A stretch of 64,000 nucleotides of DNA, taken from Streptomyces sp. NBC_00358. Lineage in GTDB: Bacteria > Actinomycetota > Actinomycetes > Streptomycetales > Streptomycetaceae. The position numbers and the translations under genes were made by a program. This document shows positions 1-64,000 of this stretch, piece after piece; position 1 is the stretch's first letter, and the number at the start of each line of letters is the position of its first letter. The stretch lies in NCBI RefSeq assembly GCF_036099295.1, contig NZ_CP107976.1:1116001-1180000 (forward strand), in the 5' to 3' direction. The notes beneath the pieces were generated by a model. That model was not told where the DNA came from. It saw only the letters and a list, made by a program, of their open reading frames with translations, and did not search any database.

Positions 1-183
1 CTCACCGGGCCGGCCCACCACACCACGGCCGGCGTCGAGGTCGTCGAGGCACGCCACACCGAGCTGCACAGCACCTTGCTGGTGCGCTCCGAGGAGCCGA
101 TCGACGATCCGGCGTGGACCGTCGAACCGGTCAGCCTCGAAGACGTCGTCCTCGCCCACATGGGCACGGAGGACCGCTCATGA
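1..183 (+). CDS. ABC transporter ATP-binding protein, C-terminal end (partial)
   Basis: Only the last 60 codons are in the window; the gene begins upstream. The fragment reads as the end of an ABC-2 type ATPase, with the closing phrase VSLEDVVLAHMG typical of these subunits. No Walker motif is visible because that part is missing. Its TGA overlaps the ATG of the permease that follows (ATGA), so the two are translationally coupled and should form one exporter. The assignment rests mainly on this context; the substrate is unknown. Confidence 0.7.
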   Translation, partial: LTGPAHHTTAGVEVVEARHTELHSTLLVRSEEPIDDPAWTVEPVSLEDVVLAHMGTEDRS

Positions 184-1262
184 TCCAGCTCACCTGGCGC
201 CAGTTCCGGACCCCCGCCGTCGTGGCGTGCGGAGCACTGCTGGTGGTGGTCCTCCTCGCCGCCCTGACCGGCCCCGGCCTCGCCCACGCCTACTCCACCA
301 CCAGGACCGAGTGCCGCCAGGCGGGAACCTGCACGTCGGCCATGGCGGACTTCGCACACACCGACAGCGTCCTGCGCACGGCGTTCGGCACCCTGGTCAC
401 CATCGTGCCCGGCCTGCTCGGCATGTTCTGGGGCGCTCCGCTGATCGCCCGCGAGATCGAGGGCGGAACGATCCCACTGGTGTGGACACAGAGTGTCACC
501 CGCACCCGCTGGCTCGCCGTCAAGCTCGCGGTCGTCGGCCTGGCGGGCGTCCTCGTGGCAGGGCTCCTGAGCCTCGTCGTCACCTGGTGGGCCCACCCGC
601 TGGACCGGGCCGCTGCCGCCGCCTACGACACGTTCGGCGAGCGTGACCTCGCACCGGTGGGCTACGCGGCACTGGCGTTCGCGATCGGTGTCACCGCGGG
701 CATGCTGATCCGCCGCACGGTGCCGGCGATGGCCCTGACACTGTTCACGTTCGTGGTCGTGCGCGTCGGCGTCGCCTACGGGATCCGGCCGCGCCTCATC
801 GGCCCCGCGCACCGGACCCTGGCGCTCGACCCGGCCTCGACCGGCTTCGGTTCCTCGGTCTCACCTGACGGCATGTTCAACGCGCTGTTCAACGGCGGTC
901 CGTCGAGCGCACTTGCCCCCGCGACACCGAATCTGCCGAACGCCTGGATCTACTCCACCCGGGTCGTCGACGACGCCGGGCACGACCTGACGGACAAGGT
1001 CCTCGACGCGGACTGCCCCGGTATGGCCTCCGGTGGCGGCGGGCCGGCCGTTCCCGGCCATGTCCAGGTCCCGCAGTCCGCGCAGCAGCGGATGCAGGCC
1101 TGCGTCTCCAAGGTCGGCGCCACCTACCACGAACTCGTGACCTACCAACCGGGCAACCGCTACTGGGCTCTCCAGTGGCAGGAACTGGCGCTCTGCGGCA
1201 CGGCCGCGCTGCTCCTCGCCGCGTTCTGCGTGTGGTGGGTGCGCCGCCACCGGATCGCCTGA
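180..1262 (+). CDS. ABC-2 type transporter permease
   Basis: A 360-residue membrane protein. The ATG that overlaps the stop of the preceding ATPase gene is the best start. A hydrophobic segment follows the short basic N-terminus (about residues 15-37), then an extracytoplasmic stretch with two cysteines, then several more membrane helices (about 80-110, 120-145, 165-190 and 195-215). A second periplasm-facing domain (about 220-330) is closed by a final helix and the basic tail WWVRRHRIA. This arrangement fits ABC-2 exporter permeases, which pump lipids, antibiotics or peptides outward with the neighbouring ATPase. The substrate cannot be told from the sequence. Confidence 0.8.
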   Translation: MIQLTWRQFRTPAVVACGALLVVVLLAALTGPGLAHAYSTTRTECRQAGTCTSAMADFAHTDSVLRTAFGTLVTIVPGLLGMFWGAPLIAREIEGGTIPLVWTQSVTRTRWLAVKLAVVGLAGVLVAGLLSLVVTWWAHPLDRAAAAAYDTFGERDLAPVGYAALAFAIGVTAGMLIRRTVPAMALTLFTFVVVRVGVAYGIRPRLIGPAHRTLALDPASTGFGSSVSPDGMFNALFNGGPSSALAPATPNLPNAWIYSTRVVDDAGHDLTDKVLDADCPGMASGGGGPAVPGHVQVPQSAQQRMQACVSKVGATYHELVTYQPGNRYWALQWQELALCGTAALLLAAFCVWWVRRHRIA

Positions 1263-1445
1263 CCACGCACGCGCCTCGGCCGGGTCGCCCGAGGAGATCT
1301 CGTCCTCGGACAGCCCGGCCCACCGGATCAGCGGGGGAAGAACAGAAGCAGACCACCGTCGAACCCGGCATCCATCCGGTCGCCATCCGGTCGGGGCCGC
1401 GGAAAAGTGTTGAGGCAGCGACCGGTCGTCCGCAAGGCTGCCGCC

Positions 1446-2060
1446 ATGGATTCCCTGAAGTTCACCGCGCCGCCGGCCGCTCCTGAATCTCGCGCCGTCG
1501 ACGCCTTTCTCTCTGCCGTGGACAGCTCGATGAACAGCAACACCCTGCTCCTCACAGCGGATTGCGAGGTGCCCGTGTCGGCCGGGAACCGCCAGGACGT
1601 CCTGCACGCTTTCCTGCGCAGTGCCCTGTTCGAACGGCTGATGCGTGCCCCCGACGTGCGCCGCGACGGGTACGACCTGACGGACGAGTACGACAGCGAA
1701 CCCTTCACGCATCCGCTCCTGCGGGAGGGCTTCAGCGCCATGGTCAGCCCGCTCGACCATGGCGGCTTCCTGACGCGACTGCGCTGGATGCTCTGTGGGG
1801 CGTTCAGCCCCTACAACCACCATTTTCCGGCAGCGGACGCCGAGTTGCTGGTGCGCGGCTTCGCCCGGGAACTGTTCGGTGCGGACGGCCCGGCATGGTC
1901 CTTCGCCGCTGTCAGCCCCGATTTCCTGCGCTCCACCGGTTACTACAGTGGTGAGGAGCCGCTGCGGCCGGTGTACTTCGACGGAGGCGACTCCGACACC
2001 GCCACGTTCGTCCACCGGGACCGCACCTTCCACCTGCTGCTGACGAACGGCTCACCCTGA
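1446..2060 (+). CDS. Hypothetical protein
   Basis: A 204-residue protein with no signal peptide or membrane helix. I do not recognise the family. It has an acidic, soluble composition with a conserved-looking core (SPYNHHFPAADAELLVRGFARELFG) and a C-terminal segment rich in aspartate (FDGGDSDTATF), compatible with a small cytoplasmic enzyme or regulatory protein. The start at ATG 1446 gives a sensible N-terminus, although the ribosome binding site is weak. It stands alone between the ABC exporter and a convergent membrane gene, so context gives no hint of function. Codon use matches its neighbours, which supports it being a real gene. Confidence 0.65.
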   Translation: MDSLKFTAPPAAPESRAVDAFLSAVDSSMNSNTLLLTADCEVPVSAGNRQDVLHAFLRSALFERLMRAPDVRRDGYDLTDEYDSEPFTHPLLREGFSAMVSPLDHGGFLTRLRWMLCGAFSPYNHHFPAADAELLVRGFARELFGADGPAWSFAAVSPDFLRSTGYYSGEEPLRPVYFDGGDSDTATFVHRDRTFHLLLTNGSP

Positions 2061-2191
2061 GACGGCGGTTCGTGAGGCGACGTCCGTATCCAGGTGAAGC
2101 CGGGGGCGGGGATGCCGGTCGCGGGTGTACCGGCCAGTCGGGCGCGCGGCCGGGCGCTGCGGCTGACGCCCGGCTGGGTGAGCCCGCGAGC

Positions 2192-2638
2192 TCAGGTGAG
2201 GGCCGTGACCAGCAGGGCGAAGGCGGCGATGAGGACGGCGACGCGGACGTAGTGGAAGCGGTTCCAGCGGTTCTGCTGCTGCTTCCAGTCGGCGGGCCGG
2301 TTCTCGGCGGTCCACGTCTTGCTCCGGTTGTTGATCGGGACGAGCAGCAGGATCGACATCAACACGCTGAGGAGCAGCAGCGCGCCGGCGGTGACGACGA
2401 GACCGGTGCCGTGGTGGTGCCGTCCGGCGACGGCCCAGACCGCGGCGAGGACGAGCGAGCCGATGTACCAGTACGGCATCACGGCTCCGAGCATCCGGCC
2501 GCCGTGGGCGCGGCCGAGCTGGCCGCTGTCCTCGGGGAGCGCGTCGAAGATCGGGTTCATGACGAAGGCGACGGAGAACTCCACCCCCACCATCACGCCG
2601 ACGGCCACGGTGGTGACGACCTGGAGTGCGTTGAGCAT
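2192..2638 (-). CDS. DUF1772 family membrane protein
   Basis: A 148-residue protein with four predicted membrane helices: about 5-25 (with VGVEFSVAFVMNPIFD, characteristic of the family), 55-73, 80-100 and 128-147. The cytoplasmic loop NNRSKTWTAENRPADWKQQQNRWNRFHYVR is also typical. DUF1772 resembles fungal anthrone oxygenases, but bacterial members have no proven role. It is divergent from a TetR regulator, and the 91-bp gap holds two copies of a perfect palindrome. It is therefore probably the regulator's main target and induced by whatever ligand that regulator binds. Confidence 0.8.
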   Translation of the reverse strand: MLNALQVVTTVAVGVMVGVEFSVAFVMNPIFDALPEDSGQLGRAHGGRMLGAVMPYWYIGSLVLAAVWAVAGRHHHGTGLVVTAGALLLLSVLMSILLLVPINNRSKTWTAENRPADWKQQQNRWNRFHYVRVAVLIAAFALLVTALT

Positions 2639-2656
2639 GACGACCCCTCTCGGTAT

Positions 2657-2669
2657 CTAGCATCGCTAG
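2657..2669. promoter_or_regulatory. Probable TetR operator, copy 1
   Basis: CTAGCATCGCTAG has perfect 5-bp inverted arms (CTAGC/GCTAG) around a 3-bp centre. It lies 18 bp in front of the DUF1772 start and recurs nearly identically 51 bp away in front of the TetR gene. Confidence 0.65.
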
Positions 2670-2707
2670 GTGATATGGCTACGCTAGTACTACTGCCGCT
2701 CGATTGT

Positions 2708-2720
2708 CTAGCAGTGCTAG
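2708..2720. promoter_or_regulatory. Probable TetR operator, copy 2
   Basis: CTAGCAGTGCTAG is the same palindrome as at 2657-2669 with two centre changes, located just before the TetR start at 2730. An extra half-site GCTAG lies between them at 2683-2687. Autoregulation of the regulator is inferred. Confidence 0.65.
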
Positions 2721-2729
2721 GATCGAATC

Positions 2730-3308
2730 ATGTCGGTACAGGAACGCAAGGAGCGAGAACGGGCGGGCCGCGAACATCTCATCGTGGCGACGGCCCGCGA
2801 ACTCGCCGAGCAGCAGGGCTGGGACGCGGTCACCACGCGCCGGCTCGCCGAGCGCATCGAGTACAGCCAGCCCGTCCTCTACAGCCACTTCCGCGGCAAA
2901 CGGGAGATCATCGGTGCCGTCGCCCTCCAGGGCGCCACGGAGATGGCCGCGGCGGTGCGCGCCGCGACCGCCGACGTGGACGGCCCGCGCGCTCGGGTCG
3001 CCGCCCTCGCCCGCGCCTACCTCGACTTCGCGGAGCGCAACCCGGCGGTCTACGACGCCATCTTCCAGCTCGACGGCGGCCTGGCGTTCGCGCACGAGGA
3101 CACCCCGGCCCCCCTCAAGGACGCGTTCGCCGCGCTGCTGGAGAGCCTCGGCGAGGTCGCCGGGGACGGCGTCGACCCGGGGCTGTTCACCGAGACGTTC
3201 TGGGCGGCCCTGCACGGCCTGGCCACCCTGACCCGGGCGGGACGGCTGCCGCCGGAGGTCACCGAGCAGCGGGTGGAACTGCTGGTGGACCGGCTCGCCG
3301 CGGTCTGA
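2730..3308 (+). CDS. TetR/AcrR family transcriptional regulator
   Basis: A 192-residue repressor. The N-terminal helix-turn-helix is clear: ILARELAEQQG-like helix 1, TTRRLAERIEYSQPVLYSHF as the recognition unit, then the characteristic GKREIIGAV. The C-terminal half (about 80-190) is the helical ligand-binding and dimerisation domain, with EVTEQRVELLVDRL at the end as in the family seen with DUF1772 or MFS targets. It is divergent from the DUF1772 gene and upstream of an MFS transporter. The paired palindromes in the shared promoter fit control of DUF1772 and of itself. The ligand is unknown. Confidence 0.9.
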   Translation: MSVQERKERERAGREHLIVATARELAEQQGWDAVTTRRLAERIEYSQPVLYSHFRGKREIIGAVALQGATEMAAAVRAATADVDGPRARVAALARAYLDFAERNPAVYDAIFQLDGGLAFAHEDTPAPLKDAFAALLESLGEVAGDGVDPGLFTETFWAALHGLATLTRAGRLPPEVTEQRVELLVDRLAAV

Positions 3309-3412
3309 CCCACCGTCCCGGCGGGCACGCAGCCGGGGTTTCTCGACGCCTGTCAGCCTGTCCTGTCCTTGCGCCCCCAACGCGTCCTCAACGACTCCGA
3401 CGAGGTCGGCAC

Positions 3413-4600
3413 ATGCCCGAAACCCCCGTCACCCGGGTGGCCCCGGCCCAGCACATGTGGCCGTTGTACGCGGCCGGATTCACCACCGCGTTCGGCGCCC
3501 ACGGCATCGCCGCGAACCTGGGCGGCCACGGGAGCGGCGCGGTCACCTCGCTGATGGTGCTCGGCGGTCTGCTCGCCCTGTACGACGGCGCCGAGGTGCT
3601 GCTCAAACCCGTCTTCGGAACGCTCGCGGACCGGGTCGGGGCGCGCCCGGTCCTGCTCGGCGGGCTCGTCGCGTTCGCCGCCGCCTCCGCCGTGTACGCG
3701 GTCGCGGACAGCCCCGGATTGCTGTGGGCGGCGCGTCTCGGTCAGGGCGCCGCCGCGTCCGCCTTCTCGCCCTCGGCCTCCGCGCTGGTCTCCCGGCTCA
3801 ACCCTGCGGCGAGGCAAGGCCGGGCCTTCGGCAGTTACGGCTTCTACAAGTCCGTCGGCTACACCCTCGGCCCGCTGCTCGGCGGAGTCCTCGTGTGGGC
3901 CGGCGGGCTACGGCTGCTGTTCACGGTCCTGGCGGTGCTGGGCGCGGCGGTGGCCGTGTGGGCGGCGCTCGCCGTTCCGGTGGTGCCGCCGCTGCCGAAG
4001 GCCCGGCAGACGGTCATCGATCTGGCCGAGCGGCTGGGGCGCCCGGACTTCCTTCGTCCGACCGCCGCGCTGGCTGCCGCGACCGCCGCCCTGTCCGTCG
4101 GCGTGGGCTTCCTGCCCGTGTCGGGTCGCGTGGCCGGCCTGGGCACGGTCGCGACCGGGGCAGCCGTGTCGGTGCTCGCGGCCTGTGCCGCCGTCGTTCA
4201 GCCCCGGGCCGGACGCGCCCTGGACGCCGGACGCCTCACCGCGCGCGGTGGCATCATGGCCGGGCTGCTGCTCGCCGCCGCGGGCCTGGGCTGCGCGACC
4301 CTGCCGGGCGTACCGGGGGTGCTGTCCGGCGCGGCCCTCATCGGCACCGGAACCGGCCTGATCACGCCCCTCGGCTTCGCGGCCCTGGCCGCCTCGGCTC
4401 CCGCCGAGCGGCTCGGCCAGACCATGGGCGCCGCCGAGCTCGGCCGTGAACTCGGCGACGCGGGCGGCCCGTTGCTCGTCGCAGCCGTCGCCACGCTCAC
4501 GACCCTCGACCACGGTTACGCGACTCTGGCCGTGGTCCTCGCTCTCGCACCCGCGACCGCTCTCGTACGCCGAGTCGCCGGGATACGCCTCTCTCGCTGA
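3413..4600 (+). CDS. MFS transporter
   Basis: A 395-residue, twelve-helix major facilitator. The loop between helices 2 and 3 carries the family motif A (GTLADRVGARPVLLGG, about residues 64-79), and a second amphipathic loop follows helix 6. Long runs of alanine, valine, leucine and glycine mark the remaining helices. It lies 104 bp downstream of the TetR gene on the same strand, so it may be part of the same regulon and act as a drug or metabolite exporter. The substrate is not predictable. The next gene on the other strand ends only 5 bp away and is a truncated kinase. Confidence 0.85.
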   Translation: MPETPVTRVAPAQHMWPLYAAGFTTAFGAHGIAANLGGHGSGAVTSLMVLGGLLALYDGAEVLLKPVFGTLADRVGARPVLLGGLVAFAAASAVYAVADSPGLLWAARLGQGAAASAFSPSASALVSRLNPAARQGRAFGSYGFYKSVGYTLGPLLGGVLVWAGGLRLLFTVLAVLGAAVAVWAALAVPVVPPLPKARQTVIDLAERLGRPDFLRPTAALAAATAALSVGVGFLPVSGRVAGLGTVATGAAVSVLAACAAVVQPRAGRALDAGRLTARGGIMAGLLLAAAGLGCATLPGVPGVLSGAALIGTGTGLITPLGFAALAASAPAERLGQTMGAAELGRELGDAGGPLLVAAVATLTTLDHGYATLAVVLALAPATALVRRVAGIRLSR

Positions 4601-4605
4601 CGGGC

Positions 4606-4941
4606 TCAGCAGGGCATGTCGAGCGTGACAGCCGCTCCCCTCACTCCCGCAGCACCCATGGCTCCCGTGGTTCCCGGCGGGATGTTCTCGGCGCGGGCCG
4701 TTCCGCCGTGCGAGGCGGCGACGGCGGCGACCAGCGCGAGGCCCAGGCCCGCGCCGGGCGTGGTGCGGCTCGCCTCGGCGCGGCTGAAGCGGTCGAAGGC
4801 GTGCGGCAGGAAGTCCGGCGGGAAGCCGGGGCCTTCGTCGGAGACCGCCAGGGACAGCCGGCCGTCTCCTGCCTCGGCGCGCACCCCGATGGCGCCGCGG
4901 CCGTGCCGCAGGGCGGAGACGTTTCCACAGGTCAGACACTC
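4606..4941 (-). pseudogene. Truncated sensor histidine kinase (ATPase domain only)
   Basis: Reading on the minus strand there is an open frame of about 110 codons that is plainly the C-terminal ATPase domain of a histidine kinase: ALRHGRGAIGVRA (end of the N box), VSDEGPGFPPDFLPHAFDRFSR (G1 and F boxes), then GAGLGLALVAAVAASHGG (G2 box) and a normal C-terminus. No sensor, HAMP or phospho-histidine part precedes it, and the frame has no convincing start or ribosome site. Upstream comes the start of the arsenic island, so the gene was probably cut there. A short expressed protein from GTG 4884 is possible but could not act as a kinase. Confidence 0.75.
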
Positions 4942-5046
4942 TCCTCCACGCTGGGGCTCCTCAGCCCTCGTCAGTCTGTTCCTGTCCTCGCGGCCTCGAC
5001 TCGGCCTCGACCGAGGCCTGGCAGGATCGCGCTGAAGGCGCCCGGA

Positions 5047-6258
5047 CTACGTGGCTGGAGTGCCTCCCAGCGCGAGCGCGGCCGCAACGGCGGAAACGAA
5101 CGCGAGCAGGGTGAACAGGACCGGATAGCCGCCCAGTTCTCCGGCCAGCGCGGCCCCGGCGAAGGGGGCCAGGGCTGCGGCGGCTGTGGTCGGAGCGGCG
5201 AGGAGGCCGGAGAGGCGGCCGTAGTCCGTGGTTCCCCAGCGGTCTGTCACGGCGGTGGCTTGAAGAAGTGTGAGGTTGCCGCGGACCGTGCCGGCGACGA
5301 CGGCCAGCAGGAGCAGCAGGGGGTAGGGGCCCGAAACGGTGGCGAGGGCCATCGTGGTGGCCCCGCCTGCGGCGATCAGTGTGGCGGTGCGTGTGGTGAC
5401 GCCGGTGTTGCGAGCGAGGATCGAGTAGAGGGTGCGGCCGAGGGTCTGGCCCGCGCCGCCGAGGCCGAGGGTCCAGGCTGCCGCGGTGGGGCCGGCCCCC
5501 CGTTCGGTCAGCAGAGGGATGAGGGCGATGACGACGGCGTACATCGCGAAGCCGTTCAGCGTGAATGCGGCGGCGAGCACGAGGAACGGGCGGCTGCGGG
5601 TGACTGTCCCGCTGCCGCCCGGGTGTTGGACGATCCCCGACGGGGCGGGGGGCCATGGAGCGCGCAGGGCGAGTGCGTGGGCCGGGATCGTGACCGCGGC
5701 GAGGATCATGGCGAGGACGGCGTAGGTGGCGCGCCAGGTGAGGTGCTCGGCGAGGGTTGCTGTCAGGGGCGCGAAGGCGGTGGAGGCCAGGCCGCCGGCG
5801 AGGGTGACGATCGTGAGGGCGCGGACGCGGTCCTGGCCCCACCAGCGGGTCACGGCGGCGAACGCGGGCTGGTAGAAGGTTGCCGCCATGGCGGTGCCGG
5901 CCAGCAGCCAACCCGCCGCGAAAGCAGGGAAGTCGGGGGCGTACGCGATGTCCAGTACCGCGATGACGCCGAGCAGCGAGCCCGTGGTCATGACCGTGCG
6001 TGGGCCTCGGCGGTCGAGGATGCGGCCGACCGGAATTCCTGCGAGCGCGGAGATGATCAGTGCCGCGGAGAACGCCCCGGTTGTCGCGGTGGTGGACCAG
6101 CCGGTGTCTTCTGTGATGCGGGCGTCGAGGACGGGGAAGGCGTAGTAGACGATGCCCCAGCTCGTGATCTGGGTGACGCACAGGGCGGGCAGGGCGGCGC
6201 GGGGCCGCGACCGGTCCCCTGCTCCGGTCGCGGCCCCGCTGGTCCGAAGGTTGGCCAT
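5047..6258 (-). CDS. MFS transporter in arsenic resistance cluster
   Basis: A 403-residue twelve-helix permease with motif A in the 2-3 loop (GRILDRRGPRTVMTTG). It starts six bases after the end of arsI and is therefore in one operon with arsI and the flavoprotein upstream. Known arsenic islands often carry MFS exporters for trivalent or organic arsenicals beside arsI. By position this one probably exports arsenicals or the product of its partners, but nothing in the residues proves substrate. It should not be called ArsB or ACR3, to which it bears no resemblance. It is the last gene of the operon and lies next to the kinase remnant. Confidence 0.8.
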   Translation of the reverse strand: MANLRTSGAATGAGDRSRPRAALPALCVTQITSWGIVYYAFPVLDARITEDTGWSTTATTGAFSAALIISALAGIPVGRILDRRGPRTVMTTGSLLGVIAVLDIAYAPDFPAFAAGWLLAGTAMAATFYQPAFAAVTRWWGQDRVRALTIVTLAGGLASTAFAPLTATLAEHLTWRATYAVLAMILAAVTIPAHALALRAPWPPAPSGIVQHPGGSGTVTRSRPFLVLAAAFTLNGFAMYAVVIALIPLLTERGAGPTAAAWTLGLGGAGQTLGRTLYSILARNTGVTTRTATLIAAGGATTMALATVSGPYPLLLLLAVVAGTVRGNLTLLQATAVTDRWGTTDYGRLSGLLAAPTTAAAALAPFAGAALAGELGGYPVLFTLLAFVSAVAAALALGGTPAT

Positions 6259-6264
6259 CGACGG

Positions 6265-6720
6265 TCAGCAGCAGCCTGCGGCTGAGGCCGTCGACGTGTC
6301 CGGGACGCCCGGGCCGGTGCAGCAGGCGCTGCCTTGCTGCTTGGCCAGGGAGTCGGCGTCGGCCTTCACGACGTACACCTCCCAGGGTTCCTGCCCGGGG
6401 CCGTGGACCCAGACCTTGTCCTGGAGGGCGTAGCAGCAGGTGGTGTCGTTCTCCTCGACGGTGGCCAGCCCGGTTTCGGCGAGCCGGGTGGCGGCCGTGC
6501 GTACGGCCTCCGTCGTCTCGACCTCGACGCCGAGGTGGTCCATGCGGGTGTCCTCTCCCGCGGTGCCTTCGACGAGGACGAGCTTGAGCGGGGGTTCGGT
6601 GATGGCGAAGTTGGCGTAGCCGTCGCGGAGTTTGGCGGGCTCGGTGCCGAAGAGCTTGGTGTAGAAGGCGATGGACGCGGCGAGGTCGGGGACGCGGAGG
6701 GCGAGCTGTACGCGGGACAT
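6265..6720 (-). CDS. arsI: ArsI/CadI family dioxygenase (C-As lyase)
   Basis: A 151-residue vicinal-oxygen-chelate protein. The beta-alpha-beta start (SRVQLALRVPDLAASIAFYTKLFG) and the second half beginning RMDHLGVEVE are normal. The cysteine pair in NDTTCCYALQDKVWVHGPG matches the substrate-binding cysteines of ArsI, which cleaves the carbon-arsenic bond of trivalent methyl- and aromatic arsenicals using Fe(II) and oxygen. The metal ligands would be the histidines in MDHLG and WVHGPG and the glutamate in PWEVYVV. The C-terminal tail has extra cysteines (SACCTG and a final GCC), common in this subfamily and probably metal binding. It sits between an ArsO-like enzyme and an MFS exporter in one operon. 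Confidence 0.88.
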   Translation of the reverse strand: MSRVQLALRVPDLAASIAFYTKLFGTEPAKLRDGYANFAITEPPLKLVLVEGTAGEDTRMDHLGVEVETTEAVRTAATRLAETGLATVEENDTTCCYALQDKVWVHGPGQEPWEVYVVKADADSLAKQQGSACCTGPGVPDTSTASAAGCC

Positions 6721-6765
6721 GGCGAGCCTCCTGCTGGTGATGGGTGGCGGGTCTGGGATTGTGGG

Positions 6766-8136
6766 TCAGCAGCCGCCGGACTGGGCCGGGGTGCCTACGC
6801 CGATCTGGAGGGTGGTCGGGGTCGCGCAGCAGCCGCCGCCGGTCGCCTCGGCGGCCTCGGGCTGGTCGAAGAGGCCGGCGCCGCCGCAGACCCCGGTCTC
6901 CGGCAGGGTCAGCTCGACGCGCTCGGCGGCCTCCCGGTCGCCCGCGAGGGCGGCGGCGACGGAGCGGACCTGCTCGTAGCCGGTCATCGCCAGGAACGTG
7001 GGGGCGCGGCCGTAGGACTTCATGCCGACCAGGTAGACGTCCTTCTCGGGGTGGGACAGCTCGTTGACGCCGTGCGGGTAGACGGTGCCGCAGGAGTGCT
7101 GGTTGGGGTCGATGAGCGGGGCCAGTCCGGTGGGGGCCTGGAGGCGCTCGTCGAGGCCGAGGCGCAGCTCGGACAGGAAGGAGAGGTCGGGGCGCAGACC
7201 GGTGAGGACGATGACCTCGTCGACCGGGTCGAGGCGGCGGCCGTCCTCGCCGACGAGTACCAGACGGCCGTCGGTGTCGCGCTCGAAGGCGTCGGTGCGG
7301 AAGCCGGTGACGGCGTCGGCGTGGCCTTCGTCGACGGCGGCCTTGGCTGCGAGGCCGAGGGCGCCGCGGGCGGGGAGCTGGTCGGCGGTGCCGCCGCCGA
7401 AGGTGGAGCCGGAGATGCCCCGGCGCAGAACCCAAACTCCCTTCGTGCCGGTACCGTCGTCGGACTTGGCCAGGTCGGCGAGGTGGGCGAGCGCCGTGAA
7501 GGCGGAGGCGCCGGAGCCGATGACCGCGGTGCGCCTGCCCGCGTACCGGGCCCGCACGGCCGGGTCCTTGAGGTCGGGCACGCGGTAGGTGATCCGGTCG
7601 GACGCGGCCTTCTCACCGAGGGCGGGCAGGCCGCTGCCGCCGGCCGGGCTCGGGGTGGTCCAGGTGCCGGAGGCGTCGATCACCGCGCGGGCGAACAGCC
7701 GCTCCTCACGGCCGTCCGCGTGGGCGACGTGGACGACGAACGGCTGTTCCTCGCGGTCGGCGTCCACGATCCGGTCCCGGCCCGCACGGGAGACGCCGGT
7801 GACGGTGGCGCCGAAGCGCACCTTCTCGCCGAGGACGTCGGCGAGCGGCTGGAGATACCGCTCGGCCCAGTCCCCGCCCGAGGGGTAAGTGGCCGCGTCC
7901 GGCTTCACCCATCCTGTCGGGGCGAGCAGCTTCTCGGCGGCCGGGTCGGTGACCTCGCCCCAGGTGGAGAACAGCCGGACATGCGCCCACTCGCGCACCG
8001 CCGCTCCGGCGGCCGGCCCGGCTTCCAGAACCAGCGGGGTGAGACCGCGGTCGACCAGGTGGGCGGCGGCGGCGAGTCCGGCGGGGCCGGCTCCGATCAC
8101 GACGACGGGCAGATCGGTGGTGACAGGCGCGTTCAC
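6766..8136 (-). CDS. ArsO-like FAD/NAD(P)-binding oxidoreductase
   Basis: A 456-residue flavoprotein. I start it at GTG 8136 because GAGGAG lies six bases upstream; a longer reading to 8220 would run through the operator region. The FAD motif is VVVIGAGPAGLAAAAHL near the N-terminus, and a second Rossmann motif (AVIGSGASAFTALAHLADLA) lies near the middle, as in flavin monooxygenases. The tail is cysteine-rich (ETGVCGGAGLF, GGGCCATP, final SGGC). In Streptomyces arsenic plasmids a similar flavoprotein, ArsO, accompanies arsR and arsC; its reaction is not settled. It heads the operon with arsI and the MFS gene, divergent from arsR. An ArsO-like role is inferred from context. Confidence 0.75.
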   Translation of the reverse strand: MNAPVTTDLPVVVIGAGPAGLAAAAHLVDRGLTPLVLEAGPAAGAAVREWAHVRLFSTWGEVTDPAAEKLLAPTGWVKPDAATYPSGGDWAERYLQPLADVLGEKVRFGATVTGVSRAGRDRIVDADREEQPFVVHVAHADGREERLFARAVIDASGTWTTPSPAGGSGLPALGEKAASDRITYRVPDLKDPAVRARYAGRRTAVIGSGASAFTALAHLADLAKSDDGTGTKGVWVLRRGISGSTFGGGTADQLPARGALGLAAKAAVDEGHADAVTGFRTDAFERDTDGRLVLVGEDGRRLDPVDEVIVLTGLRPDLSFLSELRLGLDERLQAPTGLAPLIDPNQHSCGTVYPHGVNELSHPEKDVYLVGMKSYGRAPTFLAMTGYEQVRSVAAALAGDREAAERVELTLPETGVCGGAGLFDQPEAAEATGGGCCATPTTLQIGVGTPAQSGGC

Positions 8137-8206
8137 GGTCGGCTCCTCGGTATTTCGACATCCGTCGATGGCTCGCGACGCCAGCATGGCACCTGATTCG
8201 ATGAGC

Positions 8207-8308
8207 GTCAACATAGACATCCATCTAATTCATAGCCTCGGCGAGAGCGCCCAGATGGACGTTCCGGCCATCGCCAGGCTGGTTCGACGTGTGTCAACAT
8301 AGATGCAT
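8207..8308. promoter_or_regulatory. Divergent ars promoter with candidate ArsR sites
   Basis: The element GTCAACATAGA occurs twice, at 8207-8217 and 8293-8303, bracketing the space between the flavoprotein operon and arsR. The first copy belongs to an inverted repeat TAGACATCCATCTA (8214-8227). This placement fits an ArsR repressor controlling both directions, released by As(III). The assignment as ArsR sites is inferred. Confidence 0.5.
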
Positions 8309-8693
8309 GTCGAATACGAAGCTGCTGCCGCTGCTGGAGCCCGCCGACCAGGCCGTGGAACCGTGCTGCCCGCCGCTCACCGAGCGCCCCTTCACCGCCG
8401 AGGAGGCGGAAACGGCCGCGCGGATGTTCAAGGCACTCGGTGATCCGGTGCGGCTGCGGCTCTTCTCCGCCGTGGCCTCGCACGAGGGCGGCGAGGCCTG
8501 CGTGTGCGACATCTCCGACGTCGGGGTCTCCCAGCCGACGGTGTCCCACCACCTGAAGAAGCTCAAGGAAGCCGGCCTGCTCACCTCGGAGCGGCGTGGC
8601 ACCTGGGTCTACTACCGGGTCGAGCCGTCCGTGCTGGCCGCGATGGGGAAGCTGCTGGGCGGCGCTGCCACGCCCTCGCCCGGGCTCGGCTGA
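8307..8693 (+). CDS. arsR: ArsR family arsenic-responsive repressor
   Basis: A 128-residue winged-helix repressor. The metalloid site in helix 3 is clear: GEACVCDISD, the C-V-C pair seen in arsenite-sensing ArsR proteins, with another cysteine pair (CCPPL) near the N-terminus that could complete a three-coordinate As(III) site. The recognition helix is VSQPTVSHHLKKLKEAGLLTSERRGTWVYYRV. ATG 8307 is used. It is transcribed divergently from the ArsO-like/arsI/MFS operon; when arsenite binds, the repressor should leave the shared promoter. A short stem-loop lies between it and the convergent CDF-like gene. Confidence 0.9.
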   Translation: MSNTKLLPLLEPADQAVEPCCPPLTERPFTAEEAETAARMFKALGDPVRLRLFSAVASHEGGEACVCDISDVGVSQPTVSHHLKKLKEAGLLTSERRGTWVYYRVEPSVLAAMGKLLGGAATPSPGLG

Positions 8694-8758
8694 CTCCCGC
8701 TCACCGCCGGCCTCTCACCAGTGACCCGCGAAGAGGGCCGAGGAGATCACGGGGTGCT

Positions 8759-8777
8759 CGCCGGCTTCGCGCCGGCG
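8759..8777. terminator. Putative bidirectional terminator
   Basis: CGCCGGC and GCCGGCG form a 7-bp stem around TTCGC. It lies between the convergent arsR and CDF-like genes. There is no U-tract, as is usual in Streptomyces. Confidence 0.4.
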
Positions 8778-8818
8778 GGGGCCACGACCGGGCCGACGGA
8801 CGGACCGACCAACGTCAC

Positions 8819-9418
8819 TCAATGGTCGCTGGAGAAGATCTCCCGGACCTCGCGGGCGGCGTAGTGGACCAGCACGAACCCGGCCAACGGATCGGCCCAC
8901 CAAAGGCCCCAAAGCGCGTTCAGCACCAGGCCGACCAGGACGGCCGCCGCGAGCAGACCGTCGATGAGCGTGACCCGCCCCTCCGTCCTGAGGACCGGGT
9001 TGTCGAGCGCGGCACCGGTGCGGGCCTTGCCCGCAGCCAGCGAGAACATCACCGCCGCGGTCACCGCCGTCCAGACGATCCCGAGCGACGAGTGGTGTGG
9101 GTGGAAGCCCGTGACCAGTACGAACGTGGACTGCACGAGCAGATAGACCGCCAGCAGCGCGAAGCCGATCCCGATCAGCCGCAGCGCACGCCTCTGCCGC
9201 TCCTCACCCGTTCCCGAGAGCTCCCAGAGCACCACGGTCGACGCGCCGATCTCGATCAGCGAGTCGAGGCCGAAGCCGGCCAGCGCCACCGAGCGTGCGG
9301 AGATCGCGGCCACGGCAAGCACCACGATGCCCACCACGTTCCAGCCCAGGGTGGCGTATTCGAGGGCGCACCCACGACGGAGCAGGGTTCGGCGGGAGAT
9401 CTCGTTCACGTCGGTCAC
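8819..9418 (-). CDS. CDF-like cation transporter (membrane domain only)
   Basis: A 199-residue membrane protein. GTG 9418 is preferred because GGGAGGAT stands about seven bases upstream. Six hydrophobic segments match the cation diffusion facilitator fold. TM2 carries the acidic residue in AGFGLDSLIEIGAS and TM5 that in TLIDGLLAAAV, but the usual histidine of the H-x-x-x-D pair is not in place. The C-terminal cytoplasmic metal domain of full-length CDF proteins is absent. It ends with VREIFSSDH. It lies inside the arsenic island, after the aquaporin gene on the same strand with a 190-bp gap. Divalent metal transport is the family role; use of arsenic is not supported. Confidence 0.7.
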   Translation of the reverse strand: MTDVNEISRRTLLRRGCALEYATLGWNVVGIVVLAVAAISARSVALAGFGLDSLIEIGASTVVLWELSGTGEERQRRALRLIGIGFALLAVYLLVQSTFVLVTGFHPHHSSLGIVWTAVTAAVMFSLAAGKARTGAALDNPVLRTEGRVTLIDGLLAAAVLVGLVLNALWGLWWADPLAGFVLVHYAAREVREIFSSDH

Positions 9419-9608
9419 CAGGCGATCCTCCCAGCGCGCCCTCCAGCACTGGCCGCCACCCCAAGCCCAGACGCATGCACCCTCACCTGCGCTCTTCGGC
9501 GAGCGAGAGCAGGAGTGGCGGCGCCGGCCGAGCCACCACGTTCCGGCGGCGAGCACGGCCCGACCGCCGCCGAATCACTACGACTCACCACGACCCGGGT
9601 TGTCCGCG

Positions 9609-10412
9609 TCATCCGGCGGGCTGCTCGGCTCCGCGTCGGCCGGGCATGAAGATGAGAGCCACCAGCGCCAGCCCCACCACGGCTCCGATGACCTGCATGC
9701 CGATGAACCCGGGGACCGCGCCGGGGGCGATGCCCGCGAAGGTGTCGGTGAAGGCGCGGCCGATCGTCACCGCCGGGTTGGCGAAAGACGTGGAGGAGGT
9801 GAACCAGTAGGCGGCACCGATGTACGAGGCGACCGCGACGGGGGCGAAGCGCAGGCGGTCGGTGCGGGCCAGGCCGAAGATCAGCAGGATCAGCCCGGCC
9901 GTCGCGACGACCTCGCCCAGCAGCAGATGCCCCGCCGAGCGGTCGTGCGTGGACCATTTCACCAGAGGCTCACCGAACATCGCGTCGGCCACGACGGCTC
10001 CCACGATCGCGCCGACGATCTGGGCGGGGACGTAGGCAGCCGTCTCGCGCAGGGTGACTCCGGCGCCGCCGCGGCGGGCGGTCCACCACTCGGCCAGGGT
10101 GACGACCGGGTTGAAGTGCGCCCCGGAGACCGGTCCGAGCAGGGCGATCAGGACGCCGAGGCCGAAGACGGTGGCGGTGGAGTTGGCGAGCAGTTGCAGG
10201 CCGACGTCCGGGGTCAGCTCGGTGGCCTGGATGCCGGAGCCCACCACGATGGCCACCAGGGCCGCGGTGCCGACCAGTTCGGCCGCCACCTTGGCGATCA
10301 GCGGGGGCGCCTGGGGCGGAGTGGCACCCGGGGCGGGCTGCGGCGCGACAGCGGCGGGAGCCGTGGCGGTTCCCTCGGTGCCGTCGTGCTCGGTGGCCTC
10401 GATGGCGGTCAA
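9609..10412 (-). CDS. MIP family aquaglyceroporin, arsenic-associated (AqpS-like)
   Basis: A 267-residue channel with a proline/alanine-rich cytoplasmic N-terminus (about 1-37) and six helices with two half-helices. The first pore motif is HFNPVVT (the usual NPA is NPV) and the second is FANPAVTIGRAF. The selectivity-filter arginine is kept in the latter. Members of this group in ars operons (AqpS of Sinorhizobium) let arsenite formed by ArsC flow out of the cell. Its neighbours here are an ArsR (37 bp upstream, same strand) and an arsC reading away. No ArsB or ACR3 pump is present, so this channel is a good candidate for the arsenite exit route. Confidence 0.85.
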   Translation of the reverse strand: MTAIEATEHDGTEGTATAPAAVAPQPAPGATPPQAPPLIAKVAAELVGTAALVAIVVGSGIQATELTPDVGLQLLANSTATVFGLGVLIALLGPVSGAHFNPVVTLAEWWTARRGGAGVTLRETAAYVPAQIVGAIVGAVVADAMFGEPLVKWSTHDRSAGHLLLGEVVATAGLILLIFGLARTDRLRFAPVAVASYIGAAYWFTSSTSFANPAVTIGRAFTDTFAGIAPGAVPGFIGMQVIGAVVGLALVALIFMPGRRGAEQPAG

Positions 10413-10449
10413 CAGGACTCCTCGGTACGGGTCGCCGCAGGGGCGGGGA

Positions 10450-10764
10450 TCAGGGGCAGGACCGCTTGACGTTGTTCTCGGCGGTGGCGCGCGCGGTCTC
10501 CGCCAGGTCGGCGAACTGGCCCGCGAGGGAGGCGATGACGTCGGGTTTGAGCCGGTAGTAGGTGAACCGGCCGCACGGCTCGGTGTCCACGATCCCGGCC
10601 TCGCGCAGCACCTTCAGATGGTTGGAGAGGTTGGTCTGCCTGGCCCCCGTCTCCTCGATCAGGTGCGTGCTGCACAGCGTCTCCCTGGCGAGCAGGGTGA
10701 CGATCTGGAGCCGCAGCGGGTCGGCCAGCACCCGCATCAGATCAGTGTCGACCGGCGTCATCAT
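10450..10764 (-). CDS. arsR: ArsR/SmtB family repressor (second copy)
   Basis: A 104-residue winged-helix protein, shorter than the first ArsR of this island. The helix-turn-helix is RQTNLSNHLKVLREAGIVDTEPCGRFTYYRL. Candidate metalloid ligands are the cysteines in ETLCSTHLIEE, DTEPCGRF and the terminal KRSCP, a pattern different from the C-V-C protein at 8307, so the two repressors probably sense in different ways. Two ATG codons in tandem open the frame; the first is used. It heads the operon with the aquaporin and faces the arsC genes on the other strand, so it probably controls both. Confidence 0.85.
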   Translation of the reverse strand: MMTPVDTDLMRVLADPLRLQIVTLLARETLCSTHLIEETGARQTNLSNHLKVLREAGIVDTEPCGRFTYYRLKPDVIASLAGQFADLAETARATAENNVKRSCP

Positions 10765-10781
10765 GGGCTGATACTCTCACA

Positions 10782-10811
10782 TCATTCCAGACTGATACCA
10801 GCATGGAGTGA
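10782..10811. promoter_or_regulatory. Candidate operator of second ArsR
   Basis: TCATTCCA (10782-10789) and TGGAGTGA (10804-10811) form inverted arms with one mismatch, between the divergent arsR and the arsC remnant. CTGATAC occurs twice nearby. Placement suggests repressor binding; not proven. Confidence 0.35.
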
Positions 10812-10847
10812 TTCTTGGGACTCGCAGCCCCACGCAGGTGGGGACCC

Positions 10848-11051
10848 ATGCTGACCGACGAGGTCGTGCGGGCCGCCGGCATCGCCATCACGATGGGGTG
10901 CGGGGACGTCCGCCCGGTCGTACCCGGCCGCCGCCGCCTGGAGCGGCCCGTGACGGACCCCGAAGGCGCCCCGACGGCCGTCGCCCGCGGGATTCGGGCC
11001 GGGATCGACGCCCACATCACCGAACCGCTCGACTCCATGCGGATCAACTGA
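10848..11051 (+). pseudogene. Degenerate arsenate reductase fragment (arsC remnant)
   Basis: A 67-codon frame aligning to the second half of the intact arsC that follows: LTDEVVRAAGIAITMGCGDVRPVVPG against LTTEAVQASDYVITMGCGDACPVFPG, and a matching end (RAGIDAHI against KTRVEALI). The N-terminal half with the catalytic C-x5-R loop is missing, and the second redox cysteine of CGDAC is an arginine. It cannot work as a reductase. A ribosome-site-like GGTGGGG precedes the ATG, so it might be translated. It is most simply a decayed duplicate of arsC or the relic of an earlier arsC between arsR and the present gene. Confidence 0.75.
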
Positions 11052-11108
11052 ACTTCCCGTCCCGCAGCGTCCGCTCAACCCGCTCGATCACTCGCAAAGG
11101 AAGAACCC

Positions 11109-11528
11109 ATGTCCTCCAGCCCGCTCGCCTCCGTGCTCTTCGTCTGTGTCCACAACGCCGGGCGCTCGCAGATGGCCGCCGGATTCCTGAACAACCTCGC
11201 GGGCGACCGGATCGAGGTCCGCTCCGCCGGCTCGATCCCGGGCGACCAGGTCAACCCGGCCGCCGTCGAGGCCATGAAGGAAGTCGGCGTCGACATCGCC
11301 GACGCCGAGCCGAAGATCCTCACCACCGAGGCCGTCCAGGCCTCCGACTACGTCATCACCATGGGATGCGGCGACGCCTGCCCGGTCTTCCCCGGCAAGA
11401 AGTACCTCGACTGGGCCCTCGAAGACCCGGCCGGCAAGGGCGTCGAGTCCGTCCGCCCGATCCGCGACGAGATCAAGACCCGCGTCGAGGCGCTGATCGC
11501 CGAGATCGACGCGAAGCGGGGGGCGTGA
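11109..11528 (+). CDS. arsC: Arsenate reductase, low-molecular-weight phosphatase type
   Basis: A 139-residue cytoplasmic enzyme that reduces arsenate to arsenite using thioredoxin or mycothiol-linked electrons. The phosphatase loop C-x5-R is VCVHNAGRSQ at about residues 12-20. The redox cysteines are in MGCGDACPVF (about 80-90), and the DP motif that supplies the catalytic aspartate is in LEDPAGKG. The ribosome site AAAGGAAG lies eight bases before ATG 11109. Its TGA overlaps the GTG of a thioredoxin reductase stub, the order found in Streptomyces arsC-arsT operons. The reaction product is a substrate for the aquaporin exit route and the sensing signal for both ArsR proteins. Confidence 0.92.
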   Translation: MSSSPLASVLFVCVHNAGRSQMAAGFLNNLAGDRIEVRSAGSIPGDQVNPAAVEAMKEVGVDIADAEPKILTTEAVQASDYVITMGCGDACPVFPGKKYLDWALEDPAGKGVESVRPIRDEIKTRVEALIAEIDAKRGA

Positions 11529-11578
11529 CGTCCGTGACGGACACCGGCGTACGCGAGGTCATCGTCGTCGGATCATGA
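11525..11578 (+). pseudogene. 5' stub of thioredoxin reductase (arsT-like), 17 codons
   Basis: Starting at a GTG that overlaps the arsC stop, the frame reads VTSVTDTGVREVIVVGS and then stops. That is the exact opening of a flavoprotein reductase up to the middle of its GxGPAG FAD motif, as expected of arsT after arsC. The stop codon lies at the point where the convergent beta-galactosidase gene ends (overlapping region 11573-11578). The rest of the reductase is not in the window. This looks like a recombination or deletion joint at the right edge of the arsenic island. Confidence 0.65.
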
Positions 11579-13600
11579 GTCCTTCCCTCGGGGTTCCCTC
11601 ACCACCGCGATCTCGCCCGGGTCGACCCGTACCGAGCCCGACAGGGGCTTGCCTGTGAGGAGTTCGGTGGAGCCGGGTGGGACGGGGATCTCCGCTCCGG
11701 TGCCCGCGTGATCGATGAGGAACACGTAGTCGGCGTCCCGGCCGCGTCGGCGGACGGATTCCACGCCCGGAGGGGTGTCGCCGGCGTCGGGGACTTCGGC
11801 CTCGGTGCGGATGCGGTGCAGCAGGGCGGTGAGCGTCTCCGGGTCGGGCAGGGTCGCCAAGTACCAGGCGGTGCCTGGTCCGTGGGTGTTTCTCGTCACG
11901 GCGGGGACTCCGGCCAGGGGTCCGTCCGTGTAAGTGGCGACCGCTTCCGCGCCGTTCAGGCGCATCCGCTCCGACCACAGGCCGGCCGTCGCGCCCGGGG
12001 GCACCTGGCCGCTCAGTCCGGCGGACTCGCCGGGCAGGAGGGGGAACAGCTCGTCGCTGCGGACGCCGAGGAGTTCCCGGAAGGCGCCCGGGTAACCGCC
12101 CAGCCTGACATGGCAGTTCTCGTCGACGGCGCCGCTGTGGAAGCCGATGGCGAGGGTGCCGCCGCGCTCGACGTGGCCGGTCAGGTTCGCGGCGCCCGCC
12201 TCGTCGACCAGGTAGAGACTCGGGGCGAGGACCAGTCGGTAGGCGGAGAGGTCCGCGTCGGGACGTACGAAGTCCACGGCCACGCCGGAGCGCCAGAGCG
12301 GCTCGTACCAGGCGCGCACGAGGTCCTTGTAGCGGAGTTCACAGCTCGGCTGCGACGGGAGTTCCAGCGCCCAACGGGCGTTCCAGTCCCAGACGATGGC
12401 GACCTCGGCCGCGCCGGTGCTGCCGCGTACCTCGGCCAGGGCTCTCAGGTCGGCGCCGAGACGCACCACGTCCTGCCAGATGCGGCTGTCCGTGCCCGCG
12501 TGCGGGAGCATCGCCGAATGCCACTGTTCGGCGCCCGCCTTGGCGGCCCGCCACTGGAAGTAGGCGATGCCGTCGGCCCCGTGGGCCACGTGGGCGAGGG
12601 CGTTGCGCCGCATTTCGCCGGGGACCTTGGCCCGGTTGACGGGCTGCCAGTTCACGGCGCCGGTGGAGTGCTCCATGAGCAGCCACGGTCCGCCGGCCAG
12701 CGACCGGGTCAGGTCCCCGCAGAGCGCGACGTCGATCTCGGAGGCCGGGTCGGCGGACATCAGGTAGTGGTCGTTGGAGACGACGTCCAGTTCCGGGGCC
12801 CACCGCCAGTAGTCCAGCGCGTCGAAGGTGTCCATCACCATGAAGTTGGTGGTGGCCGGTGTCGACGGGGCGGCCGTGCGCAGTACGTCCCGTTCCGCCG
12901 TGTACAGGGACAGCAGTTCGTCGGAGCAGAAGCGCCGCCAGTCCAGTTGGTGGGTGGGATTGGGGACGGCGCCGGTGGCGCGGGGCGGCAGGATCTCGTC
13001 CCAGTCGTAGTACCACTGGCTCCAGAAGGTGGTGCCCCAGGCGTGGTTGAGGGCCGCCAGGTCCTCGTAGCGCTCGCGGAGCCAGCGCCGGAAGGACTCG
13101 GCGCTCGTGTCGCAGTAGCAGGCCGCGTTGTGGCAGCCGTACTCGTTGTGGATGTGCCACATCACCACGGCCGGGTGATCGGCGTACCGCTCGGCGAGCG
13201 CGCCCGTGATGCGCAGGGCGGCCTCACGGTAGGCGGGGCTGCTCGGGCAGAACGTCTGCCGGCTGCCGTACGAGAGCCGGCGGCCGTCGCGGTCCGTCGG
13301 GAGCGCCTCCGGGTGGGCCCGGAAGAACCATGCCGGTGGCGCGGCCGTCGGAGTGGCCAGGTCGGCGGCGATGCCGTTCTCGTGGAGGAGGTCCAGGAGC
13401 CGGTCCGTGCGGGTGAAGTCGTACGTCCCCGCGGAGGGTTCAAGGAGTGCCCAGGAGAAGATGCCGACGCTGACCATGGTGACGCCGGCCTCGCGCATCA
13501 GGCGCATGTCCTCGGCCCAGACCTCCTCGGGCCACTGCTCGGGGTTGTAGTCGCCGCCGTAGACGATGCCGGGGACGGAGAGGGTGCGTTCGGCGGTCAT
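11573..13600 (-). CDS. Beta-galactosidase, GH42
   Basis: A 675-residue cytoplasmic glycosidase with the typical opening GIVYGGDYNPEQWPEEVWAEDM. The acid/base glutamate is in WHIHNEYGCHN and is followed by the cysteine cluster (CHNAACYC) that binds zinc in many GH42 enzymes. The nucleophile glutamate is in LLMEHSTGAVNWQP. The (beta/alpha)8 barrel is followed by the trimerisation domain and a small C-terminal beta domain. Its ATG overlaps the stop of the alpha-galactosidase gene (ATGA). It is the last gene of an operon that imports and cuts galactosides. No signal peptide is present, so it acts on sugars brought in by the ABC transporter. Confidence 0.92.
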   Translation of the reverse strand: MTAERTLSVPGIVYGGDYNPEQWPEEVWAEDMRLMREAGVTMVSVGIFSWALLEPSAGTYDFTRTDRLLDLLHENGIAADLATPTAAPPAWFFRAHPEALPTDRDGRRLSYGSRQTFCPSSPAYREAALRITGALAERYADHPAVVMWHIHNEYGCHNAACYCDTSAESFRRWLRERYEDLAALNHAWGTTFWSQWYYDWDEILPPRATGAVPNPTHQLDWRRFCSDELLSLYTAERDVLRTAAPSTPATTNFMVMDTFDALDYWRWAPELDVVSNDHYLMSADPASEIDVALCGDLTRSLAGGPWLLMEHSTGAVNWQPVNRAKVPGEMRRNALAHVAHGADGIAYFQWRAAKAGAEQWHSAMLPHAGTDSRIWQDVVRLGADLRALAEVRGSTGAAEVAIVWDWNARWALELPSQPSCELRYKDLVRAWYEPLWRSGVAVDFVRPDADLSAYRLVLAPSLYLVDEAGAANLTGHVERGGTLAIGFHSGAVDENCHVRLGGYPGAFRELLGVRSDELFPLLPGESAGLSGQVPPGATAGLWSERMRLNGAEAVATYTDGPLAGVPAVTRNTHGPGTAWYLATLPDPETLTALLHRIRTEAEVPDAGDTPPGVESVRRRGRDADYVFLIDHAGTGAEIPVPPGSTELLTGKPLSGSVRVDPGEIAVVREPRGKDS

Positions 13601-14937
13601 GCGGCCCCTCCCGAGGACAGCAGGCGGCGGGTGGTGGCCACGCCCCACTCGTCGAGGGACAGCAGGCGGTCGCTGGACGCCATCAGGCCGCCCGTCGCCT
13701 CGACATGGGCCGCCCAGCGTTCCCGGGTCTCGACGGCGGGGCGGGCCATCAGGCAGTCGGGGTCGTTGATCCACAGGCGCCGGTGCTGCCATTGACGGCC
13801 GGCGCCGGTGAACTCGGCGGCGTCCTGGCCGGGTTGGCTGTAGTCGTCGGCCTCGGGGCGCCGGTGCGGTGCCGTGTCGGGGCTGACCCGCATGGCGTCG
13901 AACAGGCCGGTGGACGGGAGGATCGGCGCACCGCAGCCGAGCAAGTAGGCGTCGGGGCCGATGGCTTCACGGATCAGGGCGATACCGGCTCGGTAGGCGG
14001 TCAGCGCGTCGGCGCCCGAGTGCCGTACGCCGTCCAGGGCGCCCGCGTAGAGGAAGTCGGTCTTGAAGTAGTCGTATCCCTCGGCGCGCAGGGTGGCGAA
14101 GACGTCGGCCAGATGAGCGGCGGCCTCGGGGTGCGTGGTGTCGAGTGCGTACAGGTCGTGGTCCCAGTTGTGGCCCGCGTGCGAGGGCTCGCCCTCGGCG
14201 TCGCGGACCAGCCAGTCGGGGTGCCGGGCGGCGAGTTCGCTGTGGGGGGCCACCAGGAACGGCGCCGTCCAGATTCCCGCCCGCCGGCCGCGCGCGCGGA
14301 TGGCGTCGGCGAGGGCGGCGCGGGAGCGGAAGCGGCCGGAGAGGGTGAGCCAGTCGCCCAGCGCGCTCTGGTAGCCGTCGTCGATCTGGACGACGTCGAC
14401 GGGCAGGTCGAGGGTGTCCATCGCGCGGAGGTTCTCGTGGATGTCGTCCTCGGTGACGGCGGTGAAGTACTCGTACCAGGAGCACCAGACCGTCGGCGCG
14501 GGCCGCGGCGCGGGCAGTCCGAGCCCGTCGGCCCAGGCGGCGAGCACGCCCTGGATTCCGTCCGGTCCGGGGTGGGCCGACTCCGTGACGGGGCCGTCGG
14601 CGCTGACTTCGGCGCGGCCGTCCCGGACGGTCAGCCGGATCGACGGGACCGAGGCGGTCGGATCCGCGGCCGCCCACAGCCGGACCGGGGAGCCGTCGCC
14701 CGGGTCGAGCGCGAGCAGTCCCTCGCCCTGGAAGGTCCCGGGTGGCACGGTGCGGCCGGGCCGGTAGCAGACCGTCGCCCAGTTGGCGTCGGCCGGGCGG
14801 TACGGGGTGTCGTCGAGGGCGTAGGAGCCGCTGGGGCTCCAGGACTGCCAGCCCTCCTCGTGGACCCGTGCCGTGCGCGGGTCCACGGGCACGGAGGCAA
14901 CCGGGGTGAAGGATGTGGGCACGTCGTTCTCTTTCAC
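13597..14937 (-). CDS. Alpha-galactosidase, GH36-type (short form)
   Basis: A 446-residue glycosidase. The N-terminal part (about 1-145) is a shortened beta-sandwich and the barrel follows from TVWCSWYEYF. The nucleophile aspartate is in YDYFKTDFLYAG and the acid/base aspartate in DAMRVSPDTAP, matching GH36/GH27. At 446 residues it is clearly shorter than the usual 700-residue GH36 enzymes. The start is GTG 14937; GTG 14922 is an alternative. It overlaps the beta-galactosidase gene by four bases and follows the permease by 40 bp. It probably hydrolyses terminal alpha-galactose from oligosaccharides such as melibiose or raffinose. Confidence 0.85.
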   Translation of the reverse strand: MKENDVPTSFTPVASVPVDPRTARVHEEGWQSWSPSGSYALDDTPYRPADANWATVCYRPGRTVPPGTFQGEGLLALDPGDGSPVRLWAAADPTASVPSIRLTVRDGRAEVSADGPVTESAHPGPDGIQGVLAAWADGLGLPAPRPAPTVWCSWYEYFTAVTEDDIHENLRAMDTLDLPVDVVQIDDGYQSALGDWLTLSGRFRSRAALADAIRARGRRAGIWTAPFLVAPHSELAARHPDWLVRDAEGEPSHAGHNWDHDLYALDTTHPEAAAHLADVFATLRAEGYDYFKTDFLYAGALDGVRHSGADALTAYRAGIALIREAIGPDAYLLGCGAPILPSTGLFDAMRVSPDTAPHRRPEADDYSQPGQDAAEFTGAGRQWQHRRLWINDPDCLMARPAVETRERWAAHVEATGGLMASSDRLLSLDEWGVATTRRLLSSGGAA

Positions 14938-14977
14938 GTGAAGCCGCCTGACTCTTTCAAGTGGAGCTGTCTCCGTC

Positions 14978-15874
14978 TCAGCCCTTGTTGGCGCCGAGGG
15001 TCAGACCGCTGACGAACTGCCGCTGGAGCGCGAAGTACACGACGAGCGTGGGAATCGCGGTGAGCAGGGCGCCGGAGGCCACCAGGTTGGGGTCCGTGAA
15101 GTACTGGCCGGAGAGGTTGTTCAGGGCCGAGGTGATCGGCATGTTCTCGCCGGTCGAGATCAGGACGAGCGCCCAGAAGAAGTCGTTGTAGATCCAGATC
15201 GACAGCAGGGTCGCGAGGGCCGCCATCGCCGGCTTGCACAGCGGCAGGGTGATCTGCCAGTACAGCCGCCACACCGACGCTCCGTCCACGAGCGCGGCCT
15301 CGGTCAGCTCGTGCGGCAGCGAGCGCATGTAGTTGCTCAGCACGAACGCGCAGAACCCGGACTGGAACGCCACGTGGATCAGCACCAGGCCGAGCGCGGA
15401 GTCGTACAGCTTGCCGCTCGCCGTGATGCCCGGCAGGTCGGTGAGCAGGTACATCCGGTACAGCGGGGTGATGATGACCTGCTGCGGGAGCAGGTTGCCC
15501 GCCGTGAAGACCAGCAGCAGCGCGAGATTGACGCGGAAGTCGAAGCGGCTGACGTAGAAGGCGACCATCGAGGACAGGAACAGCGTCAGCAGGACGGCCG
15601 GCACCGCGATCAGCAGTGTGTTGACGAAGTAGTGCGTCATGTCCGACTGTTCGAACGCGTTCTTGAAGTTGTCGAAGTTCAGTGTGTCCGGCCAGGACAC
15701 ATAGCCCTTCGCGCTGGTCTCGCCGTACGGGCGCAGGGCCGAGAACATCGCCCACAGCAGCGGGGCGAGCCAGGCCAGGGCGGTGCAGGCGAGGAAGACG
15801 TGCAGCAGCACGCGGGCGGGGCGGACGGGCGCCCGCTGCCCCCGCCCGCCGGCCGCGAGGGTGGGGGCGCTCAC
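14978..15874 (-). CDS. Carbohydrate ABC transporter permease (MalG type)
   Basis: A 298-residue inner membrane protein with six helices. The cytoplasmic coupling loop is present as EAALVDGASVWRLYWQITLPLCKPA (EAA motif), where it contacts the shared ATPase. The start is GTG 15874, whose GTGA overlaps the stop of the first permease. It is second of the pair of permeases that form the sugar channel. No ATPase gene is in the operon; Streptomyces sugar importers normally share the MsiK ATPase encoded elsewhere. Confidence 0.9.
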   Translation of the reverse strand: MSAPTLAAGGRGQRAPVRPARVLLHVFLACTALAWLAPLLWAMFSALRPYGETSAKGYVSWPDTLNFDNFKNAFEQSDMTHYFVNTLLIAVPAVLLTLFLSSMVAFYVSRFDFRVNLALLLVFTAGNLLPQQVIITPLYRMYLLTDLPGITASGKLYDSALGLVLIHVAFQSGFCAFVLSNYMRSLPHELTEAALVDGASVWRLYWQITLPLCKPAMAALATLLSIWIYNDFFWALVLISTGENMPITSALNNLSGQYFTDPNLVASGALLTAIPTLVVYFALQRQFVSGLTLGANKG

Positions 15875-16851
15875 GATCGCCGCTCCTTCCGGAAGGTGGC
15901 CACCAGATAAGGGATGATCACGACGAGTGAGATGACGAGCAGGACCACCGCTATCGCGGAGCCGTAACCGATGCGGCTGGACTCGCCGATGATGTTGTTG
16001 GTCACCAGGATCGAGAGCAACTCGGTTCCCTGGGCACCCTTGTTGAAGACGAAGACCAGGTCGAAGGCGCGCAGCGACTCGATGATGGTGACGACCAGCA
16101 CGACCGTGTTGGTGGGACGCAGCGTCGGGAAGATGACGTGTTTGAACGTCTGCCACTCGTTCGCGCCGTCCAGCGCGGAGGCCTCTCTGAGGGAGGGGTC
16201 GATTCCCTTGAGGCCGGCCAGGTAGAGGATCATCATGTAGCCGGTGTGGCGCCAGGAGGCCGCGACGAGGACTGCCCACAGGTTGAGTTTGGGGTCGCCG
16301 ATCCAGTCGATGTAGTGGCCCGGCTTGTTGGCGCCGATGAGGCTGTTGATCAGGCCCGTGTCCGGGTTGTAGACGAGCTGCCAGACGAAGCCGATGCAGG
16401 CCATCGAGATGACGACCGGCAGGAAGAACGCCGTCTGGTAGACACGGCTGAAGCGGATGTTCTTGTCGAGCTGGACGGCCAGGAAGAGGCCGAACGGTGT
16501 CGGGATCAGGATGAGGACGACGAACCAGATGACGTTGTGCTGGACGGCGGGCCAGAACTGCGGGTTGTCGGCGAAGAGTTGATGGAAGTTCTGGAGGCCC
16601 ACCCACTTGATCGAGCCGAACCCGATGCCGTCCCAGGTGGTGAAGGCGAGGGCGATGGAGGCGAGGGCGGTGGCCCAGACCAGGGCCACGTGCAGGACCG
16701 TGGGCACGCCCGCCATGAGGGCGAGCGTGAACCGGTCACGGCGGGTCAGCAGGCGGCGGTGGCCGCGTGCGGCCCGCTTCGGCGCGGAGGCAGCGCCCGG
16801 AGGCGGCACGCTGGCCGCCTCCGGGGACTTCGTCGTGGTTTCGGTGTTCAT
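15871..16851 (-). CDS. Carbohydrate ABC transporter permease (MalF type)
   Basis: A 326-residue permease with a basic, low-complexity cytoplasmic N-terminus (about 1-40) and six or more helices. The EAA loop is REASALDGANEWQTFKHVIFPTLRPT. An in-frame GTG at 16863, overlapping the stop of the binding-protein gene, would lengthen it by four residues and couple it to that gene; ATG 16851 is taken here. It forms a heterodimer with the following permease and receives sugar from the lipoprotein upstream. It is probably energised by a shared MsiK-like ATPase, which is not in the window. Confidence 0.9.
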   Translation of the reverse strand: MNTETTTKSPEAASVPPPGAASAPKRAARGHRRLLTRRDRFTLALMAGVPTVLHVALVWATALASIALAFTTWDGIGFGSIKWVGLQNFHQLFADNPQFWPAVQHNVIWFVVLILIPTPFGLFLAVQLDKNIRFSRVYQTAFFLPVVISMACIGFVWQLVYNPDTGLINSLIGANKPGHYIDWIGDPKLNLWAVLVAASWRHTGYMMILYLAGLKGIDPSLREASALDGANEWQTFKHVIFPTLRPTNTVVLVVTIIESLRAFDLVFVFNKGAQGTELLSILVTNNIIGESSRIGYGSAIAVVLLVISLVVIIPYLVATFRKERRS

Positions 16852-16859
16852 GGTGTCGT

Positions 16860-18170
16860 TCACGCGGTCGCGAAGATCTGCTTCTTCTGGCGCTCGATCG
16901 AGGACAGCAGACTGTCCACGCCCTTGGGGTTCTGGAGGAACTTCTGGAGTCCGGGCTGCATCACCGTCGAGGTGAAGTCCGGGCGGGAGTCGCGGTCCAT
17001 GAACTGGGTCAGGGTCTTGGCGCCCCCGATCATGTCGAAGGCCTTCTTCTGGAGCGCCGAGTACGCGGAGGTGTCGGCCTTGCTGGAGGCGGCCACCACG
17101 CTCGGGTCGCCCTTGAGGTAGAGCTCCTCGGCCGCCGGGCTGCCCATGTACTCCAGCAGCTTGAGGACGCCGGCGTGGTTCTTGGGGGCCTTGCTGACCA
17201 TGAGGCCGTCGGTGGGGGCCTCCACGGTGTCCTGCCCGTACGCGGAGTTGATCTCCGGGAAGGGGAAGAAGTCGAGGTCGTCCAGGTCGTCCTTGTTGGT
17301 GAACTGCTGGGCCACGAAGGTGCCGAGGAGGTACATGCCGGCCTTCTTGGCCACCAGCGTCTGCGCGGCGTCCTGCCAGGTGCGGCCCATGAAGCCGTCC
17401 TGGTGGTACGGGAGGAGTTCGGCCCAGTGGTCGAAGGTGGCCTTGACCTTGGCGTCGGTCCAGGACGCCTTGCCGGCCATGAGCTGGACGTGGAAGTCGT
17501 AGCCGTTCAGGCGGAAGTTGATCTGGTCGAAGGTGCCCATCGCGGGCCAGGCGTCCTTGTCGCCGAAGGCGATCGGGACGAGCTTGTCCTTCTTCATCTG
17601 CTTGCACAGGGCGACGAGTTCGTCCCAGGTGGTGGGCACCTTGTAGCCGTACTGCTGGAAGACGCTCTTGCGGTAGAAGACGGCCCACGGGTACGTGGTC
17701 ATCGGAACGAAGTAGTACTTGCCGTCCTCGCCCTTGCTGAGCTTCTTCATCGCGTCGGGGAAGTTGTCCCCGATCTTGGCCCACACGTCGTCGATGGGCG
17801 TGGCGAGCTTCTTGGCCGCGAAGAACTGCATGCGGTACCCGGCGAACCAGTTGAAGACGTCGTCCGGGGTGCCTTGCAGATACGAGTTGATCTGCTCCTG
17901 GAAGGTGTTGTGGTCCTTCGTGTTGACGTCGACCGTGAGGCCGGACTGCTTCTTGAAGGCCGCGTAGACGTCGGCGAACGCCTTCTTCGGCACGGCGTCG
18001 GACGCGTTGGAGCCGACCGTGACCGTCTTGGAGTCCGACGCCGCGTCACTGCCGCCGCAGGCGCTCAGCAGGGGTATGCCCGCGCCGAGCGCGGCCGCGC
18101 CGCCGATTCCGCGAAGCAGGGTGCGACGGCTGGGGGTCGGGGCGGACAGACCCGGGAGGGGAAGGTGCAT
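16860..18170 (-). CDS. Sugar ABC transporter substrate-binding lipoprotein
   Basis: A 436-residue exported protein. The N-terminus has a twin-arginine-like stretch (SRRTLLRGIGG), a hydrophobic core and a lipobox (LLSACGG), so it is exported by Tat or Sec and lipid-anchored. The mature part is an extracellular solute-binding protein family 1 fold (SGLTVDVN, WDELVALCKQMK, VAQQFTNKDDLDDL). The ribosome site GGAG is a few bases before ATG 18170. It is the first gene of the galactoside operon and is preceded by a long inverted repeat and, further up, a LacI-type palindrome. The neighbouring glycosidases suggest galacto-oligosaccharides as ligand. Confidence 0.92.
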   Translation of the reverse strand: MHLPLPGLSAPTPSRRTLLRGIGGAAALGAGIPLLSACGGSDAASDSKTVTVGSNASDAVPKKAFADVYAAFKKQSGLTVDVNTKDHNTFQEQINSYLQGTPDDVFNWFAGYRMQFFAAKKLATPIDDVWAKIGDNFPDAMKKLSKGEDGKYYFVPMTTYPWAVFYRKSVFQQYGYKVPTTWDELVALCKQMKKDKLVPIAFGDKDAWPAMGTFDQINFRLNGYDFHVQLMAGKASWTDAKVKATFDHWAELLPYHQDGFMGRTWQDAAQTLVAKKAGMYLLGTFVAQQFTNKDDLDDLDFFPFPEINSAYGQDTVEAPTDGLMVSKAPKNHAGVLKLLEYMGSPAAEELYLKGDPSVVAASSKADTSAYSALQKKAFDMIGGAKTLTQFMDRDSRPDFTSTVMQPGLQKFLQNPKGVDSLLSSIERQKKQIFATA

Positions 18171-18189
18171 GACGGCTCCTGAGGGCAGG

Positions 18190-18249
18190 GTTCGGTCGAG
18201 TTGGACGGCGGGGAGGCCGGAAATCGATCAGAAACCAACTCGACCGAAC
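18190..18249 (-). promoter_or_regulatory. Long inverted repeat in the leader of the sugar operon
   Basis: GTTCGGTCGAGTTGG (18190-18204) and CCAACTCGACCGAAC (18235-18249) are perfect 15-bp inverted arms around 30 bases. The structure begins 20 bp upstream of the binding-protein start and just before its ribosome site. It could be an operator for a dimeric repressor or an mRNA stem controlling stability or translation. Neither role can be decided by reading. Confidence 0.5.
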
Positions 18250-18770
18250 AACGTGGGCGTAATGACAGCCCGATGTCGCCGTGGCGTCAAGACCTCGCAC
18301 TCCACGTGCCCGAAACGTGACCGACACGAAGCGGGGCGACGGTGGTCGCGCCGCGGGCACGTCCGTCCGTCAAGGCCACCGATCCGGACAGCGGAAGGCC
18401 TCCGGATACAGCTCAGCGGCCATGTGCGGGGCAAAGAAGGGGTATTGGACCGGTCAGGGAGAAGGCCGCGGGCACCGCGCGCGCCGGACCACGACGGGTG
18501 ACATGCGGGGCGGGGCGCGGACGACGAGGGCCGCCGACGCCACCTCCGCGGGCGGTCCGCAAACCGGTCCGCCCGGACAGGCCGACGACAAGAGCGGTGT
18601 CGGCTTTCACGACGGAGATGACCAAAAGTCAACAGTCGCTGGTTGGTTCTGTTTGCAGGCAGCCCAAATCGACATGAGGGCGATTCCATAACAAATGACA
18701 ACAGGGGCATGACGGACCATGGGGCCGCCCACCCCCCGGCCGGGCCGTCGCCCGCCGCCCAGTCTCGCGC
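18250..18770. other. Gene-free spacer, upstream region of the sugar operon
   Basis: About 520 bp without a convincing gene. A half-palindrome CGTAAT lies at 18258-18263, matching an arm of the full palindrome at 18773-18786. A TTGACT hexamer on the minus strand (18633-18628) could be a -35 box, but no good -10 follows. Open frames here are GC-driven and lack ribosome sites. Confidence 0.4.
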
Positions 18771-18772
18771 AA

Positions 18773-18786
18773 CGTAATCGATTACG
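18773..18786. promoter_or_regulatory. Probable LacI-family operator
   Basis: CGTAATCGATTACG is a perfect 14-bp palindrome with a central CG, the usual form of LacI/GalR operators. It lies between the LacI-type gene and the sugar operon, about 600 bp upstream of the binding-protein start. It stands out in a GC-rich background. Confidence 0.55.
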
Positions 18787-19468
18787 CTACGGTCCCTCGA
18801 CATCGATCCGGCAAAGCCGCGGAACGGAAACCGGCGTTCCGGAAGCGGTGGTTGGCGGTCGGTCCCGGCGTCGGGCGTCGACGCCGGGACCGCGTCGGAC
18901 CGACTCCGAGGCCGTGTCGGGCATCGACGCCCGGGCCGTGTCGGGCCGACTCCGAGCCGAGGTCAAGGCGACGCGGCCGCGTCAGGCCGAGGGGGGCGAC
19001 GGGCCGAGGCGGCGTCGGCGTCGGCGTCGGACCGGGTATGGGCCGGTGCCAGGCCCACACCAGGGCCGCGTCAGCCCACGCCAAGGGGCAGACCCACGCC
19101 GACGCGGCGTCAGAGCGACCCGAGGCGGCGTCAAGCACCGGCCCGAGGCGGGCCCCACCACAAGTTGGCGTCGGAGCGAAGCCGAGGCACCCGAGGCCCA
19201 TGCCGGACCGAGTCCCAGCCGGTGTCAGGCCCACGCCAGGGCCGTGTGCACGAGGGGCCGGCTCCAAGGCGAAGGCCGAGGAGTTGGGCCCGCGTTGTGG
19301 CGCCGTCAGAGGCCCCGGCCCGAGGCCGGCGCCAGGCCGACGCGGCGGCGTCCCGCCCGCGTGGGCGGCGCCCTGCCCACGTGGCTGCGTCAGGGTGACG
19401 TGGCGGCGTCGGACCGGGCCGAGGCGGAGGACTGGCGTCGGGGCGGCCGGAGTTGCGGCGAGGTGGCG
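18787..19468. repeat. GC-rich degenerate short-repeat region
   Basis: About 680 bp built largely of variations on a 12-15 base theme such as GCGTCGGACCGAGGC, with recurring GGCGTC, CCGAGGC and GCCCACGCCAGG blocks; GGCGTC is repeated in tandem at about 19015-19030. No frame gives a plausible protein: all are rich in arginine, proline, glycine and alanine and lack a ribosome site. It starts right after the palindrome and ends at the stop codon of the LacI gene. It is probably non-coding DNA expanded by slippage or duplication. Confidence 0.5.
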
Positions 19469-20461
19469 TCAGACCGAGGCGCGTGCAACGAAGTTCGCCG
19501 CCACCCGCACGGTCCGCTGTCGCGTCCGGCCGTCGATCTGCTCCAGGAGGAGTTCGGCCGCGACTCGGCCGACCTCGCGCGCCGGGTAGCGAATGGTCGT
19601 CAGCCGCGGGCGTACCAGCGAGGCGAAGTCGATGTCGTCGTGCCCGACCAGAGACACGTCGCCGGGGATGTCGAGCCCGAGGCGCTCGGCCGTGTCCATG
19701 GCGCCGACCGCCGTGATGTCGTTGCCGCACAGCACCGCTTCGGGCCGGCGCCGGGAACGCATCAGGCGTTCGAACCCCTCCGCCCCCGCCTCGCGGGTGT
19801 GCTCACCGTGGACGATGTGCTCCTCGGCGATGCGCAGACCCGCCGCGGCGGCGTGCTCCCGGACCCGCTCCAGTCGCGGATCACCGCCCGCGGCGTCCTT
19901 CGGCCCGGCGATCACGCCGATGCGCCGCCGGCCGGCGGCCGCGACATGCGCCAGCGCCTCGCGGACCGCGGTGTCGGCGTCGGGAGTGACCAGATCGACG
20001 TCGCCGAACGAGACGTCCGCACTGACGACCGCCGGAATCCCCGCGGCACGCAGCGCGTCGAAGGCGTCGGTGGCCAGCCGGAACGGCGTCATCACCACCC
20101 CGGCGAACCGCTGCTGCACCGACTCGCGCAGCAGCGCCTCCTCCTCGTCCCGGCGCGCCCCCGTACTGCTCACCAGGACGTGGTAGCCCCGGCCGCGCAG
20201 CTCGTCCTGTATCGAGCGGGCGAGCAGCGCGTAGAACGGGTTGGCGATGTCGGGCACCAGGAGGGCGACCATCGTGGATTTGCCGGTCCGCAGACTTCGG
20301 GCGACGGGATTGAGACTGAAGCCGAGCCGCTCGATGGCCGATTCGACCGATTTACGCGTTTCCTCGGTTACCGGCCGCTTTCCGCTCAGGACATACGAGA
20401 CGGTCGCGGACGAGACTCCCGCGGCTCGCGCCACGTCACTCATGGTCACCCGCTGCCGCAT
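19469..20461 (-). CDS. LacI family transcriptional regulator
   Basis: A 330-residue regulator. The N-terminal helix-turn-helix is canonical (TMSDVARAAGVSSATVSYVLSGKRPVTEETRKSV), followed by the hinge ARSLRTGKSTMVALLVPDIANPFY and a periplasmic-binding-protein-like sugar-sensing domain (VLCGNDITAVGAMDTAERLG, PGDVSLVGHDDIDFASLVRPRLTTIRYP). ATG 20461 is used, with ATG 20443 as an alternative. It lies upstream of and on the same strand as the galactoside import and hydrolysis operon, separated by the repeat region. It is the likely local repressor, released by a galactoside or by galactose. Confidence 0.9.
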   Translation of the reverse strand: MRQRVTMSDVARAAGVSSATVSYVLSGKRPVTEETRKSVESAIERLGFSLNPVARSLRTGKSTMVALLVPDIANPFYALLARSIQDELRGRGYHVLVSSTGARRDEEEALLRESVQQRFAGVVMTPFRLATDAFDALRAAGIPAVVSADVSFGDVDLVTPDADTAVREALAHVAAAGRRRIGVIAGPKDAAGGDPRLERVREHAAAAGLRIAEEHIVHGEHTREAGAEGFERLMRSRRRPEAVLCGNDITAVGAMDTAERLGLDIPGDVSLVGHDDIDFASLVRPRLTTIRYPAREVGRVAAELLLEQIDGRTRQRTVRVAANFVARASV

Positions 20462-20824
20462 TCGCGTCCGCCCCTTCTCCGACCACAACCCTACCGGCGC
20501 CACCGCCGCCCGAGGGATACGACGGACGCCACGCACTCCACGTCCTCGCAGGTCCACGCCCTTCAGCAAGCCGGACGCGGCCCGTCGGCGGCCTCGGAAC
20601 GCGCGCCGGGAGCCGGGCCGCCCCGCCCGTCGCGGCGAACCGGCCGGGCACTCGGCGTCCTCTTCGAATTCTTCGCGATAGCCGCAATACGGCCAATCGT
20701 CAACGAAATTCCCATAGTCACCCGATGGCGGAGGTCCGTGATCCCTGGGGGCCTCGCCTCCCGACTCCTGGCCAAAGGCGACCATACTGGGAAGGCACAC
20801 CACACCCCACCAGCAAAGTGACTC
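20462..20824. other. Divergent intergenic region with candidate lacI promoter
   Basis: Contains no gene. On the minus strand TTGACG (20703-20698) and TATCGC (20680-20675) are spaced by 17 bases, a fair sigma-70-like promoter for the LacI gene with a leader of about 200 bases. The surrounding stretch (20660-20720) is noticeably AT-rich for this genome. Confidence 0.4.
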
Positions 20825-21982
20825 ATGCCGAAGTCCTCCGCAGACCGTCCCACCGCCCCGGAAACAGTCTGGCTGGCCGCCGGGCGCCATACCGGCCCCG
20901 CCCCGCAACAGGCCCTCCGGGATCACCTGCAGGAACTGAAGAACAGCGAAAGGATCCAGGACTTCCTGGAGACGGAGAACGCCGCGACGCCCGATGGCCA
21001 TGTCTTCGAGGTGCGCTGGTTCGTCGCCGACGACGTCACGGTGCGGGCGCGGCTCGCCACCGACGGACGTGAGCAGGTCGACGGCGAGCGGCGCTGGACG
21101 CTGGCGGCGGAGGCGGAGCGGCCCTGGGATCCCTCCTGGCCCTCCCCCGCCGCCCTGCTCTGGCCCGAGCGGCACGACCTCTCCTGGGACCGGGACGCCG
21201 CGGCCGGGCTGCGGCTCCAGGACGTCAATCCGCTGCCGAAGGACGACGCCGCCCTGCGCCGCCTGATCAAGGACACCGCCCGGCACAGTTGGAGCATCAA
21301 CGTCGTCGTGCACGAGGCCATGACGCCCGACGCCGACGGCCGGCTCCCGCTGGCCCGGCTGCTGCCGCCCGCCCTGCGGCATCGCGTCGTGGAACACCGC
21401 GCCACGCCCGAGCAGTTCCACGCCGTCAACTGGGCGCTCGGCGACCTCGGGACGTCCGTGCCGCGGGGCGGGGCCGTCATCCTGTCCGGCACGCCCGCCC
21501 GGGTCGGATTCGACGAGCAGGCCTTCAGGGTGCGCAGCGTCTTCCTCGACGGCTCCCAACCGACGGAACTCCTGGACAAGGTCGTCCAGTTCGCGGCGCT
21601 GCCCTGGCCGTTGCCGGACGACGCGGCGGCGGCCCTGACCGCGCTCCGCGAGGAGTGGCATCTGCTGACCCTCGAAGAGGAACTCGTCCACGCGCGGGCC
21701 CTGGTGGCCTCGTACTCCGAGGCCCTCGACGCCATGACCAAGTCCCGCGACCTGTACCGCGAGGCGACCGAACTCGCCCACGCGGCGCTCGCCGAGATGG
21801 CCGAGTACCGGGACGCTGCGTCCGCCGCACGGGGCTCCGCGCAGGGACCGGACAAGCACCCCCTGTCGAAGACCCTCCAGCGTGTCACCGACACGCTGCT
21901 GTCCCGGCGGGCGCCACGCGTCGAAGCCCATCTCCAGGAGGCGCGCGCGAGCGAGGAGCGGGCCCGCGAGGCTTCCGGGTGA
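20825..21982 (+). CDS. Hypothetical protein with C-terminal coiled coil
   Basis: A 385-residue soluble protein, family not recognised. The N-terminal two thirds look globular, with mixed charges and several conserved-looking tryptophans (PWDPSWPSPAALLWPERHDLSW). From about residue 280 the sequence becomes long amphipathic helix (ALREEWHLLTLEEELVHARALVASYSEALDAMTKSRDLYREATELAHAALAEM), very probably a coiled coil, ending in a basic helical tail. No signal peptide or membrane helix is seen. It is divergent from LacI and convergent with GPP34; the latter may be a chance neighbour. ATG 20825 has only a weak ribosome site. Confidence 0.65.
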   Translation: MPKSSADRPTAPETVWLAAGRHTGPAPQQALRDHLQELKNSERIQDFLETENAATPDGHVFEVRWFVADDVTVRARLATDGREQVDGERRWTLAAEAERPWDPSWPSPAALLWPERHDLSWDRDAAAGLRLQDVNPLPKDDAALRRLIKDTARHSWSINVVVHEAMTPDADGRLPLARLLPPALRHRVVEHRATPEQFHAVNWALGDLGTSVPRGGAVILSGTPARVGFDEQAFRVRSVFLDGSQPTELLDKVVQFAALPWPLPDDAAAALTALREEWHLLTLEEELVHARALVASYSEALDAMTKSRDLYREATELAHAALAEMAEYRDAASAARGSAQGPDKHPLSKTLQRVTDTLLSRRAPRVEAHLQEARASEERAREASG

Positions 21983-22122
21983 CACCCGCGCGAAGGAGAC
22001 GGCGTTCCCGCCGGCGCGCCACCAGGGGCGCAGCGCCGCTGGGCGCCCGGCCGTCGTAGCGCGGAGTCCCTGGCTGACGTACACGGTCTCGTCCCAGCCG
22101 AGGCCGATGCACTGGTGTCACC

Positions 22123-22285
22123 GGTTCCGCTCAGGCGCCCGGCCCTCGGAACCCGGAAGACCCTGTTGCCGGTTGCGCTCCGGCGCCCGGCCCTCCAGCC
22201 CGGCGGGCCCGTGGCCGAGTCCGCCCGGACGGCCGGCCCTCCGAGCCCGCAGGACCCCGTGCCGAGTCCGCTCGGGCGCCGCGCC
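22123..22285. repeat. Imperfect tandem repeat of about 47 bp
   Basis: Three successive units (22123-22170, 22171-22216, 22217-22263) and a partial fourth share the layout G-TCCGC-CGG-CGCCCGGCCCTC...CCCG-GGACCC-GTGCC. It fills the space between two convergent genes and is not coding. Confidence 0.5.
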
Positions 22286-22335
22286 GGATGTCGGCGAACG
22301 CCGCTCAGGCGCCGCGCCAGATGTTGGCGAACGCC
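22270..22335. repeat. 33-bp tandem duplication at the 3' end of the GPP34 gene
   Basis: 22270-22302 and 22303-22335 are adjacent copies of a 33-bp sequence differing at three positions. The second copy contains the last codons and stop of the GPP34 gene; the first lies just past it. A tandem duplication of the gene end is the simple explanation. Confidence 0.7.
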
Positions 22336-22910
22336 GCGTTCTCGATGGCTCGGCGCTGGCGGACGGCTTCCAGTTCCATCACCGCGTCGTGCACGGCGGC
22401 CAGGACGGTCGTCACGGCGTCGTCGGCGACGTCCGGGCCGTCCTCGGTCTGCTCGGCGGGGATTCCGACCACCGCGGCGAGGGACGTGAGGACGGGCTCG
22501 TCCGCCGCCCAGCGGTGCGTCGCCCGGCTGCGGGCCGGTGAATCCACCAACTCCATGCGGTTGGCGCCGAAAGGCAGTCGGCCCCGCCGCTGCCGGGTGA
22601 GCTGCCCCGTCTGTTCGAGGTCGCTCTGATAGGCCGCCGACAGGTCCCGGCCCCTGCGCCACAGCCAGTCCTCGACCCGCTCGTACGGGGCCTGTCGCAC
22701 CAGCACGGACGCCGCCTCCCCCAGAAGCCGGTCGTCCGTCGCCGGCTGTCTCGCCGGAACCATGCGGTCACCGTCCAGTGTGATCGCCTCGCCGGCGAGA
22801 AGATCGATCACCTCGGCTCCGGCGAGGGCGAGCGACAGGTCGCCCTGCCCCACCGGACGTTCCGGCTCCTTGTCCATCGTGATGATGAACAAGTCCCTGG
22901 CCGTGGTCAC
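22305..22910 (-). CDS. GPP34 family phosphoprotein (bacterial GOLPH3 homologue)
   Basis: A 201-residue protein. The opening TARDLFIITMDKEPERPVGQGDLSLALAGAEVIDLL is diagnostic of the GPP34/GOLPH3 family. In eukaryotes GOLPH3 binds phosphatidylinositol-4-phosphate at the Golgi; bacterial members are common in Streptomyces, with no proven function. Start GTG 22910 has the ribosome site AAGGGAG. The rest is helical (RLLGEAASVLVRQAPYERVEDWLWRRGRDL). It stands alone and is convergent with the hypothetical gene upstream in coordinates. Its last codons are tandemly duplicated just beyond the stop. Confidence 0.85.
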   Translation of the reverse strand: MTTARDLFIITMDKEPERPVGQGDLSLALAGAEVIDLLAGEAITLDGDRMVPARQPATDDRLLGEAASVLVRQAPYERVEDWLWRRGRDLSAAYQSDLEQTGQLTRQRRGRLPFGANRMELVDSPARSRATHRWAADEPVLTSLAAVVGIPAEQTEDGPDVADDAVTTVLAAVHDAVMELEAVRQRRAIENAAFANIWRGA

Positions 22911-23058
22911 GAACGGCTCCCTTCGGAGTACTGCGCCCGGCGCGACCGTCACGCATCGGATCCAACACCTCCGGCGCACCACCGTCCGCGGGCGATTCGG
23001 CCGCCCGCGGAGAAGGGCACGTCACGATCGTGATCGTAACTCCCGGCGGACCGGCGCG

Positions 23059-24312
23059 TCAGTGAGCCGCGGGTTGCGCCGGCAGGTTGAAGACGTGCTG
23101 CGGCGTGACGATCTTCGTGATCGCGTCACCGAAGAGGGTGCTGGGCTCCGAGCCCTCGTGGTCGATGTCAGTGTTCAGCAGTACGACCAGGGTCGCGTGC
23201 GCCGGCGGGAAGTAGACGGTCAGCGACTCGTAGCCCGGCAGGGAGCCGTTGTGTCCGATCCATCCCTGTACGTCGAAGATGCCGAGGCCGTAGCCCGCGC
23301 CCGGGATCGTTGTGGGGGGTGTGGTGAGCCGCTGCTTCTGGGTGGCGGGGCTGATCATGGTGCTGCCGTCGGGGAAGACACCCGTGGCGACCGTACGCGC
23401 CCAGGCGCGCAGGTCCCGCAGATTGGAGATCATCGCTCCGGCCGCCCAGGCCCAGGAGGGATCCCAGTTCGTCGATTCCTCGACGTTGCCGCTCGCGGTC
23501 TGGTCCGTGTAGCCCTGCGCGTGCGGGCTCGGGAAGGCTGCGTCGACGGGGAAGTCGGTCTGGTTCAGGCCGGCGGGCGTCAGGATGTTGTTCTGGATGT
23601 ACTGTCCGAGCGGAGCGCCGCTGATCTTCTCGACGACCAGGCCGAGCAGGATGAGATTGGTGTTGCAGTAGGAGAACTTCTGGCCCGGCGGGAACAGCAC
23701 GGGGTGCTTGAAGGAGTACCCGAGCAGTTCCTGAGGAGTGAACGGGCGGCGCGGGTCGGACGTCAGCGCCGTGAAGAAGTCCGGGTCCATGGAGTAGTTG
23801 AAGAGCCCGCTGCGCATACCGGCGAGTTCGCGCAGGGTGATCTTGTCGCCGTTCGGCACACCGCCGACGTACTGGTCGATCGTGTCGTCGAGGCCGACCT
23901 TGCCCTGGTCGACAAGCTGCAACAGTGCCGTCACGGTGAACGTCTTGGTCTCGCTGCCGATGCGCATGTACAGATTCGGCGACATCTGCCGCCCGCTGCT
24001 CTTGTCGGCGAGCCCGAACGAACGCACGTAGCCGGCCTGGTGGGGCGCCCACAGCCCGACGGTCACCCCGGGCACGTTCGCCTCTCGCATGACCTTCCGT
24101 ACGGCGTCGTCGAGTTGCTGCCGCACGGCCGGGGTGAGGTCCTGGAAGCCGTCCGACGTGCCGGACGGCGAGGGCGGTTCGGTCGCGGTGGCGGCCACCG
24201 GTACGGAGGCCGGGGCGGCGAACGCGGCGCCTCCCGCGACGGGTACCAGGAACGTCCCCACCACGACGGCGGTGACGGCACCTCTGCGCAATCGCCTGGA
24301 CGAACGCCTCAT
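23059..24312 (-). CDS. Exported serine hydrolase (beta-lactamase/DD-carboxypeptidase family)
   Basis: A 417-residue exported protein. The N-terminus RRSSRRLRRGAVTAVVV, a hydrophobic core and AFAAPAS is a signal peptide. The S-x-x-K active site is S120-E-T-K123, the second motif is YCN in FSYCNTNLI, and the third is HNG in WIGHNGSLPG. This combination is that of class C beta-lactamase-like D-alanyl-D-alanine carboxypeptidases and esterases. ATG 24312 is selected because it opens the signal peptide. It stands alone between two other genes on its strand. Likely to act on peptidoglycan peptides or esters outside the cell. Confidence 0.88.
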   Translation of the reverse strand: MRRSSRRLRRGAVTAVVVGTFLVPVAGGAAFAAPASVPVAATATEPPSPSGTSDGFQDLTPAVRQQLDDAVRKVMREANVPGVTVGLWAPHQAGYVRSFGLADKSSGRQMSPNLYMRIGSETKTFTVTALLQLVDQGKVGLDDTIDQYVGGVPNGDKITLRELAGMRSGLFNYSMDPDFFTALTSDPRRPFTPQELLGYSFKHPVLFPPGQKFSYCNTNLILLGLVVEKISGAPLGQYIQNNILTPAGLNQTDFPVDAAFPSPHAQGYTDQTASGNVEESTNWDPSWAWAAGAMISNLRDLRAWARTVATGVFPDGSTMISPATQKQRLTTPPTTIPGAGYGLGIFDVQGWIGHNGSLPGYESLTVYFPPAHATLVVLLNTDIDHEGSEPSTLFGDAITKIVTPQHVFNLPAQPAAH

Positions 24313-24770
24313 GGGCCGACTCCCAGCGGACGAGGACGGGTCCCGCGTGCGGACGGGACGGCGGCGCGAACGGCACGCGGCCACGGGATGCGGGTCCGCC
24401 TCGGGGACCGCGGCGCAAGGACCGCCGCGGGAGACGTCCCGGTCCTGACGGACGACATGGCAAGACACGCGGAACGCGGAGGGGAACGATTCCTCACCCG
24501 CGGACCACCGCGGCGCCGGTCACGGGCTCCCGGTGCGTGGTGTCGCGGGTCACTGCCTCGCCTCGGACAACGGCCTCCGACGGCCGGCCCGGACATCCGC
24601 CCCGGACGACGGCCCGGACAACCGGCCGGGTCGCGTGGCCTCGAAGTCGTACCGTTCCAGCATAGGAGCGCCGGTGGTCCGCGTCCTGTCGGACCGTTCG
24701 CTCCCGTAGGGCGACCCGCCGTGGACGCGGACGGGCAGCCACGTACGCAAGATGCGCAGGGTACGCGGCC
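24313..24770. other. Gene-free stretch
   Basis: About 460 bp between the rpmJ paralogue terminator and the serine hydrolase start, with no plausible gene. It contains many GGCCCGGAC-like blocks (around 24580-24640) but no clear regular repeat. Any promoter for the hydrolase is not evident by eye. Confidence 0.35.
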
Positions 24771-24803
24771 GGTCCGGCGGACGCGCTGTGCGTCCGCCGG
24801 ACC
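24771..24803 (-). terminator. Terminator of the ribosomal protein cluster
   Basis: A perfect 14-bp stem (GGTCCGGCGGACGC and its complement) with a five-base loop GCTGT. It lies 22 bp beyond the stop of the L36 gene on the minus strand. It is a strong GC stem typical of Streptomyces terminators. Confidence 0.75.
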
Positions 24804-24825
24804 GGGTCCTTCATCTGATGCGCCC

Positions 24826-24948
24826 TCAGCCCTGGCGGGCCTTGAGACGCGGGTTCTTCTTGTTCACGACGAAGACGACACCGCGCCTACGGACCACCTG
24901 GGCCCCGGGCTTGGACTTCAACGAACGCAGTGAGTTGCGTACCTTCAC
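24826..24948 (-). CDS. rpmJ: 50S ribosomal protein L36, zinc-independent paralogue
   Basis: A 40-residue basic protein beginning [19 protein letters not shown] and ending [12 protein letters not shown]. The four zinc ligands (C-x2-C, C, H) of standard L36 are absent, so this is the C-minus form (YkgO type). GTG 24948 follows the ribosome site GAGGAGAA. In actinobacteria such forms replace zinc-bound ones under zinc starvation, releasing zinc. It is the last gene in a cluster with L31B and L33 paralogues on the same strand. Confidence 0.9.
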
Positions 24949-25086
24949 GACTCTGTTCTCCTCTCGCCGAACCGTCGAACCGTCGAACCGCCCAGTGCTC
25001 GAACCGCCGAGCCGACACGCCTGCCAATTCGTCGGCTTGCCGACTTGTCGGCCCGCTGGACCGTCTAGCCCGGCGCGCTCCGGCGG

Positions 25087-25344
25087 TCAGTGCCGGTTCG
25101 AATCCGACCGTCCGTAGCGGCGCTCGAAGCGCTCCACCCGGCCGGCGGTGTCCAGGACCCGTGAGGTCCCGGTGTAGAAGGGGTGGCTCGCCGACGAGAT
25201 CTCGACGTCGACGAGGGGACGGGCGACGCCCTCCCACTCGATCGTCCTGGCCGAGTGCGCGGTGGACCGCGTCAGAAATGCGACGCCCGCGGCACGGTCC
25301 CGGAAGACGACCGGACGCGATTCGGGATGGATGTCGGGCCTCAT
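25087..25344 (-). CDS. rpmE2: 50S ribosomal protein L31, type B (zinc-independent)
   Basis: An 85-residue protein with the type B signature: [20 protein letters not shown], then [45 protein letters not shown]. There is no C-x2-C motif, so it lacks the structural zinc of type A L31. It is the usual zinc-starvation replacement, controlled by Zur in studied Streptomyces. No clear Zur box was seen upstream. ATG 25344 is preceded by GAGAGGGG. It lies between the L33 and L36 paralogues. Confidence 0.92.
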
Positions 25345-25377
25345 GTGGTTCCCCTCTCGATTGCGGCGGGTGCGCCT

Positions 25378-25472
25378 GCCTCGCTTACGGCACGCGCACG
25401 GCCTCCGTGACGGCGGGTACGGCTGCCTCGATCACGGCAGCCACGGCCGCCTCCGTCACGGCATGTACGTCG
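25378..25472. repeat. 24-bp imperfect tandem repeat, four units
   Basis: Units at 25378, 25401, 25425 and 25449 follow the pattern GCCTC-NNT-ACGGC-NNNNACGGCT. It lies in the 171-bp gap between the L33 and L31B genes. A frame through it would give an eight-residue repeat, but there is no start or ribosome site. It may be a regulatory or merely slipped sequence. Confidence 0.5.
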
Positions 25473-25515
25473 TCGAACACACCGGGTACGCCCGTCGGGC
25501 GCGTCCGGCGTCGGG

Positions 25516-25680
25516 TCAGCGCTCCTCGCGGAACGCGACGTGCTTCCCGGCCAGCGGGTCGTACTTCCGCAGGACGAGCCGGTCGGGGTCGTTCCCGCGG
25601 TTCTTGCGCGTCACATACGTGGCGCCGGTCCCGGCCGTCGACTTCAGCGTGACGACGGGGCGCGCGCTGCTGCGTGCCAT
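25516..25680 (-). CDS. rpmG: 50S ribosomal protein L33, zinc-independent paralogue
   Basis: A 54-residue basic protein: [54 protein letters not shown]. The family fold is clear (YVTRKNR, LRKYDP). The C-x2-C pairs of zinc-bound L33 are lacking, so it belongs with the neighbouring L31B and L36 replacement set. ATG 25680 is preceded by GAGGACCTC-like sequence (GGAGGACCTC). It is the first gene of the set on the minus strand, followed by a repeat-bearing spacer. Confidence 0.9.
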
Positions 25681-25732
25681 GAGGTCCTCCTTCACCCACC
25701 ACGCACGAGCCTTGACTCGCGCATGCCAATCA

Positions 25733-25749
25733 GTTACGTGAGCTGTAAC
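25733..25749. promoter_or_regulatory. Inverted repeat upstream of the L33 gene
   Basis: GTTAC and GTAAC are inverted arms separated by seven bases, 53 bp before the L33 start. It does not match the Zur-box consensus known from S. coelicolor (TGAAAATGATTTTCA). Role uncertain. Confidence 0.25.
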
Positions 25750-26163
25750 AGCGCAGCCCGCGTCCGCATTCCCCGGCCCCGGACCACCGGGCAGGCGACA
25801 CGCCGTCGGCGCCCGCCGTACACGGCCCGCGACACGCCGTACACGGCAGGCGACAGAACCGCGCCGGATGCGTCCCGGGCGCCGGAGTCGGCCTGTATTC
25901 CGCCGACGGAGCAAGGCTCGCCCGTGCCGTAGGAATGGAGCGTTCCCGTTCCGTAGGTCCGGCGGCCCTGTGCGGCACTCTCCGTCCGTCCCGGGGCCGA
26001 GTCGGCGCGGCCCGGGTCCGGCAGCCTACGGACGGTTCCCCCGGAGACCATCCCCTGCCGCTCACCCGAGCCGCTCACCCCTAGCCGCGCACACCGATAC
26101 GTACGTCACCGATGCGTACGTCACCGATGCACAGGCTTCACCCAGGGCCGGTCACGAGACCGG
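25750..26163. other. Gene-free stretch with short direct repeats
   Basis: About 410 bp without a gene. CGCCGTACACGGC occurs twice (about 25818-25845), and CACCGATRCGTACGT occurs in tandem at 26092-26106 and 26107-26121 with a partial third copy. It separates the ribosomal protein set from the convergently spaced DUF4232 gene end. Confidence 0.4.
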
Positions 26164-26892
26164 TCAGGCAGGCTTGGCCGCGGTGACCGCGGTGACCGTC
26201 GCCTTGTTGTCGCACTCGGCCAACACCCCGTCTTCAAGGGCGAGTTGGTGCGCCCCGCCGGAGGGGAGGGCCACCACCAGAGTCGGGTAGGTGACGGGAT
26301 CGGCCCCGGACACGCAGTAGCCGTCGCCCTCACCCTGGACCTGTACGAACGTCACCTTCACCCAGGCCTTCCCGCCGGGCGCGACCAGCACCTGGGGCGA
26401 GGAGCCCGTCGGCGTCACGGCCAGCGGGTGGTTCTTCTCGGGGGAACCGTTGGCGGCTCCCGCCACCGTCGGATACCCCCGCATGGCACACGACGTGCCC
26501 GACATGTTGGTGAACTCGACGATCACCGCGCCGGTTCCGGTGCCCTGTGGCCTGACAGCCGCCTGGTACATGAACGCCTTCAGGGACTCCGCGGCGCAGG
26601 CCTTCGTCTTCGTCGTGGGGGTCGAGGTGGCGGACGCCGAACCCGGCGCCTTGGGAGTGGAGCCGCCCACGGGGCCGGCCGACGATCCCGTCCCGCCGGA
26701 CGAGGCCGCCGGACTCGGGGAGTTCGAGGACGAGGACGTCGAACCGGCCCGCTTGCCCGACGGCGAGGCACCGGCGCCCGCGCCGTCGTCGCCCGGTTGG
26801 CACGCGGTCATCACAAGTGTGGCCGCCGACAGGGTCGCCATCGCCAGAGCAGCCCTGCGGACGCCCGGCCTGTACCGCATCCCGTTGTGCAT
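26164..26892 (-). CDS. DUF4232 domain lipoprotein
   Basis: A 242-residue exported lipoprotein. The signal peptide ends in a lipobox (LVMTACQPG). A long serine/threonine/proline/glycine-rich linker (about 33-95) is followed by the DUF4232 beta-sandwich (EFTNMSGTSCAMRGYPTVAG, VAPGGKAWVKVTF, YPTLVVALPSG). Three or four cysteines suggest two disulfides. The family is widespread in Streptomyces and of unknown role at the cell surface. It stands alone, downstream of a small hypothetical gene on the same strand. Confidence 0.88.
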   Translation of the reverse strand: MHNGMRYRPGVRRAALAMATLSAATLVMTACQPGDDGAGAGASPSGKRAGSTSSSSNSPSPAASSGGTGSSAGPVGGSTPKAPGSASATSTPTTKTKACAAESLKAFMYQAAVRPQGTGTGAVIVEFTNMSGTSCAMRGYPTVAGAANGSPEKNHPLAVTPTGSSPQVLVAPGGKAWVKVTFVQVQGEGDGYCVSGADPVTYPTLVVALPSGGAHQLALEDGVLAECDNKATVTAVTAAKPA

Positions 26893-27021
26893 GAAGTCCC
26901 CCGATTGCCATGTTCAGGCGCCGGTCGCTCACCGGCACTCGTCGCTACAGACCGCGCCACGGCCGCCCGTGGTTCACGTACGCACAGGGCTGTGACACGA
27001 CGGTGACGGGGAGGACACCGG

Positions 27022-27561
27022 TCACTCCGCGCCGAGGACCAGCGACAGGCGCTGGGCGGTGCTCGACGTGGAGGTGAACTCCCGGCAGTCGACCACGACC
27101 CGCAGAGCCCGGGCGGCGGCCCGGACGAGGTCGAGCCGGGCCGTCCGGCCCGCGCCGGCGACGAGACGGGCCTCCACCCACGTCGTGGTCGCACCGACGT
27201 CGGTGCGTACCGTCCGCCGCCCGGTCAGCACGCGTGTCGTGGCGTCGCCGGACGTGCTGTGCAGGACGGGGACCTCGGCCCGGTCGGCCGTCAGGGTGCC
27301 GTCGTCCTGGAGCGTCCAGCGGGCGCCGCGCAGCCGGTCGCCCACGTCCTGCGCCTGGGCGCGGGTTCCCGAGAGTGCGTCGGCGGAGGTGACGTCGAGG
27401 GTGCGGAAGGTGCGTCGTCCCCGCGGCCGGTCGGGCGTGTCGTCCCCGGACGGCGACGGCTTTCCGGGCGTGAAGGTCGGCAGGACCGCCGCGAGCAGCC
27501 GGCCCCGGCCGATTGTGGGCGTCGATGCGTCATGGCAGCCATGACACTCCCCTCCCCACAC
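27022..27561 (-). CDS. Hypothetical protein
   Basis: A frame of 179 codons with reasonable content in its latter two thirds (TFRTLDVTSADALSGTRAQAQDVGDRLRGARWTLQDD to the end), but an odd start (MWGGECHGCHDASTPT). The true start may lie further in. The C-terminal half looks like a small beta-rich domain (VLTGRRTVRTDVGATTTWVEARLV). I do not recognise the family. It lies upstream of the DUF4232 gene on the same strand and divergent from the two-component system. It could be a secreted or fragmentary protein; treat with caution. Confidence 0.45.
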   Translation of the reverse strand: MWGGECHGCHDASTPTIGRGRLLAAVLPTFTPGKPSPSGDDTPDRPRGRRTFRTLDVTSADALSGTRAQAQDVGDRLRGARWTLQDDGTLTADRAEVPVLHSTSGDATTRVLTGRRTVRTDVGATTTWVEARLVAGAGRTARLDLVRAAARALRVVVDCREFTSTSSTAQRLSLVLGAE

Positions 27562-27768
27562 CGGGCCGCTCCCCCACGAGCACCCAGGACATGCGGGACA
27601 TTACGCTGTCCGGGCACACCCTTACCGGCCAGAAAATCCTTCGTTACCTTTTCGTGCCTGCGCCCGGCGCCGGACAGGTGGACCGCGCGAGTCCACCGGC
27701 GCGTCGGCTGGTGCACCATGGGCGACGAATCGGGCCGGTGCGGCCGGCCCGATCCTCGGAGCTGGGGT

Positions 27769-28479
27769 GTGGTGATGGGCGGAGACCGGGGCCGGGTCCT
27801 CGTCGTCGACGACGACGCGGCGATACGACGGTCACTCGAACGGGGGCTGCGGCTGGGCGGATTCGCGGTGGATCTCGCCGACGGCGGCCGGCCCGCGCTG
27901 GCCATGGTCCGGCGGACGCCGCCGGACGCGATCGTGCTGGACATCTCCATGCCGGACCTCAGCGGCATCGACGTCTGCCGGACGCTGCGCGAGGAGGACA
28001 ACGACGTACCCGTCCTGATGCTCTCGGCGCTCGACGAGACCCATGACCGGATCGCGGGCCTGCAGGCCGGGGGCGACGACTACCTGGTGAAACCGTTCGC
28101 GCTGCAGGAGTTGGTGCTCCGGCTCCAGGCACTGCTGCGGCGCCGGCCGCCGAGGGACACCGACACCGTACGGGTGGGTGGGCTGTCGCTGGATCCCGAG
28201 ACCCGCCTGGTCAGCCTCGACGGACGGCAACTGGAGCTGACGCGGCGGGAGTTCGAGCTGCTCCATGTGCTGGCGCGCAACGCGGGCATCGTGCTCGGCC
28301 GCGATCAGCTCCTCGACCGGGTCTGGGGATACGACTTCGATGTGCGCACCGACGCGGTGGACACGTTCGTGAGCTATCTGCGGCGCAAGCTGGAGGCACC
28401 GGGGCGGGCCCGGATCATCCACACCGTACGGGGCGTGGGGTTCGTGCTGCGTGACGACGGGCCGGAGGCCGCGCGATGA
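27769..28479 (+). CDS. Two-component response regulator, OmpR family
   Basis: About 235 residues. The receiver has the acidic pocket VVDDD, the phosphoacceptor in AIVLDISMPDLSG and the lysine in DDYLVKPFALQELV. The C-terminal winged helix follows from about residue 140 (LTRREFELLHVLARNAG, YDFDVRTDAVDTFVSYLRRKL, IIHTVRGVGFVLR). GTG 27769 has GGAG seven bases upstream; ATG 27775 is an alternative. Its stop overlaps the ATG of the kinase (ATGA). The following exported proteins may be targets. Confidence 0.93.
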   Translation: MVMGGDRGRVLVVDDDAAIRRSLERGLRLGGFAVDLADGGRPALAMVRRTPPDAIVLDISMPDLSGIDVCRTLREEDNDVPVLMLSALDETHDRIAGLQAGGDDYLVKPFALQELVLRLQALLRRRPPRDTDTVRVGGLSLDPETRLVSLDGRQLELTRREFELLHVLARNAGIVLGRDQLLDRVWGYDFDVRTDAVDTFVSYLRRKLEAPGRARIIHTVRGVGFVLRDDGPEAAR

Positions 28480-29966
28480 GGCTGTCCACCCGCATCGCCC
28501 TCGCCGTCGGGGCGACCGTGCCCGTGCTGGTGCTGGCCACGGGCTGGTTGCTGCTGCGGCTGGTCGCGACGGATCTGCACCACCAGCAGGACGCGCACCT
28601 GCGGGAGAGCGCGGCGGCGGTGGCGAAGGACGCCCGCGGGCTGCTGCGGGCGAGTGCCGCCGACCGGTCGGCGGCAGTGGAACAGGCGCGTGAGCGGCGG
28701 CTGTTCACTTCCGCCCTGGATGTCGGCGTCCGGCTGGTCGGCCCCGGGGAGACCTTCACGGGAGGCCCGCAGCCCGAGCAGGGAGTGCCGCTTCCGGTGA
28801 GTGCGCCGGTGCCGGTAACCCTGCGGGCCGGCGGGGACTCCTGGCGGGTGCTGTCGACGCGGGTGTCCGGTGCGCGGCCCGGAGTACGCGGCACGCTCTG
28901 GCTGTTCGCGCCCGACACCGCCGCGGACACCCAACTGCGGCTGGTGCGCAGGCGCGTGGTGACGGTGGCGCTGCTCGCCGCGCCGTTGTCGGGGCTGCTG
29001 GCCGGAGCGGTGGCCGGGCGGGCGAGCCGCCCGTTGCGGCGGCTGCGGGACAGCGCGAGCGGTCTGGATCCGCGGACCAGCACCGCCCGCCTCGATCACG
29101 CGCCGGCGCGGATCACCGAGGTCGACGATCTGGCGCACACGCTCCAGACGGTCCTGAGCCGCTACGACGAACAGGCCGGCAGGACCGAGGAGGCGCTGGC
29201 CACCGCCCGTTCCTTCGCCTCGGCCGCCGCGCACGAACTGCGCACTCCGCTGATGAGCATGCAGACCAATCTGGAGATCCTGACCGAGCATCCGGGCCTT
29301 CCGGGCCCCGACCGCGAGGAGGTGCTCGACGACCTGCGCCGCGAACACGCCCGGCTGCTGGGGCTGTTGGTCATGCTGCGCGAGCTCGGTCGCGGTGACC
29401 TCGTCGAGGCCGACGCCTTCGGTCCGGTGGACCTCGCGGACGTCGTCGAGGCGAGTGTCCGGGAGCAGCGGCGGCGCCATCCGCTCGCGCACATCACCGG
29501 CGACTGTCCGCCGGGGCTGCGGGTGTACGGCTGGGAGCCCGGCCTGCGTACGGTCCTGGACAATCTCCTCATCAACGCGCTGGTGCACGGCGGCGGTTCG
29601 GACGGCCGACCCGCGCGGGTCGGCGTCACGCTGGGCGTGAGCGGCGACCACGCCGTCCTGTTCGTCGACGACGAGGGGCCCGGGATCGCGCCCGAACGGC
29701 GCGGCGAGGTCTTCGAACGCTTCGAGCGCCGGCCGGACAGTCCGGGTTCGGGCCTGGGACTCACCCTGGTCGCCCAGCAGATCGGCCTGCACCGGGGCCG
29801 TGTCCGTGTCCTCGGAGCGCCGGGCGGAGCCGGGGCCCGGATCGAGGTCGTGCTCCCGCTGCTCGGCGGCGGCGCCGGGACGGAGGCGGCGCTCCCCGCG
29901 CAGCGCAACTGGGTGATCGACACCGCCGGCGGGCGGCCACAAGAATTCCACAAAGAGGACTCCTAG
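28476..29966 (+). CDS. Sensor histidine kinase
   Basis: A 496-residue membrane kinase. A helix at about 8-28, an extracytoplasmic domain of about 125 residues, a second helix (about 162-182), then HAMP, dimerisation and ATPase domains. The phospho-histidine is in AAAHELRTPLMS, the N box in LDNLLINALVHGG, G1 in DDEGPGIAPE and G2 in GSGLGLTLVAQQI. It is coupled to the response regulator by a four-base overlap. The signal is unknown, but a small exported sensory domain and the following exported proteins suggest an envelope stimulus. Confidence 0.93.
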   Translation: MRLSTRIALAVGATVPVLVLATGWLLLRLVATDLHHQQDAHLRESAAAVAKDARGLLRASAADRSAAVEQARERRLFTSALDVGVRLVGPGETFTGGPQPEQGVPLPVSAPVPVTLRAGGDSWRVLSTRVSGARPGVRGTLWLFAPDTAADTQLRLVRRRVVTVALLAAPLSGLLAGAVAGRASRPLRRLRDSASGLDPRTSTARLDHAPARITEVDDLAHTLQTVLSRYDEQAGRTEEALATARSFASAAAHELRTPLMSMQTNLEILTEHPGLPGPDREEVLDDLRREHARLLGLLVMLRELGRGDLVEADAFGPVDLADVVEASVREQRRRHPLAHITGDCPPGLRVYGWEPGLRTVLDNLLINALVHGGGSDGRPARVGVTLGVSGDHAVLFVDDEGPGIAPERRGEVFERFERRPDSPGSGLGLTLVAQQIGLHRGRVRVLGAPGGAGARIEVVLPLLGGGAGTEAALPAQRNWVIDTAGGRPQEFHKEDS

Positions 29967-30013
29967 CGTGCCGGACATGCGGGCAACCGCCCCCGAACGA
30001 AGAGGAGTCGAGC

Positions 30014-30445
30014 ATGTCGAGTACGTCGAGGCCGTGGATGCCGGCGGCATCGCGGACCAGGAGGACCGTCGTCTCGCTGATGGCGGTCGGCGCGCTGCTC
30101 GGCGCGGCGGGCGCCGCGTCGGCCGACGGCACGGGGAAGCAGCCGTCGGGGGCGCCGACGGGTGACGGCGCGAAGGCGCTCTGCAAACGCGCGCCGAAGA
30201 TCGACCAGCGGATCGACCGCATCCTCGAACGGCTGAACGGGGACGCCTCGCAGCGCGGTTCCATCGCCCGGCTGGAGGAGCGGGTGTCCCATGCCAAGTC
30301 CGCCGGGCACACCGCGGTCGAGACCTATCTCAACGACCGGCTCACCTTCCGACGCTCGCTCGTCCCGACCCTCCAAGGCCGCCAGAAGGATCTGGCGGAC
30401 GTCGAGAAGTGGTGCGAGAGCAACGGCGAGGGAGCCGACTCCTGA
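30014..30445 (+). CDS. Small exported helical protein, unknown function
   Basis: A 143-residue protein. Residues 1-37 are a signal peptide (basic start, hydrophobic core VVSLMAVGALLGAAG, AASAD cleavage). The mature part is mostly amphipathic helix (KIDQRIDRILERLNGDASQRGSIARLEERVSHAKSAGHTAVETYLNDRLTFRRSL), with two cysteines in ALCKRAPK and EKWCESN that could form one disulfide. It follows the kinase by 47 bp and overlaps the next gene (TGATG), so all four genes appear linked. I know no family for it. Confidence 0.7.
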   Translation: MSSTSRPWMPAASRTRRTVVSLMAVGALLGAAGAASADGTGKQPSGAPTGDGAKALCKRAPKIDQRIDRILERLNGDASQRGSIARLEERVSHAKSAGHTAVETYLNDRLTFRRSLVPTLQGRQKDLADVEKWCESNGEGADS

Positions 30446-30639
30446 TGCGCGCACGGTACTTGGCCCTGGCTCTCGCCACGACCGCGCTGCTCCTGACCGC
30501 GTGCGGCGGCCCCGCCGACACCGGGAACGCCCCGGCCTCCCCGGCACCGACGTCCACGGACCTCGCCCATGTGCGGAAACTGGTCGACGGCGCGGAGTCG
30601 GCGGCGAGTTCGGCCGAGTCCGACATGGCCCGGGACTAG
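30445..30639 (+). CDS. Small lipoprotein, unknown function
   Basis: A 64-residue protein with a clear lipoprotein signal peptide: MRARYLALALATTALLLTACGG, the cysteine being the lipid site. The mature remainder is short, with a proline/serine/threonine linker and a short helix (STDLAHVRKLVDGAESAASSAESDMARD). Its ATG overlaps the stop of the preceding gene. It may be a partner of the helical exported protein or an envelope sensor for the two-component system. A run of 13-bp repeats begins five bases after its stop. Confidence 0.7.
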   Translation: MRARYLALALATTALLLTACGGPADTGNAPASPAPTSTDLAHVRKLVDGAESAASSAESDMARD

Positions 30640-30643
30640 GACC

Positions 30644-30745
30644 TGTCCGGGGGGCGTGTCCGGGGGGCGTGTCCGGGGGGCGTGTCCGGGGGGCGTGTCC
30701 GGGGGCGTGTCCGGGGGGCGTGTCCGGGGGCGTGTCCGGGGGGCG
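30644..30745. repeat. 13-bp tandem repeat, eight copies
   Basis: TGTCCGGGGGGCG is repeated eight times head to tail; copies 5 and 7 lack one G. It starts five bases after the lipoprotein stop and lies between two converging genes. It has no dyad symmetry to act as a simple stem and no spacers, so it is a minisatellite rather than CRISPR. Confidence 0.9.
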
Positions 30746-30834
30746 TGCCGCCGCCACGCCCCCGACGGAGCACGGGAGTTCACCCGGCCGGGGCCTTCGG
30801 TGCGGCGGCGGCCGGTGACGCGGCCGCGGGGGTC

Positions 30835-31524
30835 CTATCCCATCCGTGGCACGGGTTCCTCGGACATCGGGCGTGCGCCCTGGACGTACGTCAGCCAGGG
30901 GCGGACGTCGCCGGTCCCCCGGATCTCGAAGCCCGCGCCGGCGACGATCCCGTCCAGCAGGTCGGTGCGGTTGTGGGACATGGCGTGCCCCAGGCCGCCG
31001 TGCACCAGATGCCGCCCGAGGGCGCTGTTCGGCGGTCGGAACTCGACGACCAGCAGTCGTCCGCCCGGCCGCAGGACGCGCCACATCTCCTTGAGGGCGG
31101 TGGGCCGGAGTTCCTCCGGCAGGTGGTGCAGCATCAAGCTGGTGACGACGGTGTCGAACGACCCGTCCGGCAGGCCGAGGTCCTCCGCGACCCCTTCCCG
31201 GTAGCCGCACGCGGCGCCCTGTCCGGCCCTGTCCTTGCGCCGGGCGTAGGCGAGCACCGAGGGCGAGGGGTCGACCCCCGTCACCGATCCCTCCGGTCCG
31301 ACGGCGAGCGCCATGCGCCGGGTCAGGTACCCGGTGCCGCACCCCACGTCCAGTACGCGGTCCCCGCGCTGGGCCCCGCTCAGCGCGGCGAGCCGGGTGA
31401 AGGCACGGTTGCGTCGGCCCGCGAAGCAGAACGCGCCGCACAGTTCGTACGTGCGCGGGGCTCCGATCGTCACCCCCGGGGTGTCCGCGTGCGGTTTCCC
31501 CTGCATAAGACGTCCGATGGCCAT
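30835..31524 (-). CDS. Class I SAM-dependent methyltransferase
   Basis: A 229-residue enzyme. Motif I, which binds S-adenosylmethionine, is RVLDVGCGTGYLTRRMA. Motif II is in SVTGVDPSPSVLAYARRK and motif III/IV in DGSFDTVVTSLMLHHLPEE, with WRVLRPGGRLLVVEF following. It resembles UbiE/Coq5-like small-molecule methyltransferases. ATG 31524 is selected since GGAG stands eight bases upstream; GTG 31533 is possible. It is divergent from a TetR regulator, and the shared promoter holds two palindromes, so it is probably under that regulator. Confidence 0.88.
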   Translation of the reverse strand: MAIGRLMQGKPHADTPGVTIGAPRTYELCGAFCFAGRRNRAFTRLAALSGAQRGDRVLDVGCGTGYLTRRMALAVGPEGSVTGVDPSPSVLAYARRKDRAGQGAACGYREGVAEDLGLPDGSFDTVVTSLMLHHLPEELRPTALKEMWRVLRPGGRLLVVEFRPPNSALGRHLVHGGLGHAMSHNRTDLLDGIVAGAGFEIRGTGDVRPWLTYVQGARPMSEEPVPRMG

Positions 31525-31539
31525 GTCAGCCACTCCTTA

Positions 31540-31557
31540 ACTTAGCGACGACTAAGT
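31540..31557. promoter_or_regulatory. Probable TetR operator, copy 1
   Basis: ACTTAGCGACGACTAAGT has perfect 6-bp arms (ACTTAG/CTAAGT). It lies in front of the methyltransferase gene, overlapping its likely promoter. Confidence 0.65.
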
Positions 31558-31567
31558 ACGCCTCTAA

Positions 31568-31583
31568 CTTAGTCCCGACTAAG
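31568..31583. promoter_or_regulatory. Probable TetR operator, copy 2
   Basis: CTTAGTCCCGACTAAG has perfect 7-bp arms (CTTAGTC/GACTAAG). It shares its arms with the copy at 31540 and stands before the TetR gene start at 31605. Confidence 0.65.
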
Positions 31584-31604
31584 AAAACCCGCAAGGGGCC
31601 TACG

Positions 31605-32300
31605 ATGGCCTGTGTGACCGACACCGAGAAGACCTCCGCCCACCAGGGCAAGGCCCGTACCCGCACCCGGATGCCCGCCGCGGAGCGGCGCGCCTCGATC
31701 CTGGCCGCGGCCACCGAGGTCTTCTCCGAGACGGGCTACGAGCGGGGCAAGGTCTCCGACATCGCCCGGCGCGTCGGCGTCACGGAACCCGTGGTCTTCC
31801 AGAACTTCGGCTCCAAGTCGGCCCTCTACCAGGCGGCGCTGGACCATGTGACGACGGCGGTCACCGCGCTCCTGGGCCAGGCCGCCGACACCGGACGCCC
31901 CGTCCCCGAGGTACTGGCCGCGTTCCTGGACCCGGCCCACATGGACCGCTTCCACCAGCGCGGCGCGCACGGCTTCCTCTTCGCCGACGCGGCCGCCCTG
32001 GCCCACGACCCGGCCCTCGGCGAGGCCGCCCGGAACATCCACCAGAACTTCGCGGAAGCCCTCGCCGGCCTGCTGCGCCGCGGCCAGAGCGCCGGTGACA
32101 TCCGCGACGACATCAGCGCGGACACCGCCGCCTGGTGGCTGATCTCGCTCCTCGCCGGGCGCCCCCTCCGCAGCGCGGTGATTCCCGAACGGGCCTCCAT
32201 GGAGGCCCAGTTGACGGACATGACGCTGCAATCACTGCTCCCCCCGGGCGGCCCGCGCACTCCGGGACCCCCGACCGGCCACCAGCCGCCCGGTAGCTGA
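31605..32300 (+). CDS. TetR/AcrR family transcriptional regulator
   Basis: A 231-residue repressor. The helix-turn-helix is near residues 25-70 (RRASILAAATEVFSETGYERGKVSDIARRVGVTEPVVFQNFGSKSALY). The ligand domain follows, and the C-terminal tail is proline/glycine-rich and probably disordered (PPGGPRTPGPPTGHQPPGS). It is divergent from the methyltransferase; two near-identical palindromes sit between them. Autoregulation and control of the methyltransferase are inferred. The ligand is unknown. Confidence 0.9.
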   Translation: MACVTDTEKTSAHQGKARTRTRMPAAERRASILAAATEVFSETGYERGKVSDIARRVGVTEPVVFQNFGSKSALYQAALDHVTTAVTALLGQAADTGRPVPEVLAAFLDPAHMDRFHQRGAHGFLFADAAALAHDPALGEAARNIHQNFAEALAGLLRRGQSAGDIRDDISADTAAWWLISLLAGRPLRSAVIPERASMEAQLTDMTLQSLLPPGGPRTPGPPTGHQPPGS

Positions 32301-32477
32301 CCGAGGCCCCGGCATCCGTCCGCCTCGCCGGATCGCCTGATCGCCGGTGGGACGCGGACGCCGACGCGCCCCGCCATGGGCGAGGTCCTACATTAGTAGA
32401 ATCAGTGCTTTATGGACCGAACGGGACATGATTCGCGACCTGACCTCCTCCGGTGATTCAGCCGTCGAAGTCTTCCC

Positions 32478-34883
32478 ATGACGCTGAGCTGCCCAGCCGG
32501 ACGCACAGCAGAGGTGATTCCGGTGACCGGTGCTACTCCGCTGATGGTCGTGGACGGCGCGGGCGTCGTCGTCCGGTGGAGTCGCCGGGCACGTGAGATC
32601 TGGCTGCGGTCGGACGCCGAGGCCGTCGGACGAACGGCCCTGACCGTGGTCGCGAACCGCGCCAGGGACGACGGCGACGACGCCGAACCCGGATCGGGCC
32701 CCGTGGGCATCCACGACGTCGACGGAAACCCGCTCGATCTCCGCGTCCAGATCGTGCCGCTCTCCGACGGCGCGGTGGCGTGGGGCGTCTTCGAGGCGGA
32801 GGACGGCGTCTCCCGCGTCGACACCCGGACCGCGATGGTCGACGTCCTCGGCCCGGACACACGCGAGGCCTTCTTCGTCCTGGACTCCGAGTTGCGTGTC
32901 CTGAGCGTCAACGCGGCGGCCTGCGCGTTGTGCGGCATCGCGCCGGACGAAGCGCTCGGTCGGCCTGTCACCGACGTGTGCCGTCCCTCCCCGCACCAGG
33001 ATCTCGAAGGCGTCCTGCGGGGCGTCCTCGCTTCCGGCACCTCGGTCACCGACCACGTCGTACGACTCGATCCCCCGAACCCGTCGTCTCCGGAGCGCCG
33101 CGCCAAGCTCTCGGCGTTCCCGCTGAGGTACGCGCGTGGCGTGGTCGTCTCCATGACCGAGGCCACCGAGCCCCTGCGCACCCGACGACGGCTCGCGGCG
33201 CTCGGTTCGGTGCGGGAGCGGGTGGGGAGGAGCCTGGACGTCGTCACGACCTGCCAGGAACTCGTGGACGCGCTGGTCCCCGGCTTCGCCGACATCGCGG
33301 TGGTCGACGTGGTCGACGCGGTGGTGCGGGGCGAGGACCCGCCGCTCAGCCCCCTCGGGCGCGACATCCCGTTGCGCCGCGCGGCCTTCCGTATCGAGGG
33401 CCCCGCCGACAGGGCGCAGGCCCATCCGCTCGGCGACGTCCGTGCCGTGCCCTCGCCGACTCCGTACTCACAGGTGCTCAGCGATCTCAGGCCGCGAGCC
33501 GTCGCCCTGGAGAGCGGCACCCCCTGGCTCGACGTGGATCCGGAGCGGGCCCGCGCCATCCGGGCCTCCGGCGCCCGCCTGCTGCTCACCGCACCACTGG
33601 CGCTGCGGGGCGCCGTGCTCGGACTGCTGAGCCTCTACCGCACGGAACCGCACGACGCGTTCGACGAGAACGACCTCGCCGTCGCCGAGGAACTGGCCGC
33701 GCACACCGCGCTGAGCCTCGACAACGCCCGCCGCTACACCCACGAGCACACGATCGCGGCAGCGCTGCAACGCCATCTGCTGCCACCCGAACCTCCCTCG
33801 CAGACGGCCATGGAATTCGCGCAGTTGCACGTCCCGGCCGACGCGGGAGCGGGTACCTGGTACGACGCCTTCGGTCTGCCCGGCGCTCGCACCGCCCTGG
33901 CGATCGGGGAGGTCAGCGGGAGCGGCATCGACGCCGCGACCGCCATGGGCCGGCTCCGGACGGTGATCCACTCGCTGGCGGCACTCGACCTGGAGCCCGA
34001 CGAACTGCTCGCCCGCCTCAACGACGCCGTCGTACGGCTCGCCGACGAGCGTGCCGCCCTGCCGCCGGGCGATCCCCTGCGCCGGCAGCCGCTCAGGGCC
34101 GGCTGTGTCTACGTGGTCCACGACCCGCTCCACGCGGTCTGTGTCATGGCCTCCGCCGGTCATCCGGCACCGGTCGTCGCCCACCCCGGCGGTGTGGTGC
34201 ACGTCCCGGAGATCCCGACGGGCCCTCTGCTGGGCAACCACGACGGACCCCCCTTCGCCACGGCCACCGTGCCCGTGCGGGACGGCAGCGTGCTCGCCCT
34301 GCGCTCCACCTCGTTCCCGGGCTCGCAGGGTCCGGACGGAGACGGGCCGGACCCGTTGCGCGAGGCGCTGACCCGGCTGGACCGCCCGCTGAACGAGGTG
34401 CGGGACGACGTTCTCTACCGCCTGGGCCACACCTCCGGCCGGCACGACGTCCTTCTGCTGCTGGCCCGCACCCGCGCCTTTCCGCCGGACCAGGTCGCCA
34501 CCTGGTCCCTGGACTCCGTGCCCGCGGCGGCCTCGGCGGCACGGCACCACGCCCGGGACCTGCTCGCCAAGTGGCACGTGGACGAAGAGGTGGCGTTCGC
34601 CACGGAGTTGATCGTCAGCGAGCTGGTCACCAACGCCGTGCGGTACGGAGCGCCACCGATCCGGTTGCGCCTCGTCAAGGACTCCACGATCACCTGCGAG
34701 GTCAGCGACACCGGCGGGGCCGCACCGCGCCTGCGGCACGCGCGGACGGTCGACGAGGGCGGACGCGGCCTCTTCATCTGCGCGCAGATGAGCCACAACT
34801 GGGGCATCCGCTACACCGCGCAGGGCAAGACGATCTGGACGGAGCAGACGCTGCCCCAGAACACGCGACGGCCACGGCCCTGA
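32478..34883 (+). CDS. PAS/GAF SpoIIE-family phosphatase with anti-sigma ATPase domain
   Basis: An 801-residue signalling protein. Two PAS-like sensors (about 15-85 and 125-240; FFVLDSELRVLSVNAAACALCGI), a GAF domain (about 245-425), the PP2C/SpoIIE phosphatase (about 435-650; ALAIGEVSGSGIDAATAMGRLRTVIHSLA, with FEAEDG acids for metal binding elsewhere), then a HATPase_c domain of the RsbW type (about 690-795; ATELIVSELVTNAVRYGAPPIRLRL, CEVSDTGGAAPRLRHA, GGRGLFICAQMS). Streptomyces has many such proteins. They set the phosphorylation of anti-anti-sigma factors and so control alternative sigma factors. Having both kinase-like and phosphatase heads lets one protein work both ways. The partner is not encoded nearby. 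Confidence 0.9.
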   Translation: MTLSCPAGRTAEVIPVTGATPLMVVDGAGVVVRWSRRAREIWLRSDAEAVGRTALTVVANRARDDGDDAEPGSGPVGIHDVDGNPLDLRVQIVPLSDGAVAWGVFEAEDGVSRVDTRTAMVDVLGPDTREAFFVLDSELRVLSVNAAACALCGIAPDEALGRPVTDVCRPSPHQDLEGVLRGVLASGTSVTDHVVRLDPPNPSSPERRAKLSAFPLRYARGVVVSMTEATEPLRTRRRLAALGSVRERVGRSLDVVTTCQELVDALVPGFADIAVVDVVDAVVRGEDPPLSPLGRDIPLRRAAFRIEGPADRAQAHPLGDVRAVPSPTPYSQVLSDLRPRAVALESGTPWLDVDPERARAIRASGARLLLTAPLALRGAVLGLLSLYRTEPHDAFDENDLAVAEELAAHTALSLDNARRYTHEHTIAAALQRHLLPPEPPSQTAMEFAQLHVPADAGAGTWYDAFGLPGARTALAIGEVSGSGIDAATAMGRLRTVIHSLAALDLEPDELLARLNDAVVRLADERAALPPGDPLRRQPLRAGCVYVVHDPLHAVCVMASAGHPAPVVAHPGGVVHVPEIPTGPLLGNHDGPPFATATVPVRDGSVLALRSTSFPGSQGPDGDGPDPLREALTRLDRPLNEVRDDVLYRLGHTSGRHDVLLLLARTRAFPPDQVATWSLDSVPAAASAARHHARDLLAKWHVDEEVAFATELIVSELVTNAVRYGAPPIRLRLVKDSTITCEVSDTGGAAPRLRHARTVDEGGRGLFICAQMSHNWGIRYTAQGKTIWTEQTLPQNTRRPRP

Positions 34884-34974
34884 GGGCTGCCCCGGAAGGC
34901 GAGAATCACCCGCGCGGCCGCCGAACCCGACCGCGGGACACGGCCCCGGCCCGGGGTTCTCCGGCGCGACGCGG

Positions 34975-36216
34975 CTACCCCGCGAGGTCCCTCGCGACCT
35001 CGCGGGCCGCGCGGGCGCCGGACGCCAGCGCGCCCTGCACCGAGCCGGTGGCCCGGTGGTCCCCGCACACGTAGCGGCCCGGGGCCACCCGGCTGGTCCG
35101 GCCGAGCGGCTGCGGGGGCGGCATCGCCGGCAGGGCGTCGGGCACCGTACGGACGGTGAGCAGGTCCCAGCTCGCGGTGTCGGTGCCGTAGACCTCCGCG
35201 AGGGCGTCGCGCAGCCACGCCTCCCGGCCCTCCTGGTCCTGCCCGAGGACCGAGGTGGCGATCAGCGACATCCCGGGCGGGGCGTAGCCGGGAACCACCT
35301 CGCTGAGGACGCACGTGTTCAGGAAGCGTCTTCTCGTGTCGGTGACCAGGATGGCCTCGGCCGCCGGGCGGCGGGTCGCGGCGTGGTAGTACGTCGTCAC
35401 GACGCGGTACGCCGGAAGGTCCAGCCCCGGCAGCAGACGGGCGGCGGGGCCCGGCCCCGTGGCCACCACCACGGCCCGGGCGGCCAGTTCGCCTCCGGCG
35501 TCCAGTTCGACCCCGTCGTCCGTGAGCCGCGCGACCGGGGTGCCGAGGTGTACGGCGTCCGGGGGCAGCGCCTCGGCCAGCAGACGCGGCACGGCCCCGA
35601 TACCCGCGCCGGGCAGGCAAAGGGTGCCGCGCAGCATGCTGCGCCAGACGAGGTGGAAGACCCGGCCGGAGGTCTCCAGTTGGTCCTCCAGGAAGACGCC
35701 CGACAGGAAGGGCCGGAAGAACCGCTCCACGAACTCCTCGGAGAATCCGGCCGCGGCCAGCGCGGTGCGCGTCGTACGGTCCTCTCCGCGCTTGAGCGAA
35801 CGCACGGGAGCGAGCATGTCCCGGCCGGACAGCGCGGCCAGCGCGATCAGATCGCGGGTCCCCGCGAGGCGGCCCGGACGCAGGTCTCCCAGACGCCGGG
35901 GACCTCGGGTCGGGTCGCTGAAGCGCAGCGGCCCGTCCTCCGTGTGCACGAGGATGCCCGGCGTGAAGGGCCGCAGCCGCAGCTCGCGCAGCGCGAGCCG
36001 GCGCCGGACCTGCGGATAGGACGTGTTGAAGACCTGGAAGCCCCGGTCGACGACGAATCCTTCGTGCGCGTCGGAGCGCATCCGGCCGCCCACCCCGTCC
36101 GACGCTTCGAGGACGCGGACCCCGAAGCCGTACCCGGCGAGATCGCGGGCACAGGCCAGACCGGCGAGCCCGCCGCCGACGACCAGGACATCGGGTACGC
36201 CGCTCTTCGCGGTCAT
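34975..36216 (-). CDS. NAD(P)/FAD-dependent oxidoreductase, amine oxidase type
   Basis: A 413-residue flavoprotein. The FAD motif at the N-terminus is VLVVGGGLAGLACARDL, then RVLEASDGVGGRMRSD; the C-terminal flavin motif is RYVCGDHRATGSVQGALASGARAAREVA. It is related to protoporphyrinogen oxidase and phytoene desaturase folds; the substrate is unknown. Three ATGs lie together; 36216 is picked because GGAGG is nine bases upstream. It stands alone, convergent with the SpoIIE gene. Confidence 0.85.
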   Translation of the reverse strand: MTAKSGVPDVLVVGGGLAGLACARDLAGYGFGVRVLEASDGVGGRMRSDAHEGFVVDRGFQVFNTSYPQVRRRLALRELRLRPFTPGILVHTEDGPLRFSDPTRGPRRLGDLRPGRLAGTRDLIALAALSGRDMLAPVRSLKRGEDRTTRTALAAAGFSEEFVERFFRPFLSGVFLEDQLETSGRVFHLVWRSMLRGTLCLPGAGIGAVPRLLAEALPPDAVHLGTPVARLTDDGVELDAGGELAARAVVVATGPGPAARLLPGLDLPAYRVVTTYYHAATRRPAAEAILVTDTRRRFLNTCVLSEVVPGYAPPGMSLIATSVLGQDQEGREAWLRDALAEVYGTDTASWDLLTVRTVPDALPAMPPPQPLGRTSRVAPGRYVCGDHRATGSVQGALASGARAAREVARDLAG

Positions 36217-36596
36217 GGGCATCATCCTCCGGGCTTCCGGTCCGTCCGCGCGCCGGTGGGCGTGCGTGGGGGGTCCGGGCACGGACGGCGGCTCCGCGCC
36301 GTCGCACGCGCCCTCCTGAACCGATCTTCCCGCCGGGCCCGCCGGGCGGATGCGGGGCCACGCCGGAAGACCGTGCCGAAGGGCACGGAGCCCGGGACTC
36401 CGGGTTCTGCCGAAGCGGAACAATTCGGTGCGGCCGGCCGTTGATGGGGATGTGGTGTGGAGAGGGCCGTATCAGGGAGCCTTTCACCGATTGGCGTCCG
36501 CCCTCCGCCCACCCTGTGAACGGCCCCGGCTGGTCTCCCCCGTCCAGCCGGGGTCTCTCGTTGTAACGCGCCGGTTCTCCACGGCGTGCGGCGGCC
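36217..36596. other. Gene-free upstream region
   Basis: About 380 bp between the flavoprotein start and the next terminator. The stretch around 36420-36470 is less GC-rich and could hold the flavoprotein promoter. No open frame with a ribosome site was seen. Confidence 0.35.
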
Positions 36597-36647
36597 GCGA
36601 GAACGGCCGGTGCCGCCCGGATTCCGGGCGGCACCGGCCGTTCTCGC
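36597..36647 (-). terminator. Very strong terminator of the PRC-barrel gene
   Basis: A perfect 24-bp stem (36597-36620 and 36624-36647) closed by the three-base loop ATT. It begins five bases past the stop of the PRC-barrel gene. Such a long uninterrupted stem is exceptional even for this genome. Confidence 0.85.
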
Positions 36648-36651
36648 CGCG

Positions 36652-36999
36652 TCAGTGACCGGAGCCGTAATGGCCCCCGAGCTGGTCACGGTAGTGCGGG
36701 TCTCCGAGATGCTTCTCCTTGTCGAATTCCGGGGCCGCCTTGATCTCGTCCTTGGTCCGGGCGACCTGGATGGTCCTGTCCTCGTGGCTGATCGACGTGA
36801 TCGTGCCGGCGGGCAGCAGGACCTCCTTGCCGAAGATCCAGACACCGGTGTCGACGACGATGTACTGAGAACCGACCACGTCGGAGTGCTTGTCGACCTT
36901 CCCGATGTGACCGTCGGTCGCCTCCACCTTGTAGCCGGAGAGGTCGGCGTCGGGCGTGTGACCGCTGGTCGGACCGTAGCCCCAAAGGTTCTCGTTCAC
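36652..36999 (-). CDS. PRC-barrel domain protein
   Basis: A 115-residue soluble protein with a PRC-barrel core (DLSGYKVEATDGHIGKVDKHSDVVGSQYIVVDTGVWIFGKEVLLPAGTI) and a histidine/glycine-rich tail (PHYRDQLGGHYGSGH). GTG 36999 is preferred, as GGAGG is eight bases upstream. The fold is shared with RimM and photosynthetic reaction centre H subunits. Streptomyces members are small, often stress-linked, and of unknown role. It is followed by an exceptional terminator and stands alone. Confidence 0.85.
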   Translation of the reverse strand: MNENLWGYGPTSGHTPDADLSGYKVEATDGHIGKVDKHSDVVGSQYIVVDTGVWIFGKEVLLPAGTITSISHEDRTIQVARTKDEIKAAPEFDKEKHLGDPHYRDQLGGHYGSGH

Positions 37000-37223
37000 G
37001 AAGAAATCCTCCAACTCGTCCGCGGACGCGCATCCGGTCCCGACCGGGTCCGTGAGCGCGCTTCGACGACCGGATGCCGGTCACCATTTCTCAGCGTATT
37101 TCCGCCGGAAACCGACGGATGTCCCCTTCCCGGCCGCTGACACCCGTTTCTTCACGACGGCCCGGAATTCTCGGGAATCCGCCCGGGAATCAGCCCGGGA
37201 ATCCGCTCCGGTGAAAAAGCGGC

Positions 37224-37268
37224 GGCCCCGTCCGCGATCCCGGGGGGAGTGGAATCGCGGACGGGGCC
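37224..37268. terminator. Stem-loop, 15-bp perfect stem
   Basis: GGCCCCGTCCGCGAT (37224-37238) and its complement (37254-37268) with a 15-base loop containing GGGGGGAG. It may be a terminator or part of a leader RNA. The orientation is uncertain since no gene ends here. Confidence 0.45.
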
Positions 37269-37437
37269 GAGAGCCCGCGGCTGCCGGGGGGAAGCCTCCG
37301 CGAGCGGTCCGCGACTCCTTGTGCCCTCGCTCCCCCGCTTCATGCACGCTCACCCCGGACGAGTCCTCCTCCCGGGACTCGGGCCTCCTTTCCCTCGCTT
37401 CGATGGCATGTCTCGGTCAAATCTGCGAGGCTTCCTG

Positions 37438-37469
37438 GTGCCGTCGCCCTGACCCCAGGGTGACGGCAC
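37438..37469. terminator. Stem-loop, 14-bp stem before the metallopeptidase
   Basis: GTGCCGTCGCCCTG and CAGGGTGACGGCAC pair with one G-U and a four-base loop. No gene ends nearby, so it may be an attenuator or a leader structure of the downstream gene. Confidence 0.45.
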
Positions 37470-37592
37470 GGAAATCTCACCAAGCGACCGCGCGCACCCG
37501 CACGCGGCCCGCGGCCACCCAGCGGCGCACCCCAGTCGTCCCGGGCGGCCACCGAGCAGGCCGGAATCCCGGCCGCCTCAAAGGAGTTTCGT

Positions 37593-39455
37593 GTGAGACC
37601 GACCCCCCTCAAGGCCCTGGCGGCACGCGTCCTCGTCGTCGCCGCCCTGGCCGCAGTCTCGCTCCCCAGCACCCCCGCGGCGGCCTCGCCGCGTACAGCA
37701 CCGGCGGCAGCGGCCGCCTGCACCCCGTCCCAGGTGGTGACCAACGGCGGCTTCGAGAGCGGCACTTCGCCCTGGACCCAGTCCTCGACCACCGTGATCA
37801 CCAGCCGCACCGGCCAGAGCGCCCACGGCGGCACCAGCTTCGCCTGGCTGGACGGCGTCGGCAGCACCCACACCGACACGCTCTCCCAGAGCGTCACGAT
37901 CCCTTCCGGGTGCAGCAGCGCCAGCCTCACCTTCTGGCTGCACATCGACACGGCGGAGACGACCTCGTCGACGGCCTACGACAAGCTCACGGCGAAGATC
38001 GGCAGCACGACGCTGGCGACGTACTCGAACCTCAACAAGGCGTCCGGGTACGCCCAGAAGACGTTCGACGTCTCGGCGTTCGCGGGCCAGACCGTGACCG
38101 TGGCCTTCACCGGCACCGAGGACTCCAGTCTCCAGACGAGCTTCGTCCTCGACGACCTCGCCCTCAACACCTCCGGTGACACGACCCCGCCGGCCGACTC
38201 CACCCGCACGCCCGCCGCCCCCGGGTACACGGTCAGCCTGACCAGCAACACGAGCGGCACCGGCTGGACCGGTCACGAGAGCGTGACCTTCACCAACGCC
38301 TCCTCCACCTCGCTCAGCGAGGTGTACCTGAGGCTGTGGGACAACTACCACGGCACCTGCTCGGCGATGCCCATCGCCGTCACCAACGTCAGCGGCGGCA
38401 CCGCGGGCGCCCTCTCGGTCGGCTGCACGGCCCTCCAGATCAGCCTGACCTCGCCGCTGGCGCAGGGCCAGAGCGGGACGATCGGCTTCGACCTGGCCAT
38501 CACCGTGCCCAGCGGCGCCGACCGGTTCGGCTACGACGGGGCCTTCAGCATGGTCGGCAACGCGCTGCCCGTGCTCGCGGTCAAGGACGGCTCCGGCTGG
38601 CACCTGGACCCGTACACCAACAACGGCGAGTCCTTCTATTCGCTGGCCGCCGACTTCAAGGTGACCCTGGACCACCCGACCAGCATCCTCGTCCCGGCCA
38701 CCGGCACCTCGGTCGACACCGCCGGCTCCAGCGGCCGTACGGTCACGACGGCCACCGCGTCCAAGGTCCGTGACTTCGCCTGGGCCGCCGGGCCGTTCAC
38801 CAAGATCTCCGGCACCTCCACCGCCGGCACCGCGATCAACATCTACTCCGTCACCGGCATCAGCTCCGCCAACGCCCAGTCCATGCTCACCACCGCCAAG
38901 TCGGCCGTGGACGCCCACGCGGCGCGCTTCGGCGCCTACCCGTACGGCGAGCTGGACGCGGTGATCGACAACAACTACTGGTTCGGCGGCATGGAGTACC
39001 CCGGGTTCGTCCTCGACCTGGTCAGCACCACGGCGCTCACCCATGAGATCGGTCACCAGTGGTTCTACGGGATCGTCGGCGACGACGAGTACAACAGCCC
39101 GTGGCTCGACGAGGCGTTCACCGACTACGCCACCGACCTGGCGCAGGGCCTCACCGGCACCAACTGCTGGAACAGCACCTCGTGGGCCTCGACCGCCGAG
39201 AAGATCACCAACTCGATGGCCTACTGGGACGCGCACTCGTCGCGCTACTCCACCGTCGTCTACGGCTACGGCAAGTGCGCCCTGCACGACCTGCGGCGCG
39301 TGCTCGGCGACACCGTCATGGCCAAGCTCCTCAAGGACTACGCCACTTCGCACTGGTACGGCGTCTCGACCACGGCCGAGTTCAAGGCGGCCGCCCAGGC
39401 CGCCACGACCACGGACCTGACGTCGTTCTGGACGACCCACCGCATCGACGGCTGA
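37593..39455 (+). CDS. Secreted M1 family zinc metallopeptidase
   Basis: A 620-residue exported enzyme. The signal peptide is at about 1-32 (AAASP end). Then a beta-sandwich module (about 45-195; VTNGGFESGTSPW, VLDDLALN), which resembles a carbohydrate-binding or jelly-roll domain, and then an M1 aminopeptidase domain. The zinc site is HEIGHQWFYGIVGDDEYNSPWLDEAFTDY (H-E-x2-H plus the distant E). The usual substrate-binding motif GxMEN appears as FGGMEYPG. GTG 37593 has the ribosome site AAAGGAG. Single gene, long structured leader. Probably digests peptides outside the cell. Confidence 0.88.
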   Translation: MRPTPLKALAARVLVVAALAAVSLPSTPAAASPRTAPAAAAACTPSQVVTNGGFESGTSPWTQSSTTVITSRTGQSAHGGTSFAWLDGVGSTHTDTLSQSVTIPSGCSSASLTFWLHIDTAETTSSTAYDKLTAKIGSTTLATYSNLNKASGYAQKTFDVSAFAGQTVTVAFTGTEDSSLQTSFVLDDLALNTSGDTTPPADSTRTPAAPGYTVSLTSNTSGTGWTGHESVTFTNASSTSLSEVYLRLWDNYHGTCSAMPIAVTNVSGGTAGALSVGCTALQISLTSPLAQGQSGTIGFDLAITVPSGADRFGYDGAFSMVGNALPVLAVKDGSGWHLDPYTNNGESFYSLAADFKVTLDHPTSILVPATGTSVDTAGSSGRTVTTATASKVRDFAWAAGPFTKISGTSTAGTAINIYSVTGISSANAQSMLTTAKSAVDAHAARFGAYPYGELDAVIDNNYWFGGMEYPGFVLDLVSTTALTHEIGHQWFYGIVGDDEYNSPWLDEAFTDYATDLAQGLTGTNCWNSTSWASTAEKITNSMAYWDAHSSRYSTVVYGYGKCALHDLRRVLGDTVMAKLLKDYATSHWYGVSTTAEFKAAAQAATTTDLTSFWTTHRIDG

Positions 39456-39658
39456 CCGATCAGCGGTTCGCCGCGGTGGCGCCTTCGGGCGGCACCGCGG
39501 CGAGCCGCGCCGACCGCGATCCCCTCTCTCGCACGATCCCGCGGCGCGCATGGTCCGCCCGGTCCAGGGCAGGTTCCGCCGTACGGCGGCTCCCGGTCCG
39601 GGAGCAAGGCGCCCGATCATGGTCGGGTGAGCCGCCGGGTTCGGCAAGAGGAGACGTC

Positions 39659-40630
39659 ATGCTGCTGGTACCGCCCCCGTTCGACCCCGAACTGGGTGTC
39701 GCCCTCGCGGCGGTCGGCCCGTCCACGCCCTCCGGGCCGACTCCGGCGGACATCATCGCCCTGCGTGCGGCCCAGGAACTCGCGGTGTCCGCGTACGACC
39801 TCACCGGCGGCGGCGCCTTCACGACCACGGACCTCACGGTGCCGGGGCCCAAGGGCGCTCCGGACATCTCGCTGTTCGTCATCAGGCCCGTCGCACCCCC
39901 GAAGAACGGGCCGCGCCCGGTGATCTACCACTCCCACGGCGGCGGCATGGTCCTCGGAACCAACCGGGCCGGGGTGGAGGTCGTCCTGGACTGGGCGAAG
40001 GAGCTGGACGCGGTCGTGGTGTCCGTGGAGTACCGGCTGGCGCCCGAACACCCTTATCCGGCGGGGGTGGAGGACGTCTACGCCGGTCTGCTGTGGACCG
40101 CGCGGCACGCCGGGGAGTTCGGCGGCGACCCGGAGCGGATCGTCGTCGCCGGTGCCAGCGCGGGCGGCGGCCTGACCGCGGCAGTCGCCCTGCTCACCCG
40201 GGACCGTGAGGGGCCGCGCCCGCTCGGGCAGGTCCTGATGTACCCGATGCTCGACGACCGCAACGACACTCCGTCCGCGCACCAGATGGTGGGCGTCGGC
40301 GCCTGGGACCGCACCGCCAACTCCACCGCGTGGACGGCCGTGCTGGGCGATGCCCGCGGCGGCCCGGACGTGCCGGCCTATGCCGCCCCGGCGCGTGCCT
40401 CCGATCTGTCCGGACTGCCGCCGGCCTTCCTCGACGTCGGTTCCGCCGAAACCTTCCGGGACGAGGTCGTCGACTACGCGTCGCGGATCTGGCAGGCCGG
40501 CGGAGTGGCCGAACTGCATGTGTGGCCCGGCGGTTTCCACGGCTTCGACTCGTTCGCCCCGCACACCTCGCTCGCCCGCACCGCCCGCGCCGCCCGCGTC
40601 ACCTGGCTGCGCCGGCTCCTCGCCCCCTGA
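39659..40630 (+). CDS. Alpha/beta hydrolase, hormone-sensitive-lipase type
   Basis: A 323-residue esterase. The oxyanion motif is YHSHGGGMVLG, the nucleophile serine is in GASAGGGLTAAV, the acid is in FLDVGSAETFRDE and the histidine in WPGGFHGFD. These match the bacterial HSL (group IV) esterases, which act on short-chain esters. ATG 39659 follows AAGAGGAG. No signal peptide, so cytoplasmic. It stands alone, convergent with the VWA gene. The natural substrate is unknown. Confidence 0.9.
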   Translation: MLLVPPPFDPELGVALAAVGPSTPSGPTPADIIALRAAQELAVSAYDLTGGGAFTTTDLTVPGPKGAPDISLFVIRPVAPPKNGPRPVIYHSHGGGMVLGTNRAGVEVVLDWAKELDAVVVSVEYRLAPEHPYPAGVEDVYAGLLWTARHAGEFGGDPERIVVAGASAGGGLTAAVALLTRDREGPRPLGQVLMYPMLDDRNDTPSAHQMVGVGAWDRTANSTAWTAVLGDARGGPDVPAYAAPARASDLSGLPPAFLDVGSAETFRDEVVDYASRIWQAGGVAELHVWPGGFHGFDSFAPHTSLARTARAARVTWLRRLLAP

Positions 40631-40751
40631 CGTCTCCGCGTCCTCGACTCCCGCCGCTCCGGCGGATGTTCGGTCGGCATCCCCAACGCCCCGGGCGCCC
40701 GCGGGTGTTGAGTCGGCGTCCCCAACACCCGGCGCGCCCACGCGGGTGTTC
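40630..40751. repeat. About 40-bp imperfect tandem repeat, three units
   Basis: Units at 40630-40671, 40672-40710 and 40711-40751 share the pattern GTCGGC-TCCCCAAC-CCC...GCGCCC-CGGGTGTT. The region spans the stop of the hydrolase gene to the stop of the convergent VWA gene. It is not coding. Confidence 0.5.
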
Positions 40752-42120
40752 AGACGGGCAGCAGGCGGCCGATCAGGGTGCTGAGCTGCTGGACGTTGCG
40801 GCACTCGTGCGTCTCGACGAGCTCGGCGTAGGCGAGGGCGGCGGAGTCGCCCGTGCCCCACTGCGAACGCGCTTCGGGATTCAGCCAGTAGACGCGGCGG
40901 GCCTGCCGGACGAGCTGCCGGACGGCGGGCAGGTTCGGATCGCTCATGTTCGTACGGGCGTCACCGAGCACGAAGACCGTCGTCCGGGAGCCGACCGCCC
41001 CGGTGTACCGCTCGGTGAACTCGCCGAAGGCGACACCGTAGTCACTGCTGCCGTGCCAGCCCGTGATCGTCGCCTCGGAGCGGATCCTGGCACTCAGCCC
41101 CTGGGAGTCGGCGGCGCCGGGCCCGATCAGCCCGGTCACCTCGTCGACCCGGTTGACGAAGGCGAACACCCGCACCTTGCTGAACTGGTCGTGCAGCGCC
41201 TGCACCAGCAGCATCGTGAAGTCCGAGAATCCCGACACCGAGCCCGACACATCGCACAGCAGCACCAGTTCGGGCCGCACGGGACGGCGTCTGCGCAGTA
41301 CCGGACGCATCGGCACCCCGCCCGTGGACAGCGAAGCGCGCAGGGTGCGCCGCAGATCGATGGTGCCGCGACGGGCCCGGCGGCGGCGCGCCGCGAGCCG
41401 GGTGGCCAGTTTGCGCGCGAGCGGCTGTACGGCCCTGCGCAGTTCGGCGAGCCGGTCCCGGCCGGCGAAGAGGAAGTCGACCCGGTCGGCGGTCGGTGCC
41501 ACCGCGCGCCGGGCGATCTCGTCACGGTCGCGCCGCTCGGCGATCCGGCGGCGCGCCTCCGTCGCGACCTGTCGGCGGAACACCTCGATGCGCCGCCGGA
41601 TCTCGTCCTCCAGCAGCCGGTCGGTGAACCCGGCTCCGCCGCCCTGCGCACGGACCGTGTCCCGCGCGCGGGCCATCAGGGTCTGCGGTCGCAGCCGGTC
41701 GAGGGTCTGGTGGGACGACCAGCCGTCGGACGCCGGCGTACCCCCGTAGCCGCCGAATCCGTCGACCGCCTCGATGGCCAACCGGCCCATGAGAGCTTGG
41801 TCGTTGGCGGCCAGGGCCGCGGTGAGGCGGTCCCGCAGATCGTCCCGGTCCGCGGGCCCCGCACCTTCCGGTGCCCCGACGCCCCGCGGGAAGTACACGT
41901 CGAAGACGGGATCGAAGACCCGCCGCTGTCCCGGATTGTGGAGCAGGGTGGCGGCCAGCCCCTCGCGCAGCCGCTCGCGGTCCGCGAAGCCCAGCGCGGC
42001 CAGGGCCCGCGCGGCGTCCACCGTCTCGCCGGTGCCGATCCGCACGCCGTGCGAACGCAGCGCGCCGACCAGTCCCGTCAGCCGGTCCGCGGCACCGGCC
42101 GTCGGCACGGCGGCGTTCAC
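40750..42120 (-). CDS. VWA domain protein (CoxE-like)
   Basis: A 456-residue soluble protein. The N-terminal half is helical and basic; the VWA domain begins around residue 285 with the metal site DxSxS (LLCDVSGSVSGF) and continues SSDYGVAFGEF, GDARTNMSDPN. GTG 42120 overlaps the stop of the MoxR ATPase (GTGA), so the two are coupled. MoxR-VWA pairs act together as chaperone-like machines that insert metals or remodel partner enzymes. The partner here is not evident from neighbours. Confidence 0.88.
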   Translation of the reverse strand: MNAAVPTAGAADRLTGLVGALRSHGVRIGTGETVDAARALAALGFADRERLREGLAATLLHNPGQRRVFDPVFDVYFPRGVGAPEGAGPADRDDLRDRLTAALAANDQALMGRLAIEAVDGFGGYGGTPASDGWSSHQTLDRLRPQTLMARARDTVRAQGGGAGFTDRLLEDEIRRRIEVFRRQVATEARRRIAERRDRDEIARRAVAPTADRVDFLFAGRDRLAELRRAVQPLARKLATRLAARRRRARRGTIDLRRTLRASLSTGGVPMRPVLRRRRPVRPELVLLCDVSGSVSGFSDFTMLLVQALHDQFSKVRVFAFVNRVDEVTGLIGPGAADSQGLSARIRSEATITGWHGSSDYGVAFGEFTERYTGAVGSRTTVFVLGDARTNMSDPNLPAVRQLVRQARRVYWLNPEARSQWGTGDSAALAYAELVETHECRNVQQLSTLIGRLLPV

Positions 42121-43013
42121 ACGGCGCCCAGATCGAGCTTGGCCGCCGCCTTCAGTATGTCGTCCTGGTGCTTGAGGATCACGCCGAGGCTGTCGCGTAC
42201 GACGTCCTCGTCGATGGTGTCGGCTCCCAGGGCGAGCAGGGTGCGGGCCCAGTCGATGGTCTCGGCGACGGAGGGGACCTTGCGCAGGTCCATCTCCCGC
42301 AGTGCCCCGACCACCCGCACGACGGACTGGGTGAGCGCCTCGTCGAGTCCGGGGACCTTCAGTCTTACGATCCGGCGCTCCAACTCCTCGTCGGGGAAGC
42401 CGATGTGGAGGAAGAGGCAGCGGCGGCGCAGTGCCTCGGACAGCTCGCGGCTCGCGTTCGAGGTGAGCACCACGAAGGGGCGGCTGGTCGCCACGACGGT
42501 GCCCAGTTCGGGGACGGTGATCTGGAAGTCGCTGAGCACTTCGAGCAGCAGGCCCTCCACCTCGACGTCGGCCTTGTCGGTCTCGTCGATCAGCAGGACC
42601 TTGGGGTCGTCGCCCCTGATGGCGGTCAGCAGCGGGCGCGGCAGCAGGAACTCCTCCGAGAAGATGTCCGTGCGGGTCTCGTCCCAGCTCTCGTCCCGGC
42701 CGGCACTGATGCGCAGGAGCTGCTTGGCGTGGTTCCACTCGTACAACGCCCTTGACTCGTCCACGCCTTCGTAGCACTGCAGGCGGATCAGCCGGGCCCC
42801 GGCGACCTGTGCGACGGCCTTGGCGAGTTCGGTCTTGCCCACTCCGGCGGGGCCCTCCACCAGGAGGGGTTTACCGAGCCGGTCGGCCAGGAAGACCGTC
42901 GTGGCGACGGCGGGCGACGCCAGGTAGCCCACGTCGGCGAGGCGTGCGCAGACGTCGTCGACGGATGTGAACAGCAACGGGGCCTCCAGCGCGCGCGGAC
43001 GTGGTCGGCTCAC
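42117..43013 (-). CDS. MoxR family AAA+ ATPase
   Basis: A 298-residue ATPase. Walker A is EGPAGVGKTELAKA, Walker B VLLIDETDKAD, sensor 1 in FVVLTSNASRELSEALRRRC and sensor 2 in the C-terminal part. It is a MoxR/CoxD-like protein that drives the VWA partner encoded directly downstream. The frame starts at GTG 43013. An AAGCGCTT palindrome lies at 43019-43026 just in front of the start, so regulation there is possible. Confidence 0.9.
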   Translation of the reverse strand: MSRPRPRALEAPLLFTSVDDVCARLADVGYLASPAVATTVFLADRLGKPLLVEGPAGVGKTELAKAVAQVAGARLIRLQCYEGVDESRALYEWNHAKQLLRISAGRDESWDETRTDIFSEEFLLPRPLLTAIRGDDPKVLLIDETDKADVEVEGLLLEVLSDFQITVPELGTVVATSRPFVVLTSNASRELSEALRRRCLFLHIGFPDEELERRIVRLKVPGLDEALTQSVVRVVGALREMDLRKVPSVAETIDWARTLLALGADTIDEDVVRDSLGVILKHQDDILKAAAKLDLGAV

Positions 43014-43065
43014 TATCTAAGCGCTTGTTCACCCTCGCTGTCACGTGTGACGACCCCCACGCGTG

Positions 43066-44010
43066 CTAGGAGACCCGCAGTACGATCTTGCCCCGCCGGT
43101 GCTCCCGTTCGAGGGCCGCGTACGCCCCCGGGGCGCTCTCCAGCGGGACGATCCGGTCGACCTGCGGGACCAGCCGGCCCGCCTCGACCAGGGCCGTCAG
43201 CTCCTCCAGACCGGCGCGGTCGGGCTCCACGACGAAGAACACCGCGCGGGCGTCCGCCCCGTCCGGCGGCGTCGCCGGCGCGACGACGCTCACCAGCACT
43301 CCGCCAGGCCGCAGCACCTGCCAGGAGCGGTCCTGGGTGTCCCCTCCGACGGTGTCGAAGACCACGTCCGCGTCCTTGGTCCCGGCCTCGAAGCGCTGCC
43401 CGGCGTAGTCGATCACGGTCTCCGCCCCCAGACCGCGGACGAAGTCCACGTCCCGGGCCGCCGCCGTGGCCGTCACCTCGGCCCCCAGCGCGGCCGCGAC
43501 CTGGACCGCGAAGGATCCGACGCCGCCCGCCCCGCCGTGGACCAGCACGCGCTGCCCAGGCTCCACACCGGCATGAACGACCAGACCCTGCCACGCCGTC
43601 AGCCCCGCGAGCGGCAGCGCGGCCGTCCGCTCGTGGTCGAGCGAGCCCGGCTTGGCGGCGAGATCCGCGGCGGGGACGGTCACGTACTCGGCAGCCGCGC
43701 CGTCACGGGTGAAGGGAATCAGGCCGTAGACCGCTTCGCCGGGCCTGAGGTCCGCGACACCGTGTCCGAGCTCGGCCACGACACCGGAGACCTCCTTGGA
43801 CGGCACGACCGGCAGCCGTGGGCTGCCGCCGCCGTCGAAACCGTCGGTCCAGGTCGCGTCCCAGCCCAGCTCCCCCGAGGTGATCGAGGCCGCCCGCACC
43901 TCGACCAGCACCTCGCCGGGGCCCGGGACCGGCCTCGGCGCCACCTCGTAGATCAGCTCCTCCGGACCGCCCCGCCGATGACCGCGCACCGCGTGCATCG
44001 TGCCGTTCAT
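43066..44010 (-). CDS. NADP-dependent quinone-oxidoreductase-like enzyme (MDR family)
   Basis: A 314-residue cytoplasmic reductase. The N-terminal GroES-like fold lacks the catalytic zinc cysteines, and the Rossmann motif is VLVHGGAGGVGSFAVQVAAALGAEVTAT, so it is a zinc-free quinone oxidoreductase type. ATG 44010 is chosen because GAGGAGG is six bases upstream; the longer reading to 44025 would put the ribosome site inside the gene. It lies 52 bp from the MoxR gene on the same strand, so it may lead the three-gene unit. Its substrate is unknown. Confidence 0.88.
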   Translation of the reverse strand: MNGTMHAVRGHRRGGPEELIYEVAPRPVPGPGEVLVEVRAASITSGELGWDATWTDGFDGGGSPRLPVVPSKEVSGVVAELGHGVADLRPGEAVYGLIPFTRDGAAAEYVTVPAADLAAKPGSLDHERTAALPLAGLTAWQGLVVHAGVEPGQRVLVHGGAGGVGSFAVQVAAALGAEVTATAAARDVDFVRGLGAETVIDYAGQRFEAGTKDADVVFDTVGGDTQDRSWQVLRPGGVLVSVVAPATPPDGADARAVFFVVEPDRAGLEELTALVEAGRLVPQVDRIVPLESAPGAYAALEREHRRGKIVLRVS

Positions 44011-44406
44011 CCGGTTCCTCCTCATCGGGACGGCACAGGGCCGCCGTCGAGTCGATCGCGATCGGGCCCTTCTGCTCCGGCACGGACCGGCCGTTCTTCA
44101 CGATAGATCCGGGACGGTCGGCTTTCCTGTCCAGGCGCGGGGGCCGACGTCCGCGGACCGCGGCGCCAAAGAGGTCTGACCCGTCACCACGGGGGGAGCG
44201 ACGGGCCAGACCCATCGCCCACGGTGCCATGCGCGGACCGCCTCGCGCAGTGCCTTCCGCGAAGTCCCGCACGGCCCCGCGCGCGCCCGCCCCGGCCGTG
44301 GCCCCGTGACCTGCCCGGTCCACCCGTCGGCCCGGACCGGCAGGCTGCGACAATCCCCGGTGGCGCCGGTGTTCGGCACGGCGCGACGTGAACGAAGGAG
44401 GAGCCT
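44011..44406. other. Divergent intergenic region
   Basis: About 395 bp between the reductase and the LLM flavoprotein. Promoters for both are expected. The ribosome site GAAGGAGGAG lies just before 44407. A minus-strand open frame here has no good ribosome site and reads like GC-driven noise. Confidence 0.35.
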
Positions 44407-45426
44407 GTGCCACTGCCCTCACGCCCCCTGCGGAAGCTGGGTTTCCTGACCATCGGGCTGTTCGACGAGGACGAACCCGGGCGCGGCCACGAGTCCACGC
44501 TCGGCGTCATCGAACTGGGCGAGCGGCTGGGCTTCGACAGCGCGTGGCTGCGCCACCGCCATCTCCAGTACGGCATCTCCTCGCCCGTCGCCGTCCTGGC
44601 CGCCGCCTCGCAGCGCACCCACCGCATCGAGCTCGGGACCGCGGTCATCCCCGTGGGCTGGGAGAACCCGCTGCGCCTGGCCGAGGACCTGGCGACCGTG
44701 GACGTGCTGGCCGGCGGCCGCCTCAACCCGGGAGTCAGCGTCGGTCCGCCCCTGCACTACGAGCGCGTGAAGCACGCTCTCTATCCCGATACGGGCGAGA
44801 GCGAGGACTTCGGATACGCGCGCCTGGAACGGCTGCTGGACTTCGTGCGCGGCAACCCGGCCACCGACTTCAGCGGGACGGAGGGCTTCGAGGTCTTCTC
44901 GGACCGTGTCCAGCCGCACTCCCCCGGCCTCGGCCGCCGCATGTGGTACGGCGGCGGCAGCCTGCGGTCGGCCCGTTGGGCGGGCGAGCACGGCATGAAC
45001 TTCCTGACCAGCAGCGTCGTGAAGGCGGAGGAGTCCGAGGACTTCGCGGAGGTCCAGCTCTCGCACGTGCGGGCCTTCCGCGCCCACCACCCGGACGGCG
45101 ACCGTGCCCGCGTCTCGCAGGGGCTCGTCGTGATCCCCACCGACAGCGCCTCGCCCGAACAGCGCGCGCGGTACGAGGAGTACGCCAAAAATCGGCTGCC
45201 CCGTACGACGGCGCCGCAGGGACCCGCGCGCCTGATGTTCGCGCCGGACCTCGTCGGCAGCTCCGACCACATCGCCGAACAGCTCTACGCCCACGCCGCG
45301 TTCAGGGAGATCGACGAGGTGGCGTTCGCCCTTCCGTTCACGTTCGCCCACGAGGACTACGTACAGATCCTCACCGACATCGCCACGAAGCTGGGCCCGG
45401 CGCTCGGTTGGCGGCCGGCCGCCTGA
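44407..45426 (+). CDS. LLM class flavin-dependent oxidoreductase
   Basis: A 339-residue luciferase-like (beta/alpha)8 enzyme. The opening LGFLTIGLFDEDEPGRGHESTLGVIELGERLGFDSAWLRHRHLQ and ELGTAVIPVGWENPLRLAEDLATVDVLAGGRLNPGVSVGP is typical, as is MWYGGGSLRSARWAGEHGMNFL. It needs reduced FMN or F420 and oxidises an unknown compound. GTG 44407 has an excellent ribosome site. It is convergent with sthA across a short stem-loop. Confidence 0.88.
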   Translation: MPLPSRPLRKLGFLTIGLFDEDEPGRGHESTLGVIELGERLGFDSAWLRHRHLQYGISSPVAVLAAASQRTHRIELGTAVIPVGWENPLRLAEDLATVDVLAGGRLNPGVSVGPPLHYERVKHALYPDTGESEDFGYARLERLLDFVRGNPATDFSGTEGFEVFSDRVQPHSPGLGRRMWYGGGSLRSARWAGEHGMNFLTSSVVKAEESEDFAEVQLSHVRAFRAHHPDGDRARVSQGLVVIPTDSASPEQRARYEEYAKNRLPRTTAPQGPARLMFAPDLVGSSDHIAEQLYAHAAFREIDEVAFALPFTFAHEDYVQILTDIATKLGPALGWRPAA

Positions 45427-45442
45427 ACTGGGCCGAGGAGCC

Positions 45443-45470
45443 CGCCGGGTGGTGTGATGGCCACCCGGCG
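45443..45470. terminator. Bidirectional terminator
   Basis: CGCCGGGTGG and CCACCCGGCG form a perfect 10-bp stem with an eight-base loop. It lies between the converging LLM and sthA genes. Confidence 0.65.
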
Positions 45471-45484
45471 GCGTCGCGCGGCGG

Positions 45485-46888
45485 TCAGTCCCGGAGGCGG
45501 TCGATCTGCCGGATCTTGTTGGTCGCGTCCAGGGCGGCCACCTTGTAGGACTCGGCGAGCGTCGGGTAGTTGAAGACGGCGTCGACCAGATAGTCGACCG
45601 TACCGCCGCAGCCCATGACGGACTGGCCGATGTGGATGAGCTCGGTCGCGCCGGTGCCGAAGCAGTGGACGCCGAGGAGCTTGCGGTCGTCGGGCGAGAC
45701 CAGCAGCTTCAGCATGCCGTGCGAGTCGCCGATGATCTGTCCACGGGCCAGTTCCCGGTAGCGGGAGATGCCCACCTCGAACGGCACGCAGTCCTCGGTG
45801 AGCTGGTCCTCGGTGCGGCCGATGAAGCTGATCTCCGGGATGGTGTAGATGCCGATCGGCTGCACGTCGTGCATCCGGTTCACCGGCTCTCCGCAGGCGT
45901 GGTACGCCGCCGTACGGCCCTGTTCCATCGAGGTGGCCGCGAGTGCCGGGAAGCCGATGACGTCACCGACGGCGTAGATGTGCGGCACCTCGGTGCGGTA
46001 GTGCTCGTCGACGGTGATCCGGCCTCGCGGGTCGGCGGACAACCCCGCCTTGTCGAGGTCGAGTTCGTCGGTGAGGCCCTGCCGGCCCGCCGAGTACATG
46101 ACCGCGTCCGCGGGGATCTTCTTGCCGCTCTCCAGGACCGTGAGCGTGCCCCGGGCATGGCGCTCGACGGCGGCGACGGTCTCTCCGAACCGGAAGGTGA
46201 CGGCGAGATCCCGCAGGTGGTACTTCAGCGACTCGATCACCTCGACGTCGCAGAAGTCGAGCATCGCGGAGCGCTTCTCGACGACCGTGATCTTGGAGCC
46301 GAGGGCGGCGAACATGGAGGCGTACTCCATGCCGATCACACCGGCGCCGACGATGACCATGGAGCGCGGCACCTGCTCCAGGTTCAGGACGTTGTCCGAG
46401 TCCATGATCGTCCGGCCGTCGAACTCGACGGTGTCGGGCCGCGCCGGACGCGTGCCCGTGGCGATGACGATGTGGTCGGCGCTCAACAGCCTTTCGTTGC
46501 CGTTCGCTTCGACCAGGGCGACGGTGTGGTCGTCCACGAAGCGGCCGGTGCCCGCGAACAGGGACACATGGTTGCGCGAGAGCTGGCTGCGGATGACGTC
46601 CACCTCGCGGCTGACCACGTGCTCGGTGCGAGCGGTCAGGTCGGCGACGGTGATGTCCTCCTTCAGGCGGTAGCTCTGGCCGTACAGATCCCGCTGGCCG
46701 ATGCCGCTGAGATAGAGGACCGCCTCACGCAGCGTCTTGGAGGGGATGGTCCCGGTGTGTATGGAGACACCGCCGACCATGTCGGGGCGGTCGATGACGG
46801 CAACCCGACGGCCGAGCTTGGCCGCTGCGATGGCGGCCTTCTGGCCGCCCGGGCCGGATCCTATGACAAGCATGTCGAAGTCGCGCAC
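45485..46888 (-). CDS. sthA: Si-specific NAD(P)+ transhydrogenase
   Basis: A 467-residue soluble flavoprotein that moves hydride between NADPH and NAD. The FAD motif is [21 protein letters not shown], and the second nucleotide motif is [21 protein letters not shown]. The position of the disulfide in related reductases is [18 protein letters not shown], with no redox cysteines, which separates transhydrogenase from lipoamide dehydrogenase or mycothione reductase. The C-terminal dimer domain is complete ([17 protein letters not shown]). It stands alone. It balances the NADPH pool. Confidence 0.93.
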
Positions 46889-47264
46889 CTGCGGAGTCTG
46901 TCAGCCCGGGACCGCTTCCCGGAAGGGTGATCGGGTGATCAGTCGAAGGAGTGACGGATGAGGCGCCGCGACACGGCCCAGGCACCCTCGCCCACGGGCG
47001 CCCTGTCCGCGTCGGGGCGACGCCGTCCCGGATGAGCCGATGGCCTCCGGGGTCCCGGTCTCCCGGATCGTCAACGTCGGCTGGGCGGGCAGGTGTTGAC
47101 GGTCCGGGGGGCGAAAAGGACGGTCCGGGGGACTGAAACTCAGCGTCGGGCGAACGCATGCCGGAATGGGGCGCGGCCGTCGCCCGTCTGGGCTACATTC
47201 GGGAATCCTTGACATCGGCGCCTCCGGGGGCGAGGCCACGTCGAGGAGAATTCCGGAGCGGCGA
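46889..47264. other. Divergent intergenic region
   Basis: About 375 bp between sthA and the acyl-CoA ligase. No gene is supported. A TTGACA hexamer at 47209-47214 on the plus strand may be a -35 box, but no good -10 lies at the right distance. The ligase ribosome site GGAG is at 47255-47258. Confidence 0.35.
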
Positions 47265-49166
47265 ATGCACCAGTCCCACCTTCCGCCACCACCAGCAGTA
47301 CTCATCCAGGGGGGACTCGCCGACAGCCTCCGCGAAGCGGCGCTCACCACCCCTGATCTGCCGCAGCTCGCGCGCCGCCCCGAGGGCCGATCGGGCGCCT
47401 GGACGCAGGTGACGGCGGCCGAGCTGTGGGGCGAAGTGGTCGACGTGGCACGGGGGCTCGTCCGCTCCGGCATCCGTCCCGGCGACCGTGTGGCCATCAT
47501 GGCGCGCACCCGCTACGAGTGGACGCTGCTCAGCTATGCCCTGTGGTCGGTGGGCGCCGAGATCGTGCCGATCTACCCGACCTCGTCCCACGAACAGGTC
47601 GCGTGGATCCTGAAGGACGCGCACTGCGTGGGCGTGGTGGTCGAGGACGAGCAGGGCGTCATGACGGTCGGCTCGGCGTGCGCCGCGCTCCCGTTCCTGC
47701 GCCACGTCTGGCAGTTGGACACCGGGGCGATCGCGCAGCTGGTGGAGCGCGGCCGTGCGATACCGGTGACCGCGGTGGACTCGCTGCGCCGGATCGTCCT
47801 GGCCGACTCCACCGCGGTCGTCGCGTACACCTCCGGCACGACGGGACAGCCCAAGGGCTGCGCCCTGACGCACCGCAGCCTGGCGAGCCCCTGCGACACG
47901 CTGCTGCAGGGCTGGCGGCAGACGGCGGCTCCGCCGGGTGTGCAGCCGGCGGTCCTCGCCTTCCTGCCCTTCTCCCACGCCTACGGCCTGATGGTCCAGG
48001 GGATCTGCCTGCGCGGCGGGATCCTGATGGGGCACGAGCCGGATCTGAGGGAGGAGACGCTGTCCGAGGCGATGCTCACGTTCCGGCCGACCTATCTGTA
48101 CGCCGTCCCGTCCGTGTTCGAGCGGATCTACAAGAACTTCGTGAAGGCGTCCCAACGGGCGGGCCGCAGTGTGCTGTTCGAGCGTGCCGTGCGCGCGGCG
48201 CAGGACTTCGCCCTGGCCGAGGAGCAGCAGCGGCTGGGCACGGGGCCGGGACCGGCCTTCGACCTGCGGCTCCAGCACTCCCTGTACGAGAAGACCGTGT
48301 ACAAGAGGCTGCGCGGGGCGCTGGGCGGACGGGTGTGCGGCGCGGTCTCGGGCGGCTCCCCGCTGAATCGTGAACTGGCCCTGTTCTTCGCGGGAATCGG
48401 CATCTTCATCCACGACGGATACGGGCTCACCGAGACCAGCGGGGGAATCACCGCTCAGCCGGTCGGGCGGGAGAAGTTCGGCACCGTCGGACGCCCCCTG
48501 CCGGGCACGGAGATCCAGATGTCCGAGGACGGGGAGATCCACGTGTGGGGGCCCTCCGTGTTCCAGGGCTACATCAACGACGCCGCGGCGAGCCGGGCCT
48601 CGTTCCGGAACGGCTGGCTGGCGACCGGGGACCTGGGACAGGTCGACGCCGACGGGTATCTGACCATCACCGGGCGCAAGAAGGACATCATCATCACCAG
48701 CGGGGGCAAGAGCGTGGCCCCCGCCGCTCTGGAGGAACGGCTGCGGGTCCATCCGCTCATCCATCAGGCGGCCGTCGTCGGCGACAACCGGCCCTGCGTG
48801 GGCGCCCTCATCACCCTGGACCCCGAGTTCGTGACGCACTGGCGCGCCGCGCGGGCCAAGGGGGAGACACCCGCCCGGGACGCGCGTGAGGAGAACGAGC
48901 TGCGCGAGGAGGTCCGGCGCGCGGTCGCGGCGGCCAACACCACCGTGTCCCGCTCCGAGTCCATCCGGGTCTTCCGTGTCCTCGCCGAGCCGTTCGACCT
49001 GTCCAACGGGCTGCTGACACCCTCGCTTAAGCTGCGCCGGGACGCGATCGCCCAGCGGTACGCGGCCGAGATCGAGGCGATGTACCAGACCTCGTCACGG
49101 GTTCCGCGGGAGACGCTGATCGGCGAGCCGTCGATCCTGGACGACTCGGACAACGTGTTCCGGTGA
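47265..49166 (+). CDS. Long-chain fatty-acid-CoA ligase (AMP-forming)
   Basis: A 633-residue adenylate-forming enzyme. The P-loop motif is VAYTSGTTGQPKGCALTH, the A5 motif is YGLTETSGG, A7 is GWLATGDLGQVDADGYL, and A8/A10 are TGRKKDIIITSGGKSVAPAALEERL and NGLLTPSLKLRR (lysine). The gap and long insert (about 290-360; RRIYKNFVKASQRAG-like) match FadD15-type long-chain ligases. ATG 47265 is chosen for its ribosome site; a longer reading from 47166 has none. It activates fatty acids as CoA esters for degradation or lipid synthesis. No partner gene is adjacent. Confidence 0.9.
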   Translation: MHQSHLPPPPAVLIQGGLADSLREAALTTPDLPQLARRPEGRSGAWTQVTAAELWGEVVDVARGLVRSGIRPGDRVAIMARTRYEWTLLSYALWSVGAEIVPIYPTSSHEQVAWILKDAHCVGVVVEDEQGVMTVGSACAALPFLRHVWQLDTGAIAQLVERGRAIPVTAVDSLRRIVLADSTAVVAYTSGTTGQPKGCALTHRSLASPCDTLLQGWRQTAAPPGVQPAVLAFLPFSHAYGLMVQGICLRGGILMGHEPDLREETLSEAMLTFRPTYLYAVPSVFERIYKNFVKASQRAGRSVLFERAVRAAQDFALAEEQQRLGTGPGPAFDLRLQHSLYEKTVYKRLRGALGGRVCGAVSGGSPLNRELALFFAGIGIFIHDGYGLTETSGGITAQPVGREKFGTVGRPLPGTEIQMSEDGEIHVWGPSVFQGYINDAAASRASFRNGWLATGDLGQVDADGYLTITGRKKDIIITSGGKSVAPAALEERLRVHPLIHQAAVVGDNRPCVGALITLDPEFVTHWRAARAKGETPARDAREENELREEVRRAVAAANTTVSRSESIRVFRVLAEPFDLSNGLLTPSLKLRRDAIAQRYAAEIEAMYQTSSRVPRETLIGEPSILDDSDNVFR

Positions 49167-49208
49167 GGGCGATCCGGCCGGGCCCACCGGGAATGCGGCG
49201 CCGATCGC

Positions 49209-51053
49209 TCAGCCGGACCCGTTCGCGGACACGGCGGGTGCCTGTGCGGTGGGCAGCCGCAGGCTGAAGACCGTGCCGGTGCCCGCTTCGCTGGTCACGG
49301 AGGCGGTGCCACCGTGGGCTGCGGCGAGCTGCCGGACGATGGCGAGGCCCAGACCGCTGCCGCCGGTGCGCCGGCTGCGGGACTTCTCCGCCCGCCAGAA
49401 CCGGTCGAAGACGCTGGCGAGGTCTCCGGCCTCGATACCGCAGCCGGTGTCGGCCACCTCGAACACGACGCGCCCGTCGTCGTGGTGTGCGCAGAGGGTG
49501 ACCGTTCCGCCCGGCGGGGTGTGGCGGATCGCGTTGGACACCAGGTTGCCGAGCGCCTGCCGCATCCGCACGGGGTCGGCGTCCAGCCAGGGGGTCCCGG
49601 CCGGCGCGGTGACGAGAAGGACGCCCGCGGCCTCCGCGCCCACCCGGTGCGCCGCGGCGACCTGTTCGAGGAGTTCGTCGGCGCGCACCTCCTCGCGGTG
49701 CAGTCGCAGGGTGCCCGCGTCGGCGGCCGCGAGGTCCTGGAGGTCGTCGATGACGCGCTGCAGGACCACGGCCTCCTCGTGCAGTGAGGACAGCAGTTCC
49801 GGGTCGGGGTCGACCAGGCCGTCGCGGGCCACTTCCAGCCAGCCGCGGATATTGGTGAGCGGGGTGCGCAGTTCGTGCGCGATGTCGCTGACCATCGCCT
49901 TGCGCTGCGCCTCCATGCGTTCCCGGCGCTCGGTCAGTTCGTTGAAGGCCAGTGCCAGGATGCCGGTCTCGTCCTGGGTGGTGACGGGTACCCGTACGTG
50001 CCGCTCGGGTGGCTGCTGCGCGGCCTGGGTCAGTGCGCGCAGCGGGCGTACGAGCCGGGTGGCGACCAGCGCGGTCACGGCCACCGTGAGGGTGAGGACG
50101 AGCCCGGCGACACCGGCGACCTTGGCCTTGTTGGCCGTAGACATGTCGAAACGGGGGACGGGCCTGTCCCCCGTACCGAGGAAGAGCTGGGCGACCGGGG
50201 CGACGTACGGGGCGAGCTGGCGGCGCCGGGCGTCGTCGACGCAGGCGTTCGCCGTCCGGGCCAGGGCGCCGTGCCGGTCGACGGCCCTCTTCTCGAACAG
50301 GTAGGGGTCCTGGGTGGCTCCGCCGGCGGCCGCCAGCGACAGTGCCACGGGCTCGCCGAGGAGCGCCTTGTGCCGGTCCAGGCACGTCCGGGTGAGTGCC
50401 GACAGACCGTCCAGGGCCTTCTGCTCGGTCGGGGTGGGGGTGTTGAGCAGGCCGTCGGCGCACTCGGTCGGCACATAGCCGGAGTCGAGCCGTCCGTCGG
50501 AGTCCGTCAGGACGGTACGGCCGCTCGGCATCCGCTCCAGGCGGGTCTGCAGACCGTTGCGGGCGAAGCACATCTGACGCACGGTGGCCAGCTTGGCCAC
50601 GCGCAGGCGCTCGGTCAGGGGCAGCCGGTAGGGACCCACCGCTCGGGGGTCGACGCCGGCGAGCTGTGCTCCGGGTTCCGTGTACGTGTCGGTGCGCAGC
50701 GGGTCGACGGTGGCGGCGGCCCGGGGCGGCAGCGAGGTCCCGCGGGCCGCGGAGTCCGCGAAGGGGGTGCGGTCGCCGGTGGTCAGGGCGATGCGCCGGC
50801 CCGTCCTGCGCGCGATGGTGCGCAGCGTGCCGTCGACACCGGACCAGTCGGGGTGGGTGGCCGCGTATCCGCTGAGCTGCCCGAGGATGTCCATGTCCTC
50901 GGCGAGCACCTGGCCCTGCTCCTCCTGGATGGCCCGGGTGGTGGTCTGCACCGCGAGCCAGGCGGTCGCGGCGACGGAGCACAGGGCGATGAGTACCGAG
51001 GTGATCAGCAGCCGCACCAGCAGGCTCCTGCGCAGCGGCAGGGCGCGGCTCAC
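49209..51053 (-). CDS. Sensor histidine kinase with large exported domain
   Basis: A 614-residue membrane kinase. A helix (about 9-33) and second one (about 305-328) bracket an extracytoplasmic domain of about 270 residues containing four cysteines (RQMCFARNG, TECADG, TRTCLDR, NACVDD), possibly disulfide-linked. HAMP follows, then the phospho-histidine box (DIAHELRTPLTN), N box (GNLVSNAIRHTPPGG), G1 (VADTGCGIEAGD), F (FDRFWRAEKSRSRRTGG) and G2 (SGLGLAIVRQL). GTG 51053 overlaps the regulator stop. The signal is unknown. Confidence 0.92.
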   Translation of the reverse strand: MSRALPLRRSLLVRLLITSVLIALCSVAATAWLAVQTTTRAIQEEQGQVLAEDMDILGQLSGYAATHPDWSGVDGTLRTIARRTGRRIALTTGDRTPFADSAARGTSLPPRAAATVDPLRTDTYTEPGAQLAGVDPRAVGPYRLPLTERLRVAKLATVRQMCFARNGLQTRLERMPSGRTVLTDSDGRLDSGYVPTECADGLLNTPTPTEQKALDGLSALTRTCLDRHKALLGEPVALSLAAAGGATQDPYLFEKRAVDRHGALARTANACVDDARRRQLAPYVAPVAQLFLGTGDRPVPRFDMSTANKAKVAGVAGLVLTLTVAVTALVATRLVRPLRALTQAAQQPPERHVRVPVTTQDETGILALAFNELTERRERMEAQRKAMVSDIAHELRTPLTNIRGWLEVARDGLVDPDPELLSSLHEEAVVLQRVIDDLQDLAAADAGTLRLHREEVRADELLEQVAAAHRVGAEAAGVLLVTAPAGTPWLDADPVRMRQALGNLVSNAIRHTPPGGTVTLCAHHDDGRVVFEVADTGCGIEAGDLASVFDRFWRAEKSRSRRTGGSGLGLAIVRQLAAAHGGTASVTSEAGTGTVFSLRLPTAQAPAVSANGSG

Positions 51054-51748
51054 GCCCGTTCCCCCGTCAGCTTGTACCCGACGCCGAAGACCGTCAGCAG
51101 GCGCGTCGGCCGGCGCGGATCGGCCTCGATCTTCTTGCGCAGGTTCATGATGTGCACATCGATGGCCCGTTCGGTCGAGGCCCGGTCGATTCCGCGGGTG
51201 TGGTGCAGCAACTGCCTGCGGGAGAAGACCCGTTCGGGCTCGCCCACCATCGCGAGCAGGATCTCGTACTCGCCCGGTGTGCAGTCCACCGGCGAGCCGT
51301 CGCACAGGACCGTGTGCCGCTCCGGGTCCACCGCGATCCCCGCCGCCCTGACGACCGGATCTCCGCGCCGCCGGTCGGCGGGCCGTCCACTGCGCCTGAG
51401 CACCGTACGGATACGGGCCATCAGCTCGCGCGGACTGTACGGCTTGGTCATGTAGTCGTCCGCGCCGAGCTCCAGGCCGAGCAGCACGTCCTCCTCGGTG
51501 GACCGGGCGGTCAGCATCAGGACCGGGATGTCGTCGTCCTCCCGCAGTACCCGGCACACCCCGAAGCCGTCGACCACCGGGAGCATCAGGTCCAGGACGA
51601 CGAGGTCGGGGCGGTGCCGGCGCACCTCGTCGAGAGCCGCCCGGCCGTCGTGGACCACGGTCGCCGTGTGCCCCTCGCCCAGCAGCGAGCGGCGTATCAG
51701 CTCCGCCTGCTTCTCATCGTCCTCCGCGACCAGCACATGTGCGCACAC
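51050..51748 (-). CDS. Two-component response regulator, OmpR family
   Basis: A 232-residue regulator. The receiver pocket is VLVAEDDEKQ, the phosphoacceptor DLVVLDLMLPVVDG and the lysine DDYMTKPYSPRELMAR. The winged helix follows (CTPGEYEILLAMVGEPERVFSRRQLLHHTRG, ERAIDVHIMNLRKKIEADPRRPTRLLTVFGVGYKL). GTG 51748 is chosen as it begins directly before the receiver; upstream residues look non-coding. It is coupled to the kinase (GTGA) and divergent in sense of gene order from nothing; the L,D-transpeptidase lies upstream on the same strand. Confidence 0.9.
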   Translation of the reverse strand: MCAHVLVAEDDEKQAELIRRSLLGEGHTATVVHDGRAALDEVRRHRPDLVVLDLMLPVVDGFGVCRVLREDDDIPVLMLTARSTEEDVLLGLELGADDYMTKPYSPRELMARIRTVLRRSGRPADRRRGDPVVRAAGIAVDPERHTVLCDGSPVDCTPGEYEILLAMVGEPERVFSRRQLLHHTRGIDRASTERAIDVHIMNLRKKIEADPRRPTRLLTVFGVGYKLTGERA

Positions 51749-51878
51749 GCCGTCGATGTTAGGGGCCCCGGGCCGCGAATCGGCCGGTGGGAGGGGCTTC
51801 CCACACCCTGACATGTTCCTCACATCCGCACGGGACACTGCTGGTGGCCGCGGCCCGACGGGGCCGGCCGGACGGTGT

Positions 51879-52637
51879 TCAGCGTGCCAGCGAGGCCGCG
51901 TCCCCCATGACCACCACGGGGTGGCGGGCGGGGTCCAGAGCGCGCATCAGGTCTTTCAGGTCGTCCTCGCGCAGCCCGACGCAGCCGTGGGTGGGGCCTC
52001 CGTGGTCCACGTGCAGCCAGATGCCGCCGCCGCGGTCCGCGCCCATCGGCCGGGTCCAGTCCAGGGGTGTGGTGCCGGGCCTGCGGTTGTAGTCGACGGC
52101 GACCACGTAGTCGAAGGAGCCGGCCAGCGGCTCGCCCTCGAAGCCCGTGCCCGGTGAGGTGAAGGCGCCGGAGCGGTGGTACGGCAGCCGGGTGCCGGGG
52201 TCGGGCAGCAGCCCGCCGGCGTCCGTCAGGGTGAACACGCCTATGGGGGAACGCAGGTCACCGGCGTGATGGTGGTCGGTCCAGCCCTTGAGGGCGTTGT
52301 GCGCGGTCAGGTCCGGGCCCGGCCGCCAGCCCGCGTCCGTACGCTCGTACAGCACCGCGGTGGACAGCGGGGAGTTCCGGCCCCGGCCGGTCACGACGAC
52401 GGCCTGGCGGGTCCGCGTGGGGACGGCGGCCGAGGTCCTGGGTCCGAGGCCCGGCAGTTCCCGGGGCGTTGACGCGCGCGAGGCGGCCGGTCCGGGGGCG
52501 GGTGACTGCACGCCCCGGGGCGCCGCGGAACCTCCGGCTCCGGGTCCGAGCCGCTCGGGCGGGCCGCCGCCGCAGCCGACCAGCAGGAACGACGCGGCGG
52601 CGATCGCCACCGGAACACGGCGCAGGGGGTTGATCAT
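51879..52637 (-). CDS. L,D-transpeptidase (YkuD) lipoprotein
   Basis: A 252-residue exported protein. The N-terminus has a lipoprotein signal (AAASFLLVGCGGG). A disordered, proline/alanine-rich linker (about 22-70) precedes the YkuD domain. The catalytic stretch is HVDHGGPTHGCVGLREDD, with the cysteine in HGC. It resembles the L,D-transpeptidase family of 250-residue actinobacterial proteins that cross-link or edit peptidoglycan. It lies upstream of the two-component system on the same strand, with a 130-bp gap, so cell-wall stress is a possible link. Confidence 0.88.
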   Translation of the reverse strand: MINPLRRVPVAIAAASFLLVGCGGGPPERLGPGAGGSAAPRGVQSPAPGPAASRASTPRELPGLGPRTSAAVPTRTRQAVVVTGRGRNSPLSTAVLYERTDAGWRPGPDLTAHNALKGWTDHHHAGDLRSPIGVFTLTDAGGLLPDPGTRLPYHRSGAFTSPGTGFEGEPLAGSFDYVVAVDYNRRPGTTPLDWTRPMGADRGGGIWLHVDHGGPTHGCVGLREDDLKDLMRALDPARHPVVVMGDAASLAR

Positions 52638-52855
52638 GCGTCGACCCTGACCGACACATATGAGGAACTCGTCAGATCATCCACAGTCCGCCGCGTACCC
52701 CGGCTGCGCCGGATCACCGGTGTTGCGTGGATCACCCGGACGGCACGGGAACGCGGACGCGCCGCACCGAATCACCCGACCGCACCCGGCCGCGGGTGCG
52801 GTGCACGGATCACCGGCTCCGCACCCGGACAGCGCGGACAGCGCCTCACGTCATG

Positions 52856-53497
52856 TCACACGTGATCCACCGGTTCGTACGAGGCAACGGGCTCGCGGGA
52901 GTTCACCCAGCCGAGCAGGGACACCGAGACGACCGCCGCGAACGCGCACCACGTCGAGACGAACTCCAGCTCCCACAGCGACCAGCAGACCGCCGCGCCC
53001 GCTCCCACCAGGAACCCGAGGAGCAGCAGCCCCCGGTCGCCGGACATCAGCAGCGCGCCGACGGTGGCGAAGAGGTAGCCGGCGATGACCAGTTCGGGCC
53101 GGGGCAGGTCGACGACGTAGCCCATGGTGTGGCCGCGGATCTCCGCCCTCACCGGATGGACGGCCATGGCGTGGACGAGCACCGCCGCGGTCGCGACACC
53201 GGAGGCGAGCGGGAACACCAGCCGCCGCCGGGCCCGGCGCGGTGCCGCGCACAACACGCCCACCGGCACCCACACCGCCAGCAGCGGGAGGGCGATCACC
53301 GCCCAGGCGACGGTCGCGGGACCCGTTCCGCCACCGGCGTCCCAGACCCGGGACTCGACGATCTGGTGGGCGCCGAGCAGCAGCGGCAGTGCGGCCAGCG
53401 GAAGATCCTCCCTGCGCCGCGCCCGGATCACACAGGCCGCGCCGACGGCGGCGACACCGGCACCGGCCGCGAGGTCGGCCGTCGCACTCCAGCACAT
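52856..53497 (-). CDS. DUF6629 family membrane protein
   Basis: A 213-residue integral membrane protein with about seven helices, beginning MCWSATADLAAGAGVAAVGAACV, the family hallmark. It includes LLLGAHQIVESRVWD (histidine and glutamate inside the second helix) and ends in a charged tail (SREPVASYEPVDHV). Function unknown. It stands alone, upstream of the L,D-transpeptidase gene on the same strand. Confidence 0.8.
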   Translation of the reverse strand: MCWSATADLAAGAGVAAVGAACVIRARRREDLPLAALPLLLGAHQIVESRVWDAGGGTGPATVAWAVIALPLLAVWVPVGVLCAAPRRARRRLVFPLASGVATAAVLVHAMAVHPVRAEIRGHTMGYVVDLPRPELVIAGYLFATVGALLMSGDRGLLLLGFLVGAGAAVCWSLWELEFVSTWCAFAAVVSVSLLGWVNSREPVASYEPVDHV

Positions 53498-53734
53498 CGC
53501 CCCACCCCGAATCCGCCGTCACAAGATCCTGCCGTCCGGAGTCACGCTACGACGGCGTACGGCCGGGCCCCGTCCGGACACGAGACCGCCCGCCGGTCCG
53601 TCACCTCGGCCCGGCACTTCATGAAGTCTCGACAAAGGTGTCCGTACGGTCCGGTTCGTCCCTGTGCCGCGGCTGCGAAGAGTGATTGGGTGGGCCCGGC
53701 CATGCCGTACGACACGCAGGAGAACTCCGCAACC

Positions 53735-53950
53735 ATGAGCAACCCGTACACCTACGAATACAAGGTCGTCACGTTCCGTGAGTCGCTGATCGGCGACGCG
53801 CTGGACAGCGACAAGCTGGAGAAGGTCCTGAACAAGCACGCCGAGGACGGGTGGGCGCTCAAGGCGATCACGGCCGCGGACGTCAAGGGCCGCATAGGCC
53901 CCGGCGCCGTGGAGGGCCTGCTGCTCACCCTGGAGAGGCCCCGCGCGTAG
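53735..53950 (+). CDS. DUF4177 domain small protein
   Basis: A 71-residue protein: MSNPYTYEYKVVTFRESLIGDALDSDKLEKVLNKHAEDGWALKAITAADVKGRIGPGAVEGLLLTLERPRA. The core YEYKVVTF and EDGWALKAI are the DUF4177 signature (small beta-alpha fold). ATG 53735 is chosen; GGAG is about twelve bases upstream, while a start at 53702 would lack a ribosome site. Function unknown. A good stem-loop follows 85 bp after the stop. Confidence 0.85.
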   Translation: MSNPYTYEYKVVTFRESLIGDALDSDKLEKVLNKHAEDGWALKAITAADVKGRIGPGAVEGLLLTLERPRA

Positions 53951-54034
53951 CCGTCGCGTGGTGCGCTCGGCGCCGGGGCGGGGGATGCTGTTGCTGATGG
54001 GACAGCGGATCCGCAGGTGCTACTGACGCCGTCG

Positions 54035-54059
54035 GAGGCCTTCCGGCACGGAAGGCCTC
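54035..54059 (+). terminator. Terminator after the DUF4177 gene
   Basis: GAGGCCTTCC and GGAAGGCCTC form a perfect 10-bp stem around GGCAC. It lies about 85 bp past the gene stop. Confidence 0.7.
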
Positions 54060-54146
54060 TCACGGCTGAACTCACGTCCGGGGACCCGACGAGGGTCCCG
54101 CACCTCGTGCGACCGTTGCCGACCAATCAGGCCAGGACGGACGGCG

Positions 54147-54950
54147 ATGAAGAGCGACGGAACACTCCACCCCGGTGTCGTCACCAGCCAGTCGGTGTTC
54201 GGCGCGCCGTGCTGGGTCAGTCTGACCACTCGCGACCTGCGGGCCGCCGAGGCCTTCTACACCGCGGTCCTCGGCTGGAGATGGGTCTCGAACACCAAGA
54301 TGGGCGACCAGTACCGGATCGCCCGTGTCGCCGGGATTCCGGTCGCCGGGGTCGCCGAGGTCGGCTTCGTGGCGCGGACCGCGGTCTCCTGGACCCCGTT
54401 CTTCGCCGTGGCCTCGGCGGACGAGACGGTCTCCCGCAGCCAGGAACGCGGCGGTACGACGGCGGTGGGGCCGATCTCGCTGTCGCCGGGCCGGGCGGCG
54501 CTGCTGGCCGACCGGGACGGTGCGGTCTTCGGCATCTGGGAGGGCGAGCTGGTGTCCGGCTGGGAACGCTGGCGCAACGCGGCGCCCTCCTACGTACGGC
54601 TGCACACCCGTGACGCCTTCGACGCCGCGATCTTCTACGGGGAGGTGCTGGGCTGGGCGTCCTCGGTCCCCGGCTGCTGCGAGGTCGACTACGAGGAGAA
54701 CGAGGTCGTCCTGCGCAGCTTCGGCGACGTGGTGGCGCGGATCCACTCCGGCGCGGTGGGGGCCGCCCCCGACCCCGCCGTCAGGCCGCACTGGCAGATC
54801 CACTTCGCGGTCGACGACGTGGAGGCCTGCGTCCGCGCCGCGCGCGCCAACGGCGGCACCGCCCGTCAGCAGGGCATCGGCTCGATGGAGGCCGTCCTCA
54901 CCGACCCCGACGGGGCCCGCTTCACGGTGACCTCCCGGGCCGCCGGATGA
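54147..54950 (+). CDS. VOC family protein with two glyoxalase-like domains
   Basis: A 267-residue protein made of two vicinal-oxygen-chelate halves: GAPCWVSLTTRDLRAAEAFYTAVLGWRWV (about 18-130) and APSYVRLHTRDAFDAAIFYGEVLGWAS (about 145-265), ending EAVLTDPDGARFTVTS. Such bidomain proteins bind metal or small ligands; the metal-binding histidines are only partly present. It may act in antibiotic resistance or metabolism, but no evidence here decides. It stands alone. Confidence 0.85.
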   Translation: MKSDGTLHPGVVTSQSVFGAPCWVSLTTRDLRAAEAFYTAVLGWRWVSNTKMGDQYRIARVAGIPVAGVAEVGFVARTAVSWTPFFAVASADETVSRSQERGGTTAVGPISLSPGRAALLADRDGAVFGIWEGELVSGWERWRNAAPSYVRLHTRDAFDAAIFYGEVLGWASSVPGCCEVDYEENEVVLRSFGDVVARIHSGAVGAAPDPAVRPHWQIHFAVDDVEACVRAARANGGTARQQGIGSMEAVLTDPDGARFTVTSRAAG

Positions 54951-55112
54951 GGACGCCGAGGAGGCGCCCGCGACCGCCCCGCCGCGAAGTCGTCCGGCCC
55001 ACGACGCGACGGATTACGCCGTTCGGGCTCCAATGGAGGATGACGGGATACCACCGGTACGACAGGCGCCGCCGCCCTGCGTGGTCACGCGGCGACCCGA
55101 TGGAGGTCCGCG

Positions 55113-55565
55113 ATGCCCACTGCTCTCCGGCTCCTGCCCGCGCTCTCCCCCGAACACCGCGAACGGCTGATGGGCGTGGCCCGCGAGGTCTCCTTCCCCG
55201 CGGACGGGACGATCTTCGAGGCGGGCGGTACCGCCGACCGCTTCTGGGTGGTCCGCTCCGGAACGGTGTCCCTGTACCAACGGGTCATCGCCGAGAGACG
55301 GATCACCGTCGCCCAGCTCGGGCCCGGCGACCTGCTCGGCTGGTCGTGGCTGTTCCGCCCGCACACCTGGGACTTCGGCGCCGAGGCCTTCAGCCCGGTG
55401 CGCGCCTACGAGTTCGACGCCGGCGAGGTGCGGACCCTGTGCGACCAGGATCCGACGCTGGAGCTGTCGCTGACCCGGACGATCGGCGCGATCCTGGCCC
55501 ACCGGCTGGAGACGACCCGGGCGGCGCTCATCGATCACTACGCGCGCCACGGGGGCGGCGGCTGA
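55113..55565 (+). CDS. Cyclic nucleotide-binding domain protein without HTH
   Basis: A 150-residue protein that is only a CNMP-binding domain: LLPALSPEHRERLMGVAREVSFPADGTIFEAGGTADRFWVVRSGTVSLYQ, VAQLGPGDLLGWSWLF, and a dimerising helix. No DNA-binding helix-turn-helix follows, unlike Crp/Fnr. ATG 55113 has the ribosome site GGAGGT. The phosphate-binding cassette arginine is not obvious, so ligand binding is unsure. It may act as a partner to a kinase; similar domains are fused to the kinase gene at 60502. Confidence 0.82.
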   Translation: MPTALRLLPALSPEHRERLMGVAREVSFPADGTIFEAGGTADRFWVVRSGTVSLYQRVIAERRITVAQLGPGDLLGWSWLFRPHTWDFGAEAFSPVRAYEFDAGEVRTLCDQDPTLELSLTRTIGAILAHRLETTRAALIDHYARHGGGG

Positions 55566-55646
55566 GGGCGCCGGGCCGGGGACGCGGGACCGAGGGGCAC
55601 AGTCGGTCCGGCCCACTGTCGTACCTGGCTGACACAGTGATCCCTT

Positions 55647-56471
55647 ATGAACGACATTCGCCATTCCCCGGGCGTCCCGGACACCCCCGACTCCTTCGCG
55701 TTCCTGCCCGGCGCGGTCCACTCGCCGGTGATCCTGCATGTACCGCACTCCTCACGGGAGATTCCGGCGTCCGTCCGTGCGGGCATCCTCCTCGACGACG
55801 CGGAGCTGGCCGGCGAGTTGGACCACATCACCGACGCGTACACCGCCGAACTGGCCTCGGCCGCCGCCGAGGCGGCCGGGCTGCGGCCGTGGCGGTTCGT
55901 CAACCGGCTGTCCCGGCTGGTCGTCGATCCGGAGCGCTTCCCGGACGAGCGGGAGGAGATGCTCGCGGCCGGGATGGGCGCGGTCTACACCCGCACGTCG
56001 CACCGGGCACCGCTGCGGGCCGCGGACACCGACCAGCGGCCGCTGATCGACCGCTGGTTCCACCCGTACGCGCGGGCGATGACGGCCGCGGTCGCCGACC
56101 GGCTGGCCGCCACCGGGCGGGCCGTGATCATCGACGTCCACTCGTACCCGACGGCACGGCTGCCCTACGAACTGCACGGTGACGGGCCCAGGCCGCCGAT
56201 CTGCCTGGGTACCGACTCCTTCCACACACCGCCGGAACTGGTCACGCTCGCGGAGAAGGCGTTCGCGGGGCTCGGCGGGGTGGGGATCGACAGCCCGTTC
56301 TCGGGCGCGTACGTCCCCCTGCGGCACTACGAGCGGGAACCGGGGGTGGCGGCGCTGATGGTGGAGATCCGGCGGGACACGTACATGAAGGAGCCGGGAG
56401 GCCCGGCGGGCCCGGGTTTCGCGCGCCTGGTCACGGCCCTGACCGCGCTCGTGGACGCCGTGGGCGGGTAG
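55647..56471 (+). CDS. N-formylglutamate amidohydrolase
   Basis: A 274-residue enzyme with family motifs: VILHVPHSSREIP (metal site), DHITDAYTAELA, VNRLSRLVVDPERFPDEREEM, IDVHSYPTARLPYELHG. It would hydrolyse N-formyl-L-glutamate to glutamate and formate, the last step of one histidine-degradation route, though many genomic copies act on other amides. No hut genes are near. ATG 55647 has only a weak ribosome site. Confidence 0.85.
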   Translation: MNDIRHSPGVPDTPDSFAFLPGAVHSPVILHVPHSSREIPASVRAGILLDDAELAGELDHITDAYTAELASAAAEAAGLRPWRFVNRLSRLVVDPERFPDEREEMLAAGMGAVYTRTSHRAPLRAADTDQRPLIDRWFHPYARAMTAAVADRLAATGRAVIIDVHSYPTARLPYELHGDGPRPPICLGTDSFHTPPELVTLAEKAFAGLGGVGIDSPFSGAYVPLRHYEREPGVAALMVEIRRDTYMKEPGGPAGPGFARLVTALTALVDAVGG

Positions 56472-56545
56472 ACCGGGGGCGTGGGACATCCTAGGGTCGC
56501 GGGTAAGCGAACGCTCAGTCATCGGCTCAGGGAGGGCCTCGGACC

Positions 56546-57370
56546 ATGCCGGTCGTCGACGCGTGGATGCAGCACCCCACACTCCGCCACTCCAACCACG
56601 AGATGTTCGAGTCACTTCGCCGCTGGACCGGCATGAAGGTGCTGGAGGAGGAGATGCCGGTCGAGGCCACGCTGTCCGCGCTGGCGGCGGCGGACGTGGA
56701 CACCGGTCTGTCCTCGGCCTGGTACGGACCTCAGGGCGCGCTGATCACCAACGACGAGGTCGCCGGATTCGTGGCACGGTCGAAGGGCCGGCTGCGCGGG
56801 GTCGCGGGCGCCGACCTCACCCGTCCCGTCGCGGCGGTCAGGGAACTGCGGCGGGCCGTCGAGGAGTTGGGCTTCGTGGCCCTGCGGATCATTCCGTGGC
56901 TGTGGCAACTGCCGCCCACCGACCGGCTCTACTACCCCCTGTACACCGCCTGCGCCGAACTCGGCGTCCCCTTCTGCACCCAGGTCGGCCACACCGGACC
57001 GCTGCGCCCCTCCGAGACGGGCCGGCCCATCCCGTACATCGACCAGGTCGCGCTCGACTTCCCCGAACTGACCATCGTCTGCGGGCACATCGGCTACCCG
57101 TGGACAACGGAGATGATCGCGGTCGCCGACAAGCACGCGAACGTGTACATCGACACGAGCGCCTACACCACCCGCCGCTACCCCCCGGAGCTGGTCGGGT
57201 ATCTGCGCGGCCGGGGACGGCGCAAGGTCCTCTTCGGCTCCAACTACCCGATGATCGAGCCGAGTCGGGCGCTGGAACACCTCGGCGAGCTGGGGCTGGA
57301 CGAGGAGACGACCGAGCTGTTCCTGTCGGGCAACGCCAGGCGCGTCTTCCGCCTCCCCGATCATTCGTAG
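56546..57370 (+). CDS. Amidohydrolase family protein (ACMSD-like)
   Basis: A 274-residue metal-dependent barrel of the amidohydrolase_2 type. VPFCTQVGHTGPLRPS holds the histidine on strand 5-6, LTIVCGHIGYPWTTEM another, and KVLFGSNYPMIEP the final acid position (N in place of D in the usual GSDYP). The start lacks the usual HxH at the N-terminus (VVDAWMQHPTLRHSNHE). The missing ligands suggest altered or absent metal chemistry. It stands 74 bp after the N-formylglutamate enzyme on the same strand. Confidence 0.8.
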   Translation: MPVVDAWMQHPTLRHSNHEMFESLRRWTGMKVLEEEMPVEATLSALAAADVDTGLSSAWYGPQGALITNDEVAGFVARSKGRLRGVAGADLTRPVAAVRELRRAVEELGFVALRIIPWLWQLPPTDRLYYPLYTACAELGVPFCTQVGHTGPLRPSETGRPIPYIDQVALDFPELTIVCGHIGYPWTTEMIAVADKHANVYIDTSAYTTRRYPPELVGYLRGRGRRKVLFGSNYPMIEPSRALEHLGELGLDEETTELFLSGNARRVFRLPDHS

Positions 57371-57419
57371 ATGCTGGGGCCGGAACAGCGTTCGACCGTG
57401 AGGTGAGGGCAGCCCGGCC

Positions 57420-58733
57420 ATGGCTTTTCAGATCAGCGCGACCAACCCGGAGCATCCCGCGCTCCTGCTCGAACTGCCGTGGCAACTCCCCCTGGAGGAG
57501 TGGCCCGAGCACCTTCTGGTGCCGCTGCCACGCGGCATCTCCCGGCACGTGGTGCGCTACGCGCGCGCCGGGGACGAGGTGGTGGCCGTCAAGGAGCTCG
57601 CCGAGCGGCCCGCGGTGCGCGAGTACGAGCTGCTGCTCGGCCTGGACCGGCTCGCGATCCCCGCGGTCGACCCTCTCGCCGTGGTCACCGGCCGCACGGA
57701 CGCGACGGGAGAGCCGCTGGAGTCGGTGCTGATCACCCGGCATCTGGGCGGCTCGCTGCCCTACCGGTCGATGTTCGAGACGACCATGCGGCCCGCCACC
57801 ATGCACCGGCTGATGGACGCGCTGGCCGTCCTGCTGGTGCGGCTGCACCTGGCCGGTTTCGCCTGGGGCGACTGCTCGCTGTCCAACACCCTGTTCCGGC
57901 GCGACGCGGGAGCGTACGCCGCGTACCTGGTGGACGCCGAGACCGGCGAGCTGCACCCACGGCTCAGCACCGGCCAGCGGGACTACGACCTGGATCTCGC
58001 CCGGGTGAACATCAGCGGCGAGCTGCTGGACCTGGAGGCGGCGGGCGCCCTGCATCCCTCGGTGGACCCGATCGAGTTCGGCCGGGAGATCTGCGCGCGC
58101 TACCGGGGCCTGTGGGAGGAGCTGACCCGCACCTCGGTCTACCCGGCGGGCAAGTACCACTACATCGACCGCCGGATACGCCGCCTCAACGACCTCGGCT
58201 TCGACGTCGCCGAGATGCAGATCGCGAGTTCCTCCAACGGCGACACCGTGACCTTCGTGCCCAAGGTCGTCGACGCGGGCCACCACCAGCGCCAGTTGCT
58301 GCGGCTGACCGGCCTCGACACCGAGGAGAACCAGGCCCGGCGGCTCCTGAACGACCTGGAGAGCTGGATGGCCACCCAGGACGACTACGCGCCGGGCGGC
58401 CGCCGGCCGGGCTCCCGGTCCGTCCCGGGCGGCGGACGGCCGCCCGCCGCCCGGCCGGAGGTGCTCGCCCACCGCTGGGTGCGGGACGTGTTCCGGCCCG
58501 CCGTCCGGGCGGTGCCCGTGGACCTGCGCGGCTCCATGGACCCGGCCGAGCTCTACCACGAGCTGCTCGAACACCGCTGGTTCCTGTCCGAGCGCGCCCA
58601 GCACGACATCGGCCTGGACGCTGCCGTCGAGGACTACGTCACGAACATCCTCCCCAAGGTCCGCGACCCGCTGCCGGCCCCCGCGGACGCGCCGGAGCCG
58701 TCCGGCGGCTACCCGGTTCCCGAGCAAAGGTGA
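57420..58733 (+). CDS. DUF4032 domain protein (kinase-like)
   Basis: A 437-residue soluble protein. The N-terminal half resembles a small-molecule or WaaP-like kinase: ISRHVVRYARAGDEVVAVKELAERPAVREYELLLGL (nucleotide-binding lysine and following glutamate), then LHLAGFAWGDCSLSNTLF, a catalytic-loop-like phrase with D and N, and AYLVDAETGEL in the place of DFG. DUF4032 lies at the C-terminal half (HYHYIDRRIRRLNDLGFDVAEMQIASSSNGD-like). ATG 57420 follows GAGGTGAGGG. Actual kinase activity is inferred. It is widely conserved in actinobacteria, function unknown. Confidence 0.85.
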   Translation: MAFQISATNPEHPALLLELPWQLPLEEWPEHLLVPLPRGISRHVVRYARAGDEVVAVKELAERPAVREYELLLGLDRLAIPAVDPLAVVTGRTDATGEPLESVLITRHLGGSLPYRSMFETTMRPATMHRLMDALAVLLVRLHLAGFAWGDCSLSNTLFRRDAGAYAAYLVDAETGELHPRLSTGQRDYDLDLARVNISGELLDLEAAGALHPSVDPIEFGREICARYRGLWEELTRTSVYPAGKYHYIDRRIRRLNDLGFDVAEMQIASSSNGDTVTFVPKVVDAGHHQRQLLRLTGLDTEENQARRLLNDLESWMATQDDYAPGGRRPGSRSVPGGGRPPAARPEVLAHRWVRDVFRPAVRAVPVDLRGSMDPAELYHELLEHRWFLSERAQHDIGLDAAVEDYVTNILPKVRDPLPAPADAPEPSGGYPVPEQR

Positions 58734-58736
58734 CCG

Positions 58737-58750
58737 ATCGTACATACGAT
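58737..58750. promoter_or_regulatory. Perfect palindrome before the receiver/flavoprotein operon
   Basis: ATCGTACATACGAT has 6-bp arms (ATCGTA/TACGAT) around CA. It lies 78 bp upstream of the operon's first start codon and 4 bp past the stop of the DUF4032 gene, a good place for an operator. Confidence 0.55.
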
Positions 58751-58828
58751 TGGCTGTGTACCTGCCGTGGGGTGCCTCGCGGTGCCGCTCGGCCGGAACG
58801 CAACTGACCTGCTCGGGGTGGGAGAGGT

Positions 58829-60505
58829 ATGACCCAGGCCGCCAGTCCGGCGCGGACCGTCATTCTGACCGTCGACGACGACCCCGGGGTGTCGCGCGCC
58901 GTCGCGCGGGACCTCAGACGCCGCTACGGCGAGGCGCACCGGATCGTGCGCGCCGAGTCCGGCGACGCGGCGCTGGAAGCCCTGCGCGAGCTGAAGCTGC
59001 GCGGCGACCAGGTGGCCGTGATCCTCGCCGACTACCGGATGCCGCAGATGAACGGCATCGAGTTCCTGGAGCAGGCCCTCGACGTGTATCCGGGCGCCCG
59101 CCGGGTGCTACTGACCGCGTACGCGGACACCAACGCGGCGATCGACGCGATCAACGTGATCGACCTCGACCACTACCTGCTCAAGCCCTGGGACCCGCCG
59201 GAGGAGAAGCTCTACCCGGTCGTCGACGATCTCCTGGACGCGTGGCGGGCCAGCGACTACCGGCCGGTCGGCGCCTGCAAGGTCGTCGGCCACCGGTGGT
59301 CGGCGCGTTCGTCGGGCGTCCGGGAGTTCCTGGCCCGCAACCAGGTGCCCTACCGGTGGTACTCGTCCGACACCCCCGAGGGACAGCGGCTGCTCAGCGC
59401 CGCGGGGCAGGACGGGGAGCGGCTGCCGCTGGTGGTCACCCCGGACGGCACTCCGCTCGTCGAGCCCGACGACCACGAGATCGCGGCGCACGTCGGGCTC
59501 GCCACGACGCCCACCTCGGAGTTCTACGACCTCGTCGTCATCGGCGGCGGACCCGCCGGGCTCGGGGCCGCCGTGTACGGCGCGTCCGAGGGGCTGCGCA
59601 CGGTGCTCGTGGAGCGGTCCGCGACCGGTGGACAGGCGGGCCAGAGTTCCCGGATCGAGAACTACCTCGGCTTCCCCGACGGCGTCTCCGGGGGGCAGCT
59701 CACCGACCGGGCGCGGCGGCAGGCGGCCAAGTTCGGCGCCGAGATACTCACCGCGCGTGAGGTGACCGGACTGGAGGTCACCGGGGCCTCGCGCACCATC
59801 CGCTTCTCCGACGGCTCCGCGATCTCCGCGCACGCGGTGATCCTCGCGACCGGTGTGTCGTACCGCCAGCTCCAGGCGCCCGGCCTGTCCGAGCTGACGG
59901 GCTGCGGCGTCTTCTACGGCTCGGCGCTCACCGAGGCGGCGGCCTGCCAGGGGCACGACGTGTACATCGTGGGCGGCGCGAACTCGGCCGGCCAGGCGGC
60001 GATGTACCTGGCCCGGGGCGCCAAGTCCGTCACCATCCTGGTGCGCGGCTCCTCGCTGTCCGCCTCGATGTCGCACTATCTGATCGAGCAGATCGGCGAC
60101 GCGCCGAACATCTCGGTGCGCACCGGCACGGTCGTGGAGTCCGCGCACGGCGACGGCCATCTGGAACAGCTGACCCTGCGCGATGTGCAGAGCGGCCACA
60201 CCGAACTCGTCGACGCGCAGTGGATGTTCGTGTTCATCGGCGCGGCCCCGCTCACCGACTGGCTGGAGGGCACCGTCCTCCGGGACGGCCGCGGATTCAT
60301 CGTCGCGGGCCCGGACATGACACCCGACGGGCAGCCGCCCCGCGGCTGGGAGCTGGACCGGCCCCCGTACCACCTGGAAACCAATGTGCCCGGCGTGTTC
60401 GTGGCCGGGGACGCGCGCGCCGAGTCGGCGAAGAGGGTCGCGTCCGCGGTCGGAGAGGGAGCCATGGCCGTCATGCTCGTCCACCGTTATCTGGAGCAGT
60501 CGTGA
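58829..60505 (+). CDS. Response-regulator/glutaredoxin-like/thioredoxin-reductase-like fusion
   Basis: A 558-residue three-part protein. A receiver (about 1-135) has the acidic pair D16-D17, phosphoacceptor D68 (ILADYRMP), T96 and K119. A thioredoxin-fold segment (about 148-228) resembles a glutaredoxin, but where the C-x2-C should be it reads SARSSG. A thioredoxin-reductase-like part (about 232-558) has the FAD motif GGGPAG (239-244), the NAD(P) motif IVGGANSAGQAAMYLARG and the flavin tail VPGVFVAGDARAESAKRVASAVGEG, but no C-x2-C in the middle (GCGVFYGS). Phosphorylation may control flavin redox. ATG 58829 has GGGAGAGG upstream. It overlaps the next gene (GTGA). Confidence 0.88.
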   Translation: MTQAASPARTVILTVDDDPGVSRAVARDLRRRYGEAHRIVRAESGDAALEALRELKLRGDQVAVILADYRMPQMNGIEFLEQALDVYPGARRVLLTAYADTNAAIDAINVIDLDHYLLKPWDPPEEKLYPVVDDLLDAWRASDYRPVGACKVVGHRWSARSSGVREFLARNQVPYRWYSSDTPEGQRLLSAAGQDGERLPLVVTPDGTPLVEPDDHEIAAHVGLATTPTSEFYDLVVIGGGPAGLGAAVYGASEGLRTVLVERSATGGQAGQSSRIENYLGFPDGVSGGQLTDRARRQAAKFGAEILTAREVTGLEVTGASRTIRFSDGSAISAHAVILATGVSYRQLQAPGLSELTGCGVFYGSALTEAAACQGHDVYIVGGANSAGQAAMYLARGAKSVTILVRGSSLSASMSHYLIEQIGDAPNISVRTGTVVESAHGDGHLEQLTLRDVQSGHTELVDAQWMFVFIGAAPLTDWLEGTVLRDGRGFIVAGPDMTPDGQPPRGWELDRPPYHLETNVPGVFVAGDARAESAKRVASAVGEGAMAVMLVHRYLEQS

Positions 60506-61944
60506 GCGGGCGGCCGGTGCCGTGCGACGCGGCGGAACTCAGCACGCTCTTCCTGTTCGAGAAACTCGACGACGACCAGTTGGACCGGCTGTGCCGGGAG
60601 GGCCGGACGGAGCAGTTCGACCCCGGGCCCGTGTACACCGAGGGCGATCCGGCCACCTGTTTCTACGTGCTCCTCGAAGGCACGGTGGTGATGTCGCGCC
60701 GGGTCGGCGCGGACGACGTGGAGATCAGCCGCACCTCGAAGCGCGGGGTGTACGCGGGCGCGATGCAGGCGTATCTCAGCGGTCCGGACGACGCCCGGTA
60801 CAAGGGGTCCATGCGGGTCACCGAGCTCTCGCGGTTCTTCGTCCTGCCCGCGGCGACGTTCTCCGCCATCCTGCGGGACTGGTTCCCGATGGCCGTCCAT
60901 CTGCTGGAGGGCATGTTCTTCGGCAGCCAGAACACCCAGCGGACCATCGGGCAGCGCGAGCGGCTGCTGGCACTCGGCTCGCTGTCCGCGGGGCTCACGC
61001 ACGAGCTCAACAACCCGGCCGCGGCGGCCGTGCGGGCCACCTCGGCGCTGCGCGACCGGGTGGCCCACATGCGGCAGAAACTGGGGGTGATCGCGTCGGG
61101 ACCGTACGCGCGCGACACGCTGGAGACGCTGGTGGAGATCCAGGAGCGGACCGCCGAGCAGGTCGCCAAGGCCACCCCGCTGACCCCGCTGGAGGCCTCC
61201 GACCGGGAGGACGCGCTCGCCGACTGGCTCGACGACCACGACATCGCGGGCGGCTGGCAGCTCGCCCCGACGTTCGTGCAGGCGGGACTCGACACCGACT
61301 GGCTGGACCAGGTCGCGGCGGCCGTGGACGGACCGACCCTGGAAGGCGCGGTCCGCTGGCTGAACTACACGGTCGAGACCGAGCTCCTGATGAACGAGAT
61401 CGAGGACTCCACCGGCCGTATCTCCCACCTCGTGGACGCGGCCAAGCAGTACTCGCAGCTCGACCGCGCGCCGTACCAGGTCGCCGACGTCCACGATCTG
61501 CTCGACAGCACGCTGATGATGCTCTCCGGGAAGATGGGCTCCGGGGTCAAGGTCGTCAAGGACTACGACCGTACGCTCGCCCGGATCCCCGCCTATCCCG
61601 GCGAGCTGAACCAGGTGTGGACGAACCTCATCGACAACGCGGTCGCGGCCATGGACAGGCAGGGGACGCTGACGGTGCGCACCGCGCTCGACGGCGACCA
61701 GGTGCTCGTCGAGTTCCGCGACACGGGTTCCGGGGTGCCCGCGGAGATCCGCGACCGGATCTTCGACCCGTTCTTCACCACCAAGGCGGTGGGCGAGGGC
61801 ACCGGTCTCGGCCTGGACATCTCCTGGCGGATCGTCGTCAACAAGCACCACGGGAGCCTGCAGGTGCAGTCCGTGCCCGGCGACACCCGCTTCCAGGTCC
61901 GCCTGCCCCTGACCGCCGCGGAGACCTCCGAGGAGCCTTCATGA
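60502..61944 (+). CDS. Cyclic nucleotide-binding sensor histidine kinase
   Basis: A 480-residue soluble kinase without membrane helices. A CNMP domain (about 10-140; [42 protein letters not shown]) precedes the kinase core. The phospho-histidine is in [19 protein letters not shown] box in [17 protein letters not shown]1 in [23 protein letters not shown] and G2 in [18 protein letters not shown] 60502 overlaps the stop of the receiver fusion. It is very likely the kinase for that receiver, forming a cytosolic pair that senses a nucleotide or related ligand. It overlaps the following zinc-finger gene (ATGA). Confidence 0.9.
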
Positions 61945-62291
61945 CCACGCCGAACGGAATCGACCCGTCCGTACCGCCGAGCGGCACCGGCTGCACCGAG
62001 TGCGACGCCGTCGGCGGCTGGTGGTTCCATCTGCGGCGCTGCGCCCAGTGCGGGCACATCGGCTGCTGCGACGACTCCCCGGCCAAGCACGCCACCGCGC
62101 ACGCGCGGAGCACCGGGCACCCGGTCATCCAGAGTTTCGAACCGGGCGAGAACTGGTTCTGGGACTTCGACACCTCCGAGCTGTACGAGTCCGGTCCCGA
62201 CCTCGCTCCCCCGGTGAGCCATCCGCTCGACCAGCCCGCTCCCGGCCCCGCGGGACGCGTTCCGGCGAACTGGGCCGAGACGCTGGGCTGA
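61941..62291 (+). CDS. UBP-type zinc finger protein
   Basis: A 116-residue protein. The zinc finger is [48 protein letters not shown] (cysteines and histidines as in the ZnF-UBP fold), followed by [11 protein letters not shown] and an acidic, proline-rich tail. In eukaryotes this fold binds the free C-terminus of ubiquitin; Streptomyces lacks the classical system but has Pup, and the bacterial role is unknown. ATG 61941 overlaps the kinase stop (ATGA), so three genes are coupled. It would complete the operon as a sensor or adaptor. Confidence 0.9.
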
Positions 62292-62330
62292 CGCGCCGGG
62301 AGGCCTGCGCCCCGGTCCCGGGCCCTGGGC

Positions 62331-62822
62331 TCAGAGCACCGTGTTGCCGTACATCTCGCCGAGCGGGTCGGCGAGCAGCTCGACCCGGGCGCCGTCGGGG
62401 TCGCGGAAGTAGATGGAGGTGCCGCTCTCCTCCATGTACGCGACCTCGGCGGCGTCGAGCCGGTCGCGCAGGCCGCGCCAGGTGACGGGGTCGACCGAGA
62501 TGGCGAGATGGTGCAGCCCGCCGAGGACCTCCGCGTACGGACCGAGGTCGAGGCCCGGGAAGTCGAAGAAGGCGAGCAGGTTGCCGTTGCCGACGTCGAA
62601 GAAGAAGTGGGTCGAGCCCTCGTAGTCCCGGTTCTCGATCATCTCCGTGAGCGGGAAGCCCAGGACCCCCTGGTAGAACCGTACGGTCCGCTCCACGTCC
62701 GAGGAGAGCAGCGCGACATGGTGCACCCCGCGGGCGGTGCTCGCCGGCCGCTCCGCCATCAGATGGGCGTCCCGGATCCGCCCACGTTCCGCCTCGATCG
62801 CTGCCAGATCCTTCGCACCCAT
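62331..62822 (-). CDS. VOC family protein
   Basis: A 163-residue single vicinal-oxygen-chelate protein with a helical N-terminus (AKDLAAIEAERGRIRDAHLM) and the core GVHHVALLSSDVERTVRFYQGVLGFPLTEMIENRDYEG, LHHLAISVDPVTWRGL, TSIYFRDPDGARVELLAD. The metal ligands HH and E are in place, so an iron- or other metal-dependent dioxygenase, isomerase or glutathione transferase is possible. ATG 62822 has GAGGAGC upstream; the longer reading to 62957 lacks it. It is convergent with the zinc-finger operon. Confidence 0.85.
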   Translation of the reverse strand: MGAKDLAAIEAERGRIRDAHLMAERPASTARGVHHVALLSSDVERTVRFYQGVLGFPLTEMIENRDYEGSTHFFFDVGNGNLLAFFDFPGLDLGPYAEVLGGLHHLAISVDPVTWRGLRDRLDAAEVAYMEESGTSIYFRDPDGARVELLADPLGEMYGNTVL

Positions 62823-62955
62823 CGAAAGCTCCTCACCAGAGATAGCGCCGCACTCCGTACTGAATACAACCACTTCACGCCATGGAACGACTTGGTGTCC
62901 GTCCTCGTCCGCCCGTCCGGATGCGAGGCGCGGCCCGAAGGACGATCCTGGATAC

Positions 62956-63171
62956 ATGTCCGGACGGGCTCCTTTGGTTGTGCATCCGGCCCTGGATACC
63001 AGTGGCCGTGAGGTGACCGCGCGGGGCGAGAACCTCGGCGTGGCGTTCTCGGACGAGGATCTCCTGGAGTTCCTCGGCCGGGCCGGTCTCCCCGACGCGG
63101 AGGATCTGCTGGACGATCCCGCGTGGGTGAAGTGGCGCGGGGGCCAGGCGCACTTCTACGGGACCGGGTAG
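62956..63171 (+). CDS. Small hypothetical protein
   Basis: A 71-residue soluble protein (MSGRAPLVVHPALDTSGREVTARGENLGVAFSDEDLLEFLGRAGLPDAEDLLDDPAWVKWRGGQAHFYGTG). The composition is natural, with hydrophobic patches separated by acidic turns, and it appears conserved-looking among streptomycetes from memory, though I cannot name a domain. ATG 62956 is 134 bp from the divergent VOC gene. No promoter was identified. Confidence 0.65.
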   Translation: MSGRAPLVVHPALDTSGREVTARGENLGVAFSDEDLLEFLGRAGLPDAEDLLDDPAWVKWRGGQAHFYGTG

Positions 63172-63295
63172 CGGGCGGGCATCGTCGCGGCCGTCCACGG
63201 CGTCGCGTTGCTCCGAACGGGGGGCGTGCTCACCCGACCCGGTGGGTGGTCGGCGAGGCGCGTTCCACCGGCGCGTCCGCACACGTTGCCCGGGC

Positions 63296-63643
63296 ATGGA
63301 CAGCACTCACAAGGCGTTGCGACACGTTCCCGCTCGCGCGGGTGCCGGTACACGTACGATCTCCGGCACGGCCGTCGGCACCGGCGCCGCCGGGCCCCGC
63401 TCCGAAGCGTCCGACCGCCCCGGCCGTCCCGGTCGTCAGGGCGTGTGTCCGGGCGGCCATCCACCGATCTACGCCCAGCTCGTGTCGGAGTGGCGGGCCG
63501 AGGGCCGTCTCGTCCCCGAGCCCCAGGACGTGCTGTGGGCCACCTTCGCGGCCCCCGGCCCGGAGCAGGACGGCCACACCGACGAGTCCGTTCCGGCGGT
63601 TCCCGTACCCCGGGGCCTGCCCGAGAGGACCGGTGAGTGCTAG
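63296..63643 (+). CDS. Hypothetical protein
   Basis: A 115-residue protein. The N-terminal half (MDSTHKALRHVPARAG onward) is basic and poorly ordered; the conserved-looking part is the C-terminal HPPIYAQLVSEWRAEGRLVPEPQDVLWATFAAPGPEQD. The start at ATG 63296 is preferred to a longer reading from 63242 without ribosome site. Its stop overlaps the stop of the convergent partial gene. Function unknown. Confidence 0.6.
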   Translation: MDSTHKALRHVPARAGAGTRTISGTAVGTGAAGPRSEASDRPGRPGRQGVCPGGHPPIYAQLVSEWRAEGRLVPEPQDVLWATFAAPGPEQDGHTDESVPAVPVPRGLPERTGEC

Positions 63644-64000
63644 CCGTCGGCTCCCGGTGCCAGTACGGCGAGGGTGCCGTTGGCCTGGCGCAGCGCCAGT
63701 TCCAGGGAGAGGGCGGGGTGCAGTGCACCCGTCCCGTCCGGTGGGATGATCCACTCCAGCGGTCCGGCGGAGCGGTACGGCGGCGGTACGGCGATCCATG
63801 AGCCCTTGCCGAGGTGGCGGAGACCCGATCCCTCCCAGCGGCTGGCGGGGTCGGGCGGCAGGAAGAAACCGACGCGGCTGGCCGCGCAGTCGACCAGGGT
63901 GGGCCCCGGTACCTGGATCGGGTCGGACCACAGGATGTCCAGGGCGAGCAGGCCGAGTTGCTCGGGCACGCTCAGCACGTCCCAGTAGCGCCCGGCCTCC
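63640..64000 (-). CDS. Putative bifunctional DNA primase/polymerase domain protein (partial)
   Basis: The C-terminal 119 codons are in the window; the gene continues beyond 64000. The fragment EAGRYWDVLSVPEQLGLLALDILWSDPIQ, VGFFLPPDPASRWEGSGLRHLGKGSWIAVPPPYRS, PLEWIIPPDGTGALHPA reads like the end of the roughly 200-residue Streptomyces proteins annotated as bifunctional DNA primase/polymerase N-terminal domain (prim-pol type). The active-site acids are not in view. Other explanations remain open because only the tail is present. It is convergent with the hypothetical gene at 63296 with a 4-bp overlap. Confidence 0.55.
   Translation of the reverse strand, partial: EAGRYWDVLSVPEQLGLLALDILWSDPIQVPGPTLVDCAASRVGFFLPPDPASRWEGSGLRHLGKGSWIAVPPPYRSAGPLEWIIPPDGTGALHPALSLELALRQANGTLAVLAPGADG

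Follow-up and report, generated by a model that had tools for sequence, protein, structure and literature searches.

Within the window, the whole 64,000-nucleotide stretch of DNA analyzed here, three open reading frames lie on the + strand at positions 58829-60505, 60502-61944 and 61941-62291. Each junction shares four bases, GTGA at 60502-60505 and ATGA at 61941-61944, as the first-pass annotation had reported and the ORF coordinates confirm. The three genes make up one overlapping cluster and likely a single operon. The first encodes a 558-residue flavoprotein in which a receiver, a thioredoxin-like linker and a thioredoxin reductase (TrxR) fold follow one another (Pfam Response_reg and Pyr_redox_2, alignment and structure model). 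The second encodes a 480-residue histidine kinase with a cNMP-like domain, a DHp domain and a catalytic domain (Pfam cNMP_binding and HATPase_c, alignments), and the third a 116-residue zf-UBP protein (Pfam, 49.9 bits, and alignments). An upstream element conserved in Streptomyces, ATCGTACATACGAT (58737-58750, + strand), precedes the first gene. None of the matches listed from open-licence PMC full text was a paper describing the operon, which does not prove that there is none, and the annotation phrases for its proteins did not occur in the open-licence PMC papers searched.

The product of the 58829 gene has the architecture of a REC-TrxR response regulator, with a receiver fused to a TrxR fold. 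The receiver (residues 1-138, 58829-59242; Pfam and alignment) retains the acidic residues D16-D18, the predicted phospho-Asp D68 (59030-59032), T96 and K119, the full residue set of a two-component receiver. It is followed by a glutaredoxin/thioredoxin-like linker (59243-59512; model and alignment), which in the whole-protein model runs strand-helix-strand-helix-strand-strand-helix, a glutaredoxin-like order; this fold call uses the order of the model's secondary structure, without a separate fold search of the linker. A Pfam Glutaredoxin match lies at the linker's place in a cysteine-bearing cousin (L085). The operon protein has WSARSS in place of WCPDC in the linker, and in the TrxR-fold FAD/NAD(P) module (residues 229-558, 59513-60502; alignment and fold matches) the CxxC of the NAD(P) domain is replaced by GSAL. 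The glycine motifs for FAD and NAD(P), GGGPAGL and GGANSAG, are present and conserved, while HRRxxxR, the NADPH-phosphate motif of thioredoxin reductase, is lost: VRGSSLS stands there, with one Arg kept. Neither CxxC pair occurs in 84 of the 88 aligned flavoprotein rows, counting one row with a lone linker Cys (L116) and one fragment whose linker is unreadable (L226); both pairs are kept only in four cousins of 401-416 residues that carry no regulatory domain. With both CxxC pairs gone and the FAD/NAD(P) motifs kept, this protein does not qualify as a thioredoxin reductase.

Known relatives share parts of this architecture. Thioredoxin reductase and AhpF, which carries thioredoxin-like folds in front of its TrxR portion, have the same TrxR fold, and AhpF is among the best structure matches. 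Unlike either, the operon flavoprotein contains no CxxC in either domain and has an extra receiver. The TrxR-type ferredoxin-NADP+ oxidoreductases are a precedent for a TrxR fold working without a dithiol, but they match far more weakly in sequence (5.6e-19, versus 2.9e-43 for thioredoxin reductase) and have no receiver or kinase. A receiver fused to a TrxR fold in one protein, that is, the same domain pair with an enzymatic output domain, has been described before (PMC5847659); the available portion of that source does not describe a kinase partner, the cysteine loss, the linker or a UBP neighbor.

The 60502 gene product retains the H, N and G boxes of a histidine kinase. The DHp H167 (61000-61002), the catalytic-domain N379 (61636-61638), G409/G411 and G433/G435/G437 do not vary in either kinase alignment, each of 20 sequences. 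Four helices (residues 204-274, 61111-61323) are predicted between the two long DHp helices (kinase model pTM 0.46, alignment), and an N-terminal Cys8 is encoded at 60523-60525; only part of the kinase family has an N-terminal Cys. The cNMP_binding assignment clears its Pfam cut-off marginally (30.0 versus 27.5 bits). The phosphate-binding cassette of cNMP domains reads GE-x-AL...PR-x-A, and the kinase of locus L048 has GEMALL...PRTASV at this place, whereas the corresponding stretch of the operon kinase, with ...YKGSM, lacks the cassette. A role of this domain as a cAMP sensor is thus weakened.

Genomic neighborhood analysis links the kinase to the flavoprotein. In a phylum sample of 149 genomes (E<=1e-55 for the flavoprotein, 1e-35 for the kinase and 1e-6 for UBP), the flavoprotein was found in 34, the kinase in 18 and the UBP protein in 32, and the flavoprotein was next door to the kinase in all 18 kinase genomes. 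Nineteen of the 23 kinase matches lie within 100 bases of a flavoprotein and two more follow in tandem (G130); the others are one that overlaps the flavoprotein as a match (G141) and one far away (G074). A kinase-profile scan recovered family kinases in 20 of 80 loci, and the flavoprotein adjoins the kinase in 18 of these 20 named loci, spanning seven phyla as read from record titles; in L127 the flavoprotein is cut off by the contig end, and in L119 it lies ∼5.5 kb away. By tblastn (E<=1e-4, flanks up to 6 kb), the 60 loci with other kinases matched neither the flavoprotein nor the linker nor UBP. Genes in the fetched loci were called with a home-made codon-position script that misses short and some long genes (e.g. 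the flavoprotein in L075), so adjacency was taken from tblastn or match coordinates; genes that are fragmentary or lie at the end of a contig (L094, L127, L226, G149) were omitted or are named. The first-pass proposal that homologues of the three genes sit together thus stands clearly for kinase and flavoprotein, and the zinc finger gives a mixed picture.

Every one of the 57 readable receivers that adjoin a family kinase keeps D68, T96 and K119 (from 59 rows, one cut by the contig end, L094, and one a fragment, L226; close Streptomyces copies account for 21 of the 57). Where no family kinase adjoins, 3 of 17 receivers keep these residues, the three being near-identical to each other. Among the neighbors of the intact-receiver paralogues L228-L230, read in L233-L235 from the starts of called genes, no non-family kinase was recognized. 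The kinase-less clade lost the phosphorylation residues in one change on the tree, with which an independent-pairs test cannot reach significance; the correlation was therefore discarded as independent statistical evidence. The UBP label on the same tree changes 11 times, a rough figure because the flanks of L224 and L225 extend only 1.5 kb.

A set of sister flavoproteins carries a cNMP domain in the receiver's place, a swap that fits a regulatory input to the flavoprotein. In four loci (L045, L236, L237 and L238), dnaK, grpE, dnaJ, clpB, trx, UBP and cNMP-flavoprotein genes are encoded on one strand with the flavoprotein last. These proteins, for which we know of no literature name, share the linker-TrxR module without CxxC and the UBP gene next door; they differ in having a cNMP domain rather than a receiver and no family kinase beside them. 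The gene context of these cousin operons points to proteotoxic or redox stress. In M. smegmatis, MSMEG_1515 (the kinase) and MSMEG_1516 are likely homologues of the operon proteins. Cys5 of MSMEG_1515 appears in a table of thiols oxidized under hypochlorite, as we interpret its columns, and the same source counts MSMEG_1515 with the regulators whose oxidation rises in a mycothiol mutant (PMC5430705). The M. septicum and M. goodii kinases also have Cys at position 5. MSMEG_1516 is a ClpC1 interactor (PMC10433963) and was pulled down with the toxic phage protein Wildcat gp145 (PMC7474061). The 'redox or nucleotide signaling' envisaged in the first-pass annotation is plausible: the literature on the likely M. 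smegmatis homologues favors redox, and the cNMP/receiver swap is in keeping with a flavoprotein under regulation. The nucleotide half is weak because the cNMP-like domain of the 60502 kinase is degenerate.

The reading that we favor, and consider somewhat better than an even bet, is that the operon kinase phosphorylates the receiver and thereby switches the NAD(P)H/FAD chemistry of a thiol-less flavoprotein, with the zinc finger serving as the adaptor that connects it with the signal or with client proteins. The stress to which the kinase responds is likely redox or protein damage. Oxidation, via the N-terminal Cys and the cNMP-like domain, or another cytosolic stress cue would change kinase activity, and His167 would pass its phosphate to Asp68 of the receiver. 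The receiver would then shift the degenerate thioredoxin-like linker relative to the FAD/NAD(P) domains, which would alter flavin turnover. Instead of thioredoxin, a small acceptor or oxygen would take up the electrons of the flavin. Going by the dnaK-clpB-trx-UBP-flavoprotein cousin, the zinc finger may connect this module with damaged proteins or with the machinery of protein quality control.

The alternative that survives best, although we think it improbable, is that the kinase and flavoprotein form one system while the zinc finger is carried along in the operon incidentally. Outside Streptomyces most pairs have no UBP gene beside them (UBP is present in 6 of the 20 named family loci and, in the phylum sample, linked to the flavoprotein in 9 of the 34 genomes that encode the latter), and UBP is common elsewhere, with the UBP protein in 39 and the flavoprotein in 25 of 41 Streptomyces genomes. 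Against a mere passenger, UBP lies next to the flavoprotein gene on the same strand in 28 of 33 Streptomyces cases, across three flavoprotein subtypes and either upstream or downstream, and it is fused to the kinase once (L048). This count covers 33 of 34 flavoprotein rows (a second fragment of G157 was omitted) and 45 UBP rows, not all; in the genomes behind the five exceptions, each omitted UBP row is on a different contig or at a distance of more than 3 kb.

A slightly less probable reading is that the flavoprotein works as a redox-dead scaffold and, as an inert platform with a receiver, titrates its partner proteins. The loss of both dithiols is compatible with this, as is a sister clade with degenerate receivers and linker. 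The argument against it comes from the 64 cysteine-less rows counted, all of which retain the FAD motif GxGP-[AS]-GL and the NAD(P) motif and share a new signature: R406 is conserved in 62, M414 in 63, and S415, Y417 and L418 in 64 each. With cofactor motifs kept and positions newly conserved, the protein is not an obvious pseudoenzyme, and the alignment suggests that the cysteine-less flavoproteins retain catalysis.

The 61941 product carries a zf-UBP domain by its Pfam match and its conserved Cys/His pattern, with C18, C21, C34, C37, C42, H50, H54 and H60 as putative zinc ligands and an extra cysteine, C43 (62067-62069), that is near-invariant (46 of 47 bacterial zf-UBP domains, at least one place being counted twice, as L073 and L106 overlap). 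Its closest solved relative is PDB 2ida (E 1.4e-25), which we take to be RPA1320 of R. palustris. Some lone UBP copies are fused to, or stand beside, Na+/H+ exchangers. The eukaryotic zf-UBP of USP5 belongs to the same domain, but where USP5 has RRY the operon protein has HIG. USP5 R221 corresponds to His39 and Y261 to Phe76; across the 47 bacterial domains, the R221 column holds His in 36 and the Y261 column Tyr in 31 and Phe in 12. In USP5, R221K and Y261F weaken ubiquitin binding ∼40-fold, according to PMC3247260. As aligned, the ubiquitin-reading pocket is altered in the operon protein, and the function that had been associated with this finger type, reading the free end of ubiquitin, finds no support here.

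It is accordingly doubtful, and less probable than the scaffold, that the finger recognizes ubiquitin-like tags, Pup or others, by their free C-termini and that the operon reports on pools of tagged proteins. This reading draws on the UBP fold, on Trp28 (aligned with USP5 W209), on the aromatics in the Y261 column and on the cousins that sit with dnaK, clpB and trx. The changed R221 and Y261 positions weaken ubiquitin or Pup reading alike, and the finger also occurs in one cyanobacterial and one Bacteroidota locus and on Na+/H+ exchangers. Pup is unlikely as a general UBP ligand because zf-UBP accompanies the kinase-flavoprotein pair in one cyanobacterial and one Bacteroidota record, and to our knowledge neither group has Pup. 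Least probable of all is that the first gene encodes a true thioredoxin-disulfide reductase controlled by a two-component system: the best fold and sequence matches of the first product are thioredoxin reductases and the cNMP-type cousin operon has a trx gene, but both dithiols are missing from 84 of the 88 aligned rows and NCBIfam TIGR01292 scores 214.9 bits, below its cut-off of 343.45.

If the phospho-switch reading is true, the operon would represent a two-component system with regulated flavin chemistry, not transcription, as its output, in at least seven phyla, with parts that currently go by the names 'thioredoxin reductase' and 'ATP-binding protein'. It would also give a concrete reason to re-examine the protein that is likely its M. 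smegmatis counterpart, which papers name thioredoxin reductase. The operon offers a bacterial setting, one not known to contain ubiquitin, for asking what the original ligand of the UBP zinc finger was. More speculatively, and with doubt well outweighing confidence, the family could form a widespread stress circuit in which a cytosolic kinase phospho-switches a flavoprotein that arose from a Grx-TrxR fusion through the loss of both dithiols, and in which the bacterial UBP finger, related to the ubiquitin reader but older, links it to damaged proteins and to DnaK/ClpB/Trx, joining redox state and protein quality control in one sensor.

The element at 58737 was first described as a perfect palindrome, but the reverse complement of ATCGTACATACGAT mismatches at 2 of 14 positions. 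The pattern ATCGWACATACGATNGG occurs once per genome in 12 of 41 Streptomyces genomes, each of the 12 sites being upstream of the flavoprotein gene; a reversed control pattern has no match in any of the 41. The own genome contains a second site of the motif with one mismatch (C1:4410313), in a 3-kb locus without a match to the operon proteins. Allowing up to 2 mismatches, ATCGAACATACGAT is found within 220 bases upstream in 24 of 35 flavoprotein rows tested, comprising 24 of 24 rows of the main Streptomyces subtype (where L207 repeats L043) versus 0 of 11 from other subtypes or genera. The element, with consensus ATCGWACATACGAT, is likely the promoter or regulator site of the operon. Its left arm is variable (CCCG, ACCG, TCCG) and its asymmetric core, CGAACATACGATGG, mostly constant; with the palindrome mismatched and this arm unconserved, a perfect-palindrome operator is rejected, and the pattern looks like that of a directional promoter element, not of a symmetric operator.

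Conservation of gene order shows the kinase and the flavoprotein to form one system. The first-pass annotation had described a three-gene cluster with four-base overlaps, and the ORFs were found so arranged on the + strand: flavoprotein at 58829-60505, kinase at 60502-61944 and, last of the three, the UBP protein at 61941-62291, the window being part of one contig of 9,299,130 bases. According to Pfam, the flavoprotein comprises a receiver (residues 12 to 124), a linker and a pyridine nucleotide-disulphide oxidoreductase fold (residues 233 to 544); the kinase matches HATPase_c strongly and the cNMP-binding domain weakly, with HisKA below threshold, and the third product is zf-UBP. NCBIfam agrees for the flavoprotein and kinase and has no model for the UBP protein. 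The AlphaFold model of the flavoprotein (mean pLDDT 80.8) gives the linker a Trx-type strand/helix order, with thioredoxin reductases and AhpF as best structural matches, and the kinase model (mean pLDDT 82.5, pTM 0.46), which matches known kinases, inserts four additional helices between the pair of long helices of the DHp domain.

The phylum was sampled with 149 genomes: 34 carry the flavoprotein, 32 UBP and 18 the kinase, and in all 18 kinase and flavoprotein are adjacent. Nineteen of the 23 kinase matches lie <=100 bases from a flavoprotein; the other four comprise two in tandem (genome G130), one overlapping the flavoprotein as a match (G141) and one alone (G074). At the G130 locus (L106, 5890-11889, - strand), three family kinases, homologues of the window kinase, stand in tandem after a single receiver-flavoprotein. 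A kinase-profile scan of named genomes, examined for the best 80 of >590 loci, yielded 20 loci with family kinases, from Actinomycetota, Pseudomonadota (Caballeronia humi) and Bacteroidota (e.g. Chitinophaga, Mucilaginibacter), and, under titles of uncultured or metagenome assemblies only, from Gemmatimonadota, Acidobacteriota, Verrucomicrobiota, Cyanobacteriota and Chloroflexota. Kinase and flavoprotein are neighbours, in either gene order, at 18 of these 20 loci, representing seven phyla (Chloroflexota excluded); at the Chloroflexota locus (L119) it lies about 5.5 kb away, and at L127 the contig end cuts off the flavoprotein side. Flavoprotein or UBP neighbours were absent at all 60 other-kinase loci among the best 80.

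For UBP, gene order gave a mixed result. In Streptomyces it lies <=3 kb away on the same strand for 28 of 33 flavoprotein genes (41 genomes); in the phylum sample, 9 of 34 flavoprotein genomes have it as a neighbour of the flavoprotein or of the associated kinase. Among the five Streptomyces exceptions, one (G149) is cut by a contig end, and in G175 the contig with the kinase-linked pair yields no UBP match. Both flavoprotein and UBP are present in 22 of the 149 genomes against about 7 expected from the marginals, uncorrected for kinship and genome size. The link is seen in three flavoprotein subtypes; the UBP gene either follows the kinase or precedes the flavoprotein. UBP is also near at 6 of the 20 family-kinase loci from the best 80 (L109-L112, L126 and L134, the last with UBP about 1.9 kb past the flavoprotein). 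UBP is likely part of the same system.

Judged by its sequence, the flavoprotein is not a thioredoxin reductase. Among 88 aligned rows, both cysteine pairs (linker WCxxC and FCATC in the TrxR part) occur only in four proteins of 401-416 aa that lack a regulatory domain; 84 rows have neither pair, L116 having one lone linker Cys and L226 being a fragment. In the 64 cysteine-less rows counted, close Streptomyces copies omitted, the glycine motifs for FAD and for NAD(P) are conserved, as is a characteristic R…MSxYL signature. Thioredoxin reduction via the known dithiol route would be excluded. The four cysteine-bearing proteins are Glutaredoxin-TrxR fusions (L084, 3774-4979, -; L085, 2675-3892, -; L086, 6605-7855, +; L087, 1753-2994, +) and likely the pre-regulatory form. 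On the simplest reading, the flavoprotein would descend from such a fusion by losing thiol chemistry and gaining a regulatory head, either a receiver or, in sister proteins (6 rows so classed), a cNMP domain; this direction is one that we infer, because the root of the tree was placed on the cysteine-bearing group by choice.

The receiver is predicted to be phosphorylated, on two lines of argument. The phospho-Asp, Thr and Lys are intact in all 57 readable kinase-adjacent receivers (59 rows; 21 of the 57 are close Streptomyces copies) and in 3 of 17 without an adjacent family kinase, these three being near-identical Streptomyces paralogues; the loss is one event on the tree, so the correlation counts as a single contrast. 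The second line is an alignment of 19 flavoproteins, spanning seven phyla, in which none of these residues varies. Receiver-flavoproteins with decayed sites and no adjacent family kinase form a clade (L064, L074-L079, L101-L105, L107, L108). A conserved protein of ~300 aa lies directly 3' of kinase-less flavoproteins (L077, 9574-10473; L079, 9649-10563; L107, 4779-5663), the L077 copy having no Pfam match. Genomes G028 and G042 hold up to six flavoprotein matches each, other subtypes included.

The suggestion that the zinc finger reads ubiquitin or Pup is unlikely. UBP, whose best match is a 97% identical protein of Streptomyces sp. NBC_00328, closely resembles PDB 2ida and only distantly USP5. 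In USP5, ubiquitin binding or activation reportedly depends critically on residues that include W209, R221 and Y261 (PMC3247260); W209 corresponds to Trp28, and R221 and Y261 are replaced by His39 and Phe76. The corresponding columns of 47 bacterial domains hold mostly W, H and Y/F, and 46 of the domains also carry C43 as a second vicinal cysteine. Other bacterial copies form a C-terminal extension of a Na+/H+ exchanger (L053, 6354-8225, +; L068, 6360-8225, +) or are encoded beside one (L046, L054, L066, L067), which marks the finger as a portable module. At L048 the finger forms the C-terminus of the kinase itself. UBP is likely an adaptor. In the relative L043, the UBP gene (7945-8290, +) matches in two reading frames, pointing to a frameshift or sequencing error.

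The thiol-less cNMP-type flavoprotein closes a one-strand dnaK–grpE–dnaJ–clpB–trx–UBP–flavoprotein operon at four loci (L045, 6326-15044, -; L236, 249-9224, +; L237, 7995-16931, -; L238, 7998-16886, -). At L081 the chaperone block faces the flavoprotein gene in convergent orientation, with no UBP detected, and the block is absent from the sequence stretch at L057, L080, L239 and L240. In M. smegmatis, MSMEG_1515 and MSMEG_1516 are likely the kinase and flavoprotein, given their consecutive numbers, the band of about 60 kDa reported for MSMEG_1516 and a Cys at position 5, reported for MSMEG_1515 and shared by the kinases of M. goodii and M. septicum. Cys5 of MSMEG_1515 is listed among hypochlorite-oxidised thiols (PMC5430705), and MSMEG_1516 among ClpC1 interactors (PMC10433963); MSMEG_1516 also co-precipitates with Wildcat gp145, a toxic phage protein (PMC7474061), and is reported as under-represented on VapC overexpression. 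Chaperone operons and these reports combined favour, and do not prove, a redox/proteotoxic stress circuit.

The element at 58737, previously called a perfect palindrome, proved imperfect, and is a phylogenetic footprint as judged from the rows compared. A 17-base pattern has 12 copies in 12 of the 41 Streptomyces genomes searched, all 12 upstream of the flavoprotein gene. With <=2 mismatches, the site is present in all 24 main-subtype Streptomyces rows tested (one a repeat) and in none of the 11 rows that represent other subtypes or genera. Comparison of the window with three relatives shows differing sequence 5' of the site, which makes this the likely start of the three-gene unit. The preceding gene (57420-58733, +), a Kdo/WaaP-like kinase plus DUF4032, stops 3 bases short of the element. 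Further upstream, beyond three genes (55647, 56546, 57420), a lone cNMP-binding-domain protein of 150 aa is encoded at 55113-55565 (+).
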